Source of the DNA: Myxococcota bacterium
Lineage (GTDB): Bacteria; Myxococcota_A; Polyangia; Polyangiales; Houyiibacteriaceae
NCBI GenBank assembly: GCA_028284955.1
Contig: JANQQS010000009.1
Coordinates: forward strand, 1-64,000
Direction of reading: 5' to 3'
Length of the DNA: 64,000 nt
Below the pieces are notes generated by a model, which worked only from the letters and a program-made list of their open reading frames with translations, had not been told where the DNA came from and did not search any database. Positions 1 to 64,000 of the stretch are shown here, one piece after another (the first letter of the stretch is position 1; every line of letters starts with the position of its first letter). Made by a program: the position numbers and the translations under genes.

Positions 1-100
1 GGGGGAGTTTGGGTGAATCGGCGGGGTCGTACCCCGACGAGAGGGTCTGGGTGCCATGGGTGCCAGACCCCCAGGCAAACTGACCACTGCTCTAGAGCAG
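1..100. repeat. Partial copy of the modular palindromic repeat, cut by the window edge
   Basis: Bases 1-71 match the hairpin module seen again at about 24380-24440 and 42840-42900: a GGGGT-cgt-ACCCC stem followed by a GGGTCTGG/CCAGACCC stem. It ends at 84-94 in CCACTGCTCTA, the terminal motif of the family. That motif is immediately followed by GAGCAG, giving a perfect 14-bp palindrome CTGCTCTAGAGCAG at 87-100, as if two element ends share one TA. The copy lies 39 bp upstream of the Hsp70 gene and starts outside the window. Confidence 0.75.
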
Positions 101-139
101 AAGTTGCACCGAAAAGGGGGTGACGTCTAACCTGCGATC

Positions 140-2347
140 ATGGCATCGGTTTCGAATGCGCCGGTGCTGGGCATCGACCTTGGCACCACTAACTCAGTCG
201 TGGCCATTGCCGACGGCAAAGAAGTCCGTGTGCTCGCGGACGACGCAGGTCATCGCTTGGTCCCCTCGGTGGTTTCGTTTCATCCCGATGGGAATGTCCT
301 CGTCGGCGACCGAGCCCGCGCGCGCCGATTGATCGACGCTGAAAACACCGTCTACTCAGTCAAACGATTGATTGGGCGGCCGTTTGATACGCCGGAAGTC
401 AAACGCGCCCAGGAACGTTTTGCGTTTACGCTCAAAGCCAATGCGCGCGGTGGCGTGGTCGTGGAAGCGCGCGAGCGAGAATATACCCTGACGGAAATCA
501 GCGCGCTCGTGCTCGGCGAAATCCGGCGTGTGGCCAAAGAGTCGGTCGAACAAACCTGCGATCGAGCTGTGATCACGGTTCCGGCAAACTTCAACGAACT
601 TCAACGGAGCGCGACCAAGGCCGCAGGACGCGTCGCCGGCCTCGACGTGCTTCGGATTCTCAACGAACCTACGGCCGCCGCGCTCGCCTATGGGTGCGGC
701 AAGCGTCAGCCGGAAAAAGTAGCGGTCTACGATCTCGGCGGAGGAACGTTCGACATCACCGTGTTGCTCCTGGAGAACGATATCTTCGAGGTGGTCTCTA
801 CCGCGGGTGACAGTTTTCTGGGCGGCGACGATTTCGATGTCTTGATCGCCGACGCGATGTCCGATGTGTTCTTGAAGCAGCATCGATGGGACCCGAGGGA
901 CGACGGGCAAGCCTACGAGCGGCTCCGCGCTGCGGCGGAATGGGCAAAATGCGAGCTTTCCAAGAGCGAAAACGCAGCCCTTACCGTTGAAGAGTTGGTC
1001 CACGCAGAGCGCGGGAAGCCGCTCGACCTCGAATTTGCGATGACCCGCGCAGAGTTTGAAGAGCGTGCGCGTCCTGTGATTGAACGATCGTTCGACGTGT
1101 GTGGAGATGCGATGAGCAACGCGGCAGCCCGCCCTCATGAAATCGATACCGTGATTCTCGTCGGCGGCTCAACTCGGATTCCATTGGTTCGACAAATGGT
1201 GCGCGATTATTTCGATTGCGACCCGCGCACCGACATCGACCCGGATTTGGTGGTCGCTCAAGGCGCTGCGATTCACGCTCACGCACTATCATCGGGTCGC
1301 GTGAAGCACCGCGCCCTCGGGCGAATTGCGCTGAAACAAAAAACCCGCGTCGAAATCGAAGCAGCCCGCGCCGCTCGAGCCGCCCGCACCGCGGCGCTTC
1401 CCAAACAGCCTGCGTTTGCACCGACCCTGCAGGTTGAAAAGGCGCCCCCCGCGCCGCCGCCGCTGCCTCCACCGATGCCTGGGGGCGTCTCTGGGCATCT
1501 CGCGGACAGCCCTGCCGCGCTCCCTGATTTGCCGCCGCCCTCGCGCCCGCCACCCCCTGATCCTCAAGGGGTGCTGGTGACTCCGGCCGCCATCGTGGTT
1601 GGAGACGGCGCGCCCAATCTCAATATTCCCGGTATCGTGTGGCCGGAAGGTCCCGGTTCAGAACCTGGCGCCCCGGGGCCCGGAGACAACGCCGCCGCGC
1701 CGCCTCCTGCTCCGCCTGCTGCCCCACCGGCTGCTCCATCGGCCGCGCCGCCTCCTGCATCGGCGCCAGGGTCGTTTCTGGATGGGGACAGCCCGCCATC
1801 GACAACGCACAATCTTCCTGGTCTAGACCTTGAGGCGTTGCAGTCCATTCCTCCTCCGCCAGCCGCGCCGCTATCCATGGCTCCTCCGCCTTCGGAAATC
1901 CCCCAGCCGGCCATGGTCATGCCCGAGCAGGCTCCACCGATTTTGCTCGACGTTACGCCGCATTCTCTCGGGCTCGAGGTTGCAGGCGGCTATTGCCAAC
2001 AGATCATTCGACGCAACGTTCCTATCCCCGCCGAACAAACCCGTGTGTTCACTACCGCGCGCGACGACCAAGAGGCCGCTCAAGTTCGAGTTTGCCAGGG
2101 CGAATCGCGTTCGTTTGAGGAGAACCAAGCGCTCGGTGAGGTTGTGTTGTCTGGCCTGCGCGCTGCGAAACGCGGCGAAGTCAAAATTGAAGTCGTGTTT
2201 GTACTCGACGCGAACGGAACACTCGATGTTACTGCACGCGATGTGGATACAGGGACCGAGCAAGCCACCCGCATCGACTTGCTGGGAGGCTTGACCGACG
2301 AGGAAATCGAAGCGATGCGCACCCGACACGATAGCCTGATACTGTGA
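140..2347 (+). CDS. Hsp70/DnaK-family chaperone with a Pro-rich insertion before the interdomain linker
   Basis: ATP-dependent Hsp70 of 735 aa. The nucleotide-binding domain (about residues 8-385) has GIDLGTTNS, EPTAAALAYG, DLGGGTFDIT and GGSTRIPLVR. The substrate-binding beta domain follows at about 600-715 and opens with ILLDVTPHSLGLEV, equivalent to the DnaK linker LLLDVTPLSLG. Between them, at about 385-600, lies some 215 residues of Pro/Ala-rich low-complexity sequence absent from ordinary DnaK. The helical lid is essentially missing: the protein ends about 20 residues after the beta domain. ATG at 140 is chosen because GIDLGTT begins 10 residues later. It heads a co-directional block with a J-protein, a MoxR ATPase and a VWA protein, so it is probably a specialised client-handling Hsp70 rather than the housekeeping DnaK. 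Family assignment is firm; the role is inferred. Confidence 0.95.
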   Translation: MASVSNAPVLGIDLGTTNSVVAIADGKEVRVLADDAGHRLVPSVVSFHPDGNVLVGDRARARRLIDAENTVYSVKRLIGRPFDTPEVKRAQERFAFTLKANARGGVVVEAREREYTLTEISALVLGEIRRVAKESVEQTCDRAVITVPANFNELQRSATKAAGRVAGLDVLRILNEPTAAALAYGCGKRQPEKVAVYDLGGGTFDITVLLLENDIFEVVSTAGDSFLGGDDFDVLIADAMSDVFLKQHRWDPRDDGQAYERLRAAAEWAKCELSKSENAALTVEELVHAERGKPLDLEFAMTRAEFEERARPVIERSFDVCGDAMSNAAARPHEIDTVILVGGSTRIPLVRQMVRDYFDCDPRTDIDPDLVVAQGAAIHAHALSSGRVKHRALGRIALKQKTRVEIEAARAARAARTAALPKQPAFAPTLQVEKAPPAPPPLPPPMPGGVSGHLADSPAALPDLPPPSRPPPPDPQGVLVTPAAIVVGDGAPNLNIPGIVWPEGPGSEPGAPGPGDNAAAPPPAPPAAPPAAPSAAPPPASAPGSFLDGDSPPSTTHNLPGLDLEALQSIPPPPAAPLSMAPPPSEIPQPAMVMPEQAPPILLDVTPHSLGLEVAGGYCQQIIRRNVPIPAEQTRVFTTARDDQEAAQVRVCQGESRSFEENQALGEVVLSGLRAAKRGEVKIEVVFVLDANGTLDVTARDVDTGTEQATRIDLLGGLTDEEIEAMRTRHDSLIL

Positions 2348-2357
2348 TGGATGTGCG

Positions 2358-2870
2358 ATGAGCGACGACCGTCTCGACCAGCTTGACTACTACACGCTGC
2401 TTGGTGTGTCTGAAGAAGCTTCGATCGCACAAATCAAGGTTCGATTTCGTGAATTCGCGCGCAAGTACCACCCGGATCGGTTTGCCGGAGCGAGCCCCGA
2501 GAAGATGGAACAAGCCAACCGAATTTATCGGAGAGGAAGCGAAGCGTTTCAGGTACTCACTGACCCACGCACGCGAGCCGCCTACGACTCGGCGCTCGAA
2601 CAAGGCTCGCTCCGGCTTGACGCGGAAGCCCAGGATCGCGCCCTCGCGCCGCCTCGCGCCAAAGAGGCCAAGCCAGCGCCCGTGCGCTCTCCCATTCTGT
2701 CGCCGCAGGCGCAAGCTTTGTATCGGCACGCGGTAGACGCTTCGCGCAAAGGAGACTGGCTATCCGCATGGCGGGCCCTCAAAGCGGCCAACGAAGTCGA
2801 GCCTCGCAACGAGTTTCTTGAAACGCGTTTCGCTCAGGTCGAAGCGCGGTTGCGCACCACTGGATTCTGA
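2358..2870 (+). CDS. J-domain co-chaperone (DnaJ-like)
   Basis: A 170-aa protein with an N-terminal J domain at about residues 8-75: DYYTLLGVSEEAS, then the HPD signature in KYHPDRF, then a third helix ending near TDPRTRAAYDSAL. The HPD motif stimulates Hsp70 ATPase in this family. There is no Gly/Phe region, zinc-finger or C-terminal DnaJ domain. Instead the last 60 residues form a helical, TPR-like segment (WRALKAANEVEPRNEFLE), suggesting a dedicated partner that recruits the upstream Hsp70 to a particular client. It starts 10 bp after the Hsp70 stop codon, so the two are almost certainly co-transcribed. Soluble and cytoplasmic; no signal peptide. Confidence 0.93.
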   Translation: MSDDRLDQLDYYTLLGVSEEASIAQIKVRFREFARKYHPDRFAGASPEKMEQANRIYRRGSEAFQVLTDPRTRAAYDSALEQGSLRLDAEAQDRALAPPRAKEAKPAPVRSPILSPQAQALYRHAVDASRKGDWLSAWRALKAANEVEPRNEFLETRFAQVEARLRTTGF

Positions 2871-2938
2871 CGAACACCGCGTTTCGACGAACGCGGCGAT
2901 TCAGACGCAGTCGGAGCAGGGCGAAGGGCGGCCATTTC

Positions 2939-4573
2939 GTGGTAAAGTCGCTCGTGCTCGAACGCGCGATTCTCCATCAAACGCGATTTCGTACGCCGGG
3001 CGTTGGCCCAGACGCTCGAGGTGTCGTGCTGGGCGGGCGCGGAGCGGTCTTGTTCGCGTCTCTAGACGGTTTGGTTCGTTTTCTAGGGGCCTATTCTCAT
3101 GAAGAATCGCTCGACGAATTGATCCCTGCCCTTGAGATTCGCCAAATCATCACGCCTCTAAAAACCCGGGAGCTGTTGCTTCTCGTCCCCGCCGAATCGT
3201 CGTACCGCATGGACCGCGTCGCTGGTCACGCGCGGTTGGTCGGCGGGCTTGTGTTTACCGGAACGTCTCGGCACTTCGTTCAATATCGCGATTGGAAATC
3301 TCCCCTTGGCTACGACGTGCAGGATGTGGTCGATACGCCTGCGGACATCGTGCTCTACAGCGATTCCTTTCAGCAGGCGTATTCATTTGAGCGTCCTTTG
3401 GATCTGCCGCAGCTCATTTTTTCGCTCGCGCCCCGCCTTGAAACGCAGCCGGCCGACTCGAGCTACGAAAGGATCTGGATCACGGTTCACCAAGGCCTGC
3501 GTGGTCCGTGCCTGCGACACTTGCTTCGATTCGGGGTGCGCGCCCGAATCGGCGAGTTTTCGCGATCGACCCGCGAATTGGTGGCTCACGAATCGGAACT
3601 CTTGCTCGAAGCTTCCCGCGTTCCCGAGCACGTCTTGGAACTCTTTCGAGCTCTGCCTGGAGTCGATGTATTTCGACCGGTCGGCGATAACTATGGAGTG
3701 GAAATCGGCTACCAACACCCGGTCGCGCTCGAGTCTTGCTCGACCCTTGTCGCCCAAGACGGGTTGATTCTCTTTCGTGGCGGCGCAGATGCGATTCATA
3801 TCGAACGAAAACCTTCTTTCGCTCCGATTCAACATATGGTGGGTGCGAAACAGAACTCGCTCATCGGCAAGGTAGGTCTGGGCGATACGGACGGAACAGA
3901 CGACGCGCTGTCCGCTTCTTTTGGCCCGACTCCTGGACGGTCGCGCGACGCTGAGCCTTCGGTGGCGATTCCTTTGAAGTTGACGCCGCGGGCACATTCA
4001 AACCAACGACGCGTCGCGACGATTATCTCTTTCGAACAGCGTTCGCTGTTCGCGCGCGTACTCTACCTGATGCCGCAAAAGGCTCTTGAGTCTATGCGTG
4101 TCGTGATATCCGACGAGCAGTTCTTCGTCCTTGATGAAAGTGGAATTGAGGGTGTGCCACTCGGCCAATTTTATTCAGAACTTGCGCCGCAGATTTACGT
4201 CCCGGTGGGCTATTCGCTCGCTCCGGCTATCGAGCCAAGCTTGCTGCAGGAGTTGGTGCCGGGAAGCCAAGATGGGCATATCTTTTTCCAGCCCGAGGAC
4301 CACGACTTAGCGCATGATGATTCGGCGCATCACAAATCATCGCCGCATCAACCCGTGCGGGTCGCGGACGATGCGTTCGAGACCTGCTCGCGTATGCTGC
4401 TTCAACGTCTGGCTCCTCACACGATTCGTACCGATGCTCCTGGCGACCTGGCCTCAGGATCACCGCTGCCTCTATTTGAATACGATCGTGAACGTCGCTT
4501 CCCCCTATGGGGTCTCGACGAAGATGCTCCTGTCTCCGCGGAAGAGACTTCCACAAAGAGCGATCCTTCGTGA
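2939..4573 (+). CDS. Unrecognised 544-aa protein of the Hsp70-MoxR-VWA cluster
   Basis: I do not recognise a known domain. The protein starts at GTG 2939 (MVKSLVLERAIL), has no signal peptide or membrane segment and is a mixed alpha/beta sequence. The N-terminal half is rich in short hydrophobic strands (GVVLGGRGAVLFASL, ELLLLVPAES, DIVLYSD), and the last 90 residues are acidic and His-containing, hence probably disordered. Its stop codon overlaps the next start (GTGA at 4570-4573), indicating translational coupling. Multi-gene MoxR-VWA conflict systems of multicellular bacteria contain rapidly diverging companion proteins in this position, so a sensor or adaptor role is possible. That is inference from context only. 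Confidence 0.85.
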   Translation: MVKSLVLERAILHQTRFRTPGVGPDARGVVLGGRGAVLFASLDGLVRFLGAYSHEESLDELIPALEIRQIITPLKTRELLLLVPAESSYRMDRVAGHARLVGGLVFTGTSRHFVQYRDWKSPLGYDVQDVVDTPADIVLYSDSFQQAYSFERPLDLPQLIFSLAPRLETQPADSSYERIWITVHQGLRGPCLRHLLRFGVRARIGEFSRSTRELVAHESELLLEASRVPEHVLELFRALPGVDVFRPVGDNYGVEIGYQHPVALESCSTLVAQDGLILFRGGADAIHIERKPSFAPIQHMVGAKQNSLIGKVGLGDTDGTDDALSASFGPTPGRSRDAEPSVAIPLKLTPRAHSNQRRVATIISFEQRSLFARVLYLMPQKALESMRVVISDEQFFVLDESGIEGVPLGQFYSELAPQIYVPVGYSLAPAIEPSLLQELVPGSQDGHIFFQPEDHDLAHDDSAHHKSSPHQPVRVADDAFETCSRMLLQRLAPHTIRTDAPGDLASGSPLPLFEYDRERRFPLWGLDEDAPVSAEETSTKSDPS

Positions 4574-5733
4574 GTGCGAATAAACAGGACCGAGTTCGCG
4601 CGCAGAGATGGTTTGACGAGTTTCTGATGCCACTCGCTCAAGCTCAGTCGGTATGTCTGCAGCGACCAATTTCGCCTTTCTTCACTTCGGCGTTTGACGC
4701 CTCGTGTCACGAAGCGGAGTCGTTTCTCGCTCAATGGCACGAAATACGTGTGCGACAGCCGCGGGTTCCTCCGAACCTGCGGTTGCCAGCGCCTGGAGCG
4801 GCGACCCTCCGGCTTGTCGGCGCGGGGCACAATCTCATTTCGCTCACCGATTCCAGTCTCGGTCGCATGGGAAGCCGTCGCGCGCGCGGAGTCATCATGA
4901 CCTGGGTAGACGAGCTTATCGATTCCACAACCCCGCCTCGAACGCGTGGAGAAACCTTTACTCGACACGAGCTGGTCACTCGGTTGCTTGCCTTAAAACG
5001 GAAAGACACGGTGATCAAAAATTGGGCCTACACATATCGATTTCGAGGACGACGAGTCCCGGGAAATGTCACCGCGTTGCCCAAGCTTCGCCGGGTGCGC
5101 GTGTCTTCCACAATACGCGATTTAGGTTCGCTTTGGACAGAGCTCGACCGGACCACCGCGCTTGAGCTCACCGAGCGCGCTCACGCGCTGGTCGTGCGGT
5201 CTCCGCTCACCCACTTGTTGCATCCAAATCTTTTTCCCGGGGAAAAAATTCCTCCGTTTCGGTTTACGTGGGCTTCGATCGCTGTTCTCTCGGACCCCAC
5301 CATGCGTTCGCTTGTCGCAAGGACTCTAGCGGATTATGGAATCGCGCCTCTGGCCGACCAGCTGGGAAGGGCCCTCGAGTCGTTTGCGGCCCACCGACCG
5401 TCGCCTAACCTCCGATACTACCTGATGACTTTACTCGCCGAGATGCTGGGGTACTACGCACTCACCGTGGAACGCACCCCTGGCCATCCGTGGTGGATTC
5501 CTAAAACACGTCACGAAAGGGTTTTCGCCGCGTTCCTCTCCGCCATCTCAGATGGACCCGACTGGCTTTCCCGACTTGTTGAGCTCGACGACCCTCGACA
5601 ACTCATCCGCCGTCTGACCACCCACCTCGCAACGCGTGTCGACGACGCCGCGAAACGCCTCGCTTCGTCTGTCGTCGACGGCGCCAGGCTTTCATCGGGA
5701 CCCGCCGAGGATAAACGGGAGAACGCGTCGTGA
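4570..5733 (+). CDS. Unrecognised 387-aa protein of the Hsp70-MoxR-VWA cluster
   Basis: Unrecognised, soluble, Arg-rich and mostly helical. An open frame extends upstream to 4507, but GTG 4570 is preferred because it overlaps the previous stop in a GTGA junction, the same arrangement used at its own 3' end (GTGA at 5730-5733). The central region (about 95-200) contains Trp- and Arg-rich segments (MTWVDELID, KNWAYTYRFRGRRVPG), and the C-terminal half is long amphipathic helix. It contains no recognisable NTPase, nuclease or protease motif. The double four-base overlap ties its stoichiometry to the 544-aa protein before it and the MoxR ATPase after it, which makes an adaptor or substrate of the ATPase the simplest guess. 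Confidence 0.85.
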   Translation: MSANKQDRVRAQRWFDEFLMPLAQAQSVCLQRPISPFFTSAFDASCHEAESFLAQWHEIRVRQPRVPPNLRLPAPGAATLRLVGAGHNLISLTDSSLGRMGSRRARGVIMTWVDELIDSTTPPRTRGETFTRHELVTRLLALKRKDTVIKNWAYTYRFRGRRVPGNVTALPKLRRVRVSSTIRDLGSLWTELDRTTALELTERAHALVVRSPLTHLLHPNLFPGEKIPPFRFTWASIAVLSDPTMRSLVARTLADYGIAPLADQLGRALESFAAHRPSPNLRYYLMTLLAEMLGYYALTVERTPGHPWWIPKTRHERVFAAFLSAISDGPDWLSRLVELDDPRQLIRRLTTHLATRVDDAAKRLASSVVDGARLSSGPAEDKRENAS

Positions 5734-6899
5734 GCGCATCGGACGCCGAGCTCGCAGCCAAACTTCGAGGCGTGGGTGAAACCCTTGAGCGATCGTTCCT
5801 CGGGAAAAGTGAAATCGTTCGCTTGATCTTGATCGCAGCCATCGCTGGCGAACACGCAGTGTTGATCGGTCCACCGGGGACTGCCAAGAGCGCTCTTATC
5901 CGCCGCTTCGCCGAGTTGGTACACGCTACGTATTTCGAGTATCTGGTGACCCGGTTCACCGAGCCCAATGAGATTTTTGGTCCGATCGATATTCAAGCTT
6001 TTCGCGAAGGCCGCTACGAACGACGTACTGAAGGAATGCTCGCTCAGGCGGAGGTCGTCTTTCTCGACGAAGTGTTCAAAGCCAACAGTGCGATTCTGAA
6101 TTCGCTGCTCGGCGTGCTCAACGAACGGCGATACGCGGTTGGCGCAACGGTGCAAAAGGTTCCGTTGATCAGCGCGTTCGGTGCATCCAACGATGTCCCG
6201 AACGACGAGGATATGATGGCGGTCTTCGACCGATTTTTGATCCGCATCAAGAGCGACAACCTGGAAAGCTACCATTTCGCAGAGCTGCTGCAGAAAGGCC
6301 TTCAGCTCGAAGCAGCCCGCCACCGCGAGCCGACCGGCAAAGCGATGCTACGCGGAGAAGATTTTCGCATCATGCACGAGCGACTTAGCAACCGACTCCG
6401 TTTCGGAAACGATTTCGTCGCAGCATATAAAGGACTCATTTTTCAGATTCGCGCGGAGGGTATTTTCGTTTCGGACCGCAGAGCCGTCAAGCTGCTCAAA
6501 CTATTCGCCGCAAGTGCATTTCTCGACGGTCGCACCGAAGCGAACCCGAGCGATTTTTTCATTCTTCGCCATATTTGGAATAGCCCAGACCAAGCGAGTC
6601 TGCTTGAAGCGATTGTTGCCCCCACGCTCGACGCCTGGTTCCAGCGCTTTCCAGAGTCTCAACGGTTCGGCGCGGTGGGCGTCGGGCTCGATGCTCTCAT
6701 TGCCGAAATCGAACGTGTTCGCGCTGTAATTACTTCGGAGCGCACGGTGAGCGACGTGCAGTTATTTAGCCATCTCAAATCGCTTACCGAGATCAAAGGC
6801 GCGCTACAAACCATCAACACCGAACCCGCTCGCGAAGCCAAAGCACGAGTCGAGCAGTTGCTAGGCCAGGTATTGCAGAGCGGCCGCTTCAACCGTTAG
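5730..6899 (+). CDS. MoxR-family AAA+ ATPase, RavA-type
   Basis: A 389-aa AAA+ ATPase. Walker A is GPPGTAKS near residue 48 and Walker B is VVFLDEVFKAN near residue 109, followed by ILNSLLGVLNERRY, which is the RavA-like version of the MoxR signature. Sensor I is in FGASNDVP and an Arg-finger segment in FDRFLIR. RavA/MoxR ATPases form hexamers that remodel protein complexes and work with a VWA-domain partner; here the VWA gene follows 10 bp downstream. The GTG start at 5730 overlaps the preceding stop. The C-terminal 130 residues are helical (lid and extension) without recognised domains. Co-occurrence with an Hsp70/J pair suggests a substrate-remodelling machine. Confidence 0.93.
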   Translation: MSASDAELAAKLRGVGETLERSFLGKSEIVRLILIAAIAGEHAVLIGPPGTAKSALIRRFAELVHATYFEYLVTRFTEPNEIFGPIDIQAFREGRYERRTEGMLAQAEVVFLDEVFKANSAILNSLLGVLNERRYAVGATVQKVPLISAFGASNDVPNDEDMMAVFDRFLIRIKSDNLESYHFAELLQKGLQLEAARHREPTGKAMLRGEDFRIMHERLSNRLRFGNDFVAAYKGLIFQIRAEGIFVSDRRAVKLLKLFAASAFLDGRTEANPSDFFILRHIWNSPDQASLLEAIVAPTLDAWFQRFPESQRFGAVGVGLDALIAEIERVRAVITSERTVSDVQLFSHLKSLTEIKGALQTINTEPAREAKARVEQLLGQVLQSGRFNR

Positions 6900-6909
6900 A
6901 GTTGAACGC

Positions 6910-8394
6910 TTGGCGGTTGGTTCTCATGTTCACCCGCTCGCCGCGGCGGAGATCGGTTCGTTGGCGCTTTCTTGTGTTCAGCACGAGACGCCTCAGCTCT
7001 ATGCACGAGCGGCTCGCTGGCGCAATATCCTTGCGAAAGTAGGCGTCTACGCTCCGCTCTGGGCAACCCACGATATCGGTTTGCTTTTCGTGGCGGGAAG
7101 CCGCGGCAGCGATGCAGCGTTGCGGGATCGGCCGGGTCTCTGGAAGAACGAAAGCCTGAGGGTTCGTGCCGAGCGATACGCGGCCATGATCCGGGAGCTG
7201 ATGGAAAGTGATGTGACAATGCGTGCGCGACAATCGTCGCTTTCCGATGAGCTCATTGCAGTGGTTCTTTTGCGGGTTCTGGGTCCACTCTGTGAGCGAA
7301 GTTTCACCACGCGTGGTGCACCTCCACTGCCTGTCGACCCCGAGGTCTATCGCAACGTCGAACTGCAGTTCGTTGAACTTGCGCGACGCGACATCGCCCA
7401 CGAAATCGCATTTCTCGATGGGTTGTTGGCCCAGCGTATTCGGCTGATGACCGCGATCGAGCATATCGATCTCGACATGCTTCGTTTGCTGGGCCTATTT
7501 GGGGCGGAAGCAAGCGCAGGAAGTGTCCTCGAGCTCGTGGATGTGCTCGGCGCGTTGGATAGCCCGGATGCAGCCGATGTGGTTCAGTTTTCGATGGATC
7601 TCATTCCGAGCGTACTCGAAACAAAAAAGCCGAGCGGATCGCAACGCTACAGCGTAGACGGCTATCGAGGTCTCGAACGCCGTGGCTCTTTGGATTCCCT
7701 AGTGCTCAGCGAGTTGGCCTTCGATGCGGAACTCTTTGAGCAACGGTTTTTTGAACGCGAAACACTCTACTACGCTCGAGAAAAACAACATCAAGAAGAA
7801 CGGCGGCTACACTATCTGCTGGTGGATGCGAGCGCGTCGATGCGAGGTCAACGGGCTACGTTCGCGCGCGGGCTTGCGCTTGCGCTGACCAAGAAATTTG
7901 TGTTGCAGGGTGATGGAGTCCGCGTGCGCTTTTTTGATTCCCGACTTCACGAAGCCCAACAAGCAGGGCGCGGGGCTCGCAAAAACATCAATATTCCCTA
8001 CATACTCTCCTTCCGCAGTGAAAAGGGGCGCAACTACGCGAAAGTCTTTCGCGAGCTATCGACGGAACTTAGAAAGTTGTCCCAGCAGCGCGTGGGGGCC
8101 CCTATTGTCTACCTGCTCACACACGCACAGTGCCACATCCCTGTCGATACTGTCGATCGCTTGCGAGAAGAAGCGCGGCTGTATGGAATTTTCATGTTGC
8201 CCAGCACCGGCAGCCTTGATCTCGAGTATCTAGACCGGCTCGACACCGTTCAAATTGTCGACGAATCGGTGCTCGCGCGCCGGGAGACGCGCGCACAGCG
8301 GGCGTTCGACATTGTCGATGATGTAGTCGGCCCAGAACGCGGACGAAGCTCGCGTCCGCCGCGAACCAGCGATGGCTTTCGACAAACGACATAG
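6910..8394 (+). CDS. VWA-domain protein (ViaA/CoxE-like partner of MoxR)
   Basis: A 494-aa protein with a long helical N-terminal region (about 1-295) and a C-terminal von Willebrand A domain. The MIDAS signature is intact: DASAS near residue 307 in LLVDASASMRGQ, with a later Thr in YLLTHAQCH. MIDAS domains bind a divalent metal and a protein ligand. ViaA-like proteins dock on RavA/MoxR hexamers and modulate their ATPase, which fits the gene immediately upstream. The start is TTG 6910, 10 bp after the ATPase stop; no better in-frame start lies nearby. The 3' end overlaps the next gene by 23 bp. Confidence 0.9.
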   Translation: MAVGSHVHPLAAAEIGSLALSCVQHETPQLYARAARWRNILAKVGVYAPLWATHDIGLLFVAGSRGSDAALRDRPGLWKNESLRVRAERYAAMIRELMESDVTMRARQSSLSDELIAVVLLRVLGPLCERSFTTRGAPPLPVDPEVYRNVELQFVELARRDIAHEIAFLDGLLAQRIRLMTAIEHIDLDMLRLLGLFGAEASAGSVLELVDVLGALDSPDAADVVQFSMDLIPSVLETKKPSGSQRYSVDGYRGLERRGSLDSLVLSELAFDAELFEQRFFERETLYYAREKQHQEERRLHYLLVDASASMRGQRATFARGLALALTKKFVLQGDGVRVRFFDSRLHEAQQAGRGARKNINIPYILSFRSEKGRNYAKVFRELSTELRKLSQQRVGAPIVYLLTHAQCHIPVDTVDRLREEARLYGIFMLPSTGSLDLEYLDRLDTVQIVDESVLARRETRAQRAFDIVDDVVGPERGRSSRPPRTSDGFRQTT

Positions 8395-10159
8395 CTGGGA
8401 TCGAGCAAAGAAGTCACTCGATCGCGGACAACCTCATGCGGCGCTTAGCGACTTATGGTCACTGGTGGATCGAACACACCTCGTGCGGGAGGAACTGAAC
8501 ACCTATCTCGATGCGTTGGGCCACGTCTACGCTCAAATCGGCCGCACCCGAGCCGCGGCGACCATTGCGCTATACAGCGGCGACGTTGCCGAAGCTGCCG
8601 AACTTTCTCAAAGCTGCCCTACCGATCTTGCGCGTTGCGCCATCAAGCAAGGCAATATTCAGGAGGCAGCTCGGCAATACTGCGAGTACAAATGGATCGG
8701 TCACGCTGCCATTCAGCTTGAGCAGGCGGGGGACGACCGCGGAGCTCGAGTGCTGTGGGAGCGACTCTCCGAAGCGCCGGAACTTCGCGACGACACGTAC
8801 ACGCAGGGTCTCGTCCGATTCAACCTGGGGCGTGCGTCCCGTCGTCTCGGGGATACCACCGCCTATCGTGCTGCGATCGTGCGCAGCATTCATCTGCTTG
8901 AAGCGGCTGCCGACGAGTTTGAACGAATGGGCCTGCGCGAGCGCGCGTTTGATTGCTTTCAGGTTCTGCTCACGCTGGGCAAAGACGGCGCGTTCGAAAA
9001 CTTGTCGGAAGGCTATCTGAACTGCATTCGCATTCTGAAAGAAGACAACTTGAAGTACTACGTACTGCAGTACTACGAAGACTTTCAGACGCTTGCGATC
9101 GAACGCTCCGAGTTTCATGCTGCCGCCACGCTGTTCCGGGAAGCGGCGGGCTTTTGCGTGACTCACGGCTTGCCCTACGCCCGCCACTATCGGGAAAAAG
9201 CCGCCGAATGCGCCATCCTTGCCGCGGAGCAAACCCAACAAAGCGGAGGCCCCCACGAGCTCGCCGAACATGCCTACGCAGTGGCTATTGAAGCGTTCAA
9301 CGAGCTCGGCTCATACTCTCGCGTTCGTGAAGTGTACGAGACGTTGGTCAACCTTGATTTGGAGCCTGCGCGTGTTGCTCGGTACAAACGCTTGCGCGAG
9401 CGGCTGCGCGGAGCGCCCGATGAAATCGGGCAGACGGTGATGTTTCCTGACTACCTTCGCATGGAAACCGCGTATCCAGAGATCTGGAGACTCGACGTGG
9501 TGGAGTGGGAACAGGCCGGCGACCCTGCCGAAACGATGGGCGAAGTGCTTCAAGAGCCCAAATGGCCAGAGTTCACTCGGCGACGCGCGCTGTTATGTCG
9601 TCTGCATCAACTTGGAAATGAAGTCGACGGAGATGCCACCGCGCTTGGTACTTCGCTCGCCGGTTATCTCGGCCGGGTGGAAATCTACGCCTCGCTCGCG
9701 CCGCTGGAGCATCTCTTTGAGGTCGGAGACGTCGAAGTACGAGCGGCATGCGTTCGTGCGGTGCGCCATTTGTATTTCAAACGCAGTTTCCTGCTCGCCA
9801 ATCGAGGCCTCGAAGACAAAGAACCAACTGTGCGTCGTGAAGCGCTCGCGGCCATCTCAAGCCTCCACTTTACCCACGCGTTCGATCCGCTTCGGCGCAT
9901 TCACCGAACAACCTTTGACCCAGTTGTCCGCCAAGCCGCCCTGAGCTCTATTGGCCGAATCGCCACGCTCGAGGCTGCGGAGCTCCTTGTCACGGTCGTC
10001 CGCCAAGGACCGAACGATGATCGCCAGATCGCGGCCGACCTCCTGATTCGCATGAACCAACCCAGCGTCGACCACCTCGTCACCCACGCCGCCGAAACCG
10101 AACGCGGCCCCGCCGCCAAGGCTCTCCAGCGCATCATGACCTCCCGAGGACTCAGGTAG
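8372..10159 (+). CDS. TPR/HEAT-repeat scaffold protein
   Basis: A 595-aa all-helical repeat protein without signal peptide. Residues about 1-330 have TPR-like periodicity (paired helices with Ala/Tyr at tight turns, e.g. ARQYCEYKWIGHAAIQLEQA), and the last 170 residues are HEAT/PBS-lyase-like repeats (DVEVRAACVRAVRHLYF, EPTVRREALAAISSLHF, DPVVRQAALSSIGRI). Such solenoids scaffold complexes or hold clients. The ATG at 8372 lies inside the VWA gene, so the two are translationally coupled, and this is the last gene of the block. It ends tail-to-tail with the FHA gene. No enzymatic motif is visible. Confidence 0.88.
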   Translation: MAFDKRHSWDRAKKSLDRGQPHAALSDLWSLVDRTHLVREELNTYLDALGHVYAQIGRTRAAATIALYSGDVAEAAELSQSCPTDLARCAIKQGNIQEAARQYCEYKWIGHAAIQLEQAGDDRGARVLWERLSEAPELRDDTYTQGLVRFNLGRASRRLGDTTAYRAAIVRSIHLLEAAADEFERMGLRERAFDCFQVLLTLGKDGAFENLSEGYLNCIRILKEDNLKYYVLQYYEDFQTLAIERSEFHAAATLFREAAGFCVTHGLPYARHYREKAAECAILAAEQTQQSGGPHELAEHAYAVAIEAFNELGSYSRVREVYETLVNLDLEPARVARYKRLRERLRGAPDEIGQTVMFPDYLRMETAYPEIWRLDVVEWEQAGDPAETMGEVLQEPKWPEFTRRRALLCRLHQLGNEVDGDATALGTSLAGYLGRVEIYASLAPLEHLFEVGDVEVRAACVRAVRHLYFKRSFLLANRGLEDKEPTVRREALAAISSLHFTHAFDPLRRIHRTTFDPVVRQAALSSIGRIATLEAAELLVTVVRQGPNDDRQIAADLLIRMNQPSVDHLVTHAAETERGPAAKALQRIMTSRGLR

Positions 10160-10194
10160 GTGAATCGCGTCGCTGTTGATCTTTCATCCGGCGA

Positions 10195-11037
10195 TCAGCG
10201 GTACGTAAACCGGAGCTCGTAGTCGCAGATTTGGTAGACGTCGCCTTCGTCGATTCGACGGCTGTCGATGCGGTGCCCGCCAAACTCTATGCCATTGGTG
10301 CTGCCCAGGTCTTTGATGTAGTAGGCCGAATGCTCGAACACGACCGCGGCGTGCCGGCGGGAAATGTTGTTGTCTTTGATGGGGAGGTCGGCGGTTTTCG
10401 ACCCGCGACCGACCACGAACTCATCCTTCACGATGGGGATTTTTTGTCCGTTGAAGATGACGGATAGAGTTGGCCGCGGACCCCCGAGCGGAGGTCGAGA
10501 GCGACCTGCCCGGGGAAGAGGGGGGGGCGTCGTGGTTGAAAGGGGCGCCGGCGCCCCCGGCATCACGCCGCCGTGTGGAGGTGGGAACGTGCTGCCGGGA
10601 GGAGAGCTTGGATGCCGCGAGCCCGGATGCGGGGCTCCTGGATGTTGGGCACCCGGATGATGCGAGCCTGGGTGTTGGGCACCCGGATGTTGGACACCGT
10701 GCGCATGTGCGCCGTACGGTGCGCTCGGCGGACGAGACGGGTGGGGCGGGCTGCTGGGCCGTCCCGGAACGCCGATCGACGGAATCGAGCGCGGAAGTTC
10801 TGGCGCGCCCATGGAAGACGGAGGCATGCCGGGATGTGGCGCGGCCGAGGGAGGCCCCGATCGGTGTATCGGCGGCCGCGTGGTGTAGTTGCGCGACCGA
10901 GCGTACTGCCGCATCGCTTCGTTGATTAGATAGTCAACCGAGCACTCAAGCTCGTGACTCATTCGCTCGAAGATCTCCCAAAGATAGTCGCGGCACTGAA
11001 AGCTTCGATAGGTCTTGCGGTTTTGTTCTTGCGTCAT
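10195..11037 (-). CDS. FHA-domain protein with N-terminal RHH-like segment and Pro/His repeat linker
   Basis: A 280-aa protein in three parts. Residues 1-50 (YLWEIFERMSHELECSVDYL, then INEAMRQYARS) look like a ribbon-helix-helix or short helical dimerisation motif. Residues about 60-185 are a Pro/Gly/His-rich linker that includes six 15-bp repeats encoding HPGxx pentapeptides. Residues about 190-280 are a forkhead-associated domain with FVVGRG, ISRRHAAVV and DLGSTNGIEF, the phosphothreonine-binding loops. FHA proteins read Ser/Thr-kinase signals. The RHH-like start makes phospho-controlled DNA binding possible, but the short helix could equally be structural. It sits 20 bp downstream of a HEAT lipoprotein on the same strand. 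Confidence 0.88.
   Translation of the reverse strand: MTQEQNRKTYRSFQCRDYLWEIFERMSHELECSVDYLINEAMRQYARSRNYTTRPPIHRSGPPSAAPHPGMPPSSMGAPELPRSIPSIGVPGRPSSPPHPSRPPSAPYGAHAHGVQHPGAQHPGSHHPGAQHPGAPHPGSRHPSSPPGSTFPPPHGGVMPGAPAPLSTTTPPPLPRAGRSRPPLGGPRPTLSVIFNGQKIPIVKDEFVVGRGSKTADLPIKDNNISRRHAAVVFEHSAYYIKDLGSTNGIEFGGHRIDSRRIDEGDVYQICDYELRFTYR
10610..10699 (-). repeat. Six 15-bp tandem repeats inside the FHA gene
   Basis: Six consecutive 15-bp units, consensus GGATGNNGGGCNCCC on the plus strand, encode pentapeptides such as HPGAQ, HPGSH and HPGAP in the linker. Units differ at a few positions, so this is an imperfect, probably ageing array. Confidence 0.85.
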
Positions 11038-11057
11038 GTCGTCAGCACGTCCGCGAC

Positions 11058-12623
11058 CTATCCGTCTTTCTTCGCCGGCTGGGCGAGCCGCTCACGAAGC
11101 GCCGCAATCGCGCTTTGGGCTACTTTCCCCACTGTGTCGAGGGGCGGGTTTCGAGGTTTCCACGCCTCTCCGGCCGTTTCGGTCGTATCGTTTGCCAATC
11201 TTCGCATGAATGCAACGTCACGCTCTACGCCACGACGCTCCAAAAAGCGCAGCGCAATCACTCGATTCCACCATTCCGTGGCCCGCAACTGGGCGCGCAC
11301 GATGTCGAAGGGCGGCGGAGACATCTGGCTCATCTTGGTCGCGTATCCTTCGAGCTCTTCAGGTTCGTATTCGGTTCCCGCACCCCCGGGGAGCTTTCGG
11401 AAGAACTCACGCACCACCGAGGGGCCGCCGATCGCAAGCACCAATTCGCCGGCTCGCCAGCGAAGCCGTTTCTTTAGCTTCTTTGCGCTTGAAGACTGCA
11501 CCAACGGCCACAGCTTAGGAATCGCGGCGCGACTGCCTATGTCACTGACGCGGTCAAACGCGTAGTCGCGAATGGCGATGTCGTTTTTTTCGTCGAGCGC
11601 GAGTGACAACAGTTTAGGCAGGTCTCGCGACGTCGCGTTCGCTTCCAATGCTTGGAGCGCTTTCGTGCGACGTGCGTTCCACTGCGCGACCCGAGCTGCC
11701 GGAAGCCCTCCGCGGGGTGCGGTCGACGCGATCTCGAGCAGCCGCTCGCGAACCATCTCCTCGCTGGCGAGGTGTTTCATCGCGGGGAGAGCCCCATCGT
11801 TGATGAAGTTTTCCCGATTGAGGGATGCGATCGCGCGCACACGATCGTCATTGACGGCTTTACTCCCCGACTGCTCCTGAAGCGACGCGCGGATTTTGGA
11901 CTCGAGCCATTTCAAATATTCGGCTCCTTCCATTTCGCGCTCGATCTCCACCAAGCGCTTCGCGGCACGTTCCTTGGTGGGGTCATCTCCAAGTTGGCCG
12001 ATCATTTCAGCAACCTTGATCAGCGCCTGATGAGGCATGCGCGGATTGAGAGCCCCCACCAGCAGCGATGCCGCCCGACTGCCCAGCGACCGAACCACCT
12101 GCTCCACGCTGTAGTTGCCGGCCAGGCTTCGCCCTGAAAAATCAACCGCGTACCAGCCTACCACCGCCTGAATCAGGCGATCTTTCGCAGCGTCGTCCGC
12201 GTATTGTACGAGCAAATACGCCGCATCTTTCGCGCGGACCTGAAGAGGCGGAGGTCCCCGATCTTCGTCCTTTGACGGGCCGCTTTGCGATCCCACCATC
12301 AGTTTTTCGATATCGGGGATCATGCTCTGCACGATCTCTTTCGCCGCTACCGCGTCGGATGCTTTCAGCGTCTGAAGCGCGGTCTGAAGCTCCGCAACTC
12401 CCTCCACGTCCTGGCGCTCCATTTCTACCAGGGCAACGGCTGCTTGGGTGCGCAACTCCATGGAGTAGCGGTCGCTCAGCATCACCGCCACGATCTTGCC
12501 GGGGCCCTTGACGGTGCCCTTCCAGTACTCGATGTCTTCTCCTGTCACCTTGCAACCCGCAAGGATGGACAGCAGCAGCACATAGAAAAGCACGCTTGGA
12601 CGTACAGTTGATGACGGTCGCAT
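11058..12623 (-). CDS. HEAT-repeat lipoprotein
   Basis: Predicted 521-aa envelope lipoprotein. The start at 12623 gives a signal peptide (VLFYVLLLSILAGC) with lipobox LAGC, so an upstream extension to 12695 is rejected. The mature protein is helical with HEAT-like repeats (RYSMELRTQAAVALVEMERQ, DIAIRDYAFDRVSDIGSRAA and others) and recurrent charged loops; no catalytic motif is visible. Repeat lipoproteins of this kind are common in myxobacteria and are usually scaffolds, but no function can be assigned. It is divergent from ftsK, with which it shares a short promoter region, and is followed by the FHA gene after 20 bp. Confidence 0.85.
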   Translation of the reverse strand: MRPSSTVRPSVLFYVLLLSILAGCKVTGEDIEYWKGTVKGPGKIVAVMLSDRYSMELRTQAAVALVEMERQDVEGVAELQTALQTLKASDAVAAKEIVQSMIPDIEKLMVGSQSGPSKDEDRGPPPLQVRAKDAAYLLVQYADDAAKDRLIQAVVGWYAVDFSGRSLAGNYSVEQVVRSLGSRAASLLVGALNPRMPHQALIKVAEMIGQLGDDPTKERAAKRLVEIEREMEGAEYLKWLESKIRASLQEQSGSKAVNDDRVRAIASLNRENFINDGALPAMKHLASEEMVRERLLEIASTAPRGGLPAARVAQWNARRTKALQALEANATSRDLPKLLSLALDEKNDIAIRDYAFDRVSDIGSRAAIPKLWPLVQSSSAKKLKKRLRWRAGELVLAIGGPSVVREFFRKLPGGAGTEYEPEELEGYATKMSQMSPPPFDIVRAQLRATEWWNRVIALRFLERRGVERDVAFMRRLANDTTETAGEAWKPRNPPLDTVGKVAQSAIAALRERLAQPAKKDG

Positions 12624-12725
12624 CGCTCCTGCTCGGCTCAGAGGTTGGCCCCAAATTCGTCGAATGTCGCGATGATAGAGGATCCGCCGGGGCAATCAAG
12701 CATCCCGCAAGGGTCGGCCATTTTC

Positions 12726-12731
12726 TTGACA
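12726..12731 (+). promoter_or_regulatory. Possible -35 box upstream of ftsK
   Basis: A perfect TTGACA lies 36 bp upstream of the GTG at 12768. A weak -10-like TCTACC sits 16 bp further on. In this GC-rich sequence an exact TTGACA is uncommon, and it favours a translation start at 12768 over the open-frame starts at 12645 or 12672. The evidence is sequence resemblance only. Confidence 0.35.
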
Positions 12732-12767
12732 AGGTCGAGCGCTGATTTCTACCGTCGCTCGGAAATC

Positions 12768-15257
12768 GTGCCTAGCGTTCAAACGGAGTCGCCTCAGGCT
12801 AGCTCGGCCGGGGACGCTTCCGCTGACGTCTCCTTTTGGGAAGGGCCAGCGGACGATCCGACCTCCGTCGAATCACCCTTTTTTGAGCGCTCACCATTGC
12901 TGGAACGGCGATGGCGCGATGCGCTGGGGATCGTATTCGCGACGCTCACGCTCCTATTGAGCCTTGCGCTGTGGTCGTACGACGCTCGAGGGGGCGAAAA
13001 TCTGATTGGCCCCATCGGGAACTACGTGGCCGCGGGCCTGGCCTCCGCGTTCGGGCTGGGTTCTTGGTTGCTCGCCTGTGAACTGGGCATGACAACCGTT
13101 CGCCAGTTTCGCGGAGAACCCAGCGTGCTGGGGGCTGCGGTGGGTGCCTCCACGCTGGTGATCGTGCTCGTCGGCTGCGCCGTAATGCACCTTTCTCTGC
13201 CCGAAACCGAAGTGTTTGGCGGGCATTTGCCGGGGGGAATGCTGGGCGAGCTGCTGGGAGAAATCTTGCGGTCGGTGTTCGGAAGCGTCGGGTCTTATAT
13301 TGTGGCTGCTGCGACGTTGGCCATCACGATGATTCTCCGCACTCCCACTTCGGCGTGGGAGCTCGGCTCGCGGCTCGTCGGACGGTTGGCCCAGGCAGGC
13401 CGAGGAACGGCGGGGAGCTTTCGATCCTTGGTCGAAGCTTGGCGGGAAGCCGGGGCCATCGAACGAGGGGAGCTCGCCGACGAGGACCCCTCGGAATCGC
13501 TGGCTCCTTCGGATGAGTCGGTTGCCAGTCTGCCATCAGAAGGCGCAAATTCGTCCGTTTCAGCACCGAATGCCGACCCGGCCGCGGGGTCCATCGCCGA
13601 CAGCGCGACCAAATCACCAGCCAAATCGAAGAAACGGGCCTCGTCCGGCGGACCAACGATCGTGGCCCCCAAGCGCCAGGCCCAGCGCGCGCCCATCAAA
13701 GCGCCCCCTCCGCCGGCTCCTGGAGCGTTCGTGCTGCCGCCTCCCGACCTACTTGGCGACCCGCCTCCGAGCAACATTCCCGTCGATGCGGCGGCGCTTC
13801 GGTCCAACGCGGAGCGGTTGGTGGAAAAGCTCGCATCGTACGGCGTTCGCGGACGGGTCGACGAAATCCACCCCGGGCCCGTGGTGACGATGTACGAGTT
13901 CGAACCGCAGAGCGGAACCAAGCTCTCGAAAATCCAAGCCCTCGAAAACGACCTCGCGCTCGCCCTCGCAGCCCAAAAGGTACGTATCGTCGCGCCCATT
14001 CCGGGCAAAGCGCGTGTGGGCATCGAGCTGCCCAACGAAGAGCGGCAAACGGTGTACCTGCGGGAGATTCTCGAAGACGAACGGTGGGTGCGCCATCACG
14101 GCGCATTGCCCGTCGCCCTCGGCAAAGACATCGCGGGAAAACCGGTCTATGGCGACCTTGCCAAAATGCCGCATTTGCTGGTCGCGGGCGCAACCGGTTC
14201 GGGAAAAAGCGTCGGGCTCAACGTTATGCTTGCTTCGCTGCTCGCAAAAAAGACCCCGGATGAAGTGCGGATGCTGATGATCGATCCGAAGGTCGTCGAG
14301 CTCGCGGTCTTCGACGAAATTCCTCACATGCTGTTGCCGGTGGTCACCAACATGCAGCAGGCTGCGCTGGCGCTGAAATGGGCGGTCGACGAAATGGAGC
14401 GGCGGTATCAGCTCTTTGCTGATGCGGGCGCACGGAGCATCGCAACGTTCAATCAGAAGGTCGACCGCGTGCATCGGGGCGACCTCGCGCCGGAGAAGTT
14501 TTTTCCGGGTCGAAAAGGCAAAGTGCGCGCACAAGATCCAAACGGCCAAGAGGTGCTGCTCGATCCTGACGGAGACGAACGGCCGGACGCACTGGATGTC
14601 TTGCCTGAAAAACTTCCCTTCGTGGTGGTGGTGGTGGACGAGTTTGCCGACCTGATGATGGTGGCCGCCAAGGATGTCGAAGCGTGCATCGCCCGCCTTG
14701 CTCAAAAAGCTCGGGCGGCGGGGATTCACGTCATTCTCGCCACCCAGAGGCCAAGCGTGGACGTCATCACGGGCATGATCAAAGCGAACTTCCCGGCTCG
14801 CATCGCGTTCAAAGTAAGCCAACGAGAGGACAGCAAAACCATTTTGGGGCGCATGGGCGCGCAAAACCTTTTGGGCATGGGCGATATGCTGATGATTCCC
14901 CCGGGCGCGAGCGAACTGCGTCGCGTGCATTGCGCCTACATCAGCGAAGACGAGGTGCGCGCGGTGTGCGATTTCCTGCGGCAGCAAGGAAAGCCCGCGT
15001 ACGACACAGACATACTGAAGCCGCGCGAAGAAGACGCGGGCGCGAACGGACAGGCCACCGACGATCCACAATACGATCGCGCGGTCGCCGCCGTGGCTCA
15101 AGCTGGCTATTGTTCCATCAGCCACATTCAGCGACAGCTCAGCGTCGGCTACAACAAAGCTGCCAAACTCGTCGAACGCATGGAAAAGGAAGGCGTCGTG
15201 GGCCCGCCGAGCGGAAAAGCGGGCGGTCGCCGCGAAGTGCTGATCAACGCGCTATAA
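12768..15257 (+). CDS. ftsK: DNA translocase FtsK/SpoIIIE
   Basis: Membrane-anchored septal DNA pump that clears chromosome ends at division. The N-terminal part has about four hydrophobic segments (e.g. IVFATLTLLLSLALWSYD, then a second near 13020-13080, and others to about 13330). A Pro/Ala/Ser-rich linker follows, then the FtsK alpha/beta motor with Walker A AGATGSGKSVGLN and Walker B VVVVDEFADLMM. The C-terminal winged-helix gamma domain (QYDRAVAAVAQAGYCSISHI) reads polar DNA motifs. The start is uncertain: GTG 12768 gives 829 aa and has typical codon use, whereas 12672 (ATG) and 12645 (TTG) extend into sequence with atypical codons. The ending GGRREVLINAL is characteristic of the family. 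Confidence 0.95.
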   Translation: MPSVQTESPQASSAGDASADVSFWEGPADDPTSVESPFFERSPLLERRWRDALGIVFATLTLLLSLALWSYDARGGENLIGPIGNYVAAGLASAFGLGSWLLACELGMTTVRQFRGEPSVLGAAVGASTLVIVLVGCAVMHLSLPETEVFGGHLPGGMLGELLGEILRSVFGSVGSYIVAAATLAITMILRTPTSAWELGSRLVGRLAQAGRGTAGSFRSLVEAWREAGAIERGELADEDPSESLAPSDESVASLPSEGANSSVSAPNADPAAGSIADSATKSPAKSKKRASSGGPTIVAPKRQAQRAPIKAPPPPAPGAFVLPPPDLLGDPPPSNIPVDAAALRSNAERLVEKLASYGVRGRVDEIHPGPVVTMYEFEPQSGTKLSKIQALENDLALALAAQKVRIVAPIPGKARVGIELPNEERQTVYLREILEDERWVRHHGALPVALGKDIAGKPVYGDLAKMPHLLVAGATGSGKSVGLNVMLASLLAKKTPDEVRMLMIDPKVVELAVFDEIPHMLLPVVTNMQQAALALKWAVDEMERRYQLFADAGARSIATFNQKVDRVHRGDLAPEKFFPGRKGKVRAQDPNGQEVLLDPDGDERPDALDVLPEKLPFVVVVVDEFADLMMVAAKDVEACIARLAQKARAAGIHVILATQRPSVDVITGMIKANFPARIAFKVSQREDSKTILGRMGAQNLLGMGDMLMIPPGASELRRVHCAYISEDEVRAVCDFLRQQGKPAYDTDILKPREEDAGANGQATDDPQYDRAVAAVAQAGYCSISHIQRQLSVGYNKAAKLVERMEKEGVVGPPSGKAGGRREVLINAL

Positions 15258-15265
15258 GGTCGGCT

Positions 15266-16639
15266 ATGACCAACCGTGCGATGATGAACGGGGCGACGAC
15301 CAATGGAGCCGAGATCGCCCGGCGGGTTCGGCGGGCGCGGATGTCGGGATGCGCGACGGTAGAGTTTCGCGCGGAACACTGTTTCGGCCCGCGGCTCCGT
15401 CTTCGTTTGTATGAGCTCGGCAACGGTCTACGCGTGTGGATGCTCGTCGACCGCTCCGCGCCGGTCATCAGCTACCAAACTTGGTATCGCGTAGGATCGC
15501 GGCACGAAAACGCTCGCAAAACGGGCCTCGCCCATTTGCTCGAACACCTTATGTTTCACGGAACCAAACACTTTGCGTATGGGGAGTTCGACCGGCTGAT
15601 GGAGCAGGCCGGCGCCGAAGTCAACGCTGCCACCTGGACCGATTGGACGTACTACTACGCGAGCCTCCCTGCCTCCGGGCTCGAGCTCGCGGTTTCGCTA
15701 GAAGCCGACCGCATGCGCCATCTCGTGCTGGAAGAAGAAACCCTACAGGCCGAAAAGGAAGTGGTGCAAAACGAACGGCGGGATCGAATTTCAGATGACG
15801 TCGAGGGAATGGCCGCGGAGACTCTCTACAAGACCTCATTTCGCCGCCACCCCTATGGGCGTCCGACCATTGGTTGGATGCGCGATATTCGTAGATTGAA
15901 TCTGGACGACTGCCAGGCATTCTATCGTACGTACTACGCGCCCAACAACGCCGCGGTGGTTCTGGTGGGTGACTTTGATGAAGGCGATGCCCTGCGCCTT
16001 GTGCGACGCCATTACGGAGCGTATCACCCCGCGTCGTTGCCTGAAGAATCCGTTCGGCCAGAATCACCTCCTCGAAAGCCTCGCCATACTCGGCAGACCT
16101 GGCCCACACCCACAGAAAAGGCGCTCATCGGATATCGCGCTCCCGCGATCGGCACCCCAGAACACGCCGCCTTGGTGGTACTCCACGAAATCTTGCTCGG
16201 TGGTCCGAGTTCCCGTGCGCAGCAAACCTTGGTTGAGGAGCGAGAGTTGCTTTCCGAGCTCCGTGGGTCAGTTACGCCGTTTCGTGACCCGGGAATGTAC
16301 GAAATCTGGGCTTCCGCCAGGCCATCGAGTTCGGTAGCCGCCGCGATCCGCGAACTCGATGCCATATTCGCACGCGTACAAGATCACGGCGTCTCCGACG
16401 ACGAGCTCGAGATCGCAAAGAATCAAATCGAACTCGGCTTTCTCTCGGAACTGGAGCCATGCGGCGGGAAAGCAGAGCAGATCGGTTTTTACGATGCCGT
16501 GCTCGGCGCGGGAAACTACGTGTTTCAACAACTAGAAGATTATCAACGCGTCACCCGCGAGCAGGTGCGCGAGGTTGCCCGAAAGGTCATTGCGCAGACT
16601 TCCCGCACCATCGTGCATGTGATACCGGCCGCTGCATGA
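15266..16639 (+). CDS. M16-family zinc metallopeptidase, catalytic subunit
   Basis: A 457-aa pitrilysin/insulinase-family (M16B) peptidase. It carries the inverted zinc motif HLLEH in GLAHLLEHLMFHGTKHF, with the downstream Glu in ETLQAEKEVVQNERRDR, so it should be active. The length fits bacterial two-subunit M16 enzymes related to mitochondrial processing peptidase. No clear signal peptide is visible. The open frame extends far upstream inside ftsK, but ATG 15266, 9 bp after the ftsK stop, is the plausible start because the conserved region begins about 45 residues later. Its stop overlaps the next start (ATGA at 16636-16639), and that gene encodes an inactive paralogue, so the pair probably forms a heterodimer. 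Confidence 0.92.
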   Translation: MTNRAMMNGATTNGAEIARRVRRARMSGCATVEFRAEHCFGPRLRLRLYELGNGLRVWMLVDRSAPVISYQTWYRVGSRHENARKTGLAHLLEHLMFHGTKHFAYGEFDRLMEQAGAEVNAATWTDWTYYYASLPASGLELAVSLEADRMRHLVLEEETLQAEKEVVQNERRDRISDDVEGMAAETLYKTSFRRHPYGRPTIGWMRDIRRLNLDDCQAFYRTYYAPNNAAVVLVGDFDEGDALRLVRRHYGAYHPASLPEESVRPESPPRKPRHTRQTWPTPTEKALIGYRAPAIGTPEHAALVVLHEILLGGPSSRAQQTLVEERELLSELRGSVTPFRDPGMYEIWASARPSSSVAAAIRELDAIFARVQDHGVSDDELEIAKNQIELGFLSELEPCGGKAEQIGFYDAVLGAGNYVFQQLEDYQRVTREQVREVARKVIAQTSRTIVHVIPAAA

Positions 16640-17973
16640 CCAATCACGCGCATCGTTCGTCCGGAACGTCGTTTCGTGTGGCCGGTGTACGGACGCTTGT
16701 CGAGCCGAGCCCAGAGATTCCATTGGTCGACTTCGCCTTCGCAATATGTTCGGGCAGCCGGACAGATCCGCCCGGCAAAGAAGGCGCCATGCGCTTGCTC
16801 GGAAGAACGTTGCGAATGGGCCCACGAGGAATGAGCCGAAGCACTTTCGAGCAGATGATCGCGCGACTGGGCGGTCGCCTGTCGGTGCAGGTATCTCGCG
16901 AAACGATCCGCGTACATGGTTCCGTGATCCGCAAACATGCTGAAGCGTTCTTAGAACTCCTCACCAAGATGATTCGTGAGCCGTCGCTTCGACCCGGCGA
17001 TATTGCGTTCGCAAAACGCGAAACGCTTGCCAATTGGGTTCACCAACAAGACGACGATCGTGCGCTCGCGCTTCGCGTATTCACGCGTACTCTATTTGGC
17101 TCCCACGCGTACGGCCGATCGATCGGTGGCACACCGCGATCGATCCGCGCCATCGGGCGAGCAGATTTGCGCGCCTTGCATCGACAGTGTTTTGTCGCGA
17201 GCAACGTGGTGTTCGGCTGTGCCGGCGACATGTCGACGGAAGAGCTGCGCGTGATCGCGTCGCGGTCGTTTGCCGGCTGGCCGCGCGGCACACCGCCACG
17301 TCCGCGCCTGGTCGCGCCCCGAGCCCTTCGCGGGCGGCATCTACGGATCATCGACAAACCGGACCGCCTTCAGACGCAGCTCTATATGGGCACTTTGGGC
17401 ACATGGATGCGCGACAAACACCGACTGCCGCTCGTGCTTTCCGATATCGCGTTTGGGGGAATGTTTTCGAGTCGCCTGATGCAGGCCGTGCGCGCTGAAC
17501 GCGGATGGAGCTACGGCGCATCCTCGCAACTCAGCCAAGGTCGAACCCGCGACGCATGGTGGATGTGGACGCATCCTCAAGCTCCGGACACCGCGGCGTG
17601 TGCGCAATTGCAGCTCGAGTTGCTTGAAGACTGGGCAACCTCCGGTATCAACGGGGCAGAGCTCGAAGCGGCCCGTAATTATGTGCTGCATGGCCACTGT
17701 TTTGATGTCGATACGGCCGTGAAACGGCTCGATGGTCGTATGGAGATTGCGGTGAGCCAGCTTCCCGCCGAGCACGACAAACAGGAACTGCGCGCGATTC
17801 GGAAAGTTCGGGTTCGAGACGCGCGCGAGGCGACAAGTGCAAGAATTTCTCCGGCCCACTTGGTCATCGTCGCGGTCGCGGAAGCGGATCGCATTGCCGC
17901 CCAGCTCGAGCAGCTTCCGGAGCTGGATTCGTTTCAGATCGTCTCGTGGGAAGATGCGTTTCGCATAAACTGA
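16636..17973 (+). CDS. M16-family peptidase homologue lacking the zinc motif (non-catalytic partner)
   Basis: A 445-aa M16 homologue whose expected HxxEH position reads RLLGR (GAMRLLGRTLRMGPRG), so it cannot bind the catalytic zinc. It retains the Arg/Tyr substrate-binding region typical of the second half (LMQAVRAERGWSYGASSQL). This division of labour, an active chain plus a chain supplying the Arg/Tyr pair, matches heterodimeric M16B peptidases. ATG 16636 overlaps the preceding stop by four bases. The next gene is on the opposite strand and ends 5 bp away. Confidence 0.9.
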   Translation: MTNHAHRSSGTSFRVAGVRTLVEPSPEIPLVDFAFAICSGSRTDPPGKEGAMRLLGRTLRMGPRGMSRSTFEQMIARLGGRLSVQVSRETIRVHGSVIRKHAEAFLELLTKMIREPSLRPGDIAFAKRETLANWVHQQDDDRALALRVFTRTLFGSHAYGRSIGGTPRSIRAIGRADLRALHRQCFVASNVVFGCAGDMSTEELRVIASRSFAGWPRGTPPRPRLVAPRALRGRHLRIIDKPDRLQTQLYMGTLGTWMRDKHRLPLVLSDIAFGGMFSSRLMQAVRAERGWSYGASSQLSQGRTRDAWWMWTHPQAPDTAACAQLQLELLEDWATSGINGAELEAARNYVLHGHCFDVDTAVKRLDGRMEIAVSQLPAEHDKQELRAIRKVRVRDAREATSARISPAHLVIVAVAEADRIAAQLEQLPELDSFQIVSWEDAFRIN

Positions 17974-17977
17974 TGAA

Positions 17978-19771
17978 TCAAGGATCCGGCGGCAGGAGCA
18001 ACTCGTAGCTTCCTTCGTCGCCGGTTACCGTTTCGCCGATTTGAATCGACCGCGCTTCTCCTTCCACTTCAACGATCGCGTACGCGCGCAGTTCTGCGCC
18101 GGCCAGTGCGCTGCCATCAGACGCGAGCACCATGCCGCGCACCGGAACCGGCGCGCGGACGTTCACATTGCGTCTCATTGGCTCGGCATCTTCCCCGATT
18201 TGGTTCACCGTCACTTCGGGCATCGCAAACCACGGAAACCGCGACTCGCCCGGCGGCTGAACGAAGAGATCGTAGCGACCAAGGTCAAGTCGAAGGTCGA
18301 AACTCCCGCCATCGCCAGTTACGGAATCGCTAGACCGGTTGTGTGACGCGACGTCGTCCGACGTGCTTTCGGCTGCACCCAGCGCCACCGCCTGAATGGG
18401 AACCCCGTTCATGGGACGACCGTCTTGACTGGCCACCGTGCCGCCAAACGTGGCGCGTTCCGGCAGTACAAACGCGAGCCCTTGCACGGTGGTGCCCTGC
18501 GCGGGAGCCATGATGCGTACCGACTCCGCAACCACGGCGAGATCGCGTGAACCCACCATCGCGTCTCCGGATGTCATTGAATCCCGGCTGCCCGACGGGG
18601 TGACCACCACATCGTACATCCCGGGCAAGAGCTGAGCTTCGAAGCGACCTTGCTCGTCCGCAGTGGCGGTAGCGCGATAGCGGCCCACGATTTGTTGCTC
18701 GTCATCGAACACGTTGTCGGATTCGAACGTCACGATCGCCCCGTCCACCGGAGTACGCATCTCGTCGGCGGTGCTTACGAGACCTACATACGAAATCGGC
18801 TCCACGCGCGGCACTCGAATTCGAAGAGATTGTTCGCCGGGAATCAAGCGCTGTGGGTCGACCGTGAGCGCCGGGAACAAAGGTCTTTCGGTTCCTCCCG
18901 TCACCCGAATCACGTAGTTTTCCGCAGTCTCCGAAATCCGCATGTCGAACGATCCATCGTCCTGGGTGACCGCGATAGAAGAGACAACGTTGCCGCTTTC
19001 AATCTCGATTGCGCTGACCTGCAAATCAGGTTCGGCGACGTCCACTTCGCCCACGCTCACGATTTCTCCGCGGAGCGCGCACCCGCGGTCCTCCCCTGCT
19101 GCGCATGGCGATTCGATCGAATCCGGCCATTCGACGTCTACGCGAGCCACAAGTCCGCTCGAGGCTTCTTGGTTGGAGGGCCCCTCAACGACGAAGCGGC
19201 GCTCGGGAAGCACGCGCAACCACGGTACTTGTGAGCCAAAACCGAGCTCTTCCGGGGCAAGTTCGCCGGTTGGAACCACCGTCACGGCGTAGGATTGCCC
19301 GGCGACGAGTCGCGCCGAGTAGTCAGAATCGGTTCCGTCTGCAGCCACCGATGCCTCTGCCACAGTGCTGGTTTTCACCCGAGTTACCGGGCCGCCGGCA
19401 AACGGGCTCTGCCGCTCAAAGGTGAGTTCGGCAGGAATGCGATTCCCCTTCCATCGCACGGAACCAATCACCGTCAGAGGCGACGGGAGCGCGAGATCAC
19501 GTTGGGCCGGACCGGTCACCGTCTGTGGCGGGAACGTCCAGCTTACGGGTGCTCCGCCGCTTGGTCCGGTGGCCGGAATCACCTCGATCCCTATCTCGAT
19601 GGGCTCTGTGGATGGCGTCACGCAAATATCATTGTCGCAGACGCCTGTCGCGCAGTCTGAGTTTGCACTGCATGAGTTCACCAAAACCTGAGCGTCATCG
19701 GTGAGCGCGCAGCCTTCAGCCAACATCCCGAGAACCGCCACGAACCCAACTGCTGACCGCGCGATAGTCAT
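17978..19771 (-). CDS. Large lipoprotein with carboxypeptidase-regulatory-like beta domains
   Basis: Predicted 597-aa exported lipoprotein. The start at 19771 gives MTIARSAVGFVAVLGMLAEG followed by Cys, a plausible lipobox. A Cys-rich stretch follows (SCSANSDCATGVCDNDICV), then beta-sandwich modules of the carboxypeptidase-regulatory/Cna-B type (e.g. RDLAVVAESVRIMAP, RGMVLASDGSALAGAELRAY, EGSYELLLPPDP at the end). These modules usually mediate adhesion or stalk formation on the cell surface; no enzyme motif is present. The gene overlaps the upstream lipoprotein by four bases, so the two form an operon and may act together in the envelope. Confidence 0.82.
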   Translation of the reverse strand: MTIARSAVGFVAVLGMLAEGCALTDDAQVLVNSCSANSDCATGVCDNDICVTPSTEPIEIGIEVIPATGPSGGAPVSWTFPPQTVTGPAQRDLALPSPLTVIGSVRWKGNRIPAELTFERQSPFAGGPVTRVKTSTVAEASVAADGTDSDYSARLVAGQSYAVTVVPTGELAPEELGFGSQVPWLRVLPERRFVVEGPSNQEASSGLVARVDVEWPDSIESPCAAGEDRGCALRGEIVSVGEVDVAEPDLQVSAIEIESGNVVSSIAVTQDDGSFDMRISETAENYVIRVTGGTERPLFPALTVDPQRLIPGEQSLRIRVPRVEPISYVGLVSTADEMRTPVDGAIVTFESDNVFDDEQQIVGRYRATATADEQGRFEAQLLPGMYDVVVTPSGSRDSMTSGDAMVGSRDLAVVAESVRIMAPAQGTTVQGLAFVLPERATFGGTVASQDGRPMNGVPIQAVALGAAESTSDDVASHNRSSDSVTGDGGSFDLRLDLGRYDLFVQPPGESRFPWFAMPEVTVNQIGEDAEPMRRNVNVRAPVPVRGMVLASDGSALAGAELRAYAIVEVEGEARSIQIGETVTGDEGSYELLLPPDP

Positions 19772-20427
19772 TGCGGGCACGTGCTCATGTCGACAGTGGT
19801 GAAGCTTTGGTCGGTCACGCGAACCCACCACACCGCTTGGGCGAGATCGCCAGCGACTACCGGCTCGCGAAACCGAGCGCCAGAACCAAATCCTCCAGAG
19901 ACCAAGAGCTCGATTTTGTGGCATCGTCCTGCGGCGCCAAGTTCCTGTACCGGCAAGCGAAACTCTCTCGGTCGCTCAAACGAGCCCGTGGGTTCGATGG
20001 GCGGCTCGTCTCCGTCCGCGGTGCCGCTCTGTCGAATCGGTAGCTGATCGCTATCCGGATTGCCGTCCACGATGATTTCGAATTGCAAGACCTGCGAGAG
20101 GTTGGCGTCGCGAATGATCACCGGCAGTACGATTTCACGGTTCTGAATATCGCCCGCGTCGGGGTCATCGAGGTTGACTTCGATGATCTGGTCCAGCGCC
20201 GTGCCCTCGAGCCGAGCCGATGGCGCGCTGACGATGCTGGGAGGAAAGGCCTCCTCAGCTGGAAATTCGTTTTTTTCGGTAACCAGGCAACCCACCGCGG
20301 CGACCCCACACCCAACCACAATCAAGCACACCCTAAGCGCCCTCAACGATCGGGCTCCAAAGTTTTGTGCAAGCTTCAGGCCATTGCGCGACGATGCCGC
20401 CAAGTATCGGATATGGCTTGTGTTCAT
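19768..20427 (-). CDS. Predicted lipoprotein, 219 aa
   Basis: Signal peptide with lipobox in VCLIVVGCGVAAVGCLVTEK, so it is likely anchored in the outer or inner membrane. The mature part is a single beta-rich domain of about 170 residues with Cys in GRCHKIELLVSGG and at the C-terminus (MSTCPQ). I do not recognise the family. It precedes and overlaps by four bases the larger beta-domain lipoprotein, suggesting a surface-exposed pair. Confidence 0.82.
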   Translation of the reverse strand: MNTSHIRYLAASSRNGLKLAQNFGARSLRALRVCLIVVGCGVAAVGCLVTEKNEFPAEEAFPPSIVSAPSARLEGTALDQIIEVNLDDPDAGDIQNREIVLPVIIRDANLSQVLQFEIIVDGNPDSDQLPIRQSGTADGDEPPIEPTGSFERPREFRLPVQELGAAGRCHKIELLVSGGFGSGARFREPVVAGDLAQAVWWVRVTDQSFTTVDMSTCPQ

Positions 20428-20502
20428 CGCCGCTTGCTCCGCTGCAACCTGGGTGGAGTCATGACATCTCTGTCATAGTGTTCCGGCGCCAGCCGATCGA
20501 GG

Positions 20503-22305
20503 CTATTCGGCACGCTCGGCAGCCGGCGGCTCCCGTTCGAGATAGCGGAATACCGTTCGAGGATCGACTCCCAAATCGCGAGCTGTCTTGGTGCGGTTTC
20601 CGTTGTTGCGTTCAAGCACTTCCAAGATGTAGCGCCGCGTAAAATCTTCCCGTGCGTCGGCGAGAGGCACCGTAGCGGCGATGGCTTCCGGGAAGAGGTC
20701 CAGATCTTCGGGTCCCACCAGTGTTCGGTCGCAGAGCACCACCGCTTTTTTGATGCGGTTTTCGAGCTGGCGGACGTTTCCCGGCCATTCGTACTTGCGC
20801 AACGCAATGAGCGCGTTGGGCGTGTATCCCTTGACCTTGGCACCGTACTCATCGGCGTATTTCTTGAGCAGGAACTTCGCAATGACAACCACATCGTCTC
20901 CCCGTTCCCGCAACGGTGGAAGATGGAGATTCACGACGTTCAGTCGGTAGTACAGGTCTTGGCGAAAGGTCCCTTGCTCGATTTCTCGCTCCAGGTCTCG
21001 ATTGGTCGCCGCGATGACGCGAATGTCCACGCGTTCGGGTTTGCTGTCGCCGACCTTCATCACCACTCGCTCTTGTAGCGCGCGCAGCAGTTTCACCTGA
21101 AGCGCCACCGGCAGTTCGCCGATTTCGTCCAGGAATAGAGTTCCCGTATTGGCGGCCTGGAACTTCCCTTCCCGGGTCGCCACCGCGCCGGTAAATGCGC
21201 CCCGCACGTGGCCAAATAGCTCAGACTCCATCAGGTTTTCAGGAATCGCCCCACAGTTCACCACCACGAACGGATGGCTTCCTCGCGCGGACCGTCGATG
21301 AAGTTCGCGTGCGATGAGCTCTTTGCCAGTCCCCGTTTCTCCCGTGATCAGCACGCTGATGTCGGTCCCCGAAATCTTTTCGACTTGCTTGAAAAGCTCG
21401 CGGAGGCTCGCGCAGCTACCGATCAGATCTCCAAAGCGCTTCTCTTTGAGCTCTTCCGCGATTCGGTCGCGATCCAACGTCAGTTGATCGAGCAGTATCG
21501 CGTTCTGCAAAATCAATGACGCTTGACCCGCAAAAATGGTGAGCATTTCGAGGCTCGCGGGCTCGAAGAGGTTCACCACATTGTCGTTGCCAACGTAGAT
21601 GACTCCCAGCAGCTGTCCCTGCGCCATCAAGGGAGCCGCCATGACCGAACAGAGCTTCAGGTTGATCACGCTTTGGCTGGTGCCGAAGACCGTGTCGTGC
21701 AGGGCATCGCTCACGATGAGCGGTTGACGCGTATCAATGACTCGACGAATGATGCTATCGGAAAGCGCGTGCACCGACGGGGGCACCCCTTTCGTTTGCA
21801 GATTTCTTACTGCGGTGACCTGTGGTTCGCCGTCACGGAGCAAGATGACGAACCCGGTCGCCGCATGGGTCGCCTCGATCACCGCTTCGAGCAAAGCGTC
21901 GATCTGCTCGGGCACGCCCTTGATCTCCAGCAGCCGGCGGTTGAACTCGCTCAGCTTCATCATGCCCGCCATCTCGGCGCTGGCTTCATCAGCCGGGTCC
22001 GACGGGCTTGCCGCTTCGTCGTAAAGGGAAAACACGAGTTCCGCATCGCCGAGCTCGAGGCGATCGTTGTGGAAAATCTTGCTGCGCCGTTTTTTCTTCC
22101 CGTTTACCTGAACGCCCGACCCGGCATCCGACTCCACGACACTGAAGTCGCGGCCGTCAAACACGATCTGCGCGTGAAACTCCGCCACTCCACCCGAATC
22201 GAGCGCCACATCGTTTGCGGCTCCGCGGCCGACGGTGGTGATTTTCTTGTAGATGGGAAACACGCGGGGCCGGCCTTGCGGCAGAACCCACTTCAAACTG
22301 GGCAT
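20503..22305 (-). CDS. Sigma-54-dependent activator with FHA and GAF input domains
   Basis: A 600-aa enhancer-binding protein. An N-terminal FHA domain (about residues 15-95) and a GAF domain (about 115-275) provide input. The AAA+ sigma-54 interaction domain has Walker A GETGTGKELIAREL and the GAFTGA loop that touches sigma-54 (VRGAFTGAVATREG). The C-terminus is a Fis-type helix-turn-helix (NRTKTARDLGVDPRTVFRYL). FHA input implies activation by Ser/Thr phosphorylation, a layout typical of myxobacteria. The start at 22305 (MPSLKWVLPQ) is preferred over 22332 because conserved FHA sequence begins within 20 residues. Targets cannot be inferred. Confidence 0.94.
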   Translation of the reverse strand: MPSLKWVLPQGRPRVFPIYKKITTVGRGAANDVALDSGGVAEFHAQIVFDGRDFSVVESDAGSGVQVNGKKKRRSKIFHNDRLELGDAELVFSLYDEAASPSDPADEASAEMAGMMKLSEFNRRLLEIKGVPEQIDALLEAVIEATHAATGFVILLRDGEPQVTAVRNLQTKGVPPSVHALSDSIIRRVIDTRQPLIVSDALHDTVFGTSQSVINLKLCSVMAAPLMAQGQLLGVIYVGNDNVVNLFEPASLEMLTIFAGQASLILQNAILLDQLTLDRDRIAEELKEKRFGDLIGSCASLRELFKQVEKISGTDISVLITGETGTGKELIARELHRRSARGSHPFVVVNCGAIPENLMESELFGHVRGAFTGAVATREGKFQAANTGTLFLDEIGELPVALQVKLLRALQERVVMKVGDSKPERVDIRVIAATNRDLEREIEQGTFRQDLYYRLNVVNLHLPPLRERGDDVVVIAKFLLKKYADEYGAKVKGYTPNALIALRKYEWPGNVRQLENRIKKAVVLCDRTLVGPEDLDLFPEAIAATVPLADAREDFTRRYILEVLERNNGNRTKTARDLGVDPRTVFRYLEREPPAAERAE

Positions 22306-22368
22306 TGCCGGCCAGTGTAGCAGGCTTCCCAAGAATGGAGGATCTGAGATAGGATCGCTGCGGGATTT

Positions 22369-23337
22369 ATGGGGAGCCTCGCGAAACGCACGAGCCGCGG
22401 CAGACCGAAGTGCGCATTGCCGTTTATTCTTAACACCGCTGCGATGGTCGCCGTTTGGGTGCCGAGCTTAGCCGCTACGATGGTATCCGCGCAGGACGAT
22501 TCGTCAGGAGACACAGAGGAAACCAAGGCTGAACACGAAACCGAGGTGGAACAAGACGCTCAGGCCGCCGCTCGCGGTCGCGCCGTGATGCAGATGGATT
22601 CGTGGCAAGACGAAGCCGCGCGCTCCCACTTCCGGGTCGGCTCGACGCTCTATCAAGAAGGTCGCTTTCTTGATGCGGCGAGCGAATTTGAGAAAGCCCA
22701 CGAAATGTCCGGTCGCGCGGAGCTCTTGTACAATGCGTATCTTGCCTATCGGGATGCGGGCCGACTCGACAAGGCAGTAGAAATGCTCGGAGGCTATCTC
22801 GAACGCGCCGAGCAGCCTCGAGACGAAGCGCGGCTTCGGCGGCGACTCGCGGCGATGCGCCAAACACTCGAAGAAGAACAACAGGCGCAAGCGCAAGACG
22901 AAGCAGAACGCGAACGTCTGGCTGAGGAGGCTGCCGAGGCGCAAGCGCGCGCCGATCAAGAAGCCAAGCGGGCCCAGGCGGCGGAATCCAAAACGCGAAT
23001 CGCGCCCGCCGCGTGGGCCGTAAGCGCAACCGGCGCGGCGCTCTTGGTTGGGGCGGGAGTCGCCGCCTTGATCGCCCGAAAAGGAATCGACACGCTCGAT
23101 GAAAACTGCCCTGGCAATCGCTGCGATCCCGCGTTCGACCTGGAAGGGGAACGAGATTCCACGAGGCGTTCGGTGATCGCGACCGACGCGCTGTTGTTTT
23201 CTGGAGCCGCAACGCTTGTAACCGGCGTGGTACTGCTTTTTACATTGCGCAAACCGGTCGTCGAGCGGTCCGGGACGACCGCCAGCGCGGCATGCATGGC
23301 GCGAGGATGCCGCGCCGGATTGCGGATGAGGTTTTAG
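22369..23337 (+). CDS. Exported TPR protein with a C-terminal membrane segment
   Basis: A 322-aa protein with a signal peptide (ending near ATMVSAQDD), then TPR-like helices (ARSHFRVGSTLYQEGRFLDA, AELLYNAYLAYRDAGRLDKA). A charged coiled coil follows at about residues 160-205 (EEEQQAQAQDEAERERLAEE), then two hydrophobic segments (AVSATGAALLVGAGVAALIA and DALLFSGAATLVTGVVLLFT). It resembles the many myxobacterial TPR/coiled-coil envelope proteins of unknown role. It is divergent from the sigma-54 activator and is followed after 2 bp by a lipoprotein, so the two are co-transcribed. Confidence 0.85.
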   Translation: MGSLAKRTSRGRPKCALPFILNTAAMVAVWVPSLAATMVSAQDDSSGDTEETKAEHETEVEQDAQAAARGRAVMQMDSWQDEAARSHFRVGSTLYQEGRFLDAASEFEKAHEMSGRAELLYNAYLAYRDAGRLDKAVEMLGGYLERAEQPRDEARLRRRLAAMRQTLEEEQQAQAQDEAERERLAEEAAEAQARADQEAKRAQAAESKTRIAPAAWAVSATGAALLVGAGVAALIARKGIDTLDENCPGNRCDPAFDLEGERDSTRRSVIATDALLFSGAATLVTGVVLLFTLRKPVVERSGTTASAACMARGCRAGLRMRF

Positions 23338-23339
23338 CC

Positions 23340-24143
23340 ATGAGCTTTACTCGTATCGCGACTGCATGCAGCGCGCTGATGCTCGGCCAAGGCTGCTTCG
23401 TCATCGCCGATTTGAACGCCTACGAAGTCGACGAAGGATGCGACTTCGAAATGGAGCTCCAGGAGTTCCAGCCCCATGTGGAAGAGCGCATGGCGTTTCG
23501 CATCGTTGAGCCGGGGGAAGAAGGCCAGCCCTCGAGTCTTCGTGCGCTCGCCGTGTTCGAAACGCTCGGCGCCCCCAATCTTGGTTTTGTTTTGCCAAAC
23601 GCCGTGCCCCCAGGACGTCACGACGTCGATTTCTTCGCCGACCGCGAAAACAACGGCTACGACGACCCGCCCACCGACCACACCTGGACCATCGAAGACG
23701 TCTGCGCGGACCCGCCCAATGTGTTTCCTCATCTCTTCGACTTCTCGGTGCTCGAAGATCCCACCCGCCTCGACCGCGATCTTCGCATCGCATTCACGGG
23801 CATGGGCGATGGCATGGGGCGTGCGATGGAAGTCCGGGTCGGCCTAAGCGCCGAAGGCCCTGGCGGTATTGAGGTCGAGCGGACGGTAGGTCTGTACCGA
23901 ATCAGCGCCATCCGGAGAAGCGAGTTTGAAGTTCGTCTGACGGGCATCCTCGACCGCGACTTCCTCTACGTGGTGTCGATCTGGGTCGACCTCAACCAGA
24001 ACGGCACCTACGACAACCCGCCCACCGACGTCTCGTGGCGATTTCCGGTCGCAGGAATCAACGCCGAACAGGTTCAGTTCAATCCGGACAACCGCAACGA
24101 TGATGTGACGCGGCTGTCCGGCAACCTAGTCACATTTCGCTAG
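23340..24143 (+). CDS. Predicted lipoprotein, 267 aa, with two related beta modules
   Basis: The ATG at 23340 gives a short signal peptide with Cys in LMLGQGCFVIADL. The mature protein contains two similar beta-sandwich modules; the phrase NxxYDxPPTDxxW appears twice (NNGYDDPPTDHTW and NGTYDNPPTDVSW), pointing to an internal duplication. The family is not recognised. The stop codon TAG at 24141 is also the first three bases of a palindromic repeat (TAGAGCAGTGG), so the present C-terminus may have been set by repeat insertion. Confidence 0.8.
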   Translation: MSFTRIATACSALMLGQGCFVIADLNAYEVDEGCDFEMELQEFQPHVEERMAFRIVEPGEEGQPSSLRALAVFETLGAPNLGFVLPNAVPPGRHDVDFFADRENNGYDDPPTDHTWTIEDVCADPPNVFPHLFDFSVLEDPTRLDRDLRIAFTGMGDGMGRAMEVRVGLSAEGPGGIEVERTVGLYRISAIRRSEFEVRLTGILDRDFLYVVSIWVDLNQNGTYDNPPTDVSWRFPVAGINAEQVQFNPDNRNDDVTRLSGNLVTFR

Positions 24144-24266
24144 AGCAGTGGCCTTTTGGCCTGAGCGCGGCTTACCTCCCCTGCTCGCCCGGACGAAGCA
24201 CTAATGTGCGTCATCCGGGCTGCGCTGCCGGGGCGCTCGCGCTCAGACCAAAATTCCACTGCTCTA
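24141..24266. repeat. 126-bp palindromic repeat element, copy A
   Basis: The ends are TAGAGCAGTGG (24141) and CCACTGCTCTA (ending 24266). Inside, CCTGAGCGCG and CGCGCTCAGAC continue the inverted repeat, giving a long imperfect hairpin. Its first three bases are the stop codon of the lipoprotein gene. The sequence is homologous in reverse orientation to 42911-43037. No open frame or transposase is present, so it behaves like a non-autonomous (MITE- or REP-like) element. Confidence 0.85.
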
Positions 24267-24467
24267 TGGGATGCTCCTTGACCTGCAATCGACCAATCTG
24301 GTCACTGCTCTGGGCTAGAGAGCTGATGTTTGGTCTGAGCGCGAGCGTCCCGGCAACCACGCCACGTGCATCCTGGCGGGGGAGCTTGGGTGAATCGTTC
24401 GGGATCGTATCCCGAACGAGAGGGTCTGGGTGCCAGACCCTTAAATAACACAGCGGCCACTGCTCTA
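24267..24467. repeat. Second, composite copy of the palindromic repeat family
   Basis: This fills the rest of the space between two convergent genes. It contains a partial TTTGGTCTGAGCGCGAGCG segment (about 24330), the shared head CACGTGCATCCTGGCGGGGG (about 24364), a TTCGGGATCGTATCCCGAA hairpin, a GGGTCTGG/CCAGACCC hairpin, and the terminal motif CCACTGCTCTA ending at 24467. The last three bases are, on the minus strand, the TAG stop of the YqgE gene. Nothing else is visible in this interval. Confidence 0.75.
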
Positions 24468-25085
24468 GGCGTCGATGCAGCGGAGCTCATCTAGCAAACT
24501 AGGCTCCACGCCCAGCGTGTGCAGCGCATCAGACCATCGCCGGGCAGGGGGGACGTCGAACAGGATGCGTGCGTCGGCGTCGATGCGAAGCCAGTTGCCG
24601 CGTTCCAGCTCCTCTTCCAGTGCGAAAGGCGGCCATTCGACATATCCGCGCAGATGCAGGAATGACGTGGAGGCGTGACCGTTGCGAATGCGTGCAAAAA
24701 GCTCGGGACATGCGGTGACCGCAATGTCCGAGCTCAGCGCGTGGCTATCCCCAGGAATCACGTTGCCCCGGCGAGTGTCGAATACGACCCAGCAGCTTTC
24801 TGGATTCGCGGGTCCTCCCTCAAACGGGCGTACATCAACCCAGCCGGTGTTAAACTCCGGGCATTCGGCCGAGCGAGCTCGATTGACAATGAAGCCGAGT
24901 GAGCCTTCGTCCTCGTCGACGGCCAAGAGCACGAGCGATTGTCGCAGAGACAGCGGCGCTCGATGGGTCGCGACCAAGAGCGAAGGAGTTGGTGTTTGCG
25001 AAACGTCAGCCGCGTGATCGGGACGAAATCCGGATCGTGTTTCGGTTGCGGTCAACAAAGCGCTCACCTCTTCATAGTCCCGCAA
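24465..25085 (-). CDS. YqgE/AlgH family protein (DUF179)
   Basis: A 206-aa protein. The family core starts near residue 34: SLLVATHRAPLSLRQSLVLL, then GSLGFIVNRA, FEGGPANPESCWVVF, LHLRGYVEWPP and LEEELERGNWLRIDAD. These match the YqgE fold; AlgH/YqgE proteins are small cytoplasmic proteins of debated function, linked genetically to regulation in pseudomonads. The stop codon TAG lies inside a repeat terminal motif. It is separated by 68 bp from the HD-GYP gene upstream on the same strand and may be co-transcribed. Confidence 0.85.
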   Translation of the reverse strand: MRDYEEVSALLTATETRSGFRPDHAADVSQTPTPSLLVATHRAPLSLRQSLVLLAVDEDEGSLGFIVNRARSAECPEFNTGWVDVRPFEGGPANPESCWVVFDTRRGNVIPGDSHALSSDIAVTACPELFARIRNGHASTSFLHLRGYVEWPPFALEEELERGNWLRIDADARILFDVPPARRWSDALHTLGVEPSLLDELRCIDA

Positions 25086-25153
25086 CTTTCGCGTGGACGC
25101 CAGCGCTCGCGCGCGTTTCTTTGCTCATGAAAAAGTTAATGCACCAACCGCGA

Positions 25154-26851
25154 TCAAGTTTGGTACTCTTTAAGAAACTCCGTCCAACGCGCAGCGCGTA
25201 TTCCTTGTTCGGGCAGCTCAAACGCTCTCGGTCGAATCGCGAGCAGACGCGCGTCGTCGACGTCGTCGATGAGTTCCGATGGCAGATACTGCTTCGCGTA
25301 TCGCCGGTACGTTCCAGACTGCACAAAAATATCGAAGATATGAGGATCGAGATGATTGCGCTCTTTCATGCGCCCCATGATGTTCATCGCCTCGGATAGT
25401 TTTTTCCCTTTCTTGTAAGGTCGGTCTTGCGCGGTAAGCGCTTCGAACACGTCGGCGATGGCCATCACGCGCGCAGGGATCGACATGTCGCCAGCGAAAA
25501 TCCCTCGCGGATAACCGGTTCCATCCATGCGTTCGTGGTGGCCCGACGCATACTCGGGAACGCGGCGCAGCGTCCGCGGGAAGGGAAGCGCTTCCAGCAT
25601 TCGAACGGTTTGCACCATGTGCTTGTTGATGACGAGGCGTTCTTCCGAGGTGAGCGTACCTCGTTGGACGCTAAGATTGTTGACTTCGTCTTCTGACAGC
25701 AGAGCGCAACGTTCCCCGCCCAGCGTCAGCGACTCTTTGGCAATACGGCGCACGCGTTCCACCGAATCCTTGTCCAAAAACTCGCCGCCCACGTTGGTTC
25801 GCTCAAGAAACTTCAGGTCATCGCGGAGCTGCTCGATTCGGGCTTCGTACTCCGCGCGCGCGTCGTTTTCGCTTTCGCCGCGCGCGGTTTGCCGATGAAA
25901 CTTGATCTCGGCGTCGCGGACGAGGATTTCAACCCGCGCGCGCACCGCGTGAATGCGGTCGCAGATGGTTTCGAGCTTGGTTGCCTTGTCCATCACGTGG
26001 ACCGGCGTGGTGACCTTGCCGCAATCGTGAAGCCACGACGCGATCCGTAGCTCGTACCATTCGTCCTCAGTGAGATCGAAATTCTCAAACGGCTCTACCC
26101 CGCTTTCGCAAATCGCGCGCGTGAGCATCTCCGTGAGCACGGGAACGCGCTCGCAATGCGCTCCAGTGTAGGGAGATTTTGCGTCGATGGACGATGCGAT
26201 CATGCGAATAAACGATTCGAGAAGAGCCTTCTGGCCTTCTGCCAAGAGCTGGTTATCGAGCGCGACCGCGGCCTGCGAAGCCAGTGCTTCGACGATGCGT
26301 TGGTGGTCTTCGGGAAAAGGGACGGGCTTGCCATCGTCGCCGAGGGCGTTGATTAGCTGAAGCACGCCGATCACGCGCTGCTCGCCGTTCACCATCGGGA
26401 TCGTCAAAAACGATTTCGAGATATAGCGATTGCGCGCATCGAACGCCTTGGTGCCCGAAAAATCGAAACCTGTGGCGTCGTACGCGTCGGGGACGTTCAC
26501 GGATTCTTTGAGCGATGCAGCGTGGGTCGCTACATTTCGTCGATTGGGGCGGCCGCTAACGGGATCCCAAATAGGAATCTCCGGCAAGTCAATCTCGACT
26601 CCCGAAGTGCCTCCCATTCGAACGCCGAGCGAGTCGTTCACCATAATCGCAAACCGCAAGTGGTCATTCTCGGTGCGCAGGTAGAGTGTGCCGCCATCGG
26701 CCGCGCAGAGCTTTTTGGCTTCGAGGAGGATCATTTCCATTAGGCGCTGCGTGTTGCGCTCGGCGGAGAGAGCGACACCAACGCGGACCAGAAGCCCCAG
26801 GCGCTCCACCTGCTCCCTTAGTTCGAAGACCTCCTCGCTGTCCGCGCTCAT
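25154..26851 (-). CDS. GAF-HD-GYP domain protein (probable cyclic-di-GMP phosphodiesterase)
   Basis: A 565-aa protein. An N-terminal GAF domain (about residues 15-190, with LTIPMVNGEQRVIGVLQLIN) precedes an HD-GYP domain. Visible motifs are WLHDCGKVTTP (HD), HHERMDGTGYPRG (HHE and the GYP signature) and VFEALTAQDRPYKKG. HD-GYP enzymes hydrolyse cyclic-di-GMP. An insertion of about 100 residues, partly coiled coil, separates the HD and HHE motifs, longer than in typical members. ATG 26851 is chosen over GTG 26860. It is transcribed divergently from the ribosomal protein genes. Confidence 0.92.
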   Translation of the reverse strand: MSADSEEVFELREQVERLGLLVRVGVALSAERNTQRLMEMILLEAKKLCAADGGTLYLRTENDHLRFAIMVNDSLGVRMGGTSGVEIDLPEIPIWDPVSGRPNRRNVATHAASLKESVNVPDAYDATGFDFSGTKAFDARNRYISKSFLTIPMVNGEQRVIGVLQLINALGDDGKPVPFPEDHQRIVEALASQAAVALDNQLLAEGQKALLESFIRMIASSIDAKSPYTGAHCERVPVLTEMLTRAICESGVEPFENFDLTEDEWYELRIASWLHDCGKVTTPVHVMDKATKLETICDRIHAVRARVEILVRDAEIKFHRQTARGESENDARAEYEARIEQLRDDLKFLERTNVGGEFLDKDSVERVRRIAKESLTLGGERCALLSEDEVNNLSVQRGTLTSEERLVINKHMVQTVRMLEALPFPRTLRRVPEYASGHHERMDGTGYPRGIFAGDMSIPARVMAIADVFEALTAQDRPYKKGKKLSEAMNIMGRMKERNHLDPHIFDIFVQSGTYRRYAKQYLPSELIDDVDDARLLAIRPRAFELPEQGIRAARWTEFLKEYQT

Positions 26852-26919
26852 CCCCCGCACCCTTGCTTTTGCCTGATCCCGAACTCGAGCACCGAGGTCG
26901 GTCCTGCGTTATATCAGGG

Positions 26920-26925
26920 TATAAT
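26920..26925 (+). promoter_or_regulatory. Probable -10 box for the rpmG-rpmB transcript
   Basis: An exact TATAAT sits in an AT-rich patch in the 220-bp divergent region. No good -35 lies at 17 bp. A TATAAC on the other strand (26909-26914) could serve the HD-GYP gene. Confidence 0.45.
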
Positions 26926-26929
26926 TATT

Positions 26930-27071
26930 CAAGGGAAGCGGGAAAGGCCGGACTCCAAACAAGAGCTCGGCGGTGTGGAAAACCCCTGCGTTGTCCGCCA
27001 TTGGGTTGCGCGGACGAGTTCCTTGCTGTAAGCCTCGCCCTCTTTTCGGGCTAAACCAGGATGACAGTTCC
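26930..27071 (+). promoter_or_regulatory. Possible structured leader upstream of rpmG
   Basis: About 140 nt separate the putative promoter from rpmG. It contains small inverted repeats (GTCCGC...GCGGAC at about 26994-27016 and AGCC...GGCT near 27035-27055). A ribosomal-protein autoregulatory leader is conceivable; it matches no tRNA or riboswitch that I recognise. Confidence 0.25.
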
Positions 27072-27239
27072 ATGCGCGACTTGATCCGCCTCGTTTCGAC
27101 CGCCGGCACCGGCTACTACTACGTGACCTCGAAGAACAAGCGGACGATGCCGGGGAAGCTCAAACTGAAAAAGTTTGACCCTAAGGTCCGTAAGCATGTG
27201 GAATTCGTCGAAGCGAAGATGCCCAACCCGAAGAAGTAG
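27072..27239 (+). CDS. rpmG: 50S ribosomal protein L33
   Basis: A 55-aa protein, [20 protein letters not shown], continuing [20 protein letters not shown]. It matches the zinc-free (C-minus) L33 type, as in Escherichia coli: the four zinc-binding Cys of the alternative type are absent. ATG 27072 lies inside a longer open frame whose upstream part is not conserved. L28 follows 18 bp downstream, the reverse of the E. coli rpmB-rpmG order. Confidence 0.97.
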
Positions 27240-27257
27240 CACCGTAGGAGAGCGAAC

Positions 27258-27485
27258 GTGTCGAAGGTCTGCCAACTCACTGGAAAGCGTCCGATGACGG
27301 CCCACAAGGTGTCGCATTCGAACCGCAAGACGAAGAAGCGCATGTTGCCTAACCTTCAGCAGCGAAAGTTCTGGGTGCCTTCGGAAAATCGCTGGGTGAA
27401 GCTGCGCCTTTCGACTTCGGCAATTCGAGATATCGACCGCCGCGGTATCGAAGCCGTGCTCAAGGACATTCGCGCGCGCGGTTAG
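27258..27485 (+). CDS. rpmB: 50S ribosomal protein L28
   Basis: A 75-aa protein with the signature [20 protein letters not shown] and [20 protein letters not shown], typical for L28. The start is GTG 27258, preceded by AGGAG (27246-27250), a good ribosome-binding site. A single L28/L33 pair with no other ribosomal genes nearby fits the usual rpmBG arrangement. Confidence 0.97.
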
Positions 27486-27518
27486 CGTACAGCGCGTCGC
27501 GTAGCGGACCTGGATGCC

Positions 27519-29483
27519 GTGGACCTGACTGCCGTGAGTTCTGACGAATGTCGGTCGCGGGTTGTCGTGAGGAAACGGTCTACCCCGAGACGCTCTCTCC
27601 TGCTCGTCGGCTTTTTCTGTTTCCAGTGCTCCTCGATCTTCGGTTGCGGCGGTACTTCGGCGGACCAGTCTACTGCCGAGCCTGGCTCCGCAGCGCGCGC
27701 TTGGGAGCGGCTCGAAGGAGCGCGGCTGCGCGACTACGTGGCAGACCGGGCCATCGCTCGGCTTGAACGGGCCCAGCGCGACATGCACGGCGACAAGCTC
27801 AAGGGCTTTTGGCGAAACCCGGCCACAGCGCCCGCGCTCACTGGTCGTGCGTGCGAACACCTGATTCGCCTTGCGTCGGTGGCGCTCGCAGCCGGTCAGC
27901 TCAACCAGGCTGCAGGAACCGTGCGGCTGATTCGTCAGCGGGCGAGCAATCGAAATCTTGCCTTCGCGGGCACGGCCATTCTCGCCGAAGTCGCCCGGCG
28001 GCAAGCCGGCTCTGATCGCGAGGCGCAAGAGAGCGCGCTGGAAAAGATATTCCGAGAACTTCCTCCCGAGCGCTTTGGCTCGGCCACCGTTCTGTACCAG
28101 CTTTTTCAAACCGAAAAGCAAGTAAGCGTCCGACTGGAGCAAATCAAAACACAGCTCGTATCGCTCGACACCGCGGCCACGGCGCTGTTTTTTTCCCAGA
28201 TATTGCCAGAGATCGTTCGCCATCGAACGTCGTACCTGGCCGCGCTGAACGTCGTCCACCAGGCGCACCAAGCCGCGCCCGAGCGCAAAGAGTTTGCGTT
28301 TGCCACGGTGGATCTGTCGGGCGCGAAAGAGGCCCATCCGGTTCGCGTCGCCGTGTGGGACGTAGGCACGGCGCCCGACCTATTTTCGGAGCAGCTTTTC
28401 ACCAACCCGGGGGAAACTGAAAACGGCGCAGACGACGACGGCAATGGTCAAATCGACGACATCCACGGCATCGTGTCGGACGGCGACGCCCGCAACACCG
28501 AGCTTTTCTTCGTTTTGCCCGACGATGTGGTGACCCAGTACAGCCCGTTCCTGAAAGGGATTATGGATTTGCGGGCCGGCATGGTGTCGACCGAAGCAGC
28601 ACAGAGAGTGCTCGGCCTGGCGCGATCGGCCACTACCCCGAAGGCGCAGCAGGAGCTCGAGCGCAACCTGGACGCGATTTCGGAATGGGCCCACGGGACC
28701 CACGTAGCGGGCGTTCTGCTCGATGGCGTGCCCCAGGCGCAGATGGCGATCTTTCGATCGGCATGGGCCGGTGAAACACGTACCTACTACCATCGAGGCC
28801 CCACCAACGCTGAGCTCGCTCGCGAGCGCGCCAATATGGAAGCCGTCGCTGAGTTTATTCGGCGGCACAATATTCGGGTCGTGAATGTCAGCTTGGGGTT
28901 TTCTCAAGACTACGTGGAAAGCCAGCTGCGCCACGAAAAACGCTACACGCGCGATGCTCAAGTGCGTGCTCGCGCCCGGGATGTACATGCACGGCGCGAG
29001 GGGTATTGGCGGGCCGTATTTTCGTCGTGTCCGAGCACGCTGTTCGTGGTTGCGGCGGGAAACTCCAACCGTGATGTAGTCGAATATGGAGAGCTCCCGG
29101 CATCGATTCGCGCCGAAAACGTATTGGTGGTCGGTGCGGTGAATCGTTTTGGTGCGTGGGCAGGCTTCACCAACTCGAACGCGGAACGTGTTCGGGTGTT
29201 CGACCGTGGTACCGAGGTCGAGAGCCTGCTTCCTTCGGGAGCGCGCGCTCCACTCTCCGGCACGTCGATGGCCGCGCCGCGCGTGGCCAACCTTGCTGCA
29301 AAGCTCTATTCCGTGAACCCTGAACTTTCACCTCGGGAAGTCGTCGCTGCGATCGAATCTTCGGGCTCACGGATCGCCTCGCCGTTCAACGGGACAATTG
29401 CCGATCAGCACGCAGCGATCGTGCGCGCGCGCGCGTTGCGACGCAAGATCAAGCCAAGCTCTGATGCACGCGACTCGCGATGA
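27519..29483 (+). CDS. Subtilisin-like serine protease, predicted lipoprotein
   Basis: A 654-aa S8 peptidase. A hydrophobic N-terminus (SLLLVGFFCFQC) ends near Cys-containing IFGCGG, suggesting lipid anchoring. About 240 helical residues precede the catalytic domain. The triad is visible: Asp in VRVAVWDVG, His in HGTHVAGVL and Ser in SGTSMAAPRVA, plus the oxyanion Asn in VVAAGNSN. A calcium-site-like loop (GADDDGNGQIDDIHG) follows the Asp. The Asp-to-His distance (about 115 residues) is longer than in subtilisin. It lies 33 bp after rpmB, but the rpmG promoter need not drive it. Start GTG 27519. Confidence 0.92.
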   Translation: MDLTAVSSDECRSRVVVRKRSTPRRSLLLVGFFCFQCSSIFGCGGTSADQSTAEPGSAARAWERLEGARLRDYVADRAIARLERAQRDMHGDKLKGFWRNPATAPALTGRACEHLIRLASVALAAGQLNQAAGTVRLIRQRASNRNLAFAGTAILAEVARRQAGSDREAQESALEKIFRELPPERFGSATVLYQLFQTEKQVSVRLEQIKTQLVSLDTAATALFFSQILPEIVRHRTSYLAALNVVHQAHQAAPERKEFAFATVDLSGAKEAHPVRVAVWDVGTAPDLFSEQLFTNPGETENGADDDGNGQIDDIHGIVSDGDARNTELFFVLPDDVVTQYSPFLKGIMDLRAGMVSTEAAQRVLGLARSATTPKAQQELERNLDAISEWAHGTHVAGVLLDGVPQAQMAIFRSAWAGETRTYYHRGPTNAELARERANMEAVAEFIRRHNIRVVNVSLGFSQDYVESQLRHEKRYTRDAQVRARARDVHARREGYWRAVFSSCPSTLFVVAAGNSNRDVVEYGELPASIRAENVLVVGAVNRFGAWAGFTNSNAERVRVFDRGTEVESLLPSGARAPLSGTSMAAPRVANLAAKLYSVNPELSPREVVAAIESSGSRIASPFNGTIADQHAAIVRARALRRKIKPSSDARDSR

Positions 29484-29494
29484 GGCTAGTCTAC

Positions 29495-29527
29495 GTTAGT
29501 TTAGTGGCTTGGTTAGTTTAGTGGCTT
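29495..29527. repeat. Two 16-bp direct repeats at a convergent gene end
   Basis: GTTAGTTTAGTGGCTT occurs at 29495-29510 and 29512-29527. The second copy contains the stop codon and last codons (Ala-Ser-His) of the minus-strand gene. Confidence 0.8.
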
Positions 29528-30285
29528 GCGCCTGGGAGGTGATCGAGAAGCTCAAAGCCTACGTGTGTCCCCGATAGTGCGAGGCGCGCTTCGCCGGGGA
29601 TATCGACGACCAGTACCGATCGCTCGCCGGCCCCGAGGAGAACAACGTACTCCGCTTCGGTGGTGTCTTCTCTCGCGAACCACGAGCCTTGAAAGGGAAG
29701 ATCGTCTCCGTATGCTCGACAGAGAGCCGAGCCTCGTGCGCGAGCGTGAAAGCGGAACCCGTCGAGCACCATTTCGTCCGGCACGCGGCCGTCGCGGATG
29801 GCGTCGGTAGTTTGAAACAACACAAGGCCGCGTGCATCGTCGTCCCATTCGCCCACCCAGTCTGCGCGAAGGGTTCCCGGGCTTCGAAACAACTTCAACG
29901 TTCGATCCCCGGCGTCGAGGTCAAGACAGCCGGCGAGCCATAGCTCGGCGTCTGCGTAGAGGAGAACGTCGCCGACTTCTGCTCGTCCCCTTCCAGACGG
30001 CTCCCCAGCGAATTCTTCCCTCGCCAGATTCCGGCTTTTTGGTTTGTTGGCGCCGCGACGCGCGGTCTCGTGATGATGTCCGGACTCATTGTGCCCGGAC
30101 TTATTGTGCCCGGACTTATTGTGCCCGGACTTATTGTGCCCGGATTTCTGGTTTTGTTCAGACTCGTTCTCAGACTCCGCTTCAGCCGCTTGGTTCATTA
30201 GCTCCTCGTGGCGAATTCGGAGCGCACGAAGCGCGACTGCCGACGCGGCCACGAGCCCCATTCCCACCAATAACTCAACGACCAT
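29518..30285 (-). CDS. Membrane-anchored protein with KSGHN pentapeptide repeats
   Basis: A 255-aa protein. An N-terminal hydrophobic segment (VVELLVGMGLVAASAVALRA) anchors it. An acidic stretch and four to five copies of K/E-SGHN, then HHHE, follow at residues 45-75, a possible metal-binding tether. The C-terminal domain (about 105-255, starting EVGDVLLYADAELWLAGCLD) is beta-rich and loosely resembles DUF4178 modules; that is a weak impression. The repeats are encoded by 15-bp DNA units. Divergent from the DUF2079 gene with a 29-bp gap. Confidence 0.8.
   Translation of the reverse strand: MVVELLVGMGLVAASAVALRALRIRHEELMNQAAEAESENESEQNQKSGHNKSGHNKSGHNKSGHNESGHHHETARRGANKPKSRNLAREEFAGEPSGRGRAEVGDVLLYADAELWLAGCLDLDAGDRTLKLFRSPGTLRADWVGEWDDDARGLVLFQTTDAIRDGRVPDEMVLDGFRFHARARGSALCRAYGDDLPFQGSWFAREDTTEAEYVVLLGAGERSVLVVDIPGEARLALSGTHVGFELLDHLPGASH
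30088..30147 (-). repeat. Four 15-bp tandem repeats encoding KSGHN
   Basis: Units of ATTGTGCCCGGACTT at 30088, 30103 and 30118 are identical and the one at 30133 differs by one base; a partial unit lies upstream from about 30076. The near-identity shows recent expansion. Confidence 0.95.
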
Positions 30286-30314
30286 GACAGGCGCATACCA
30301 CGGAACTATGGTCT

Positions 30315-30356
30315 GTGACCCGAAAGGTTTGGTGTGTGACCCGAAAGGTTCGCAGT
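30315..30356 (+). repeat. 21-bp tandem duplication carrying the start codon
   Basis: GTGACCCGAAAGGTT followed by six variable bases occurs at 30315 and 30336. Each copy supplies an in-frame GTG start for the DUF2079 gene. Confidence 0.9.
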
Positions 30357-32258
30357 GAGGCGGCGTTTGAAGTGAAGGCGTTTGAAGTGAAGGCGTTTGA
30401 AGTGAAGGCGTTTGAAACGAAACAGCGGCGATGGATCAACGTTTGCGTGGTAGCCACCATCGCCGTCGTCGCCCTGTGTTTCGCTTGGGCGGCGTGGGCG
30501 CGATTTTCGACGTTTCACAATCGCACATTTGACCTCGCGTTTTATGGACGCCTCGCGTGGGGTATCATGCATGCGGACGGTTGGGAGCCGATCGTCGGCG
30601 CGAACGTGCTTGGGCTCCATCTTTCGCCCGTACTTGTTCCCATTGCCGTGGCGGGATGGCTCGCGGGGTATGTCCCCGTTTTGCTGGTGACACAGGCGCT
30701 TTGTCTGGCGGCGACTGCCTGGCCCCTCGGGCGCATGGGGGCGCGCCGTTTTGGCGCGGCGGGGGCAGTATTCGGAGCGGTTGCATTTTGGCTGTACCCA
30801 AACGTTTTTCACGTGGCGTCGTACGAATTTCATCCCGGGACGATCGCCGTGTTGCCGCTCGCCTGGGCGCTCGATGGCGCCGACCGAGGAGATGCGAAAA
30901 CGCTTTTTTGGTCGTCGCTCGGAGTGCTCGCCTGCCGCGAAGACCTTGCGTTGATGACTGCGTTGCTCGGTTTGCTCGCTCGCTTCGATTCGCGAACACG
31001 GCGTGCTGGCGGCGTGATCGCGCTGATCTCATTGGCCCATTTGGCGTTGTTTGCGGCGGTTCTCCATCCTATTTTTGCTCCCCCGCGCGGCTCGATGCAG
31101 CTCCATTTTGGCAAATGGGGAAACTCATCGAGTGAAGTCATCCTGCACTGGCTTACGCATCCATGGTCGGTGATCGAGCACCTCAGCGAAACAAAACGCT
31201 TGCTTTACTTGCCCAAAGTACTTGGACCGCTTGCGCTGCTGAGTCTAGGAAGTCCGCGTTGGTTGGTCGTCGCGTTGCCGGTGTTCGGCGTGTCGCTGAT
31301 GAGCGATTTTCCAACCACCACCGATCTTGATTGCCACTATCTCACCCCTGCATTGCCGCCCATCTTGTTGAGCGCGATCGACGGCACGGCGCGGCTTTCG
31401 AAGTGGATCGACCAGTGGCTTGCTCCCTTGAAGACAGCGGGACGCTGGGTCGGGATCGGTCTGCCGAGCGTATCGGTCGTGGCGGCGCATGTTGTGGCTG
31501 GCGGCACGCCGATCGCTCGCGACTACGACCGCGCTCAGTTTGTACCCGACGACCGCAGCGTTCACGCCCGTGCGGCGGTGGATGCGGTGTCTCCGGGGGC
31601 GAGCGTGCAGGCCCCCGACTGTTTGCTTCCTCATTTGGTCGAGCGCCAATTTCTCCATCGAGCCCCTCCCCCGGAGCAGCTTGCAGATTTTGTGGTGCTC
31701 GATACGTCGCATCGGCTCCGCTTCCCCAACCAAGAAAGCGTGCTCCGTACGTTCGAAGAACCCAATTTGCGCAACTGGCTCGCTCGCGACGACCATCGAG
31801 TTGTTCTCTATAGCGACAACTTCGTCGTCCTCGAGCGTGGACGAGAGCCACGCACCGGGACGGGCGCGAAATATATTCTCTCCAAACCGCACCACGGGGC
31901 GCAGCGAGATGGCCCTCCCGCGCGGCTTACCGAATGTCTTTCATTGCGCTCGGGTCGTAGAAAAGGAGCCCAAGTTACGCTTGAGCTCGAGGCGCACGGG
32001 CCGTGTGCGCCCGACTTGGCGATTCGTATCGGTCAAGAACAACCCACGAATGAGTATCGACCGGGCGCGGTGGTGCTTCCATTTGGCGGCGAACTTTCTC
32101 CCAAGCATCTGCGTTCAGGGGATGTGGTTCAGTCGTCGCACAAGATCGATCGGCTCAGCCGCGCACGCCGAATTTGGGTAGGCGTGCTCCGTGAAAGCGG
32201 AGCAAGGCCGGACCCTAACGATCCGGTTGGTGTCCCACTCGACCTAGCGGTTGACTAG
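30315..32258 (+). CDS. DUF2079-family multi-pass membrane protein
   Basis: A 647-aa integral membrane protein. After a short repeated cytoplasmic N-terminus it shows the DUF2079 hallmarks: FSTFHNRTFDLAFYGRLAWG, VASYEFHPGTIAVLPLAWAL and LACREDLALM, with eight or more hydrophobic helices to about residue 400. A soluble C-terminal region of about 240 residues follows. DUF2079 proteins resemble GT-C-type glycosyltransferases, but the substrate is unknown. Start codons GTG 30315 and GTG 30336 lie in the two copies of a 21-bp tandem duplication, so either could be used. Residues 18-37 are four AFEVK-like pentapeptides. Confidence 0.88.
   Translation: MTRKVWCVTRKVRSEAAFEVKAFEVKAFEVKAFETKQRRWINVCVVATIAVVALCFAWAAWARFSTFHNRTFDLAFYGRLAWGIMHADGWEPIVGANVLGLHLSPVLVPIAVAGWLAGYVPVLLVTQALCLAATAWPLGRMGARRFGAAGAVFGAVAFWLYPNVFHVASYEFHPGTIAVLPLAWALDGADRGDAKTLFWSSLGVLACREDLALMTALLGLLARFDSRTRRAGGVIALISLAHLALFAAVLHPIFAPPRGSMQLHFGKWGNSSSEVILHWLTHPWSVIEHLSETKRLLYLPKVLGPLALLSLGSPRWLVVALPVFGVSLMSDFPTTTDLDCHYLTPALPPILLSAIDGTARLSKWIDQWLAPLKTAGRWVGIGLPSVSVVAAHVVAGGTPIARDYDRAQFVPDDRSVHARAAVDAVSPGASVQAPDCLLPHLVERQFLHRAPPPEQLADFVVLDTSHRLRFPNQESVLRTFEEPNLRNWLARDDHRVVLYSDNFVVLERGREPRTGTGAKYILSKPHHGAQRDGPPARLTECLSLRSGRRKGAQVTLELEAHGPCAPDLAIRIGQEQPTNEYRPGAVVLPFGGELSPKHLRSGDVVQSSHKIDRLSRARRIWVGVLRESGARPDPNDPVGVPLDLAVD
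30363..30422 (+). repeat. Four 15-bp tandem repeats encoding AFEVK
   Basis: GCGTTTGAAGTGAAG is repeated exactly at 30363, 30378 and 30393, with a diverged copy at 30408 (GCGTTTGAAACGAAA). It adds a charged pentapeptide tail before the first transmembrane helix. Confidence 0.95.
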
Positions 32259-33200
32259 CGCTTGATACAGGTCTGGCCGTCGATCTCGGAAAAAGCCCCA
32301 CTCCGCACGACTGCGCGCGATGGCGGGCAAATCGAACTCCGCCAGCGCAAAACCTTCTTTTTCGTCGTCGAGGCTTGCCCTAAGTTCTCCCAAAGGGTCG
32401 ACGATGAATGAGTTCCCGTAGAACGTCATGTCATCTTCCGTGCCGACTCGGTTGGCTGCGAGCACGGGCATGTGATTTGCGACGGCGTGGCCAACCATCA
32501 CCCGCCGCCACGGAGCACGGGTATCCAGATTTGAATTCTGCGGTTCGCTGCCGATGGCCGTCGGGTAGAGCAAGACTTCGGCGCCCATGAGCGCCATCGC
32601 GCGTGCGCATTCCGGAAACCATTGATCCCAGCAGATCCCTACCCCTAGCGTGGCGTGCTGCGTCGTCCAAACTCGAAAACCTGTATTGCCCGGTCGAAAG
32701 TAGAACTTTTCTTCGTACCCGGGACCATCGGGAATATGGCTTTTGCGATAGGTCCCGAGCACGCTGCCGTCCGCGTCGACCACCGCGACGCTGTTGAAGT
32801 ATTCTTGGCCGTCGCGTTCAAAGAACGAAACAGGAAGCACTGCGTTCGTCTCTTGAGCCACGCGCGCAAAGCGTTCCACTACGGGGTGGTTCGTCGCGGG
32901 CCTGGCCAGGTCAAAGAAGCGCGCGTCTTCGCGCTGCGGAAAGTAGCGAGTTTGAAATAGTTCGGGCAACGCGATGATCTGAGCGCCATGCTTCGCGGCG
33001 CTCCGAACGAGTTGCTCCACCCGATTGAGGTTGCGCTCGATGTCCTGCTCCATAGAGCATTGCACTACCGCCGTGACGAGCCTGGTATTCCGTGTCCGCG
33101 TGCTGGAGGGCGCACCAGGGCCTTGTGATGCTGACCTATCGGGTGATGCCGGGCTAGGAGATGCTGGGCTAGGAGATGCGGGGCTGCTGCTGGGTGACAC
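32244..33200 (-). CDS. aguB: N-carbamoylputrescine amidase
   Basis: A 318-aa nitrilase-superfamily amidase that converts N-carbamoylputrescine to putrescine. The Glu-Lys-Cys triad is visible: Glu in ALPELFQTRYF, Lys in YRKSHIPDGPGYEEKFYF and Cys in VGICWDQWFPE; the last two contexts are typical of AguB. The neighbour aguA performs the preceding step. Conserved sequence begins at LVTAVVQCSM. The only reasonable upstream start is GTG 33200, which overlaps the end of aguA by 32 bp and adds a Ser/Pro repeat tail (SPASP pentapeptides) missing from normal AguB. Confidence 0.93.
   Translation of the reverse strand: MSPSSSPASPSPASPSPASPDRSASQGPGAPSSTRTRNTRLVTAVVQCSMEQDIERNLNRVEQLVRSAAKHGAQIIALPELFQTRYFPQREDARFFDLARPATNHPVVERFARVAQETNAVLPVSFFERDGQEYFNSVAVVDADGSVLGTYRKSHIPDGPGYEEKFYFRPGNTGFRVWTTQHATLGVGICWDQWFPECARAMALMGAEVLLYPTAIGSEPQNSNLDTRAPWRRVMVGHAVANHMPVLAANRVGTEDDMTFYGNSFIVDPLGELRASLDDEKEGFALAEFDLPAIARSRAEWGFFRDRRPDLYQALVNR
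33145..33189 (-). repeat. Three 15-bp tandem repeats at the aguA/aguB junction
   Basis: Units of GATGCYGGGCTAGGA at 33145 and 33160 and a diverged unit at 33175 encode SPASP in aguB. The third unit also carries the last codons and stop of aguA, so the repeat array arose at a gene overlap. Confidence 0.88.
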
Positions 33201-34185
33201 AGTGAAACGCTCCTCCTCCGTGAATGAGGGCTCGTGCGGAGAGGCCGATAGCTTTGCGATTGGGAAACAGCGCGTCAATGGCCTGGCGCGCCGGTTCATC
33301 TTCCGGCGTTCCATATTGCGGCACCAAAACCGCGTGATTCGCGATGTAGAAATTGCAGTAGCTTGCGGGCAACAGTTCTCCCGCGAGCTCGAACCGGCCC
33401 GCTGATGGTATCGTCCTCACCACCAGACGCCGTCCCTCGCTGTCGTGCATCTCCCTCAGTTGCGCCTGCACGTCGCGAAGCACTCGAGCGTTGGGGTCAT
33501 TCGCGCGCGGCTCGGCGCAGACGACCATCCCGGGCGCGACGAACCGGGCCAGCGTGTCGACGTGGCCGTCGGTATGATCGCCCTCGAGAACCCCGTCGAG
33601 CCACAGGACGCGCCGGATTCCCGCGGAGGCGTCCAGTGTGGCCTCGATATCGGCCTCACAAAGGTTTGGGTTCCGGTTTGGGTGCAGCAAACAAGAGCGG
33701 GAAAGCAAGCATGAGCCGCGCCCGTCCACGTCCATTGCTCCGCCTTCGAACACCAAGTCGATAGGCCTTGTCTCGCCTCCGGAATGTATTGCAACGAAGG
33801 ACGCCACATCAGCGTCGCCCGCGATGACGAACTTTTTCCCCCAGCCGTTGAACCGGAAGCAGAGCGCGACCAGGTTGCCTGCGCCGTCGTCGGCAAAAAC
33901 TGGCGCAGTGTCCCGAGTCCAGCAATCTCCGTAGGGCGCGTGAATCACGGTCAGTGCCTCGTCGACGAGCGTCTGGGGCGGGGCGTCATCGGTGGACGGA
34001 TCGGGCATCAAAAGTTTTACCAGGTCGCCTCCCTGTTGAATACCCCGGGCCAGCGCGAGGAGCTCTTCCTGCGCAGCCTCGAGCGCATCGTCCCATTCGT
34101 CCTTTCGGTGCGGCCAAGCCATCCAGCAGGCGTCGTGTCGCTCCCATTCTGCAGGGATGCGTGTTTGACTCTTGCGGCGCTTCAC
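33169..34185 (-). CDS. aguA: Agmatine deiminase
   Basis: A 338-aa enzyme of the peptidylarginine-deiminase-like family that hydrolyses agmatine to N-carbamoylputrescine. Hallmarks are HDACWMAWPHRKDEW, YGDCWTRDTAPVF, LEGDHTDGHVDTLARFV and the C-terminal catalytic Cys in GGGAFHCVTQQQP. The protein ends five residues later, with the stop inside the 15-bp repeats. It lies in an operon with aguB, giving a complete two-step arginine-decarboxylase-dependent putrescine route. It overlaps the upstream kinase-like gene by four bases. Confidence 0.96.
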   Translation of the reverse strand: MKRRKSQTRIPAEWERHDACWMAWPHRKDEWDDALEAAQEELLALARGIQQGGDLVKLLMPDPSTDDAPPQTLVDEALTVIHAPYGDCWTRDTAPVFADDGAGNLVALCFRFNGWGKKFVIAGDADVASFVAIHSGGETRPIDLVFEGGAMDVDGRGSCLLSRSCLLHPNRNPNLCEADIEATLDASAGIRRVLWLDGVLEGDHTDGHVDTLARFVAPGMVVCAEPRANDPNARVLRDVQAQLREMHDSEGRRLVVRTIPSAGRFELAGELLPASYCNFYIANHAVLVPQYGTPEDEPARQAIDALFPNRKAIGLSARALIHGGGAFHCVTQQQPRIS

Positions 34186-35333
34186 GGAAGATCAAGCACC
34201 GCTTGAGAACCAAACTGGCGTATTGTGCGTTCCATATGCTTGAGGGCGGCCCGCCGCCGTTCGGCGATTCCTTCGATCTGACGAGAACTGAGAATCGGCG
34301 CAAGGGGATCCCGAGACATGCGGGCGCGCAGCCGGCCGATGTCGAGCTGCTTGAGCGCGACGATCGTCGATCGGCGAAATCGCTGGAGGGTCGTGAGGCG
34401 CGTTTCGAGCAGCGGAAGACGTTGGTTATTGGTCCAAAACCCTGCGCCGTTGTCGAAAAACATGAGCGGGCCCCGGGGGCCTCGGGTGCGGACATTGGTA
34501 TAGCCGCCGCCCCACCGGTCGACGTTCTGAATCAGATAGTCGAAGACGATGAGATCCGATAGCTCTGCAGCGCGCGTTTCATCGACCGCGATTCCTTCCG
34601 CGTCGGTATCGTTCGCCTCGGCCGTCTCTCCGCGAAGCCGTTTTCGGTAGTTGGCGGGGCGCAGGTAGGGCGATACCCGCGGACCGTCTTCGACGCGCAC
34701 CTGACGCTCCCATCCTCGCTCGAGGACTAGCGGCGGAATAGGCCCCTCAATCCAGTGAATGAACGCGCCGCGAACCCAGCCGCGGTCGACGATCACCTCG
34801 TCGATTCGTCGGTCGTCTTCCGCGGCGGGCTGTAAGCGGCTCCAGCGCATCCGTCGTCCGGTCGACGCGGGCACGCGACCAAATCCCATCTCGCGATCCA
34901 GATAGTACGCCGCGAGTTCCGAATACCAATGTGCCCCCGAAAAGCGCTGTTCGGGTTTGAAGTAGCCGCGCACTCCGCCGCGCAGGGTAATCCGAAACCC
35001 GAGGCTTCGTCCGCCGCGTCCTTTTCGGATATAGACCGGGCGTGCGTTCGCCATCGCCGCGACCGCTGGCGCATCCGCTAGTTCGAAAAACGCGTCTTCG
35101 TGAGTTGGCGGGCGACTGGGTGGATCGCTGGTCCATGGCCCGTGCGCATCCTTGCGCGCCGCGCGAGTTTTTTTCGGCGCGCCCGGGGATGTGGGATTTG
35201 GAGGGGCCGACGAGCCATCGGCAACATCGCCCGGGCGCGTGTGGCGAACCTCGTCGCATGCCGCGCTCAATATGAGTGCCGCGAGACACCCGTACGCCAG
35301 GGCTACCGCCCATGCATCTTTGGGGGCCGTCAC
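34182..35333 (-). CDS. Lipoprotein resembling Fam20C/Four-jointed secretory kinases
   Basis: A 383-aa exported protein. GTG 35333 gives a signal peptide with lipobox in AALILSAAC. After a Pro-rich linker, the domain (about residues 100-380) shows a kinase-like motif order as in eukaryotic Fam20C/Four-jointed: a Lys in GVRGYFKPEQ, Glu plus helix in SELAAYYLDREMGFGRVPAS, a catalytic-Asp segment in LIVFDYLIQNVDRW, Asn in GGGYTNV, and the metal-binding DNG in LMFFDNGAGF. The order and spacing match those families by eye. If active it would phosphorylate substrates outside the cytoplasm. It overlaps aguA by four bases. The assignment rests on motifs, not an alignment. Confidence 0.7.
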   Translation of the reverse strand: MTAPKDAWAVALAYGCLAALILSAACDEVRHTRPGDVADGSSAPPNPTSPGAPKKTRAARKDAHGPWTSDPPSRPPTHEDAFFELADAPAVAAMANARPVYIRKGRGGRSLGFRITLRGGVRGYFKPEQRFSGAHWYSELAAYYLDREMGFGRVPASTGRRMRWSRLQPAAEDDRRIDEVIVDRGWVRGAFIHWIEGPIPPLVLERGWERQVRVEDGPRVSPYLRPANYRKRLRGETAEANDTDAEGIAVDETRAAELSDLIVFDYLIQNVDRWGGGYTNVRTRGPRGPLMFFDNGAGFWTNNQRLPLLETRLTTLQRFRRSTIVALKQLDIGRLRARMSRDPLAPILSSRQIEGIAERRRAALKHMERTIRQFGSQAVLDLP

Positions 35334-35789
35334 GTTTCGAAGCCGCCTTCTACAGAGCCTCCCTCGTTTTGCTGGAAGCACCAAATTATTGGGGCGCTGA
35401 TAGCGCTATTTGGCGAGCGCGCGAGCCGAGCTCAAACGTACGAACCTACTCAAACGTACGAATCCAAAAGAAAAGCGGCCGCGACGAAGGGGGGGATCAC
35501 GTCGCGGCCGCTGGAATGAAGAAATGGCCGCTAAGGCGGGGGGAGCTCTCAGCGAAGTGCCACTTCTGTCTCTAATAGAAAGCACGTTGTATGCCAATCG
35601 GTCATCTTCGAAATTATTGAGTTTTTTAGAGATGGTCTCGCGAGTGGAATCCCATTATTGAAATGCACTTCTGCAAAAGCGAAACAGCGCGCTCCGAAAT
35701 TCTTATATTTTCTGGTTTTCCAGACCAGCTGAGGCGTCGATGATCGAGTTTGATTCACAACACGGATTGGGCGGTGGACATGGGCGCGA
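35334..35789. other. Intergenic region without a convincing gene
   Basis: A roughly 455-bp divergent promoter region. Left part: two copies of CTCAAACGTACGAA about 18 bp apart (near 35433 and 35451). Right part (about 35565-35730): clearly AT-richer than its surroundings, with TTATTGAGTTTTTTAGAG near 35615. A weak open frame at 35410-35661 (83 codons) has no family resemblance and odd composition, so I do not call it. Confidence 0.5.
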
Positions 35790-36557
35790 ATGGGCATCCC
35801 GGTCATAGTGCGTTCGCCGATGCGTGGCTCAGTCTCAACCCGTTGTCGGGTCACTACATTCCTTGGCGTGACGCTCTTGTCCCTCAGCGCCTCGTTTGCC
35901 GCTGCGGGCGCACTATGGCTTGCGGGGCCTTCGGCGGGGGTGGCGGCATGGTTCGCGGTGGCGTACGGGTGGATTGGGCTCGGCTATCTGAAGCTTGGCG
36001 CCATGGTGTTTGGAAAAAATTCCCGCGGAAACCGAGCGTTTTGGGCGTGGTGCGTGCTGCTTCCGTTCCTGCTTCCTTGGCGACCAATTCGAAAAACAGT
36101 GGCGTGGTTGGGCGGCGAAGACTGCTTCAATCGCGTTGCCCCGGGAATCTATGTCGGGCGGATGTGTTCCCTTCGCGAACTTCCCGCCGACACGGCGTTG
36201 GTCGTAGATCTAACCGCGGAGTTTCTTGAGGCTCGCGGGATTCGGAAACGCTTTGCCTATCGGTGCCTACCCACGCTCGACCGCGGGGTGCCGTCGGCCC
36301 CGTCGTTGGCGTGTCTCGTACAAGAGCTATCGTCCTTCGATGGCCCTCTATACATCCACTGCGCGGCGGGCCACGGTCGGTCGGCTATGGTTGCCGCTGC
36401 GGTGCTTGTCGCACGGGGCATGACGCGGAATATCGAGGAGGCCATCGCGCATATGAAACGGTCCCGGCCCCGGATTCGGCTTACGGAGCTTCAAAAACAC
36501 ACAGCGGAGCAAGCGCTATCTGGTTTGCCCCGCGCACAATTCGCGAGTGTTGCGTGA
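35790..36557 (+). CDS. Membrane-anchored dual-specificity-type phosphatase
   Basis: A 255-aa protein. Hydrophobic segments occupy about residues 20-100 (FLGVTLLSLSASFAAAGALW, VAAWFAVAYGWIGLGYL, AFWAWCVLLPFLLPW). A cytoplasmic cysteine phosphatase domain follows with the active-site loop IHCAAGHGRSAMV (HCxxGxxRS). A general-acid Asp is plausible in LPTLDRGVPSAPS. Bacterial membrane DSPs include lipid-phosphate as well as protein phosphatases, so the substrate is open. ATG 35790 is used; ATG 35820 is possible. The stop overlaps the next start (TGATG). Confidence 0.88.
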   Translation: MGIPVIVRSPMRGSVSTRCRVTTFLGVTLLSLSASFAAAGALWLAGPSAGVAAWFAVAYGWIGLGYLKLGAMVFGKNSRGNRAFWAWCVLLPFLLPWRPIRKTVAWLGGEDCFNRVAPGIYVGRMCSLRELPADTALVVDLTAEFLEARGIRKRFAYRCLPTLDRGVPSAPSLACLVQELSSFDGPLYIHCAAGHGRSAMVAAAVLVARGMTRNIEEAIAHMKRSRPRIRLTELQKHTAEQALSGLPRAQFASVA

Positions 36558-37918
36558 TGGGCTCAGGTTCTGCTTCGTCTGATTCGTCTTCGTCTTCGAC
36601 GCTCGCCCTCCGCGTCGCGCGGCTGTTTGGAGACGTCCGGGCCGGGGAGGCGGCTACCGCTGGTCTCATGATGGTCAACCTATTCTCCCTGATGTTGGCC
36701 TACTACCTCATCAAGACGGTACGTGAGCCGCTCATCCTGACCACGGGGGGAGCCGAGCTCAAGTCGTACGCGGCGGCGGCTCAGGCTGCGGTGTTGATGG
36801 GCGCGGTGCCGCTTTACAGCTGGTTCTCTTCGCGCGTCGACCGCACTCGTTTGATCCGCGGAGTGACGCTCTTTTTCCTCGTGTGCATCCAGCTTTTTTG
36901 CCTTGGCGCGTGGCTCAAGATGCCGATGCTGGGCTTCGTGTTCTACGTGTGGGTGGGCATCTTCAGCCTGGCGATGATCGCTCAATTTTGGTCGTTCGCC
37001 AACGACGCCTATAGCCAGGAATCAGGCGAACGCCTTTTTCCAGTGGTCGCCAACGGCGCGATCTTGGGCAGCGTGGTCGGGTCGTACGGCGCGTCGTGGC
37101 TGTTCAAGTTCGAACTCTCGCCGGTTGTCATTCTCGAGATCGCGACCGCCACCATTTTGGTTCACCTCGCGCTCTACGCCGTGGTCGGGCGCCGCTTGCA
37201 AAACGAGGCGCAACGCGGCGCGAGCGCGCAGCCGACCGAAGCGCTCAGCCGCCGAGATGGTTTTGCGCTCGTGTTCGCCAAACCCTATCTGCGTTTGATC
37301 GCTCTCCTGCTGATCTTGCTCAACGTGGTGAATACCACTGGCGAGTATATTCTTAGCAGCTCTGTGCTCGAACGCGCCGCGAGCGCGTTTCAGGCGGCCG
37401 CGTTGGCTGGGAGCAACCTCGACCGAGACGCGTTCGTCAGCAACTACATCGGCACTTTCTACGGCGAGTTTTTTACGTGGGTAAACATTGCCGGGGTGGT
37501 GCTCCAAGCGTTTGTGGTCGCGCGCATCGTAAAGTACACGGGCATCGCCGGCGCGCTCCTCGCTCTTCCCATCGTCGCCTTCGGTGCGTACGGCCTAGTG
37601 GCCGCAGGGGCCGGCTTTGCAGCGCTTCGCGTCTCCAAGACTATGGAAAACGCCACCGACTACTCCGTGATGAACACGGCCCGCGCGATGCTTTGGCTCC
37701 CCACCACGCGCGATGAAAAATACAAAGCCAAGCAAGCGCTCGATACCTTTTTTGTGCGGCTCGGAGACGTCATCTCAGGCGGCTTGGTGTTCCTGGGAAC
37801 CACGTGGCTCGGCTGGGGCGTGCCCCAGTTTGCGTACGCAAACGTTGTGGTGGTGCTGGCGTGGCTGGCCCTTGCGTGGCTTATCGTGCGCGCGTATCGC
37901 GAAATCAGCGCTGCGTGA
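36557..37918 (+). CDS. MFS-type carrier related to nucleotide (ATP/ADP) translocases
   Basis: A 453-aa protein with about 12 membrane helices. The N-terminal region AYYLIKTVREPLILTTGGAE and later ENATDYSVMNTARAMLWLPT and DEKYKAKQALDTFFVRLGD are typical of the NTP/NDP-translocase-like MFS proteins found in many free-living bacteria. Translocases of intracellular bacteria exchange ATP for ADP; in free-living relatives the substrate is unknown. The long open frame begins far upstream, but ATG 36557 overlaps the phosphatase stop and leads directly into the conserved part. The 3' end overlaps the convergent gene by 14 bp. Confidence 0.87.
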   Translation: MGSGSASSDSSSSSTLALRVARLFGDVRAGEAATAGLMMVNLFSLMLAYYLIKTVREPLILTTGGAELKSYAAAAQAAVLMGAVPLYSWFSSRVDRTRLIRGVTLFFLVCIQLFCLGAWLKMPMLGFVFYVWVGIFSLAMIAQFWSFANDAYSQESGERLFPVVANGAILGSVVGSYGASWLFKFELSPVVILEIATATILVHLALYAVVGRRLQNEAQRGASAQPTEALSRRDGFALVFAKPYLRLIALLLILLNVVNTTGEYILSSSVLERAASAFQAAALAGSNLDRDAFVSNYIGTFYGEFFTWVNIAGVVLQAFVVARIVKYTGIAGALLALPIVAFGAYGLVAAGAGFAALRVSKTMENATDYSVMNTARAMLWLPTTRDEKYKAKQALDTFFVRLGDVISGGLVFLGTTWLGWGVPQFAYANVVVVLAWLALAWLIVRAYREISAA

Positions 37919-38447
37919 ATACGAACAACGCAATCAACACCGTCGAGATCAGCATCGCGGCGATGAGGGCGGGCGAATAGCGGTCGCCCTTGCGGCGCAT
38001 GCGGAACGAGCGCGCGACGATTCCGAGTGCGGCGGCGAAGAAGGCCACCGTGGCGAGAAGCGCCGCGAGTTTGAACCCCATCGGGTTCCATCCGACCTGT
38101 TCTGGTTCCGCGAAGAGGGCGCTGAAAAACTTGAGCTCCTTTTTTGGCGCGGACAGCCCGAGCGTGACCAATGCGCTGAGCTCAAGGCCTACCGAAAGCC
38201 CAATGCACATGCGCTCGGTGGACAGCCAAATGTCTTCGCTTGCTCTTTTTCGCCGTTCTACCGGGCTCTTTGAGGGGCGAGCGCTGTTGCGACGCGCCAA
38301 GGGGGGCAACGAGGAGAAACGCGCGGGAGACCCAGGACCCGGTGAACGGGAGCTCCGTAACTCTGCCTTTTGTCGTCGAGATGCGTCCCGCGATTTGGGG
38401 CCGCGGACGTAACGAACCTGTGGCAAGTCTCGGGCGTTGAACTCCAT
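37905..38447 (-). CDS. Small membrane protein, 180 aa
   Basis: An Arg/Ser-rich basic N-terminus of about 70 residues is followed by three hydrophobic segments (IGLSVGLELSALVTLGLSA, GFKLAALLATVAFFAAALGI, ALIAAMLISTVLIALFVF). I do not recognise the family. ATG 38447 (MEFNARDLPQV) is preferred over 38474. It ends convergently within the last codons of the MFS gene. Confidence 0.7.
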   Translation of the reverse strand: MEFNARDLPQVRYVRGPKSRDASRRQKAELRSSRSPGPGSPARFSSLPPLARRNSARPSKSPVERRKRASEDIWLSTERMCIGLSVGLELSALVTLGLSAPKKELKFFSALFAEPEQVGWNPMGFKLAALLATVAFFAAALGIVARSFRMRRKGDRYSPALIAAMLISTVLIALFVFTQR

Positions 38448-38501
38448 GGGCCCTTCGGTAGGGTACGACCGCACGGGCGTAATCTGAGGGGCCCTGGTAT
38501 C

Positions 38502-38514
38502 TTGACAACGTCAA
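38502..38514. promoter_or_regulatory. Short palindrome / -35-like box upstream of dps
   Basis: TTGACAACGTCAA is an inverted repeat (TTGAC-aac-GTCAA) that includes a consensus TTGACA. It lies 92 bp before the dps ATG and could be an operator over a promoter. No clear -10 was found. Confidence 0.35.
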
Positions 38515-38606
38515 AAAACTAGAGACAAGAAGCTTGGCGACCCCGACTTGACCCTATAGGCGAACTGTTCGACTCCAACCTGTGAATCCAACCTGAGAGA
38601 TAGACC

Positions 38607-39095
38607 ATGACCAAGCTCTACCCCACCAAGAACGATCTTCCCGAGTCGTCCCGACAAGTGCTCATCGAGCTGCTCAACGCGCGGCTCGCGGAAGGCATCG
38701 ACCTCACCCTCCAAGCCAAGCAAGCGCATTGGAACGTGAAAGGAATGAGCTTTTTCCAGCTCCATGAGCTCTTTGATCAGGTGTACGAACAAGCGGGCGA
38801 GTGGGTCGACCTGATCGCCGAACGCACCGTGCAGCTCGGCGGGGTCGCGGAAGGCGTGCTCAAAGAAGTGGCCGCGCGCTCCGAGCTCCCGGCCTACTCC
38901 GTCGAGCTGAGCGGCGGTCGCGCCCACGTTGACGCGCTATCCGGGACCCTCGCCGCATTTGGCCGCTCGGTGCGCGCCTCCATCGAATCGGCCGACCGAT
39001 TGCAAGACGCCGACACCGCCGACCTGCTCACCGAAGTATCCCGCGGCGCGGACAAAATGCTCTGGTTACTGGAAGCGCATCTTCAGGGGGAATAA
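38607..39095 (+). CDS. dps: Dps-family DNA-binding ferritin-like protein
   Basis: A 162-aa Dps. The ferroxidase signature is clear: QAKQAHWNVKGMSFFQLHEL followed by FDQVYEQAGEWVDLIAER (His, Asp and Glu at the dimer interface). The length and four-helix pattern fit the family. Dps dodecamers oxidise and store iron and protect DNA under oxidative stress and starvation. The Lys-containing N-terminus (MTKLYPTKNDLP) may bind DNA. Single-gene unit. Confidence 0.95.
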   Translation: MTKLYPTKNDLPESSRQVLIELLNARLAEGIDLTLQAKQAHWNVKGMSFFQLHELFDQVYEQAGEWVDLIAERTVQLGGVAEGVLKEVAARSELPAYSVELSGGRAHVDALSGTLAAFGRSVRASIESADRLQDADTADLLTEVSRGADKMLWLLEAHLQGE

Positions 39096-39213
39096 CTCCG
39101 CGCAGACGACCTAAAGAACGACCAAAGGGGTCCGATTTTGCCGTGCCATTCAGCGTCGTGCCATTCAGGCATGCGCAGCGAAATTCACGGCAAATCGGGC
39201 AAATTGGGCAAAT

Positions 39214-39287
39214 TGGGGTCACGAGCCAAGGGCACACTTCTTGCTCCCTGTTATCCGGGATATCCCTTACGAAGACTCGTGACCCCA
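39214..39287 (+). promoter_or_regulatory. 12-bp perfect inverted repeat enclosing the protease start codon
   Basis: TGGGGTCACGAG (39214-39225) pairs exactly with CTCGTGACCCCA (39276-39287); the loop is 50 nt and has its own small stem (ATCCGGGATATCCC). The GTG start of the first trypsin-like gene (39279) lies in the right arm, so the folded mRNA would hide it. Just upstream are two copies of CGTGCCATTCAG and a triple GGGCAAATT-type repeat. Confidence 0.6.
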
Positions 39288-40754
39288 GCTGTTCGAACAT
39301 ACGCGCATGTTTGTGCGACCCTCGTCGCCTTCGGCTGCGCTGCCGAAGCCCATCCCGGCAGCGCGGGAGAAAACAAAGCCATCATCGGCGAACACGAGAT
39401 TCGTGAGTACTACCAGGCGAGCCCTTTCGTGCGGCAACTGATGCGCGAGTCAACGGGTGTTTGGATAGGGAACAGGAATGTGCCGGCCGTCGTTCAGGGC
39501 GACTACCCGCACACCCAGCAAACCAAAACGAAAAGGGAGATTGAGAGTGACCGAGGCCTTTGCCAGGTTGCCGGTCCTGGGGCGATTTCCTCGCAAGACT
39601 CTACGGTGACGCGGGAGCTTCGAGAGTACGGTATATGCAAGCGCGCGGCCTTTGCCGAACAACCGGCGCCGGGATTTTGCTCTGGCTACTTCGTCTATGT
39701 GTCGCCGACCGTCGCTTTGGTTCAGACGTCGGGTCACTGCATCAAGACCCAAGCAGCGTGTGAGAACGCGACGTTTGTTACTGGGTACTATCACGATCGC
39801 CTGTTCATCGCCCGACGCGGCGCCGGCGCTGCGCCGAAGCTTCGAGTGGAACGAGATCTCTTTCCCTGCAAGCGCATTCTGGCGCACAGCTTCTCAAGAG
39901 ATGATGACTTGGGCACCGTGCGGGACTACGCGATCGTCGAAGTAACTCTTCCGCCAGACCCACGCGAGCTGCGCGCGTTTGCCCTGGCTCCGTTCGGGGC
40001 CACGATTCACGAGCGACGTACATTCAAAGAGCAAGAGACTCTGTACAGCGTGGGACACCCGTGGGGAACTCCAGCGAAGGGTTTCGTGGGAGACCGCGTA
40101 TTTCATCAACTGAGTAAGCCCGATATTTTCGAGCATTCGGTCGATACCTTTCGGGGCCAGTCAGGGTCCGTTGTCGCCGCGCAAGGAACTCGCGGCGAAG
40201 CCGTTGCGTGGGGAACTCACTCCTACGCTCCCGCGTTCGCCTTCGTGCTTTCCGAGCAAGAGAGCAGAGCGGGGGGCAGCACCGAAACAGTGGCTTGCCT
40301 GGACTACAGAACGTTTGCGGCAGATGCCAAAGAGACGTACGGCGGCGCGCAGTACGCCTACACCGGACCGGTCGACCTTTGCGCTCGAGGCCTCGGTCCG
40401 GCTGATTTTTGCGACCCTATCGTGCGCGAAGCCCGCGCTCTCTGCCCGGAAGTCGTTCAGAGACTTCGTAGCCGGTCGCCAGGGTTTGGGCCGCGAGACC
40501 TACCTGGATGCCGCGATTTGCGTCGTGCCTTTGGCGACGCGGCGTTGGGCGCGGAATACACAGAAGGCCCGGACTGCCGTCGCGGTCTCAACTACTGCCA
40601 AAACGGCAAGCTGATGGACTGCTCGGGAAGGACCAGCGGCCCGGGGGAACCGAACGAGTGCGAATCGCTCGGTGGAACCTGCACCTACTTGGATACCGAC
40701 TACGGATGCCGAATGAAGCCCGTGGTGCAACCGGCGGTGGCCGCGTGCAGCTAG
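39279..40754 (+). CDS. Secreted trypsin-like serine protease, first of a tandem pair
   Basis: A 491-aa protein. GTG 39279 gives a signal peptide (AHVCATLVAFGCAAE) with a possible lipobox. The chymotrypsin-type triad is visible: His in LVQTSGHCIKT, Asp in VRDYAIVEV and Ser in FRGQSGSVVAAQG. The C-terminal 130 residues are Cys-rich with a motif shared with its neighbour (RRGLNYCQNGKLMDCSGR) that is not part of the protease fold. The next gene is a paralogue with the same layout, so this is a tandem duplication. The hairpin around the start may control translation. Confidence 0.9.
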   Translation: MTPAVRTYAHVCATLVAFGCAAEAHPGSAGENKAIIGEHEIREYYQASPFVRQLMRESTGVWIGNRNVPAVVQGDYPHTQQTKTKREIESDRGLCQVAGPGAISSQDSTVTRELREYGICKRAAFAEQPAPGFCSGYFVYVSPTVALVQTSGHCIKTQAACENATFVTGYYHDRLFIARRGAGAAPKLRVERDLFPCKRILAHSFSRDDDLGTVRDYAIVEVTLPPDPRELRAFALAPFGATIHERRTFKEQETLYSVGHPWGTPAKGFVGDRVFHQLSKPDIFEHSVDTFRGQSGSVVAAQGTRGEAVAWGTHSYAPAFAFVLSEQESRAGGSTETVACLDYRTFAADAKETYGGAQYAYTGPVDLCARGLGPADFCDPIVREARALCPEVVQRLRSRSPGFGPRDLPGCRDLRRAFGDAALGAEYTEGPDCRRGLNYCQNGKLMDCSGRTSGPGEPNECESLGGTCTYLDTDYGCRMKPVVQPAVAACS

Positions 40755-40828
40755 TGTCTCTGCCGGCCGAGCCGCGGAATAGCTCATCCGCAATCATTCA
40801 ACCCGCAGTCGCTCCACGACAACCAGCG

Positions 40829-42277
40829 ATGGTGATTGTTCGAATCTGTCTGTTCGTTTGCGTCGCCCTCGGCTGCGCTGCCGAAACCAATCCCAGCAGC
40901 GCAGGAGCAAACAAAGCCATCATCGGCAACTTCTCATCGTACGAGTACTACCAGTCCAGTGTGTTTGCTCAGAAGCTCATGCGTGAGTCGACCGGCGCAT
41001 GGATTGCCGTGGATGATCTGGGCGCTGTTTTGCGAGGAGAATATCGATCTCAACGATCGAAGGCGAAGAAGCTCATCCAGAGCGACCGCGGTCTCTGCAG
41101 CTATGTTGGTCCGGCGTCGGTATCGTCTCAAGAAGCGGCAACGCTTAGCGAGCTTCGAGAGCACAGCCTTTGCGCGCGCGTCGCGTTCGCGAATCAGCCG
41201 GCGCCAGGATACTGCTCGGGCTTCTTCATCTACGTGTCGACGAATGTCGCTTTGGTGCAGACCGCGGGCCATTGCATGAAAACTCAGTATCAATGTGACA
41301 ACGCGGCGTTTGTCGCCAGCTACCATCATGCGCGTCCAACCGTTGCCCAGGACAACACGATCGTTCCGCTTTCGCCAGAAGTCCGAAGCGACCGCGATGT
41401 TTATCGATGTAAACGCATTCTTGCCCACGCTTCAGCAAGAAATAAACCGGGAGATGCCGGTCGCGACTACGCGATCGTGGAAGTAAAGCCTCCCCCAGAC
41501 GCGACCGTGCGACGCGCCGTTGCGCTCGCTCCGCTCGGAGCTCAGATACATCAGCGGATCGCTTTTCACGGCCGGGCACGTCTCCACAATGTAGGTCATC
41601 CGCATGGTGTTCCCGCCAAGAGTTCGGTGGGAAATGACGCGTTTCATCTTGGGGATCGATTCAACTTTTTTAGACACTCAGTCGATACTTCTCCCGGACA
41701 ATCTGGCTCGATCATTGCGGTAGAAGGTCCCGGTGGCGACGCGGTTGCCTGGGGAGTCCACAGCGGCGCTCCTCGGCCCTTTGTGTTTGCTCACCAAGTC
41801 GTTGGCGTTGGCGAACGCACAAAAACGGTTGCTTGTCTCGACTACCGAAAGTTCGCCGAAGGCAACGAAGAGAGCTACGGCTGGGCGCAATATGCATATA
41901 CCGGCGCAGTGGACATGTGCGCCCGCGGTCTCGGCCCGAGCGAATTCTGCGATCCCGTGATCACCGACGCCCGCAAACGTTGCCAAGAGCACCCGGAACT
42001 ACGTAATCGTCAGGGATGCCGTGATCTATTTGCTGCCTTCGGCGATGACCTGAGCCGCGTGGAATACGAAGAAGGGCCGAGCTGTCGGCGCGGCCTCAAC
42101 TACTGTCAGGCCGGTAAGCTCATGGATTGCGCCGGCCAAGTCGACGGCCCCGGTAATCCTGTCGAGTGTGAGTCAGTTCGCAAGCGCTGCACTTTTTTGG
42201 GGCCTGACTACGGCTGTCGCGACCCGTCTGTTGGCCAGTGCACGCAGTTTTCAGACCAACCGGTTACTGGAACGTAG
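40829..42277 (+). CDS. Secreted trypsin-like serine protease, second of a tandem pair
   Basis: A 482-aa paralogue of the preceding gene. ATG 40829 starts a signal peptide (MVIVRICLFVCVALGCAAE). Triad: His in LVQTAGHCMKT, Asp in GRDYAIVEV, Ser in PGQSGSIIAVEG. It shares the Cys-rich tail RRGLNYCQAGKLMDCAGQ. Both proteases keep a conserved N-terminal motif (NKAIIG, then QLMREST or KLMREST), probably part of the propeptide or start of the mature enzyme. The upstream gap is 74 bp, so the two may be co-transcribed. Confidence 0.9.
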   Translation: MVIVRICLFVCVALGCAAETNPSSAGANKAIIGNFSSYEYYQSSVFAQKLMRESTGAWIAVDDLGAVLRGEYRSQRSKAKKLIQSDRGLCSYVGPASVSSQEAATLSELREHSLCARVAFANQPAPGYCSGFFIYVSTNVALVQTAGHCMKTQYQCDNAAFVASYHHARPTVAQDNTIVPLSPEVRSDRDVYRCKRILAHASARNKPGDAGRDYAIVEVKPPPDATVRRAVALAPLGAQIHQRIAFHGRARLHNVGHPHGVPAKSSVGNDAFHLGDRFNFFRHSVDTSPGQSGSIIAVEGPGGDAVAWGVHSGAPRPFVFAHQVVGVGERTKTVACLDYRKFAEGNEESYGWAQYAYTGAVDMCARGLGPSEFCDPVITDARKRCQEHPELRNRQGCRDLFAAFGDDLSRVEYEEGPSCRRGLNYCQAGKLMDCAGQVDGPGNPVECESVRKRCTFLGPDYGCRDPSVGQCTQFSDQPVTGT

Positions 42278-42329
42278 GAACACCGTTCGGTGGCAAAGCC
42301 CGAACGTTGCGCCAAGCGAACCTGGATAC

Positions 42330-42460
42330 GGGATCTGACTCGGGATCGGCATCGATATCGGCGTCTGGATCGGGGTCAGGATCAGGATTGGGATCAGCAT
42401 CTGGTTCGGGTGCGGGATTAGGATGAGTTTCGGTTTCGGGATTCGGATCAGGATTGGCAG
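42330..42460. repeat. Low-complexity GGATCx hexamer tract
   Basis: Imperfect repetition of GGATC/GGATT hexamers. On the minus strand one frame reads an Asp/Pro-rich string (PEPDADPNPDPDPDPDADID), typical of linkers in surface proteins. No start, ribosome-binding site or flanking domain is convincing, so it may be a decayed coding linker. A similar tract lies at 54918-55095. Confidence 0.6.
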
Positions 42461-42515
42461 CAGACTGTGTACGTGATGAAGTTGCGTGCTTCCTGGCGAG
42501 TGAGCTGTGTTTTCT

Positions 42516-42865
42516 GGAGGGTTTGAAGCAAACCCTCCCCCCCGCGGGTACGACCCGCGCGGGTCCCCCACCCGACTCCGACCGCTTGCGCGGCCGCCCC
42601 ATCGCTCCGCGATGGGGCCCCAGCAGCACACCACTTACGCGACCAGGTCACGTGCCTCGTGGCGGGGGAGCTTGGGTGGCTATGTTGTTCGGAGGGTTTG
42701 AAGCAAACCCTCCCCCCCGCGGGTACGACCCGCGCGGGTCCCCCACCCGACTCCGGCCGCTTGCGTGGCCGCCCCATCGCTCCGCGACGGGGCCCCAGCA
42801 GCACACTACTTACGCGACCATGTCCACGTGCATCCTGGCGGGGGAGCTTGGGTGAATCGGCGGGG
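42516..42865. repeat. Two tandem 175-bp hairpin-rich units
   Basis: Unit 1 begins at 42516 and unit 2 at 42691; they are nearly identical. Each contains three consecutive stems: GAGGGTTTG-aag-CAAACCCTC, CGCGGGT-acg-ACCCGCG and CCCCATCGC-tcc-GCGATGGGG (one substitution in unit 2). Each ends in the shared head (CACGTGC...TGGCGGGGGAGCTTGG). Unit 2 runs directly into the hairpin module that precedes copy B. It is non-coding by appearance. Confidence 0.88.
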
Positions 42866-42906
42866 TCGTACCCCGACGAAAGGGTCTGGGTGCCAGACCC
42901 TAAATC
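42866..42906. repeat. GTACCCC/GGGTCTGG hairpin module
   Basis: Continues from the shared head with GGGGTCGTACCCC (about 42863) and GGGTCTGGGTGCCAGACCC (about 42882-42900), the same module as at 1-71 and about 24390-24440. Confidence 0.8.
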
Positions 42907-42910
42907 AATA

Positions 42911-43037
42911 TAGAGCAGTGGAATTTTGGTCTGAGCGCGAGCGCCCCGGCAGCGCAGGCCCGATGACGCACGAATAGTGCTTCGTCGGGCCGAGCAGGGG
43001 AGGAAAGCCGCGCTCAGACCAAAAGGCCACTGCTCTA
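42911..43037. repeat. 127-bp palindromic repeat element, copy B
   Basis: TAGAGCAGTGG at 42911 and CCACTGCTCTA ending at 43037, with GGTCTGAGCGCG and CGCGCTCAGACC as inner stem. Its last three bases are, on the minus strand, the stop codon of dnaE2. It is homologous to copy A in opposite orientation. Confidence 0.87.
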
Positions 43038-46000
43038 GTGGAAATCGCGGGAGCGGGTGGTCACCTCCTCCCCAACCCACGGAGGCGCCCACAAGCGTTT
43101 GGCGACGAGATGGGTAACGCCCTCGGCAACTTGGAGAGTGCCGGCGACGCCAAGAATCGCCTGGGTCTTGGCGACGGTGGCAAATCGCTCAAAGACATCG
43201 CGCCAGACCACGAGATTGACAAAGCCGGTTTCGTCTTCGAGGGTGAAGAAAGTGACGCCGCTGGCGGTGCCCGGGCGCTGCCGGCAGATCACCAAGCCAA
43301 CATATTCGACTTTGGTGGCGTCGCGCATGGCGGAAAGAGCGCGCGCATGAGGAAGGCGTCGCGCTTCAAGCAAAGGGCGAAAGCGCTCCATCAAATGGCC
43401 TCGGGGGCTGTGATGGCTCGCGCGGTAATCCCAGAGAACTTCTTCAGGCGAAGAAAGCGAGCGAAATTGGGCGGTGGAAGGGCTCTGCCACGGCATGGTG
43501 TCAGAGACGTTTTGAGCCAGCGCACGCACCTTCCAAATAGCATCTCGACGCGGCGTACCGAACCCATCTAGAGCGCCCGCTTCGCCGAGCGCAACCAGGC
43601 TGCGCTTCGAGAGGCGCGTGCGGGTGACAAAATCAGCGAGGTCGGCATAAGGAGCTGGCGATTGCGTCATCGCGTCCCGATCGCGTGTTTTCAAACCCTT
43701 CACATAACGAAGCCCCATGCGTATGGCGGGCTTCGGCTGAGACGGTTCGAGCGTGCAGTCCCATGCGCTTTGCTGCACGTCGATGGGACGCACGTCGATG
43801 CGATGACGTTTCGCATCTTCAACGAGCGAGGCTGGAGAATAAAACCCCATCGGCTGCGAATTGAGCAGCGCGCATGTGAACGCCGCCGGGTGATGGCAGC
43901 GCAGCCACGAGGTGACATAGGCCAGTAGAGCAAACGAGGCAGCGTGGCTTTCAGGAAACCCGTATTCGCCAAATCCTTGAATCTGCGAATACACCCGCTC
44001 GGCGAAGTCTTGCGGAATGCCTTTTTTGATCATGCGCGAAATCAATCGTTCGCGATGAGCTTCGATGCGCCCCGAACGACGCCACGCGGCCATATCGCGC
44101 CGCAGCTGGTCGGCTTCTTCGGGGCTATAGCCCGCCGCCACGATGGCCAGCTTCATGACTTGCTCTTGAAAAATGGGCACGCCCAAAGTTTTATGGAGCA
44201 CCCGTTTGAGATCGGGATGCGGATAGTTCACCTCTTCTTCGCCATTTCGCCGACGCAAATAAGGATGCACCATGTCGCCTTGAATGGGGCCAGGGCGCAC
44301 AATCGCCACTTCGATGACCAAATCGTAAAACGTGCGCGGTTTGAGCCGCGGCAGCATGGCCATCTGGGCGCGGCTTTCGATCTGAAAAACCCCCACCGTA
44401 TCGCCTCGCGACACCATGTCGTAGGTGGCGGTATCTTCTGCGGGAACGGTTGCGATCGTGAGGTCGTGTCCGCGGGCGCGGAGCAAATCGAAGCAGCGGT
44501 GAATGCTGGTCAGCGCGCCCAGGCCGAGTAAATCGACTTTGAACAGCGCAAGGTTTTCTACATCGTACTTATCCCATTGAATCACCGTGCGACCTTCCAT
44601 GGTCGCGGGTTCGATCGGCACGATATGAGTCACCGGAAGATGCCCCAGCAAAAAGCCGCCAGGATGAATCGAAAGGTGGCGCGGAAAATCGCTGATTTCA
44701 TGCACCAGCTGGCAGAGGTGGTGGGTGACGGGGGCTTCGGCATCAAGGCCCGCCTCCGAAAGCAATTTCACGCTCAGGCCGTCGCTGTAATGACGCAGCA
44801 GTCGCGTAACGGAATCCAGATCGGTGAGCGGGAGCCCCAGCGCCTTTCCTACATCGCGCACCGCGGATCGTGTTCGGTAGCGAATCACGTTCGCCACCAT
44901 CGCGGCGTGGCGTCGTCCATACCGCGCGTACACATATTGAATCACTTCTTCGCGCCGCTCATGCTCGATATCGAGGTCAATATCCGGGGGCTCGGCTCGG
45001 TTGCGGCTTAGAAAGCGCTCAAAGAGCAAATCCATGCGCACGGGGTCGATCGCGGTAATGCCCAAGCAAAAACACACCGCGCTGTTCGCGGCGCTGCCTC
45101 GACCTTGGCAGAGAATATTGTGCTCGCGGCAGTACACGACGATGTCGTGCATGGTGAGAAAGTAGCCGTCGTATTCAAGCTCCTGGATGAGCTCGAGCTC
45201 GCGTTCAAGTTGCGCGCGCACGTCATCCGGAATCGCGTCGTAGCGCTTTTGCGCGCCCTGCCAGGTCAACGCGCGAAGCCAGCTGGTTTCGGTTTCGCCG
45301 TTTGGCAAATCTTCGGCAGGGTAGCGATATCGAATCTGACTCAAATCAAACGTGCAGCGCTTGGCGATCTCTTGCGTACGCGCCCATAGCTCAGGGGCAT
45401 CAGCAAACAGCTGCTCCATCTCATGGGAAGACTTCACATCGTGCTCCGCGTTCGCTCGAATTCGGCGGCCTGCTTCGGCAAGGCTGCATTTGTGACGAAT
45501 GCAGGTCAGCACGTCTTGCAGCGGTTGCCGTGCTTGGTCGTGATAAAGCACTTCGACGGCTCCCACACAGGGTACGCCTCGCGCTCGAGCCGCCCGGCGA
45601 AGCAAAATCTCCGCCTGCTGTTCTTCGGCGCTGAGATGCCTCGCGCATAGAGCAAACAGATCTTCACCGAATGAATTAAGATCATCGAGGAGCTCTGGAT
45701 GAGGGCAAAGGGCGATCAAATCCCCTGCCGCATCGGCCAGCTCGTGAAGCGTGACCCAGGCCTGCCCTTTGGTGCCGCGCGTATGCGCCTGGGTGATCAG
45801 ACGGCACAGCCGCGCATATCCAAACGCGGTTTTGGCGAGCACCACAACCCGCTTTGCATCGTCTTGCGCATCGTTCTTTTGTACGCGCTCGTCCACATGA
45901 TCATGTACGTACAGTTCAGCGCCAGGAATCACCTGCATGCCGAATTCGCGGGCTCGAACATGCGCGCGAGCAAGGCCATACACGCCATGGCGGTCGGTTA

Positions 46001-46169
46001 GCGCCAGCGCGTGCATCCCGAGCGCGTGTACCTTATCCACGATCTCTTCAGGGTGGCTCGCGCCTTCCAAAAAGCTGTAGTTCGATTTCACCCATAGATG
46101 GATCCCTTGAACGTCTTCACGATCGGCATCTTGACGATGAACCTTTTGACGATAGACATCCTGCGACAT
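43035..46169 (-). CDS. dnaE2: Error-prone DNA polymerase III alpha subunit DnaE2
   Basis: A 1044-aa C-family polymerase. A PHP domain is at the N-terminus ([29 protein letters not shown]). The palm has catalytic Asp residues in [20 protein letters not shown], with the nearby [15 protein letters not shown]. The sequence [20 protein letters not shown] is typical of DnaE2, and the OB fold follows at the C-terminus. It performs translesion synthesis with ImuB. ATG 46169 is preferred over the longer frame from 46385 because conserved PHP sequence follows within 25 residues; it lies 10 bp after imuB. The first residues show a pentad pattern ([15 protein letters not shown]). The stop TAG lies in a palindromic repeat. 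Confidence 0.95.
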
Positions 46170-46179
46170 GTTCGACCCG

Positions 46180-47703
46180 CTAATCGATTGCGCCTTGCTG
46201 ATACCAACGCTTGCGGGCGCGATCGAAATAGAGCCAAAGCACCGCGCCGAGTGCGGTTTCGGCGTAGTAGTAGTCGCGCAACACGGTGCGTGATCGCGTG
46301 GTGGACGCGTTGCACCACCATCCACCGCTGATGCGATAGGGGCCAAAGAGGCGGCGCACGTTTTCTTGAGCCAGTGTGCTGCCAAGGGAGCGCGGGGGAA
46401 TCATCATGCGTCGCACCAATGCAAACGATTGCGCAGACGAGGTAGCGCTGTGATTGGAGGTCATGCTGCGATTGGAGGTAGCGCTGTGATGGGCACCAGC
46501 CCGTCGCTGAGGAACCTGCCGTAACGGCTCCCACTGAAAACGAGCCTCGGGCAGATGACCCGGTCGCAGGCGAGCTCGTGTGACTGATTGAGGACCAAAC
46601 GCAGCCCGAAGGCGAGCGATCGCTCGATCGGCGGGTGCGATATCGCGAGCAGGCCGATCGAGAAGAGCTTGTTGCTCAGAAGTTTGGGCCACGTGGTCGG
46701 CGCTGAGCTTCACCTCTTCGACCGGCGCATCGAGGCGAACCTCTTGAAGGCGCAACCGCACCAGCTCGAGCAAAGTCATGACTTCGCGCGTAGGCTCGGC
46801 AGGTTCGATGCGCTCTTCATGGGTGCCTCCCCGCTCCAGCATCAAACGAACGAAAAGCGTTTTGAGCTTTTGATGGCGCGCCTCGAGCGCTGCGATGAGT
46901 TCAGCGAGACCGCCCTTAATGCCAAAAAGCAATCGATAAGGGTCGGCGTCTGGCGGGTCGACTTCAAAAGCCACCTCGAGCGTCTCTTCGAGCACTCGGG
47001 GTTGCATGGGTAGTTGGGGGCTTTCCGCAAAAAGCCCGTGCATATGGCTTGCTTCGCGGCCAAACCGCGCCGCCAACTCCCCGGCTGGAATCGAGAGAAA
47101 AGCCCCCAGCGTATCCAGCCCGAGCAGCGACAGCCCATCGATCAGCATCGGCGGCAACCCCAGCTTATAGAGCGGCACCACATCCGAGCGATCGCGTTCG
47201 GTCTCTCGGTCTGGAATCACCCAAAACCCAGCCCGCGCGCGCGCAATCGCGAGCGCGCGATATCGCGAAAAGCCCACCACTGTGGACGCATACAAACCGC
47301 GGCCTCGGAGATATCCGTGCACCGCGCGCGTCCAATTGCGCAGGCCCCCGTAAAGCTTGTCGAGCCCTTGCGGGTCGATAAAAAAGGTCTCTGGAAAATA
47401 GCGATCGCGCTCCACCCGCGGAGAAAACGTATGCAGCGCGCGACCGAGCTCCACCGCAAACGCTTCTACTTCATGCTCGGGCACGACGGCGGTATGCACA
47501 TGCGGCACGAGCTGCCGCGCCGCGCTTTGGGTCATGCCAACTCGCAGCTTGAGCGCAGCGGCGCGACGGTTGACCTGAACTAAGCGAGCTTCGGGGCGTT
47601 CAGAAGCGACGACCGCGACGGGCGCTTCTCGCCAGGCGGGCCGCGCTTTGAGCAAGATCTGAAGCGGCAGCAGAGGAAAGGAAATGCATCCGATCCGCTT
47701 CAC
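46180..47703 (-). CDS. imuB: ImuB, catalytically inactive Y-family polymerase homologue
   Basis: A 507-aa Y-family-like protein that connects DnaE2 to the replication clamp. The N-terminal palm is recognisable ([40 protein letters not shown]), but the acidic catalytic residues of active polymerases are missing: there is no Asp in the first strand, and the usual SxDE reads PETF. That matches ImuB. A Ser/Thr/Asn repeat ([17 protein letters not shown]) lies in the C-terminal region. It overlaps imuA by four bases and is followed by dnaE2 after 10 bp. Confidence 0.93.
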
Positions 47704-48395
47704 GATAGTTCCCTCGTGGCTTGAGAAAGCCCGGGGGGCGCTTGAGATTCGATCGCGAGATGAGGGTGCTCAAGGCCCACTTTGTCTTTGATGACCCGCG
47801 GAAACATCTGAAACGATCCGTCTGCGCGCTGCATGCGTTCGGGGACGATTCGCACGCCGATCAGAGGGCCCAGCGATGGGTCTTGACTGTCGTTTTGGCT
47901 CAGCAAGCAGCATCGCGATCGATGCTGTCGCACGAGCCCTTGCAATCGACTCTGCCACCGCGCAGCCGACCCTCGAGGCACGCCTTCGGTTAGGTCGACC
48001 ACCACCAGTTCAAACGATCCTGATCGGAGCAAAAGCTCGGCCGCGCGAATGAGATCGTAGCGATCCGGCCGACGGGGCACCTGCACCACGACCAAGGAAT
48101 CCAACAAAACACCGGCTTGGCTCAGGTCAGGCGGGAACAGTCCACCATGTTCAGGCTGAATCCAGGCCACCGGGCCGAGCTTTTGGATGTGGGCTACGAA
48201 TGATACAGCGAGGCTCATTCGTGATGCAGAGTTCTGCCCCGAGATTTCGACCAATCGACCCGATGGGAGCAGCTCCTGGAGAGGAGAGACTTTGGCCGGA
48301 AATCCTTTGGCTGGCGAAGCCTTGACCGAAGCAGCCTTGACGGTGGAAGGCAGAGGCGCCAAAGGAGCAAGGGGGATCACGCGAGCGACGGACAT
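47700..48395 (-). CDS. imuA: ImuA, RecA-like SOS mutasome protein
   Basis: A 231-aa RecA/SulA-like protein, first gene of imuA-imuB-dnaE2. The core contains RLVEISGQNSASRMSLAVSF, LGPVAWIQPEHGGLFPPDLS and LLRSGSFELVVVDLTEGVPR, the fold of RecA without an intact P-loop (GQNSASRMS). ATG 48395 is chosen because a 16-bp palindrome and a promoter sit immediately upstream. Residues about 15-37 are four pentapeptides (VKAAS, VKASP, AKGFP, AKVSP) from a 15-bp repeat. ImuA bridges the mutasome to RecA in other bacteria. Confidence 0.92.
   Translation of the reverse strand: MSVARVIPLAPLAPLPSTVKAASVKASPAKGFPAKVSPLQELLPSGRLVEISGQNSASRMSLAVSFVAHIQKLGPVAWIQPEHGGLFPPDLSQAGVLLDSLVVVQVPRRPDRYDLIRAAELLLRSGSFELVVVDLTEGVPRGSAARWQSRLQGLVRQHRSRCCLLSQNDSQDPSLGPLIGVRIVPERMQRADGSFQMFPRVIKDKVGLEHPHLAIESQAPPGLSQATRELS
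48291..48350 (-). repeat. Four diverged 15-bp repeats in imuA
   Basis: Units at 48291, 48306, 48321 and 48336 encode AKVSP, AKGFP, VKASP and VKAAS; sequence divergence is greater than at 30088 or 30363. Confidence 0.7.
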
Positions 48396-48401
48396 GGAGC
48401 A

Positions 48402-48433
48402 GTTCAGTGTACTGAACAAAAAATCAGGTACAA
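48402..48433 (-). promoter_or_regulatory. Promoter and SOS-type palindrome for imuA-imuB-dnaE2
   Basis: GTTCAGTGTACTGAAC (48402-48417) is a 7-bp perfect inverted repeat around a GT centre. On the minus strand TTGTAC (48433-48428) and TACACT (48411-48406) are separated by 16 bp as -35 and -10; the palindrome covers the -10. The GTTCAG half-site also occurs in the LexA box reported for Myxococcus xanthus. Only 6 bp separate it from the start codon, so the transcript would be nearly leaderless. Confidence 0.7.
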
Positions 48434-48738
48434 GTTTTTTTCTGCCCGAAGAGCGCCCCAAACATCGCGCTTTTGAACACGAGGCTTATCGCCCCCACCA
48501 CGCGCCCTCCCAAGTATGAAAGGGGTTTATTACCCCCATAATGAGAGGCCTAGCCTGTAGGCTAAAGGCTACAGCTAAACAAAAAATCCATCAATTTCAG
48601 ATATTTAAAATAGGCACAAACCATGCAGAAATCGTGGGTCAGATTACGTCGCAGTATGCGTTCACTCACAACTGCTTGCTACATATGGCTCGTTCCACAT
48701 TGCTCGTTCCGACAGGGAGGGGAGGAGCGCTTCACCTG
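48434..48738. other. Divergent intergenic region, AT-rich, with small palindromes
   Basis: Contains GGGGTTTATTACCCC (about 48524-48538) and interleaved GCCTAGCCTGTAGGCTAAAGGC repeats (about 48548). The section 48540-48640 is markedly AT-richer than the flanks. An open frame runs through from 48541 into the lipoprotein but lacks conserved sequence. It probably holds the promoter of the DUF1592 gene. Confidence 0.5.
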
Positions 48739-50421
48739 ATGTACCGTTCATCTATTCTTCAAGCATCAAACGCCTCGGGCCGTATTGGATTACTGGCCGG
48801 AGTCGCCTTGCTCGCCCTAACGCCTCTTGCAGGCTGCGAGGGCATGATCGGCGATGAACCCGGAAATGGAGGAAGCGCCGCGGATGGCTCGGACGCTGAC
48901 CCATTTACCCTAGTGTGCGACCCCGAGACGGAAACTCCTCCTCCTCGTCGCACCTGGCTGCTCACCGCGGAACAGATGGATCACACGGTAGACCATCTTT
49001 ACAATGGGCTGGATGGTCCGCGGCTCAACTTCGTGAACAACGAAAACCGGACGTATTACGGAAACCGCGCTGACCGCCTCACGCTCAACAGCGAGCAAGT
49101 GGGGCTTCTGCTCGACCAGAGCGAAGAAGCGGCGCAATTCGTTTCCCAAAATCTCTCTTCGTACGTCGACTGCAATGTCCGAGAGCGCAGCTGCTTCGAT
49201 GAATTTGTCGACCGGTTTGCCACCCGCGCCTGGCGCAAACCGCCCACCCAGGATCAAATCGAGCGGCTGCGCGCGGTGTACGACGTGGGCGCCGAAATCA
49301 GCGTTGGTGAAGGCTACACGTTGACCGCACTGGCGGTGTTGCGCGCGCCCCAGTTCATCCATCGCACCGAGCTCGGCGCGGCGGATGGCGACTACTATCG
49401 CCTAACCCCATGGGAAGTCGCATCCCAGCTTTCCTATCTCATCCTTGACGGGCCTCCCGATGACGAGCTGATGGAGCTTGCGCGCACGGGTGCGATTCTC
49501 GAGCAAGCGACCTTCGAGCAGCAAACCCAGCGACTGATGCAATCTTCCGAAGCGCAAAGCATTGCCTCGCGATTCATGATGCAGCTTACTGGCGCGCGCT
49601 CGATCATCGGCAAAGCGAAGGCTCCTGAGCTCAACGCCGATTTTAGCCCCCAAACGCGCGCCGACATGATGGAAGAGCTGCGCCTCTTCTCCGAAGCGAT
49701 GTTCTTCCGCGACGGCGCCACCTGGAGCGATCTCGTGCTCAGCCGTGAAACGTTCATGAACGCGCGCATCGCGGAGTTTTATGGACAAAGCGGCGTCCAA
49801 GGGGGCGACTTCCAGCGCGTGCAAATCGAAGACCCGCTCCGGTCCGGCTTTCTGACCATGCCGGTCGTGATGTCGGTGCACTCGTCGTCAGACCACGTCG
49901 TGCCCACCACGCGCGGCCGCTTTGTTTTGGCGCAGCTTCTCTGTTCGCCGCTCGGCAACCCGCCCGCAAACGCCTCCGACAGCCCGCTTGCCAACCCTGA
50001 GTTCACTCCGCGCGAGCGACTCGAAGCGATGGAAGGATTCGACCAGTGCTACGCCTGCCACGGCCGCGCCGATCCTATTGGGTTTGCGTTTGACCACTTC
50101 GACGCGGTGGGCCGAACGGTCACCGAGGTGTACGGCGAGCCCATCGACGACAGCGGCGAGATTCGCGAAACCGGCGCGCTCGATGGTTCTTTCGGCAGCC
50201 TTCAAGAGCTCATCGAGCGGATTGCGAATACTCCCGAGGTTCGCGCCTGCATCAGCCGCAAGTTCTACGAGTTCAGCCAGGGGCGCCCCGCGATTCGCTC
50301 GGAAGCGTGTCAGGTCGAAGCCGCGCAGGAGACTTTCGAAGCGTCTGGCGGTGACTTAAGCTCGCTTCTGCAGAGCGGTTTGCAAGGAGACTTCCTGCAT
50401 GTGCGAGGGCCGGGTGAATAA
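48739..50421 (+). CDS. DUF1592/DUF1588-family lipoprotein with a CxxCH motif
   Basis: A 560-aa protein. The ATG at 48739 gives a signal peptide with lipobox (LLALTPLAGC). Then come DUF1592 (about 210-360), DUF1588 with a CxxCH motif (GFDQCYACHGRADPIGFAFD), which could bind heme, and DUF1585 (SCxSRKFYEFSQGRP-like: ACISRKFYEFSQGRP). Such proteins pair with DUF1552 proteins in planctomycetes and myxobacteria, and the next gene is a DUF1552 member. Function is unknown; a c-type cytochrome-dependent enzyme is often suggested. Starts further upstream lack signal sequence. Confidence 0.92.
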   Translation: MYRSSILQASNASGRIGLLAGVALLALTPLAGCEGMIGDEPGNGGSAADGSDADPFTLVCDPETETPPPRRTWLLTAEQMDHTVDHLYNGLDGPRLNFVNNENRTYYGNRADRLTLNSEQVGLLLDQSEEAAQFVSQNLSSYVDCNVRERSCFDEFVDRFATRAWRKPPTQDQIERLRAVYDVGAEISVGEGYTLTALAVLRAPQFIHRTELGAADGDYYRLTPWEVASQLSYLILDGPPDDELMELARTGAILEQATFEQQTQRLMQSSEAQSIASRFMMQLTGARSIIGKAKAPELNADFSPQTRADMMEELRLFSEAMFFRDGATWSDLVLSRETFMNARIAEFYGQSGVQGGDFQRVQIEDPLRSGFLTMPVVMSVHSSSDHVVPTTRGRFVLAQLLCSPLGNPPANASDSPLANPEFTPRERLEAMEGFDQCYACHGRADPIGFAFDHFDAVGRTVTEVYGEPIDDSGEIRETGALDGSFGSLQELIERIANTPEVRACISRKFYEFSQGRPAIRSEACQVEAAQETFEASGGDLSSLLQSGLQGDFLHVRGPGE

Positions 50422-50501
50422 GAATCGAGTGAATAGTCGAGTAGGGCGTGCAATCGAGTCGGGCGAATGATGGAGCCAACTGAAATGACGGGGCCGGGCG
50501 A

Positions 50502-51854
50502 ATGACACAATCGAAATTTCTCACGCGCCGAGAGCTCCTGCGATTCGGCGGCATGGCTGGCGCGGGATGGATGCTCTCCTCCGTCGCTGGCCAGCGCGCG
50601 CTCGCCCAAGGCGCGATTCCCAAACGCGTGCTCTTTCTCCTTTCTCATAACGGAGTGATGACCAGCGGGTGGAACCCGTCCGGAGGCAGTAATTCGCTCA
50701 GCATCGGCGGCGTGATGAGCGCTCTCAACCGACACGCGGGCGACATGGTGGCGATCGACGGTATGCGATACGCGCACACTGGCGGCCACGTCGGCGGCTC
50801 GCTCACGTTCCTCACCAATAGCCCCATGCGGGACCAAAACGACGAGAACACTCGAGCCGAATACGCGTCGCTCGACTACGATATCTCCCAGTTCTTGCGC
50901 GGCCGAGGCCACGTCGGGCGCAACCTTCTCATCACTACGAGCGCGGGCCCCAACCAATGGGGCGGGGGAGAATTCATTACCTACGAGCGGCCTGGCACCC
51001 CGATTCGCGCCCGGGAAGGCGCGAGCGCGCTCTGGGACCAGACCTTCTCGGGCTACACGCCGCCGGCCCAAAACCCCCCGCCCACTGCCGCTCCCGACCC
51101 GCGCAACGATCCCGACTGGCGGCGCCGGCGTCGTGAAGCGGTGCTCGGGTTTGTCCGCGACGAATACGCGGCGCTCCGCGGTCAGCTCGGCGGCGAAGAC
51201 CGCGCGCGGCTCGAAGAAATCGCCGAATCGGTGCACAACCTTGAGCAGCAAATTATTCAGGCCGAAATCGCGATGGGCCAACAGGGCGGCCCTGGCGGAA
51301 GACCCTCGCTCACCTGCGACCCAGGCAATAATCCCGGCGGCGGCTCGCTCGACGTCAACGTCTTTAGCGTGATGGGCCGCATTTTGGTCGAAGCGTTGGC
51401 GTGCGAACAAACGCTCGTCGCCACCCTGCGCTTTGCCCACGGCACCACCGACAACGGAACCCACCACTCCTGGCACCACGGCGAGCTCTCTTCAGACTGG
51501 GAAAACCTGCACAACATCTACATGCGGTGGCAGGCCGACCAGGTTGCCTCGCTCATCGACGAGCTGGCCAACAAACGTCTCGGCAACGGCGACCGCCTGC
51601 TCGACCATACGCTCGTGGTGTGGAGCAACGAAATCGGCGTGGGCGGAATCCAAGAACACAGCGGCAATCGACTTCCTCTCCTTCTCGCCGGCTCCATGGG
51701 TGGGGCCATCCGTACCAACCAGCTCATCCGCGTCAACGGCCTCGAGCACTGCACATTGCTTACGTCTATCGGTCGCGCGTTCGGCATGAACCTAAACGGC
51801 TTCGGCAACATGAACGGCTGTACGGCCGGTCCGCTGCCCGGTCTTTCCACATAG
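50502..51854 (+). CDS. DUF1552-family Tat-exported protein
   Basis: A 450-aa protein. The N-terminus has a twin-arginine signal (LTRRELLRFGGMAGAGWML), so it is exported folded. The domain PKRVLFLLSHNGVMTSGWNP, ALACEQTLVATLRFAHGTTD, HHSWHHG and LVVWSNEIGVGGIQEHSGNR is characteristic of DUF1552, an alkaline-phosphatase-like fold related to DUF1501. It is 80 bp after the DUF1592 gene, and both are probably co-transcribed. The gap holds two imperfect copies of GGCCGGGYGAAT. Confidence 0.92.
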   Translation: MTQSKFLTRRELLRFGGMAGAGWMLSSVAGQRALAQGAIPKRVLFLLSHNGVMTSGWNPSGGSNSLSIGGVMSALNRHAGDMVAIDGMRYAHTGGHVGGSLTFLTNSPMRDQNDENTRAEYASLDYDISQFLRGRGHVGRNLLITTSAGPNQWGGGEFITYERPGTPIRAREGASALWDQTFSGYTPPAQNPPPTAAPDPRNDPDWRRRRREAVLGFVRDEYAALRGQLGGEDRARLEEIAESVHNLEQQIIQAEIAMGQQGGPGGRPSLTCDPGNNPGGGSLDVNVFSVMGRILVEALACEQTLVATLRFAHGTTDNGTHHSWHHGELSSDWENLHNIYMRWQADQVASLIDELANKRLGNGDRLLDHTLVVWSNEIGVGGIQEHSGNRLPLLLAGSMGGAIRTNQLIRVNGLEHCTLLTSIGRAFGMNLNGFGNMNGCTAGPLPGLST

Positions 51855-52102
51855 TTTCCGGCCTAATCTCTCTGGCCCCGATCTCTCTGCACGGTGGCTA
51901 GAACTGCCCGAGCAACGCTTGCGCCGAGCTCCGTGGCCAGGGCAATCGCATTATTTGGTCCACTGAAGTGACGATTGGCGCACGGCCATGGCGGTGGGGG
52001 TGTGCCCCCCGCGACAACGCTCGCTGGCGCGCTTCTTGCTTGAGCGCGGTTGACTGCATGGCAGGCTTACGTAGCCCATGCATCTGTCGGGGAGGTTTCG
52101 GC

Positions 52103-53503
52103 ATGCGCAGTACAAAGACCGTACACCCGCGCGTTCGCGGTGGGTTCCTCATGCTTCCGCTGGGCGCGCTGATGGCCTGTTCGGCGTCTGCTGCAGAGTC
52201 TGGTGAATACGCACCCAAAGCGTTTGGCGAAGTGCCAGTGAACAGCGCGCAGCTTCAGGTGTTTGGCGGATCGGTTTCGGAGGACGACAACCAAGAAGGC
52301 CTGGTCCATCCAGAGCCTTTGGTGGTGGTCAACGCGACGAACCCGCGCGTGGTCGAGGGCGGTTTTGAGTACACCTACCGCGAATCAGGCGATGTCGACC
52401 ACGACTTCTTTAAGCCTCAAACCGACGGTAGAGCGCTCCTCGAACACGGCAAAGCAGTCCTGCGCTATTTGCTCGAGACGCGCGGTACCACTGGATGGTG
52501 CGGCACGGGCGAGTATCCGAACTCCGTATATCATTCGAAAGCGCCGAGGGACTTTGCACCAAACCACATTCGCATTTGGCTCAACCCACAAAATGAGACG
52601 CGAATCAATACCTACCAGCACGCTCTGGCGTTCACCTCTTCAAAGCCTGGTTCCGCGAGCGGGGATGCGTCGGGGCACAGCCACGAGGAACATAAACACG
52701 AGGAACACGATTCCGAATCGTCCGGCTCTTTTCATGATCACTCGCATGGTGACGACACGTTTTGGGTGGCGCCGCCGACGCTGCACGAAGTGCTCGCCAA
52801 TACTGGCCACATGATATTCAACTGCGCGGGCGTCGCCCACGCCTCCATAAAAAGCGATCCAATACGGCCGATGAAAGAAGCCTTGGCTGATTTGATGGTG
52901 CTGCTCAGCCCGCTTACTAGCGATTGGATGCTCGTCAAAGACCGCGCGAGCTACGCCATTCAAGAGGGCGACGAGCCCAAGGTGCGGCCGCTGCGCAATG
53001 TAGCCGATCCGAGCGATGTCGAAACAAACCAATTCCCCGTCAAACCGTCGATGCGCCAGTACGCGACAACTTCGGCCGACCGCGCGCGGGCCACGATCTT
53101 CACCCACGCATTCTACGCCGCATGTCATCCCGATTCGCAGCTGACCGGCCGCGCAGCAGGGGAGCAATCATGCGACCCGAATTTCAAAGCGAAGCTCAAC
53201 GAGTTGCTTTGGACCCTCGTCCGCCATCCGCCGTCGGTGCTTACCCAACATACGAATCAATCCGCGACAATTACGCCCAGCTTCGGGTTTAATGAAACAC
53301 CCGCCCAACTCGAGCAAAAGGCGCGAGTACTCTACGAAGGCCTCGCCAGCGAGCTGGTGCGCCGCGCGCAGTGTTTCGCGGAACGTCAGGATCACGGGTT
53401 TTTGCGCAACGATGTGCAGCGTCTGAAAGCGGGGTTTCAACGCGTCGACCTGGCTATTTCGGAACCGGAGGATTCTGCATGCGAGGTTCGTGCTGACTTC
53501 TAG
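52103..53503 (+). CDS. His-rich predicted lipoprotein, 466 aa
   Basis: ATG 52103 is preceded by GGGGAGG (52089-52095), a strong ribosome-binding site. A signal peptide ends near LGALMACSAS (lipobox-like). The mature protein has a His/Glu/Asp cluster at about residues 190-220 (HSHEEHKHEEHDSESS and FHDHSHGDD), a plausible zinc, copper or nickel site. Four or more Cys lie outside it (TGWCGTGEYPNS, AACHPDSQ). I do not recognise the family. The upstream 248 bp show no other gene. Confidence 0.8.
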   Translation: MRSTKTVHPRVRGGFLMLPLGALMACSASAAESGEYAPKAFGEVPVNSAQLQVFGGSVSEDDNQEGLVHPEPLVVVNATNPRVVEGGFEYTYRESGDVDHDFFKPQTDGRALLEHGKAVLRYLLETRGTTGWCGTGEYPNSVYHSKAPRDFAPNHIRIWLNPQNETRINTYQHALAFTSSKPGSASGDASGHSHEEHKHEEHDSESSGSFHDHSHGDDTFWVAPPTLHEVLANTGHMIFNCAGVAHASIKSDPIRPMKEALADLMVLLSPLTSDWMLVKDRASYAIQEGDEPKVRPLRNVADPSDVETNQFPVKPSMRQYATTSADRARATIFTHAFYAACHPDSQLTGRAAGEQSCDPNFKAKLNELLWTLVRHPPSVLTQHTNQSATITPSFGFNETPAQLEQKARVLYEGLASELVRRAQCFAERQDHGFLRNDVQRLKAGFQRVDLAISEPEDSACEVRADF

Positions 53504-53704
53504 TTCTATCGTTTATGCCAAAATAGCGCTATACATGCTAAAAATACGTGTTCTGTGCGTTGTTCGCGACCTCGAAGGGTTGCTGCGACGCTCTCGGGAC
53601 CACGTCATCTGGAACGAGCCGTTGCAAGTGCATCGTTTCAGTGGCACGAAACCTTGCGCGTTTGATGATACGCGTTGATACGCGGGCGGGCGCGAGAGGT
53701 AGAG

Positions 53705-54910
53705 ATGACTAGATGGATCGCTTGGACAGTGTGCGTTGTCGCGGCAGTAGCTTGGGCCTGCGGCGGCGACAAGAAGAACACGATGTGCACCAACACCTGC
53801 ACCACGCCAAGCAATCGCATCTGCGAAGACGGCGGGAATATGACCACCCACGGGGGCATGGCAAACTCGATCTCCGCGGCGTGTCAGCTCGGCACCGATT
53901 GCAACGATTGCGGAACCCGCACGATACCTACCGCCGCCACCGGGCTGTGCACGGAAACGTGCCTCACTCCTCGCAATGGCAGCTGTGACGACGGCGGCAC
54001 GATCGCTGCGAACGGCGGCACGTTGAACGCGACGGGGGCTACCTGCCAACTCGGAACCGATTGCACCGACTGCGGCATGCGCAATAGCCCCACCGCGGCA
54101 ACGGGCATGTGCTTGAACACCTGCACGACGCGAAGCAATGGTTTCTGCGACGACGGGGGAACGATTGCCGCGAACGGCGGCACGTTGGACGCGACGGGTG
54201 CCACCTGCCAACTCGGCACGGATTGCGCGGACTGCGGCATGCGCAACAGCCCCACCACAGCAACGGGCATGTGCTTGAACACCTGTACGACGCGAAGCAA
54301 TGGTTTCTGCGATGACGGGGGAACGATTGCCGCGAACGGCGGCACGTTGGACGCGACGGGTGCCACCTGCCAACTCGGCACGGATTGCGCGGACTGCGGC
54401 ATGCGCACGACGGGCACGACGGGCGCGACAGGCGGCACCACCGACCCCGCCAGCAAATGCGAAAATACTTGCAACACGAGCGGCAACACCGTCTGCGAAG
54501 ACGGCGGCACAAACTCCATCCGCAGCACCTGTGAGATCGGCACCGACTGCACCGACTGCGGTACGCGCACGACCACCGACGTCGCGACACGCTTTTGCAC
54601 CGACGCGTGCACCTCGTCCGCCAATGGCGTCTGCGAAGACGGTGGAAACCCGGCCACCCACGGCGGCAATCCTTCGACCGGGGACAGCTGCAAACTCGGA
54701 AGTGATTGCTCCGACTGCAGCTCCCGCATGGTCACCGGCGGCTCGCAAACCCAGAACCCCGATCAAAACCAGCTGTGCTCAGAAGAGTGTCGCTGGTCGA
54801 ACGACAAAGCGTGTGACGACGGCGGCCCCGGCGCCACCATGTCGATCTGCGAACTAGGCACAGACTGCCTCGATTGCGGACCAAGGCCACGCCCCACCAC
54901 GACCAACTAG
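53705..54910 (+). CDS. Secreted Cys-rich repeat protein, seven repeats
   Basis: A 401-aa protein. A signal peptide (WIAWTVCVVAAVAWACGG) ends in a possible lipobox. The rest is seven tandem modules of pattern C-x3-C-x4-8-N-x3-C-[DE]-DGG ... C-xLG[TS]DCxDC. Repeats 3 and 4 are nearly identical at DNA level (54-residue period), the others diverged. Such DGG...LGTDCxDC modules occur in secreted and surface proteins of several deltaproteobacteria. No enzyme motif. The long opposite-strand frame over this gene is a by-product of its repeats. Confidence 0.9.
   Translation: MTRWIAWTVCVVAAVAWACGGDKKNTMCTNTCTTPSNRICEDGGNMTTHGGMANSISAACQLGTDCNDCGTRTIPTAATGLCTETCLTPRNGSCDDGGTIAANGGTLNATGATCQLGTDCTDCGMRNSPTAATGMCLNTCTTRSNGFCDDGGTIAANGGTLDATGATCQLGTDCADCGMRNSPTTATGMCLNTCTTRSNGFCDDGGTIAANGGTLDATGATCQLGTDCADCGMRTTGTTGATGGTTDPASKCENTCNTSGNTVCEDGGTNSIRSTCEIGTDCTDCGTRTTTDVATRFCTDACTSSANGVCEDGGNPATHGGNPSTGDSCKLGSDCSDCSSRMVTGGSQTQNPDQNQLCSEECRWSNDKACDDGGPGATMSICELGTDCLDCGPRPRPTTTN
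54075..54398 (+). repeat. Two near-identical 162-bp units in the Cys-rich gene
   Basis: Units 54075-54236 and 54237-54398 differ at only a few bases and encode consecutive 54-residue modules. This points to recent unequal crossing-over or gene conversion, while flanking modules have diverged. Confidence 0.92.
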
Positions 54911-54917
54911 TTGTAGG

Positions 54918-55095
54918 CTAGAGCAGACGCAGTATCTGAATCCGAGGCCGACGCAGATACCGACGCAGAATCAGAATTCGATTCGGGATCAGGAACGGCG
55001 TCAGTGCCCGGATCGGGATCAGGATGGGGTTCAGCGTCGGTGCCGGGATCGGTTTTCGTGTCGGCATCTGGTTCAGCGTCGAGATTGATTTCGAG
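54918..55095. repeat. Low-complexity tract, Asp-Pro-rich on the minus strand
   Basis: Same composition as 42330-42460. The minus strand in one frame reads a tail such as PHPDPDPGTDAVPDPE ending in SDSDTASALAYN and a stop, preceded by an in-frame stop, so no intact gene remains. Also contains repeated GACGCAG hexamer-like units. Nothing else is seen from 55096 to 55208. Confidence 0.55.
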
Positions 55096-55208
55096 TCAAT
55101 GAGTTCGAGCTGCCCCGACAACCACGTGATTGTGCCTAGATGGTGACGTGGCTACCGCAACAAAGGTCTGCTTCACGCTCTCGCCGCGTGTCCTCAAGTA
55201 GCATCCCA

Positions 55209-55401
55209 TAGAGCAGTGGAATTTTGGTCTGAGCGCGAGCGGCCGCTTTTCCCGGGGGCGATGTCGCCCCCGCCCCATCGAATACATCCGATGGGGCCCC
55301 CACCCCCTACTGGACAGCGAACGACTGAGGAAGGCTTCGAGCCTTTCGCGGGGAGAGAGCGAGGAGGAAAGCCGCGCTCAGGCCAAAAGGCCAATGCTCT
55401 A
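55209..55401. repeat. 193-bp palindromic repeat element, copy C
   Basis: TAGAGCAGTGG at 55209 and CCAATGCTCTA (one mismatch) ending at 55401, with inner arms GGTCTGAGCGCG and CGCGCTCAGGCC. The longer interior holds three more hairpins: GGGGGCGA-tg-TCGCCCCC, CCCCATCG...CGATGGGG and AAGGCT-tcg-AGCCTT. The right end is 1 bp from the TAA stop of the SDR gene. Confidence 0.87.
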
Positions 55402-55402
55402 C

Positions 55403-56188
55403 TTAGAGTTGGCTCATGCCGCCGTCAGCCACCAACTCCGTGCCGAGCACGTAGGCCGAATCGTCCGACGCCAGGAATAGCGCGGCTTTTGCGATTTCGT
55501 CGGAGGTGCCGAAGCGCTGCATGGGCACCTTGCTGAGAATCTGCTGCGCCGTTTCTTCAAGTGCTTCTTTCGACAGTCCCATCTTGTTGAAGATCGGAGT
55601 TTCGATAGGGCCCGGGCTGATGGCGTTGACGCGAATTTTGCGTTCTGCAAGCTCGGCGGAAGCGACCCGAGCGAGCGAGCGAAGCGCGGCTTTGGTGGGT
55701 GCGTAGACGCTGAGGCCGGCCATGCCCATCACGTTGCTGCATGACGTCGTCAGCACCACCGATGCGCCTTCACGCAAGAGCGGCAAGGCTTTTTGCAGAG
55801 TGAAGAAGGCGCCTTTGAAGTTGACGTTCATCGTTTGGTCAAACGTGGTTTCATCGATCGTATCGATGGGCGCGAACTTGCCGATGCCGGCGTTGATAAA
55901 GAGCACGTCCACGCCGCCGAACTTGGTTTTGATTTGGGCAAAGAGGTTGTCGATGTCGGACAGTTTGCTCGCGTCAGATTTGACGACCAACGCGTCGCTG
56001 CCGAGTTCCGCGCGCGCTTGAGCCAGCGTTTGCTCGTTGCGCCCGGTCACCACCACTTGGGCCCCCTCCGAAAGGAAGCGTTTTGCGGTAGCAAACCCGA
56101 TTCCGGTTGTGCCTCCAGTGATCACGGCTGTTTTCCCGGACAGTTTTCCTTGCGATGATGCATTTTGCGACGTGCTCTGTTCCGACAT
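55403..56188 (-). CDS. Short-chain dehydrogenase/reductase (SDR)
   Basis: A 261-aa NAD(P)-dependent oxidoreductase. The cofactor motif is TGGTTGIG (in VITGGTTGIGFATAKRF), with NAG (FINAGIGKFAP) and catalytic Tyr/Lys in YAPTK; a Ser is in TTSCSN. The PG motif ISPGPIETPIF and C-terminal LGTELVADGGMSQL are typical of classical SDRs. The substrate cannot be read from sequence. Single gene, divergent from the helicase across 130 bp. Confidence 0.95.
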   Translation of the reverse strand: MSEQSTSQNASSQGKLSGKTAVITGGTTGIGFATAKRFLSEGAQVVVTGRNEQTLAQARAELGSDALVVKSDASKLSDIDNLFAQIKTKFGGVDVLFINAGIGKFAPIDTIDETTFDQTMNVNFKGAFFTLQKALPLLREGASVVLTTSCSNVMGMAGLSVYAPTKAALRSLARVASAELAERKIRVNAISPGPIETPIFNKMGLSKEALEETAQQILSKVPMQRFGTSDEIAKAALFLASDDSAYVLGTELVADGGMSQL

Positions 56189-56318
56189 TGTGTCCTCCGC
56201 TCGGTTGTTCGATGTTGGTTCGTGCGCGCCGTTTCTGCGTTACGCGGTTTTTTGTGCGGCATGATTTTTTACGCAGTGCTCTTGACCCGCGCGCCATGCG
56301 GGCTACGCCGCGGTCGCC

Positions 56319-58361
56319 TTGAACGCTTCGCGACAGCGATTGAATCCTAAGCAGCGATTGAACTCGGAACAGAGACGAGCGGTGGACCACGCGCAAGGAC
56401 CACTGCTCGTTCTGGCCGGCGCTGGCAGCGGAAAAACGCGTGTGATCACGCATCGCATCGCGCGCTTGCTCCGTCGCGGAGTAAGGCCCGAATCGGTCCT
56501 CGCAGTGAGCTTTACCAACAAAGCATCGGCCGAGATGGCCGAACGAATGAAGCGATTGGTGGGCTCCGATGGCAACAAACTTTGGCTTTCCACCTTTCAC
56601 AGCTTCGGCGTGCGTTTTCTCGGGGAAGAAACCAAAGCACTGGGGTTTGGTGGGCGATTCGTGGTGTTCGACCAGGGCGATAGTTTGGCTGTGGTTCGCG
56701 ATTTGCTTCGGCAAGAGCGGCCAGGAGAACGCAAACTCGATGCGATGGCCATTCTCACGAGGATTTCTCTATGGAAGAATGCGATGCAAGCGCCGCACGA
56801 GGTGCGCACGGGTGATTTCGAATACGACACCGTCGCCCGCGAGCTCTATCCGCTCTACGAAGAAACGCTACAGCGCATGCACGCGGTGGATTTCGACGAC
56901 CTTGTGTGCGCCCCGGTGCGCATTTTGGGATCGCGCGACGACCTGAAGAAAAAGTGGCAATCGCGATTTCATCATCTACTGATCGACGAGTTTCAAGACA
57001 CCAATCGCGCGCAGCTCGCATTGGTGCGCCTGCTTTGCGGACCGCTTCGGAATATCTGCGTGGTCGGCGACGACGATCAATCGATCTACGGCTGGCGAGG
57101 GGCCGAAGTTGGCAACATTCTCGAGTTCGAGCGGCACTTCCCGGGCGCCGAGGTGATCAAACTAGAAGAAAACTATCGTTCCACAGATTCCATTGTGCAC
57201 GTGGCAAACGTGGTGATCGCGCAGTCGACGCATGGGCGTCACGAAAAGAAACTGCGCTCTGCACGGGGCGAAGGAGAGCGGGTGCGGGTATGTGCGGTGC
57301 CAGATTCGGCGGCCGAAGCGCGACTGGTGGTACGCGAACTGCGCGAGCTAGCCAAACGCCGCATCAAGTTTCGCGACATGGCGGTGCTCTATCGCTCCAA
57401 CTTGCAGGCGCGTATCCTCGAAGAGGAACTGCGAATTGGCGGCGTGCCCTATCGCATGCTCGGGGGCACTCAGTTCTACGACCGCAAAGAAATCAAGGAC
57501 CTCACTGCGTATTTACGCCTCGTTGCCTATCCCCGCGATGAGCTTTCGCTCCGTCGAATCATCAACACGCCTCCCCGCGGCATTGGCGCACAAACGGTGC
57601 AGAAGGTGGAGGCCCGCGCCATCCAGCGCGGCATCCCCTTCGCCGACGCGTGGAAACACGTGCGTGAAATCGACGGCGTGCCCGAAGCGGCGCGGCGCGC
57701 GAGCGAAACGTTCTTTGCCGCGTTGACCCGCGCTCGGCATGCCCTCCGCGAGCAAACCCCGCTCACCGAAGTGATCCAGGGACTGCTTCGAGACATTCAA
57801 TGGGACGACCACCTGCAGCGTCTTGATTCCGCCGAACGCCAGCGACGCCAAGAAAACGCCGACTATTTCTTACGTAGCGTGCAGCGATTTGAATCGCGTA
57901 GAGACGCGACCGGCGAAACCCTCGCGCAATTCCTCGCGCGTTTTGCGCTTCGTCAGGAGCAAGAGGAAGAAGAAGCCCAAAACCGAGTCACGCTTTCATC
58001 GCTTCATTCGGCGAAGGGGCTCGAGTTCTCGGTGGTGTTTCTTATTGGCTGCGTCGAAGGAGTTCTCCCCCACCGCCGGACCACCGACCCGAGCGTTACC
58101 GAAGCGGCGCCTACCGACGTCGAAGAAGAGCGCCGTTTGTTCTACGTGGGTGTCACCCGCGCGCGCGACCGCCTTTACCTGACCCGCGCCGAACGCCGAA
58201 CCCTTCGCGGTCGGGTGACTCCGCTCACCCCGAGTCGTTTTCTCGATGGCCTTCCCGAAGACGCTCACGAGGCGTACCAACACAAAGGCCAGCAGACCAT
58301 GGACACCGAAGAAGTTGCGTCTATGGCGGACCAGCTACTCGCTCAGCTGCGTCGAACCTGA
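56319..58361 (+). CDS. UvrD/Rep-family DNA helicase
   Basis: A 680-aa superfamily-1A helicase. Motifs: Q motif (NSEQRRAVDH), Walker A AGAGSGKTRVITHR, motif II DEFQDTNRAQL, motif III GDDDQSIYGWRGAE, motif IV-V region HSAKGLEFSVVFLIGC, motif VI EERRLFYVGVTRARDR. The length is nearer to Rep/PcrA, without a long C-terminal tail. It unwinds DNA 3' to 5' in repair and replication restart. No ATG lies close: TTG 56319, 56340 or 56358 could be the start; the N-terminal dozen residues are uncertain. Confidence 0.95.
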   Translation: MNASRQRLNPKQRLNSEQRRAVDHAQGPLLVLAGAGSGKTRVITHRIARLLRRGVRPESVLAVSFTNKASAEMAERMKRLVGSDGNKLWLSTFHSFGVRFLGEETKALGFGGRFVVFDQGDSLAVVRDLLRQERPGERKLDAMAILTRISLWKNAMQAPHEVRTGDFEYDTVARELYPLYEETLQRMHAVDFDDLVCAPVRILGSRDDLKKKWQSRFHHLLIDEFQDTNRAQLALVRLLCGPLRNICVVGDDDQSIYGWRGAEVGNILEFERHFPGAEVIKLEENYRSTDSIVHVANVVIAQSTHGRHEKKLRSARGEGERVRVCAVPDSAAEARLVVRELRELAKRRIKFRDMAVLYRSNLQARILEEELRIGGVPYRMLGGTQFYDRKEIKDLTAYLRLVAYPRDELSLRRIINTPPRGIGAQTVQKVEARAIQRGIPFADAWKHVREIDGVPEAARRASETFFAALTRARHALREQTPLTEVIQGLLRDIQWDDHLQRLDSAERQRRQENADYFLRSVQRFESRRDATGETLAQFLARFALRQEQEEEEAQNRVTLSSLHSAKGLEFSVVFLIGCVEGVLPHRRTTDPSVTEAAPTDVEEERRLFYVGVTRARDRLYLTRAERRTLRGRVTPLTPSRFLDGLPEDAHEAYQHKGQQTMDTEEVASMADQLLAQLRRT

Positions 58362-58924
58362 GGCCGAACTACAGACGGAACCCGCGGGAAGCTTTGTTCG
58401 ACGATCGCAAAGCACTCTTTCGCGCCGTCGGTGATGATGTTCGCGTCAGAGTTGTTGAATCGCGCCTCCCGCAGCTCCTTCGCGAGCTCGGACCAACGCT
58501 CACCTTGGAGGGGCGGCTCGAGATACCGCATGGGTGCGCTCGGCAGCTGGCCGCGAAAAATCTTCCGTAGAGTCCGAGCACCCATACTTGAGCCCACCAA
58601 ACAATATGCGTAGCCGACCGCCGCGAGCTCCGAAATCGTTTCGCTTCGGGGCTGGTCTTCGAGACGTTGCATGGCGCGCAAATCCGCCACCAGATCGCCT
58701 GAACGGGGCACGACCTGAGACAGAATTCGTCCCACCAGAGGTGCCTTGGCGCGCGTCATCGTCGTCTCGAGCCGTTGCCAAGGAATCGAAAACGCGCTTA
58801 GGAACAACGCGTACGATTCTTGGTCGATGCTTCCTTCAAGAATGCCCGTGATAAATGGGTGTTCGTGAAGGCGTTGATGTTGGTCGCGAGTCGCCGAGCG
58901 AAGGCGCGACAGCAGGTCGCTCAT
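58343..58924 (-). CDS. bphO: Biliverdin-producing heme oxygenase
   Basis: A 193-aa heme oxygenase that opens heme to biliverdin, carbon monoxide and iron. The N-terminus LLSRLRSATRDQHQRLHEHP holds the proximal His region; SSMGARTL with AYCLVGSSMG matches the distal-helix Gly motif of the family. It is encoded last in the phytochrome operon and overlaps the regulator by four bases (ATGA), so chromophore supply is coupled to photoreceptor synthesis. ATG 58924 is chosen over 58951 for that overlap. Its 3' end overlaps the convergent helicase by 19 bp. Confidence 0.9.
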   Translation of the reverse strand: MSDLLSRLRSATRDQHQRLHEHPFITGILEGSIDQESYALFLSAFSIPWQRLETTMTRAKAPLVGRILSQVVPRSGDLVADLRAMQRLEDQPRSETISELAAVGYAYCLVGSSMGARTLRKIFRGQLPSAPMRYLEPPLQGERWSELAKELREARFNNSDANIITDGAKECFAIVEQSFPRVPSVVRPQVRRS

Positions 58925-59337
58925 CGACCAGCCCTCGGTAAGTGCGCCCATTGAAACCAGTATTCGGAGACAACGCGGGCAAATCTGCGAAATCCGTCCA
59001 AGTTCGAAGGCTTCTCGAGGTACGAGTTGGCGCCGAGGTGGTAGGCGTTTCGAATGTCTTTAGGGTTTGCTGACGATGTGATCACGACTACGGGGATATG
59101 GATGTAGCCGCGGTTGCTTCGCTCGCGAAGAAAATGTTCGCCGCCGCCTCCGGGCATATTCAGATCGAGAAAAATCAACGAAGGCTCTTGGTCACCCAGC
59201 GCTCCGAGGGCGTCTTCTGCGGCGAAGAAACTGCGAATATTCGCCGTCTCGATAAAGCCGTCGAACGCGATGCGGAGAAGCGATTGGTCGGCCTCCGAAT
59301 CGTCTACGATCCAAATTGAATGAGCATATTCGACCAT
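58921..59337 (-). CDS. Single-domain response regulator of the phytochrome pathway
   Basis: A 138-aa receiver-only protein: acidic pocket IWIVDDSEAD, phospho-Asp in LIFLDLNMPGG, Thr/Ser in VVVITSSANP and Lys in SYLEKPSN. This resembles the Rcp1/BphRR type that accompanies bacterial phytochrome kinases. The ATG at 59337 overlaps the photoreceptor stop (TGATG) and the stop overlaps bphO, so all three genes are translationally coupled. With no output domain, the phosphate is probably relayed or used by interaction. Confidence 0.93.
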   Translation of the reverse strand: MVEYAHSIWIVDDSEADQSLLRIAFDGFIETANIRSFFAAEDALGALGDQEPSLIFLDLNMPGGGGEHFLRERSNRGYIHIPVVVITSSANPKDIRNAYHLGANSYLEKPSNLDGFRRFARVVSEYWFQWAHLPRAGR

Positions 59338-61547
59338 CAAGGAGACTCCGGTTGCCGGAGCGCAAATTCGAAGGTCGACCCGTGAATGCCTTCTGAAGAT
59401 GCGCGAATCCAACCATTGTGGTGGTGTACGATGCGGCGACAGAGCGCGAGACCAAGGCCATCGCCCTGACCTCGGTCTGGATGAAGGCGAGAAAAGAGAT
59501 CGAACATGCGCTCCGCGCCAGAAGGCGGAAAGCCGATTCCGTTGTCGCCAACGCTAAACACCACATCGTCGCCCTGACCCCGAGCGTCGACGACGATCTG
59601 CAATGCTCGATCGGCGCTGCGATACTTCGCAGCGTTGTCGATGAGGTTGCGAAAGAGTGTTTCCACCTGGCTTTTGACGGCCACGATTTCTGGAAGCTCT
59701 CCGATGGTTACGGTGGCGTCTTGGAGATCCGCTGCCAGCCCATCAACAACTCGCTGAACGACGCCTCCAACTCGAAATTCGGTGCATTGGTCGGATCCTC
59801 CAACGCGCGAAAAAGCCCACAAGCCATCTTGCAAGCGGGCCAGCGTGTTCGCCGCGCTTTCTACGTAGCGGAACCATGTATGCTGCTGGTCGGAGAACGA
59901 GCTTTCGAGCTGTTCTCGAATCAGAGGGAGAAAACACCGAATCGTACGCAGCGGAGCGCGAAGATCGTGCGAGGCCGCGTGCGCGAACTGGCGCAGATCG
60001 TCGTTGATATGTCGCTGCGAAATCTGACTTTTTTCGAGGTCGTAGATGTATTCTCGGAGTTGTTTTAGCGTTCGCTCGAACGAATCTTTGTTGGCCGAGG
60101 TGTGCAGGCCACCGAAGCGCGCCAACATTCCGCGACGCAACACTTCGGCGATTTCCAAGTCGTGGTCGGTCCATTCCTCGCCTCGGCCAGAAACGGTCTC
60201 CTTCCAGATTTCAAAAGACGAACGAGGAGTCAGCGTCTTGATCTCGCCGTCGTCCTCAGGTTTGCCGGCCCAGTGGATGATTTCGTCGCTCGGCGCGCGA
60301 TACCAACCGAGCCAGCCCTGCAAGGGCAGCGGAACCACCAACAATCCTCCTGCGCAATCGGGATCTAGCGTGTCCAACGCGGAGATTGCGCGATCGCGCA
60401 CGTGCTCTTCAGTCGCAATCCGCCGACCGACTTCCCATAAGTGATCCACGCACGCAGGCGTGTCGCCCACAACGCGTCGATCGTCGCCGATGGAAACGAG
60501 CGCGGCATGTGACGAAACTAAATTCGCAGCGCCTTCCCAGGCCTGACTTTCGATATCGATGGTCGGCGCTTCGGCGAGCTCAGAAACCAAGTCGAGCTGC
60601 GCCGTAAGTACTCGTCCTCTCGCCGCGCGTCGACGCTCGAGAGTCAATCGCGAAAGGTGCGCCGACGCGGCGCGGCCAATCAGTTCGCACGCCTGGCGCA
60701 CGCTTAGGGGCAAAAACTTCGCGGCGCCGTGGTGGCACGCGATGAGCGCTTCGAGCTTCCCGTCGACCACGATGGAAACGGAAAATGAAGCGCCGAGTTC
60801 CATGTTTCGCAGATATTGGATGTGTATGGGAGAAACGGCGCGCAGCTGACAGTGCGCCATGTTGAGTGGACGTCCCGTGCGCGGATTTATGATGGGGTGA
60901 AGAGGCGCCGGGGTTGCGGCGACGTTTACGATTTGGCGGGTCAACTCGATCGTGTACAGGCGTCGCGCCTGTTTTGGGATGTCTGTCGAAGGGAATCGAA
61001 GCCCCAAAAACCGCGACGTTCCATCGGCCGCGGATTCGGCGATCACTTCCCCGTGTCCCGCTTTCGAGAAGCGATAGCCGAGCACTCGATCGTATCCCGT
61101 GATCGATTGCACCACCGCGACGACTCGCTCAAACGTCTCGGTCAACGACAATCCGCTCAGCGATGAAATCGCTTGGTTCACGCTATTTAACAGATCGTAC
61201 GAACAGCCGTCCGACGCAGGTTCAAGCTCAACCACGTGCAGCGTATCCACGCGATGAGAAATCAGCGTCACGCGTTCGTTTCCAATGGTTCGGGTGAGAA
61301 CCTTCCGGTGTTCGTCAGAGCCGTGATGAAGGTGCTCGCGTAGTTCCGCAGCGGTCGATACCGTGTCGCGAGAGGTATATTCTTCGACATTGGCGCTCGC
61401 CTGCAGCACTTCGGCGCGATCGTTCAAGACCAAGAGCGCGCCGTGGGGTTGTATGGCGCTCGGGACGTGGATGGGTTCCCGATCGCAATTGTTGAGGCCC
61501 ACCTCTTCGGAAGGCTGAAGCCAAGTTTCGAGTTCTGACGTATCCAT
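59337..61547 (-). CDS. bphP: Bacteriophytochrome histidine kinase
   Basis: A 736-aa photoreceptor. PAS (about 20-115) with the biliverdin-binding Cys in NNCDREPIHVPSAIQPHGAL. GAF (about 135-305) with FPSTDIPKQARRLY, where the family usually has PASDIP; the pyrrole-binding Asp is kept but the preceding Ser is Thr. HCQLRAVSPIHIQYLRNMEL follows. PHY is at about 315-500. HisKA has phospho-His in ASHDLRAPLRTIRCF, and HATPase has DNAAKYRS, VGDNGIGFP and GLGLALCRRIVHHHNG. It is expected to sense red/far-red light and phosphorylate the following regulator. ATG 61547 is used. Confidence 0.95.
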   Translation of the reverse strand: MDTSELETWLQPSEEVGLNNCDREPIHVPSAIQPHGALLVLNDRAEVLQASANVEEYTSRDTVSTAAELREHLHHGSDEHRKVLTRTIGNERVTLISHRVDTLHVVELEPASDGCSYDLLNSVNQAISSLSGLSLTETFERVVAVVQSITGYDRVLGYRFSKAGHGEVIAESAADGTSRFLGLRFPSTDIPKQARRLYTIELTRQIVNVAATPAPLHPIINPRTGRPLNMAHCQLRAVSPIHIQYLRNMELGASFSVSIVVDGKLEALIACHHGAAKFLPLSVRQACELIGRAASAHLSRLTLERRRAARGRVLTAQLDLVSELAEAPTIDIESQAWEGAANLVSSHAALVSIGDDRRVVGDTPACVDHLWEVGRRIATEEHVRDRAISALDTLDPDCAGGLLVVPLPLQGWLGWYRAPSDEIIHWAGKPEDDGEIKTLTPRSSFEIWKETVSGRGEEWTDHDLEIAEVLRRGMLARFGGLHTSANKDSFERTLKQLREYIYDLEKSQISQRHINDDLRQFAHAASHDLRAPLRTIRCFLPLIREQLESSFSDQQHTWFRYVESAANTLARLQDGLWAFSRVGGSDQCTEFRVGGVVQRVVDGLAADLQDATVTIGELPEIVAVKSQVETLFRNLIDNAAKYRSADRALQIVVDARGQGDDVVFSVGDNGIGFPPSGAERMFDLFSRLHPDRGQGDGLGLALCRRIVHHHNGWIRASSEGIHGSTFEFALRQPESP

Positions 61548-61676
61548 CGACCAGGCGCGCGAGAGCCACACTACGAGCGCCCGCGTTGGTCGTCAACACA
61601 CCTTGCTGGTCACCACTTTGGTGGCGTCATCCTCGAGGGTGATCGGTGTGAACGATGCTTGTATCGGGCCGCATCC

Positions 61677-63053
61677 CTAATCGGAGACGCGCTTTCCATC
61701 GAAGCGCTGGTTCGTCCCTTGGATGGGTGCCGAGAAGCCGCCCTGCTGGAGGAAGCCTTGCCATGTGCCGTTGAAAATGCGGTCTGGACGTCGGTCTCCG
61801 GTTTGGTCGTGGGTTCCTGCGCGGCCTTCCAAACGAAGCACTGCGGAATCTCCCAAATCGGCGATTTCTTCTTCAATTTCTTCGCCGAGTTCTTTGAGCC
61901 CTCGGGTACACGCACCCTGCCAGGCGAGCCGCGTGAGGGATTGGAACTCGCTGCTGAAGTTGAAGAATCGCTCTCCGAGCGCTTTGCAGTCCACCACGGC
62001 CAACAGCAGCTCGCTCATATCCCGCGCGAACTGGTTTCGCGTCGTGGCGGCGACGTTTCGCACAATCGTATCGTTGAGCGCGCGAAGTAAGAGCTCGCCG
62101 TAGGGGAAGGGCATATTGTGCTCGCCGATGATCAGCTGATTGAGGTTTTGTTCGTAAAACACCCGAACGTCCGACACGCTAAGCGTACGATCGGTGCTGA
62201 GCTGGGAAGCATTGAACGGGACCTCGAGGCCGTTGACGACGTAGAACGCCTTCTGCAGCCAGTGCGTTGCTGTGTACTGACGCGCTTGGGTGGTCGTGCC
62301 AAATGGGTTGGCGTCGTCCGCCTTCAGCCGCGTCGTCAGCCCGAGCTGGGACGCCGCGAGTCGGAACTGCGTGGCCACGTTGAGCATCGTGACGACGAAT
62401 TGAGGGGCCACATCGCCGATGATGCTGTTCAGGAAGTTTGCGGCGCCTGAAACAAGGATGGTTCCGAGAAACCCTGTCTGCTCCAAGATCGGCTCGAGAA
62501 TGATGGACGCGGGGTCGATCTGGGACGCATCCGACGCGCCCAAGAAGGAGATCACGCTTCCCGCCGGCCCCACAAACCCGGTCCCCAAATCTAGTCGCGA
62601 TTCGAGCTCAAACGTCCCCACTACTTCGGTCGCTGGGTTGGGGGTGAGAACGCGCCAGAACACCTCGTCGGCGTCGGGGGCTCGGGCTGCGACCTGGAAG
62701 TCGGTATCGCCTTCGGGGTCTGCGCGCAGCCCAATCGTGGCGATGCCTTCCGCGCCGGTGAACACGCTGTTGCTGCCGTTGTTGCCATCGAATTGCGCAT
62801 CGCTTACGCCCCGGATCTCGAATGTCACCGTGCCGGGCTTGGCGCGGCGTTCGCGGTCCTCGTATTTGACCGAGAGCAGCACGACCTGCCCCGCTGGGGC
62901 GAATATCTCGCTAGAGCCGACGATCACCAGCGATGCCGCGCGGTCGTTGAGGGTACGGGGGTTTGTGCTGGGGCTCGTGCAGCTTGCGATCAAGCCCGCC
63001 GAAAGAGCCAACCAGACGTGAGAACGTGTTGAGTAGCGCGCGCGCATTGTCAT
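61677..63053 (-). CDS. Predicted lipoprotein with an N-terminal Ig-like domain, 458 aa
   Basis: Signal peptide with lipobox in WLALSAGLIASCTSPST. Residues about 35-140 form a beta-sandwich of the Big-1/invasin type (EIFAPAGQVVLLSVKYEDRE, GIATIGLRADPEGDTDFQVA). The remaining 300 residues are helical with unfamiliar sequence and two Cys (VVDCKALGE, GACTRGLKE). Function unknown; probably surface-exposed. It is separated from the phytochrome operon by 129 bp and diverges from the trypsin-like gene across a 401-bp region. Confidence 0.8.
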   Translation of the reverse strand: MTMRARYSTRSHVWLALSAGLIASCTSPSTNPRTLNDRAASLVIVGSSEIFAPAGQVVLLSVKYEDRERRAKPGTVTFEIRGVSDAQFDGNNGSNSVFTGAEGIATIGLRADPEGDTDFQVAARAPDADEVFWRVLTPNPATEVVGTFELESRLDLGTGFVGPAGSVISFLGASDASQIDPASIILEPILEQTGFLGTILVSGAANFLNSIIGDVAPQFVVTMLNVATQFRLAASQLGLTTRLKADDANPFGTTTQARQYTATHWLQKAFYVVNGLEVPFNASQLSTDRTLSVSDVRVFYEQNLNQLIIGEHNMPFPYGELLLRALNDTIVRNVAATTRNQFARDMSELLLAVVDCKALGERFFNFSSEFQSLTRLAWQGACTRGLKELGEEIEEEIADLGDSAVLRLEGRAGTHDQTGDRRPDRIFNGTWQGFLQQGGFSAPIQGTNQRFDGKRVSD

Positions 63054-63454
63054 CTCCTGTAGTCAAGACAGAAGCAAATTTCGATCCATGTGGATTTGTG
63101 CCGTCAGCGGAGCGGAGGTATTTCACGTAAATATTTGATATGATTATCCTAATATTGATGCCTGCGCTGGACTTTTTCTCGGGGACCGAGCATTTTCGGT
63201 AAGGAATCCGTAGTGACAACGCGTGGTTATCGCGCAGGTAGGTGTCCAGCGACCGCAGGACGATATGTGCGACATTTAGACCCGGCTAGATGGGTTCTTA
63301 AAGCCCCGGTTCGTAGGACACAAGGGGACAGACCACCAGCCGACTCATCCAGCCGTCACCGATCGTTCGAAGAACGCGGGGCGTTTGCTCATCGCCCGGT
63401 TCGGGTACACATGTTGCTTGGCTTTTGAAGATACAGAAGCGGGCGATACTCGAA
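63054..63454. other. Divergent intergenic region
   Basis: Holds an AT-rich block at about 63118-63165 (TAAATATTTGATATGATTAT and following) likely to contain promoters for both neighbours. No convincing gene; short open frames here lack ribosome-binding sites and family resemblance. Confidence 0.5.
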
Positions 63455-64000
63455 ATGAATGAGATGAAAAAGGTGAGCGCAGCGTGGCGGGGGGCCGTCT
63501 TGAACGTTGCTGCGCTGATGGGATTTGCTGCGTTGACCGGTTGTGGCGACAGCCCTCCGCGGCGTGCGGATGAAGCCGGTTGCGTCGGTGATTCTCGAGA
63601 TTCGCCGCTCGTGGTGGGAGGCACCGCAACCCCGACCTACGTTCGACTTTCGGCCGGAGAAATCGCGGCGATTGGCGCCATCGCTCGCGACGGAGAGCCC
63701 CATTGTTCCGGCTATCTCGTCAATCCGCGGTGGGTGGTCACGGCTCAGCATTGTACGAATAAATCGAGCCCGCCGGCGAGCCCCGAAGAGCTCGAGTTCT
63801 TAATCGGTCAAGAGCCTTTTCGTGATGGAGGCGGCGTTGCCGCGATTAAGATCAATCGTTTTTTGTCGCACCCGGAGCTAGACCTCTCGCTCCTTGAGTT
63901 GGAAGAAGACGCCACCATTCAAGTGCCCGGCATCACTCCGCTGCCCGTGGCGTTTGAGGGATTCAACATCAAAAACGGAATGGACGTAGAGGCGGCGGGG
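63455..64000 (+). CDS. Trypsin-like serine protease, predicted lipoprotein, cut by window end
   Basis: The first 182 codons are present and open to the edge. ATG 63455 (or 63464) starts a signal peptide with lipobox (MGFAALTGC). The chymotrypsin fold begins at DSPLVVGGTATP, with His in VVTAQHCTNK and Asp in HPELDLSLLELEED; the Ser would lie beyond 64000. It is more typical of trypsin-like S1 than the tandem pair at 39279-42277 and lacks their NKAIIG motif. Confidence 0.88.
   Translation, partial: MNEMKKVSAAWRGAVLNVAALMGFAALTGCGDSPPRRADEAGCVGDSRDSPLVVGGTATPTYVRLSAGEIAAIGAIARDGEPHCSGYLVNPRWVVTAQHCTNKSSPPASPEELEFLIGQEPFRDGGGVAAIKINRFLSHPELDLSLLELEEDATIQVPGITPLPVAFEGFNIKNGMDVEAAG

Follow-up and report, generated by a model that had tools for sequence, protein, structure and literature searches.

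A polar 126-nt hairpin repeat whose outer end abuts stop codons in a Myxococcota genome

ERIC, RUP and Correia are small repeats with TA termini, as described in the part of PMC2229807 on which we draw here. The enterobacterial ERIC/IRU/RU-1 repeats are ~127 bp long, intergenic and highly base-paired, with TA termini and target duplication, and in these respects they are like the element studied here; they belong however to another taxon, and the likeness is one of description. Neither a coincidence with stop codons nor a fixed gene-facing end is reported for them in that part of the source. RUP (Streptococcus pneumoniae, related to IS630-Spn1) and Correia/NEMIS, treated in the same part of PMC2229807, are likewise small and non-autonomous, with terminal inverted repeats and TA termini, but RUP has a matching IS630 whereas we found no IS630-type transposase in the study genome. 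GTAG REPs and BIMEs, which are associated with RAYTs, share with our element a location at gene 3’ ends, an occurrence between convergent as well as unidirectional genes, and an arrangement in mosaic clusters, and neighbouring ORFs often take their TAG stop from a GTAG-REP terminus (PMC3733652). REP units are however 20-40 bp long, with GTAG in >90% of the members of most families, whereas the element here is 126 nt, sits mostly at CTAG and has no linked RAYT. Finally, the IS605-derived PATEs of Haloquadratum are also palindrome-bearing, transposase-free and mobile (PMC3119063), but have neither terminal inverted repeats nor target duplication, whereas the ends of our element are complementary.

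The supply of TAG stops by GTAG-REPs has thus been reported before, and what is new here is the empty-site evidence together with the strict polarity. We think it likely that the hairpin is a MITE-like non-autonomous element of ~126 nt, of the same type as ERIC, RUP and Correia, which inserts at TA in or next to a stop codon, rebuilds TAG and is moved in trans.

The hairpin in the window and in the genome

The stretch of DNA that we analysed (the window) is the first 64,000 nucleotides of one contig (C29:1-64000) from an assembly of 6.07 Mb in 223 contigs. For the terminal motif TAGAGCAGTGG, with up to one mismatch, the window has 8 occurrences where 0.35 are expected, a count never reached in 100 shuffles, and 89 exact copies are present genome-wide. 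The repeat itself is an imperfect hairpin of 126-127 nt with ~100 genome copies, and its outer end, TAGAGCAGYGGCCTTTTGG, abuts gene stop codons. A covariance model (R1) based on 20 of the copies gives 99 matches in the genome. Like a MITE, it is non-coding and multi-copy (126-283 nt among the copies) and carries terminal inverted repeats, with 11 terminal pairs in addition to the inner arm pairs. Many contigs of the assembly end within the hairpin core (for example C49, C50, C146, C184 and C197), so that there are more copies than our count shows, and the assembly is broken up by the element itself.

The first copy in the window (24141-24266, + strand, 126 nt; R1 150.7 bits, E 1e-29; RNA MFE -78.9 kcal/mol, z -9.0) has its outer end at a lipoprotein gene and makes the TAG stop (24141-24143, +) of ORF 23292-24143 (+). 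Its inner end is followed, as in most copies, by a tail module that we call M1 (about 24267-24312, -), and then by a second repeat module (24313-24467, -), a GGGTCTGGCACCC hairpin with the terminal motif TAGAGCAGTGG that is not homologous to the 126-nt hairpin. The end of this second module makes the TAG stop (24465-24467, -) of yqgE (24465-25085, -). An earlier note on this sequence gave 24141-24467 as palindromic repeats whose ends form the stops of the flanking genes; the stop-forming ends are as it said, but the region is not one palindrome, being instead a composite of a hairpin copy, a tail module and a different GGGTCTGG-hairpin module ending at 24467, in which the 11-base terminal motif is the sole part common to the two hairpins. 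The second copy (42911-43037, -, 127 nt; R1 146.8 bits; MFE -83.2, z -11.2) makes the TAG stop of dnaE2 (43035-46385) at 43035-43037 (-), and its inner end is abutted by other repeats (42504-42910), namely a 146-nt repeat present twice and then a GGGTCTGG module. The third copy (55209-55401, -, 193 nt; R1 109.3 bits) has a longer core and ends at 55401, 1 nt from the TAA stop of an SDR gene (55403-55405, -). The same note had given all of these motif ends and stops, and the positions agree with ours. At the very edge of the contig, the terminal part of a B-type GGGTCTGG module (1-94, -) with a TAGAGCAGTGG end is cut by the contig boundary and does not lie at a stop.

The genes flanking these copies are complete by Pfam, with DUF179 matched over 157/157 positions and the SDR domain to residue 259 of 261, and are thus not truncated. 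We could therefore exclude random insertion into gene ends with creation of new TAG stops, since the genes do not read into the element and their domains are complete. Another abundant family of repeats, which has the hairpin GGGTCTGGCACCCAGACCC, is present at 42504-42910, 24313-24467 and 1-94, and some of its copies that lack the TAGAGC end also begin right at a stop (e.g., C159:59978 and C221:10061).

The window copies fold with MFE values between -79 and -83 kcal/mol (z -9 to -11), whereas the 29-nt end by itself is hardly more stable than shuffled sequence (z -1.2), and the unit is thus the 126-nt hairpin and not a stem-loop of 20-40 bp as in GTAG REPs. Across copies, 97.9% of arm cells are paired. 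Two-sided changes were found in 7 of the 26 pairs, a level attained in 0/500 shuffles and absent when the alignment was slid, and the arms covary between subfamilies (e.g., GCG/CGC vs TTG/CAA). The arms are kept distinct by conserved mismatches and by a conserved asymmetry (CC vs AA). In 46/47 copies here and in 26/26 related matches, the better-folding strand is the one opposite the gene. G-U pairs had pointed to selection on the folding of the RNA in gene sense, which is excluded because the opposite strand folds better. A search of Rfam with the hairpin family gave no match.

The two-sided changes occur almost without one-sided intermediates, which may also mean that one arm is copied onto the other at replication. 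The covariation may thus reflect either selection or such arm-to-arm copying. At one site in a sibling-genus genome (L272 in G056, 1974-2099 plus flanks), the inverted repeat runs ~9 nt past the element and takes in the final codons of the left gene. It looks as though an inverted copy of the flank had been made, which favours copying at this site. At another (L271 in G023, 2016-2141), the palindrome spans both convergent TGA stops and the flanking codons.

Placement at stop codons and polarity

Placement was counted in 1.58 Mb of the genome, ~1.2 Mb of it (1.22 Mb) as whole-contig tiles, with genes called by a purpose-written codon-usage caller and ends classed by the sequence that lies inside the shared motif. 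The first three bases of the outer end are a gene stop in 44/103 cases. If the ends lay at random among non-coding and stop TAG sites, exact coincidence would be expected in 10% (p about 1e-17), and among CTAG sites in 12% (p about 2e-14), so the tabulation of distances to the nearest stop, which the earlier note had proposed as a check, is far from random. With a wider interval of -8 to +3 nt, 74 of the 103 outer ends have a stop, compared to 1/65 inner ends; no tail end (M1) lies near one (0/37), and the ends of B modules are at a stop in 6/16 cases on the left and 1/16 on the right. The placement is thus strongly polar, which had not been foreseen. Several of the 29 outer ends without an assigned stop abut another repeat or a long frame that the gene caller missed. 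Of the convergent intergenic regions 43% contain repeats, as do 11% of the tandem and 4% of the divergent ones (convergent vs divergent, p 4e-16).

TAG is the commonest stop in the study genome (~45% in the 1.22 Mb of tiles, at 60% GC). Because two relatives are also rich in TAG stops (29% and 40%), this habit is not produced by the element. The base before the element’s TAG at stops is C in 34/49 cases, compared to 104/309 other TAG stops (p 3e-6), and it is never A (0/49 vs 61/309). Over 100 ends, the count is C 67, G 25, T 6 and A 1, so that a conserved GTAG tag like that of the REPs is not present. The target itself is TA, as in IS630/Tc1/mariner elements. At the far end (M1), TA is found in only about 20/37 copies, several of which are junctions with other repeats.

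It had been suggested that stop codons are preferred because TA is scarce in coding DNA. This does not hold, as 576 CTAG sites outside repeats lie in non-coding DNA and 89 lie at stops, and a preference for CTAG alone can therefore not yield a preference for stops; scarcity of CTAG as the sole cause is excluded by the same counts. Simple mariner/IS630-like targeting fares no better, since a symmetric TA does not predict that one fixed end faces the gene (74/103 vs 1/65 and 0/37). The polarity is thus unexplained by TA scarcity or by CTAG preference.

Filled, empty and decayed sites in relatives

The covariance model found matches, most of them full length, in 20/33 other genomes of the family, whereas the end sequence was absent from 183/183 other genomes of the order and neither end sequence was matched in viral contigs. 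In a sibling genus (G001, G021, G023, G024, G050, G052 and G056) the ends are mostly TAGTGTGCGG...CGCACACTA, and a gene stop lies at -2 to +3 in 15 of the 17 copies read, with the stop of the left gene at +3 in nine of them and, in the other six, at +2, 0, -1 or -2. Where the stop is not TAG, both arms have changed together, to GAG/CTC at one sibling site (L258) and CCG/CGG at another (L271), and a copy in the study genome (C107:15143) has TCGAGC/GCTCGA arms with a TGA gene stop. Copies in a more distant genus (G009) are further from stops, at -6 at best. The genes that bear the element differ between the relatives and the study genome; for example, a 75%-identical orthologue there lacks it.

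The empty-site evidence comes from the sister genus with its homologous element, and not from the window’s own copies. At the first locus, G024 reads ...aagacc TA[G...C]TA agcttg... between two convergent genes, with the ends of the element forming both stops, while 13 siblings have nothing between the same two genes. In the empty sites where both frames could be read, the stops overlap at CTAG or CTAA. The element is also present at this locus in G056, with 15 extra bases on the right. At the second locus, the filled site in G056 (...gatatc TA[G...C]TA ggcggt...) corresponds to an empty site in G024 (...gacatc TA gctggc...), and the proteins end at the same residue in filled and empty forms (NALNVSNLDI*/NALNVTNLDI* and ...LLRRSRRTA*/...LLRRSRRAS*). 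At both loci, a convergent gene pair is split exactly at TA, one TA in the empty site is replaced by TA on both sides of the insert, as in MITEs, and both last residues are kept. Thus the element is mobile between species, has TA on both sides, rebuilds the stop and keeps one end facing the gene. The proposal that it inserts at TA and re-creates TAG is supported by these sibling sites and by the preference for C before TAG (34/49 vs 104/309). At the second locus, four siblings (G012, G019, G023 and G052) hold remnants with both element ends and a lost core, so that precise loss in G024, rather than a site never filled, is possible.

Beside elements in the study genome we also see short TA-spacer-TA sequences with the spacers GC, GTG, GAC, GTC and GAG, in tracts such as CTAGACTAGACTAG. 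We infer that these scars fit decay or excision of elements. The related genomes thus provide a set of filled, empty and decayed sites.

Possible routes of movement

In the mechanism that we propose, a non-autonomous element of ~126 nt, which folds end to end into an imperfect hairpin, inserts at TA, preferably as C-TA-G or C-TA-A, within or beside a stop codon. After insertion TA would stand at both element ends, and the gene would still end in TAG because the element starts with G. Between convergent genes whose stops overlap at CTAG both stops would be rebuilt, as the empty sites at two loci show, and the same end would nearly always face the gene, as is seen in the placement counts. Further elements would then gather at occupied sites, and copies would decay by internal deletion to leave short TA-spacer-TA scars; the sequences of both kinds are at hand, while the order of events is our reconstruction. 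The enzyme would act in trans and might be either a DDE transposase specific for TA or, as with IS200 and REPs, a nuclease that acts on single-stranded hairpins.

If this is correct, an insertion leaves a working TAG and the element can land on genes without harming them. The CTAG palindrome common to convergent stops would be a safe harbour for a small mobile element, as the empty sites show, and this gives a concrete explanation of why palindromic repeats such as REPs often supply TAG stops. The polarity could arise because the folded strand is read and inserted in single-stranded form, or through selection against the other orientation, or by coupling to gene expression. We are doubtful that the transposition machinery itself picks stop-codon TA sites in the sense orientation, and so targets the element to gene ends, for example via a coding strand exposed where translation or transcription stops. 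Were this so, we would be dealing with a transposon that chooses its target by the direction of genes and the ends of reading frames, with harmlessness built in.

The two candidate enzymes concern only the agent of movement, and both are compatible with the proposed mechanism. A TA-specific DDE transposase of the IS630/Tc1/mariner type, moving double-stranded DNA with polarity and stop preference left to selection alone, is a serious candidate, although we would put it somewhat short of probable. TA on both sides at the two empty-site loci, the CTAG preference and the TA-spacer-TA scars (GC, GAC, GTC and GAG) all fit it, and so do the TA termini of RUP and ERIC and the link of RUP to IS630-Spn1 in the part of PMC2229807 cited above. 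However, the polarity (74 vs 1) is not given by a symmetric TA, the strand-asymmetric fold is conserved across genera, and the DDE_3 profile (PF13358) has 0 matches in the assembly, so an IS630-type enzyme is not seen. DDE_Tnp_1 also gave no match there, and a search for a transposase or autonomous element with matching ends found none in this assembly, which is fragmented and could hide an autonomous copy. The insertion sequence with matching ends that the earlier note had proposed to look for was thus not found in it.

The same two loci can be read more tentatively as the work of a tyrosine nuclease (HUH/Y1, RAYT or IS200-like) that moves the element as single-stranded DNA, as in REPs, by reading the folded strand and inserting after (C/G)TA; the right-hand TA would then be the element’s own end and not a duplication. 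This would account for the polar placement, for the better folding of the strand opposite the gene (46/47 here and all 26 related matches) and for the conserved CC vs AA arm asymmetry with its covariation, and it agrees with the TAG stops often supplied to flanking ORFs by GTAG-REPs (PMC3733652). On the other hand, the canonical GTAG tag is the less common form (C at 67 and G at 25 of 100 ends), and free insertion after CTA on either strand would also yield contacts of inner ends with stops. The study genome has a single Y1_Tnp (RAYT-like) gene (L129, G000:C158:16674-16928, in an open frame of 304 aa), and no hairpin copy lies within about 1.5 kb of it, whereas a RAYT would be flanked by its repeat. 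A cognate RAYT is thus unsupported, the sole Y1_Tnp gene being unlinked to the repeat.

A different reading, which we consider unlikely, is that the hairpin is a selected 3’-end module, a bidirectional terminator or an mRNA stabiliser, held at the stop because of its function and not as a result of insertion. The compensatory arm changes and the location at gene 3’ ends and between convergent pairs are consistent with it, and ERIC alters mRNA stability in an orientation-dependent manner (in the part of PMC2229807 drawn on here). However, a given gene pair may carry the element in one sibling species and not in another, the element-bearing genes of relatives lack a copy in the study genome, and Rfam holds no match. 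A terminator would also need neither the preference for C before TAG nor an exact overlap with the stop. Our search for intrinsic terminators (a GC-rich stem followed by a T run) found none at the hairpin and one weak site at 24307-24323. The bidirectional terminator that had been offered as an alternative thus gains no positive support, with no T-tract at the hairpin and positions that are not common to relatives.

Chance or assembly artefact is negligibly probable and we regard it as refuted: many contigs do end inside the hairpin and some copies may be chimeric joins, but the stop coincidence has p about 1e-14 or less and is replicated in separately assembled genomes. Integron attC sites end in the consensus RYYYAAC/GTTRRRY. 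We considered them for their length, polarity and 3’ location and rejected them, because this consensus is absent from the ends here and the neighbouring genes (yqgE and dnaE2) are chromosomal and dispersed.

The window contains further repeats of other kinds. Six related units, mostly 162 nt apart, lie at 53783-54645 inside the ORF region 53513-54766 and look as if they code for cysteine-rich repeats, and two short arrays of a 15-nt repeat (five codons) are found at 30077-30151 and 30362-30421. The segments 39323-40015 and 40861-41556 form a diverged tandem duplication, with parts 73-91% identical and 1.54 kb apart.
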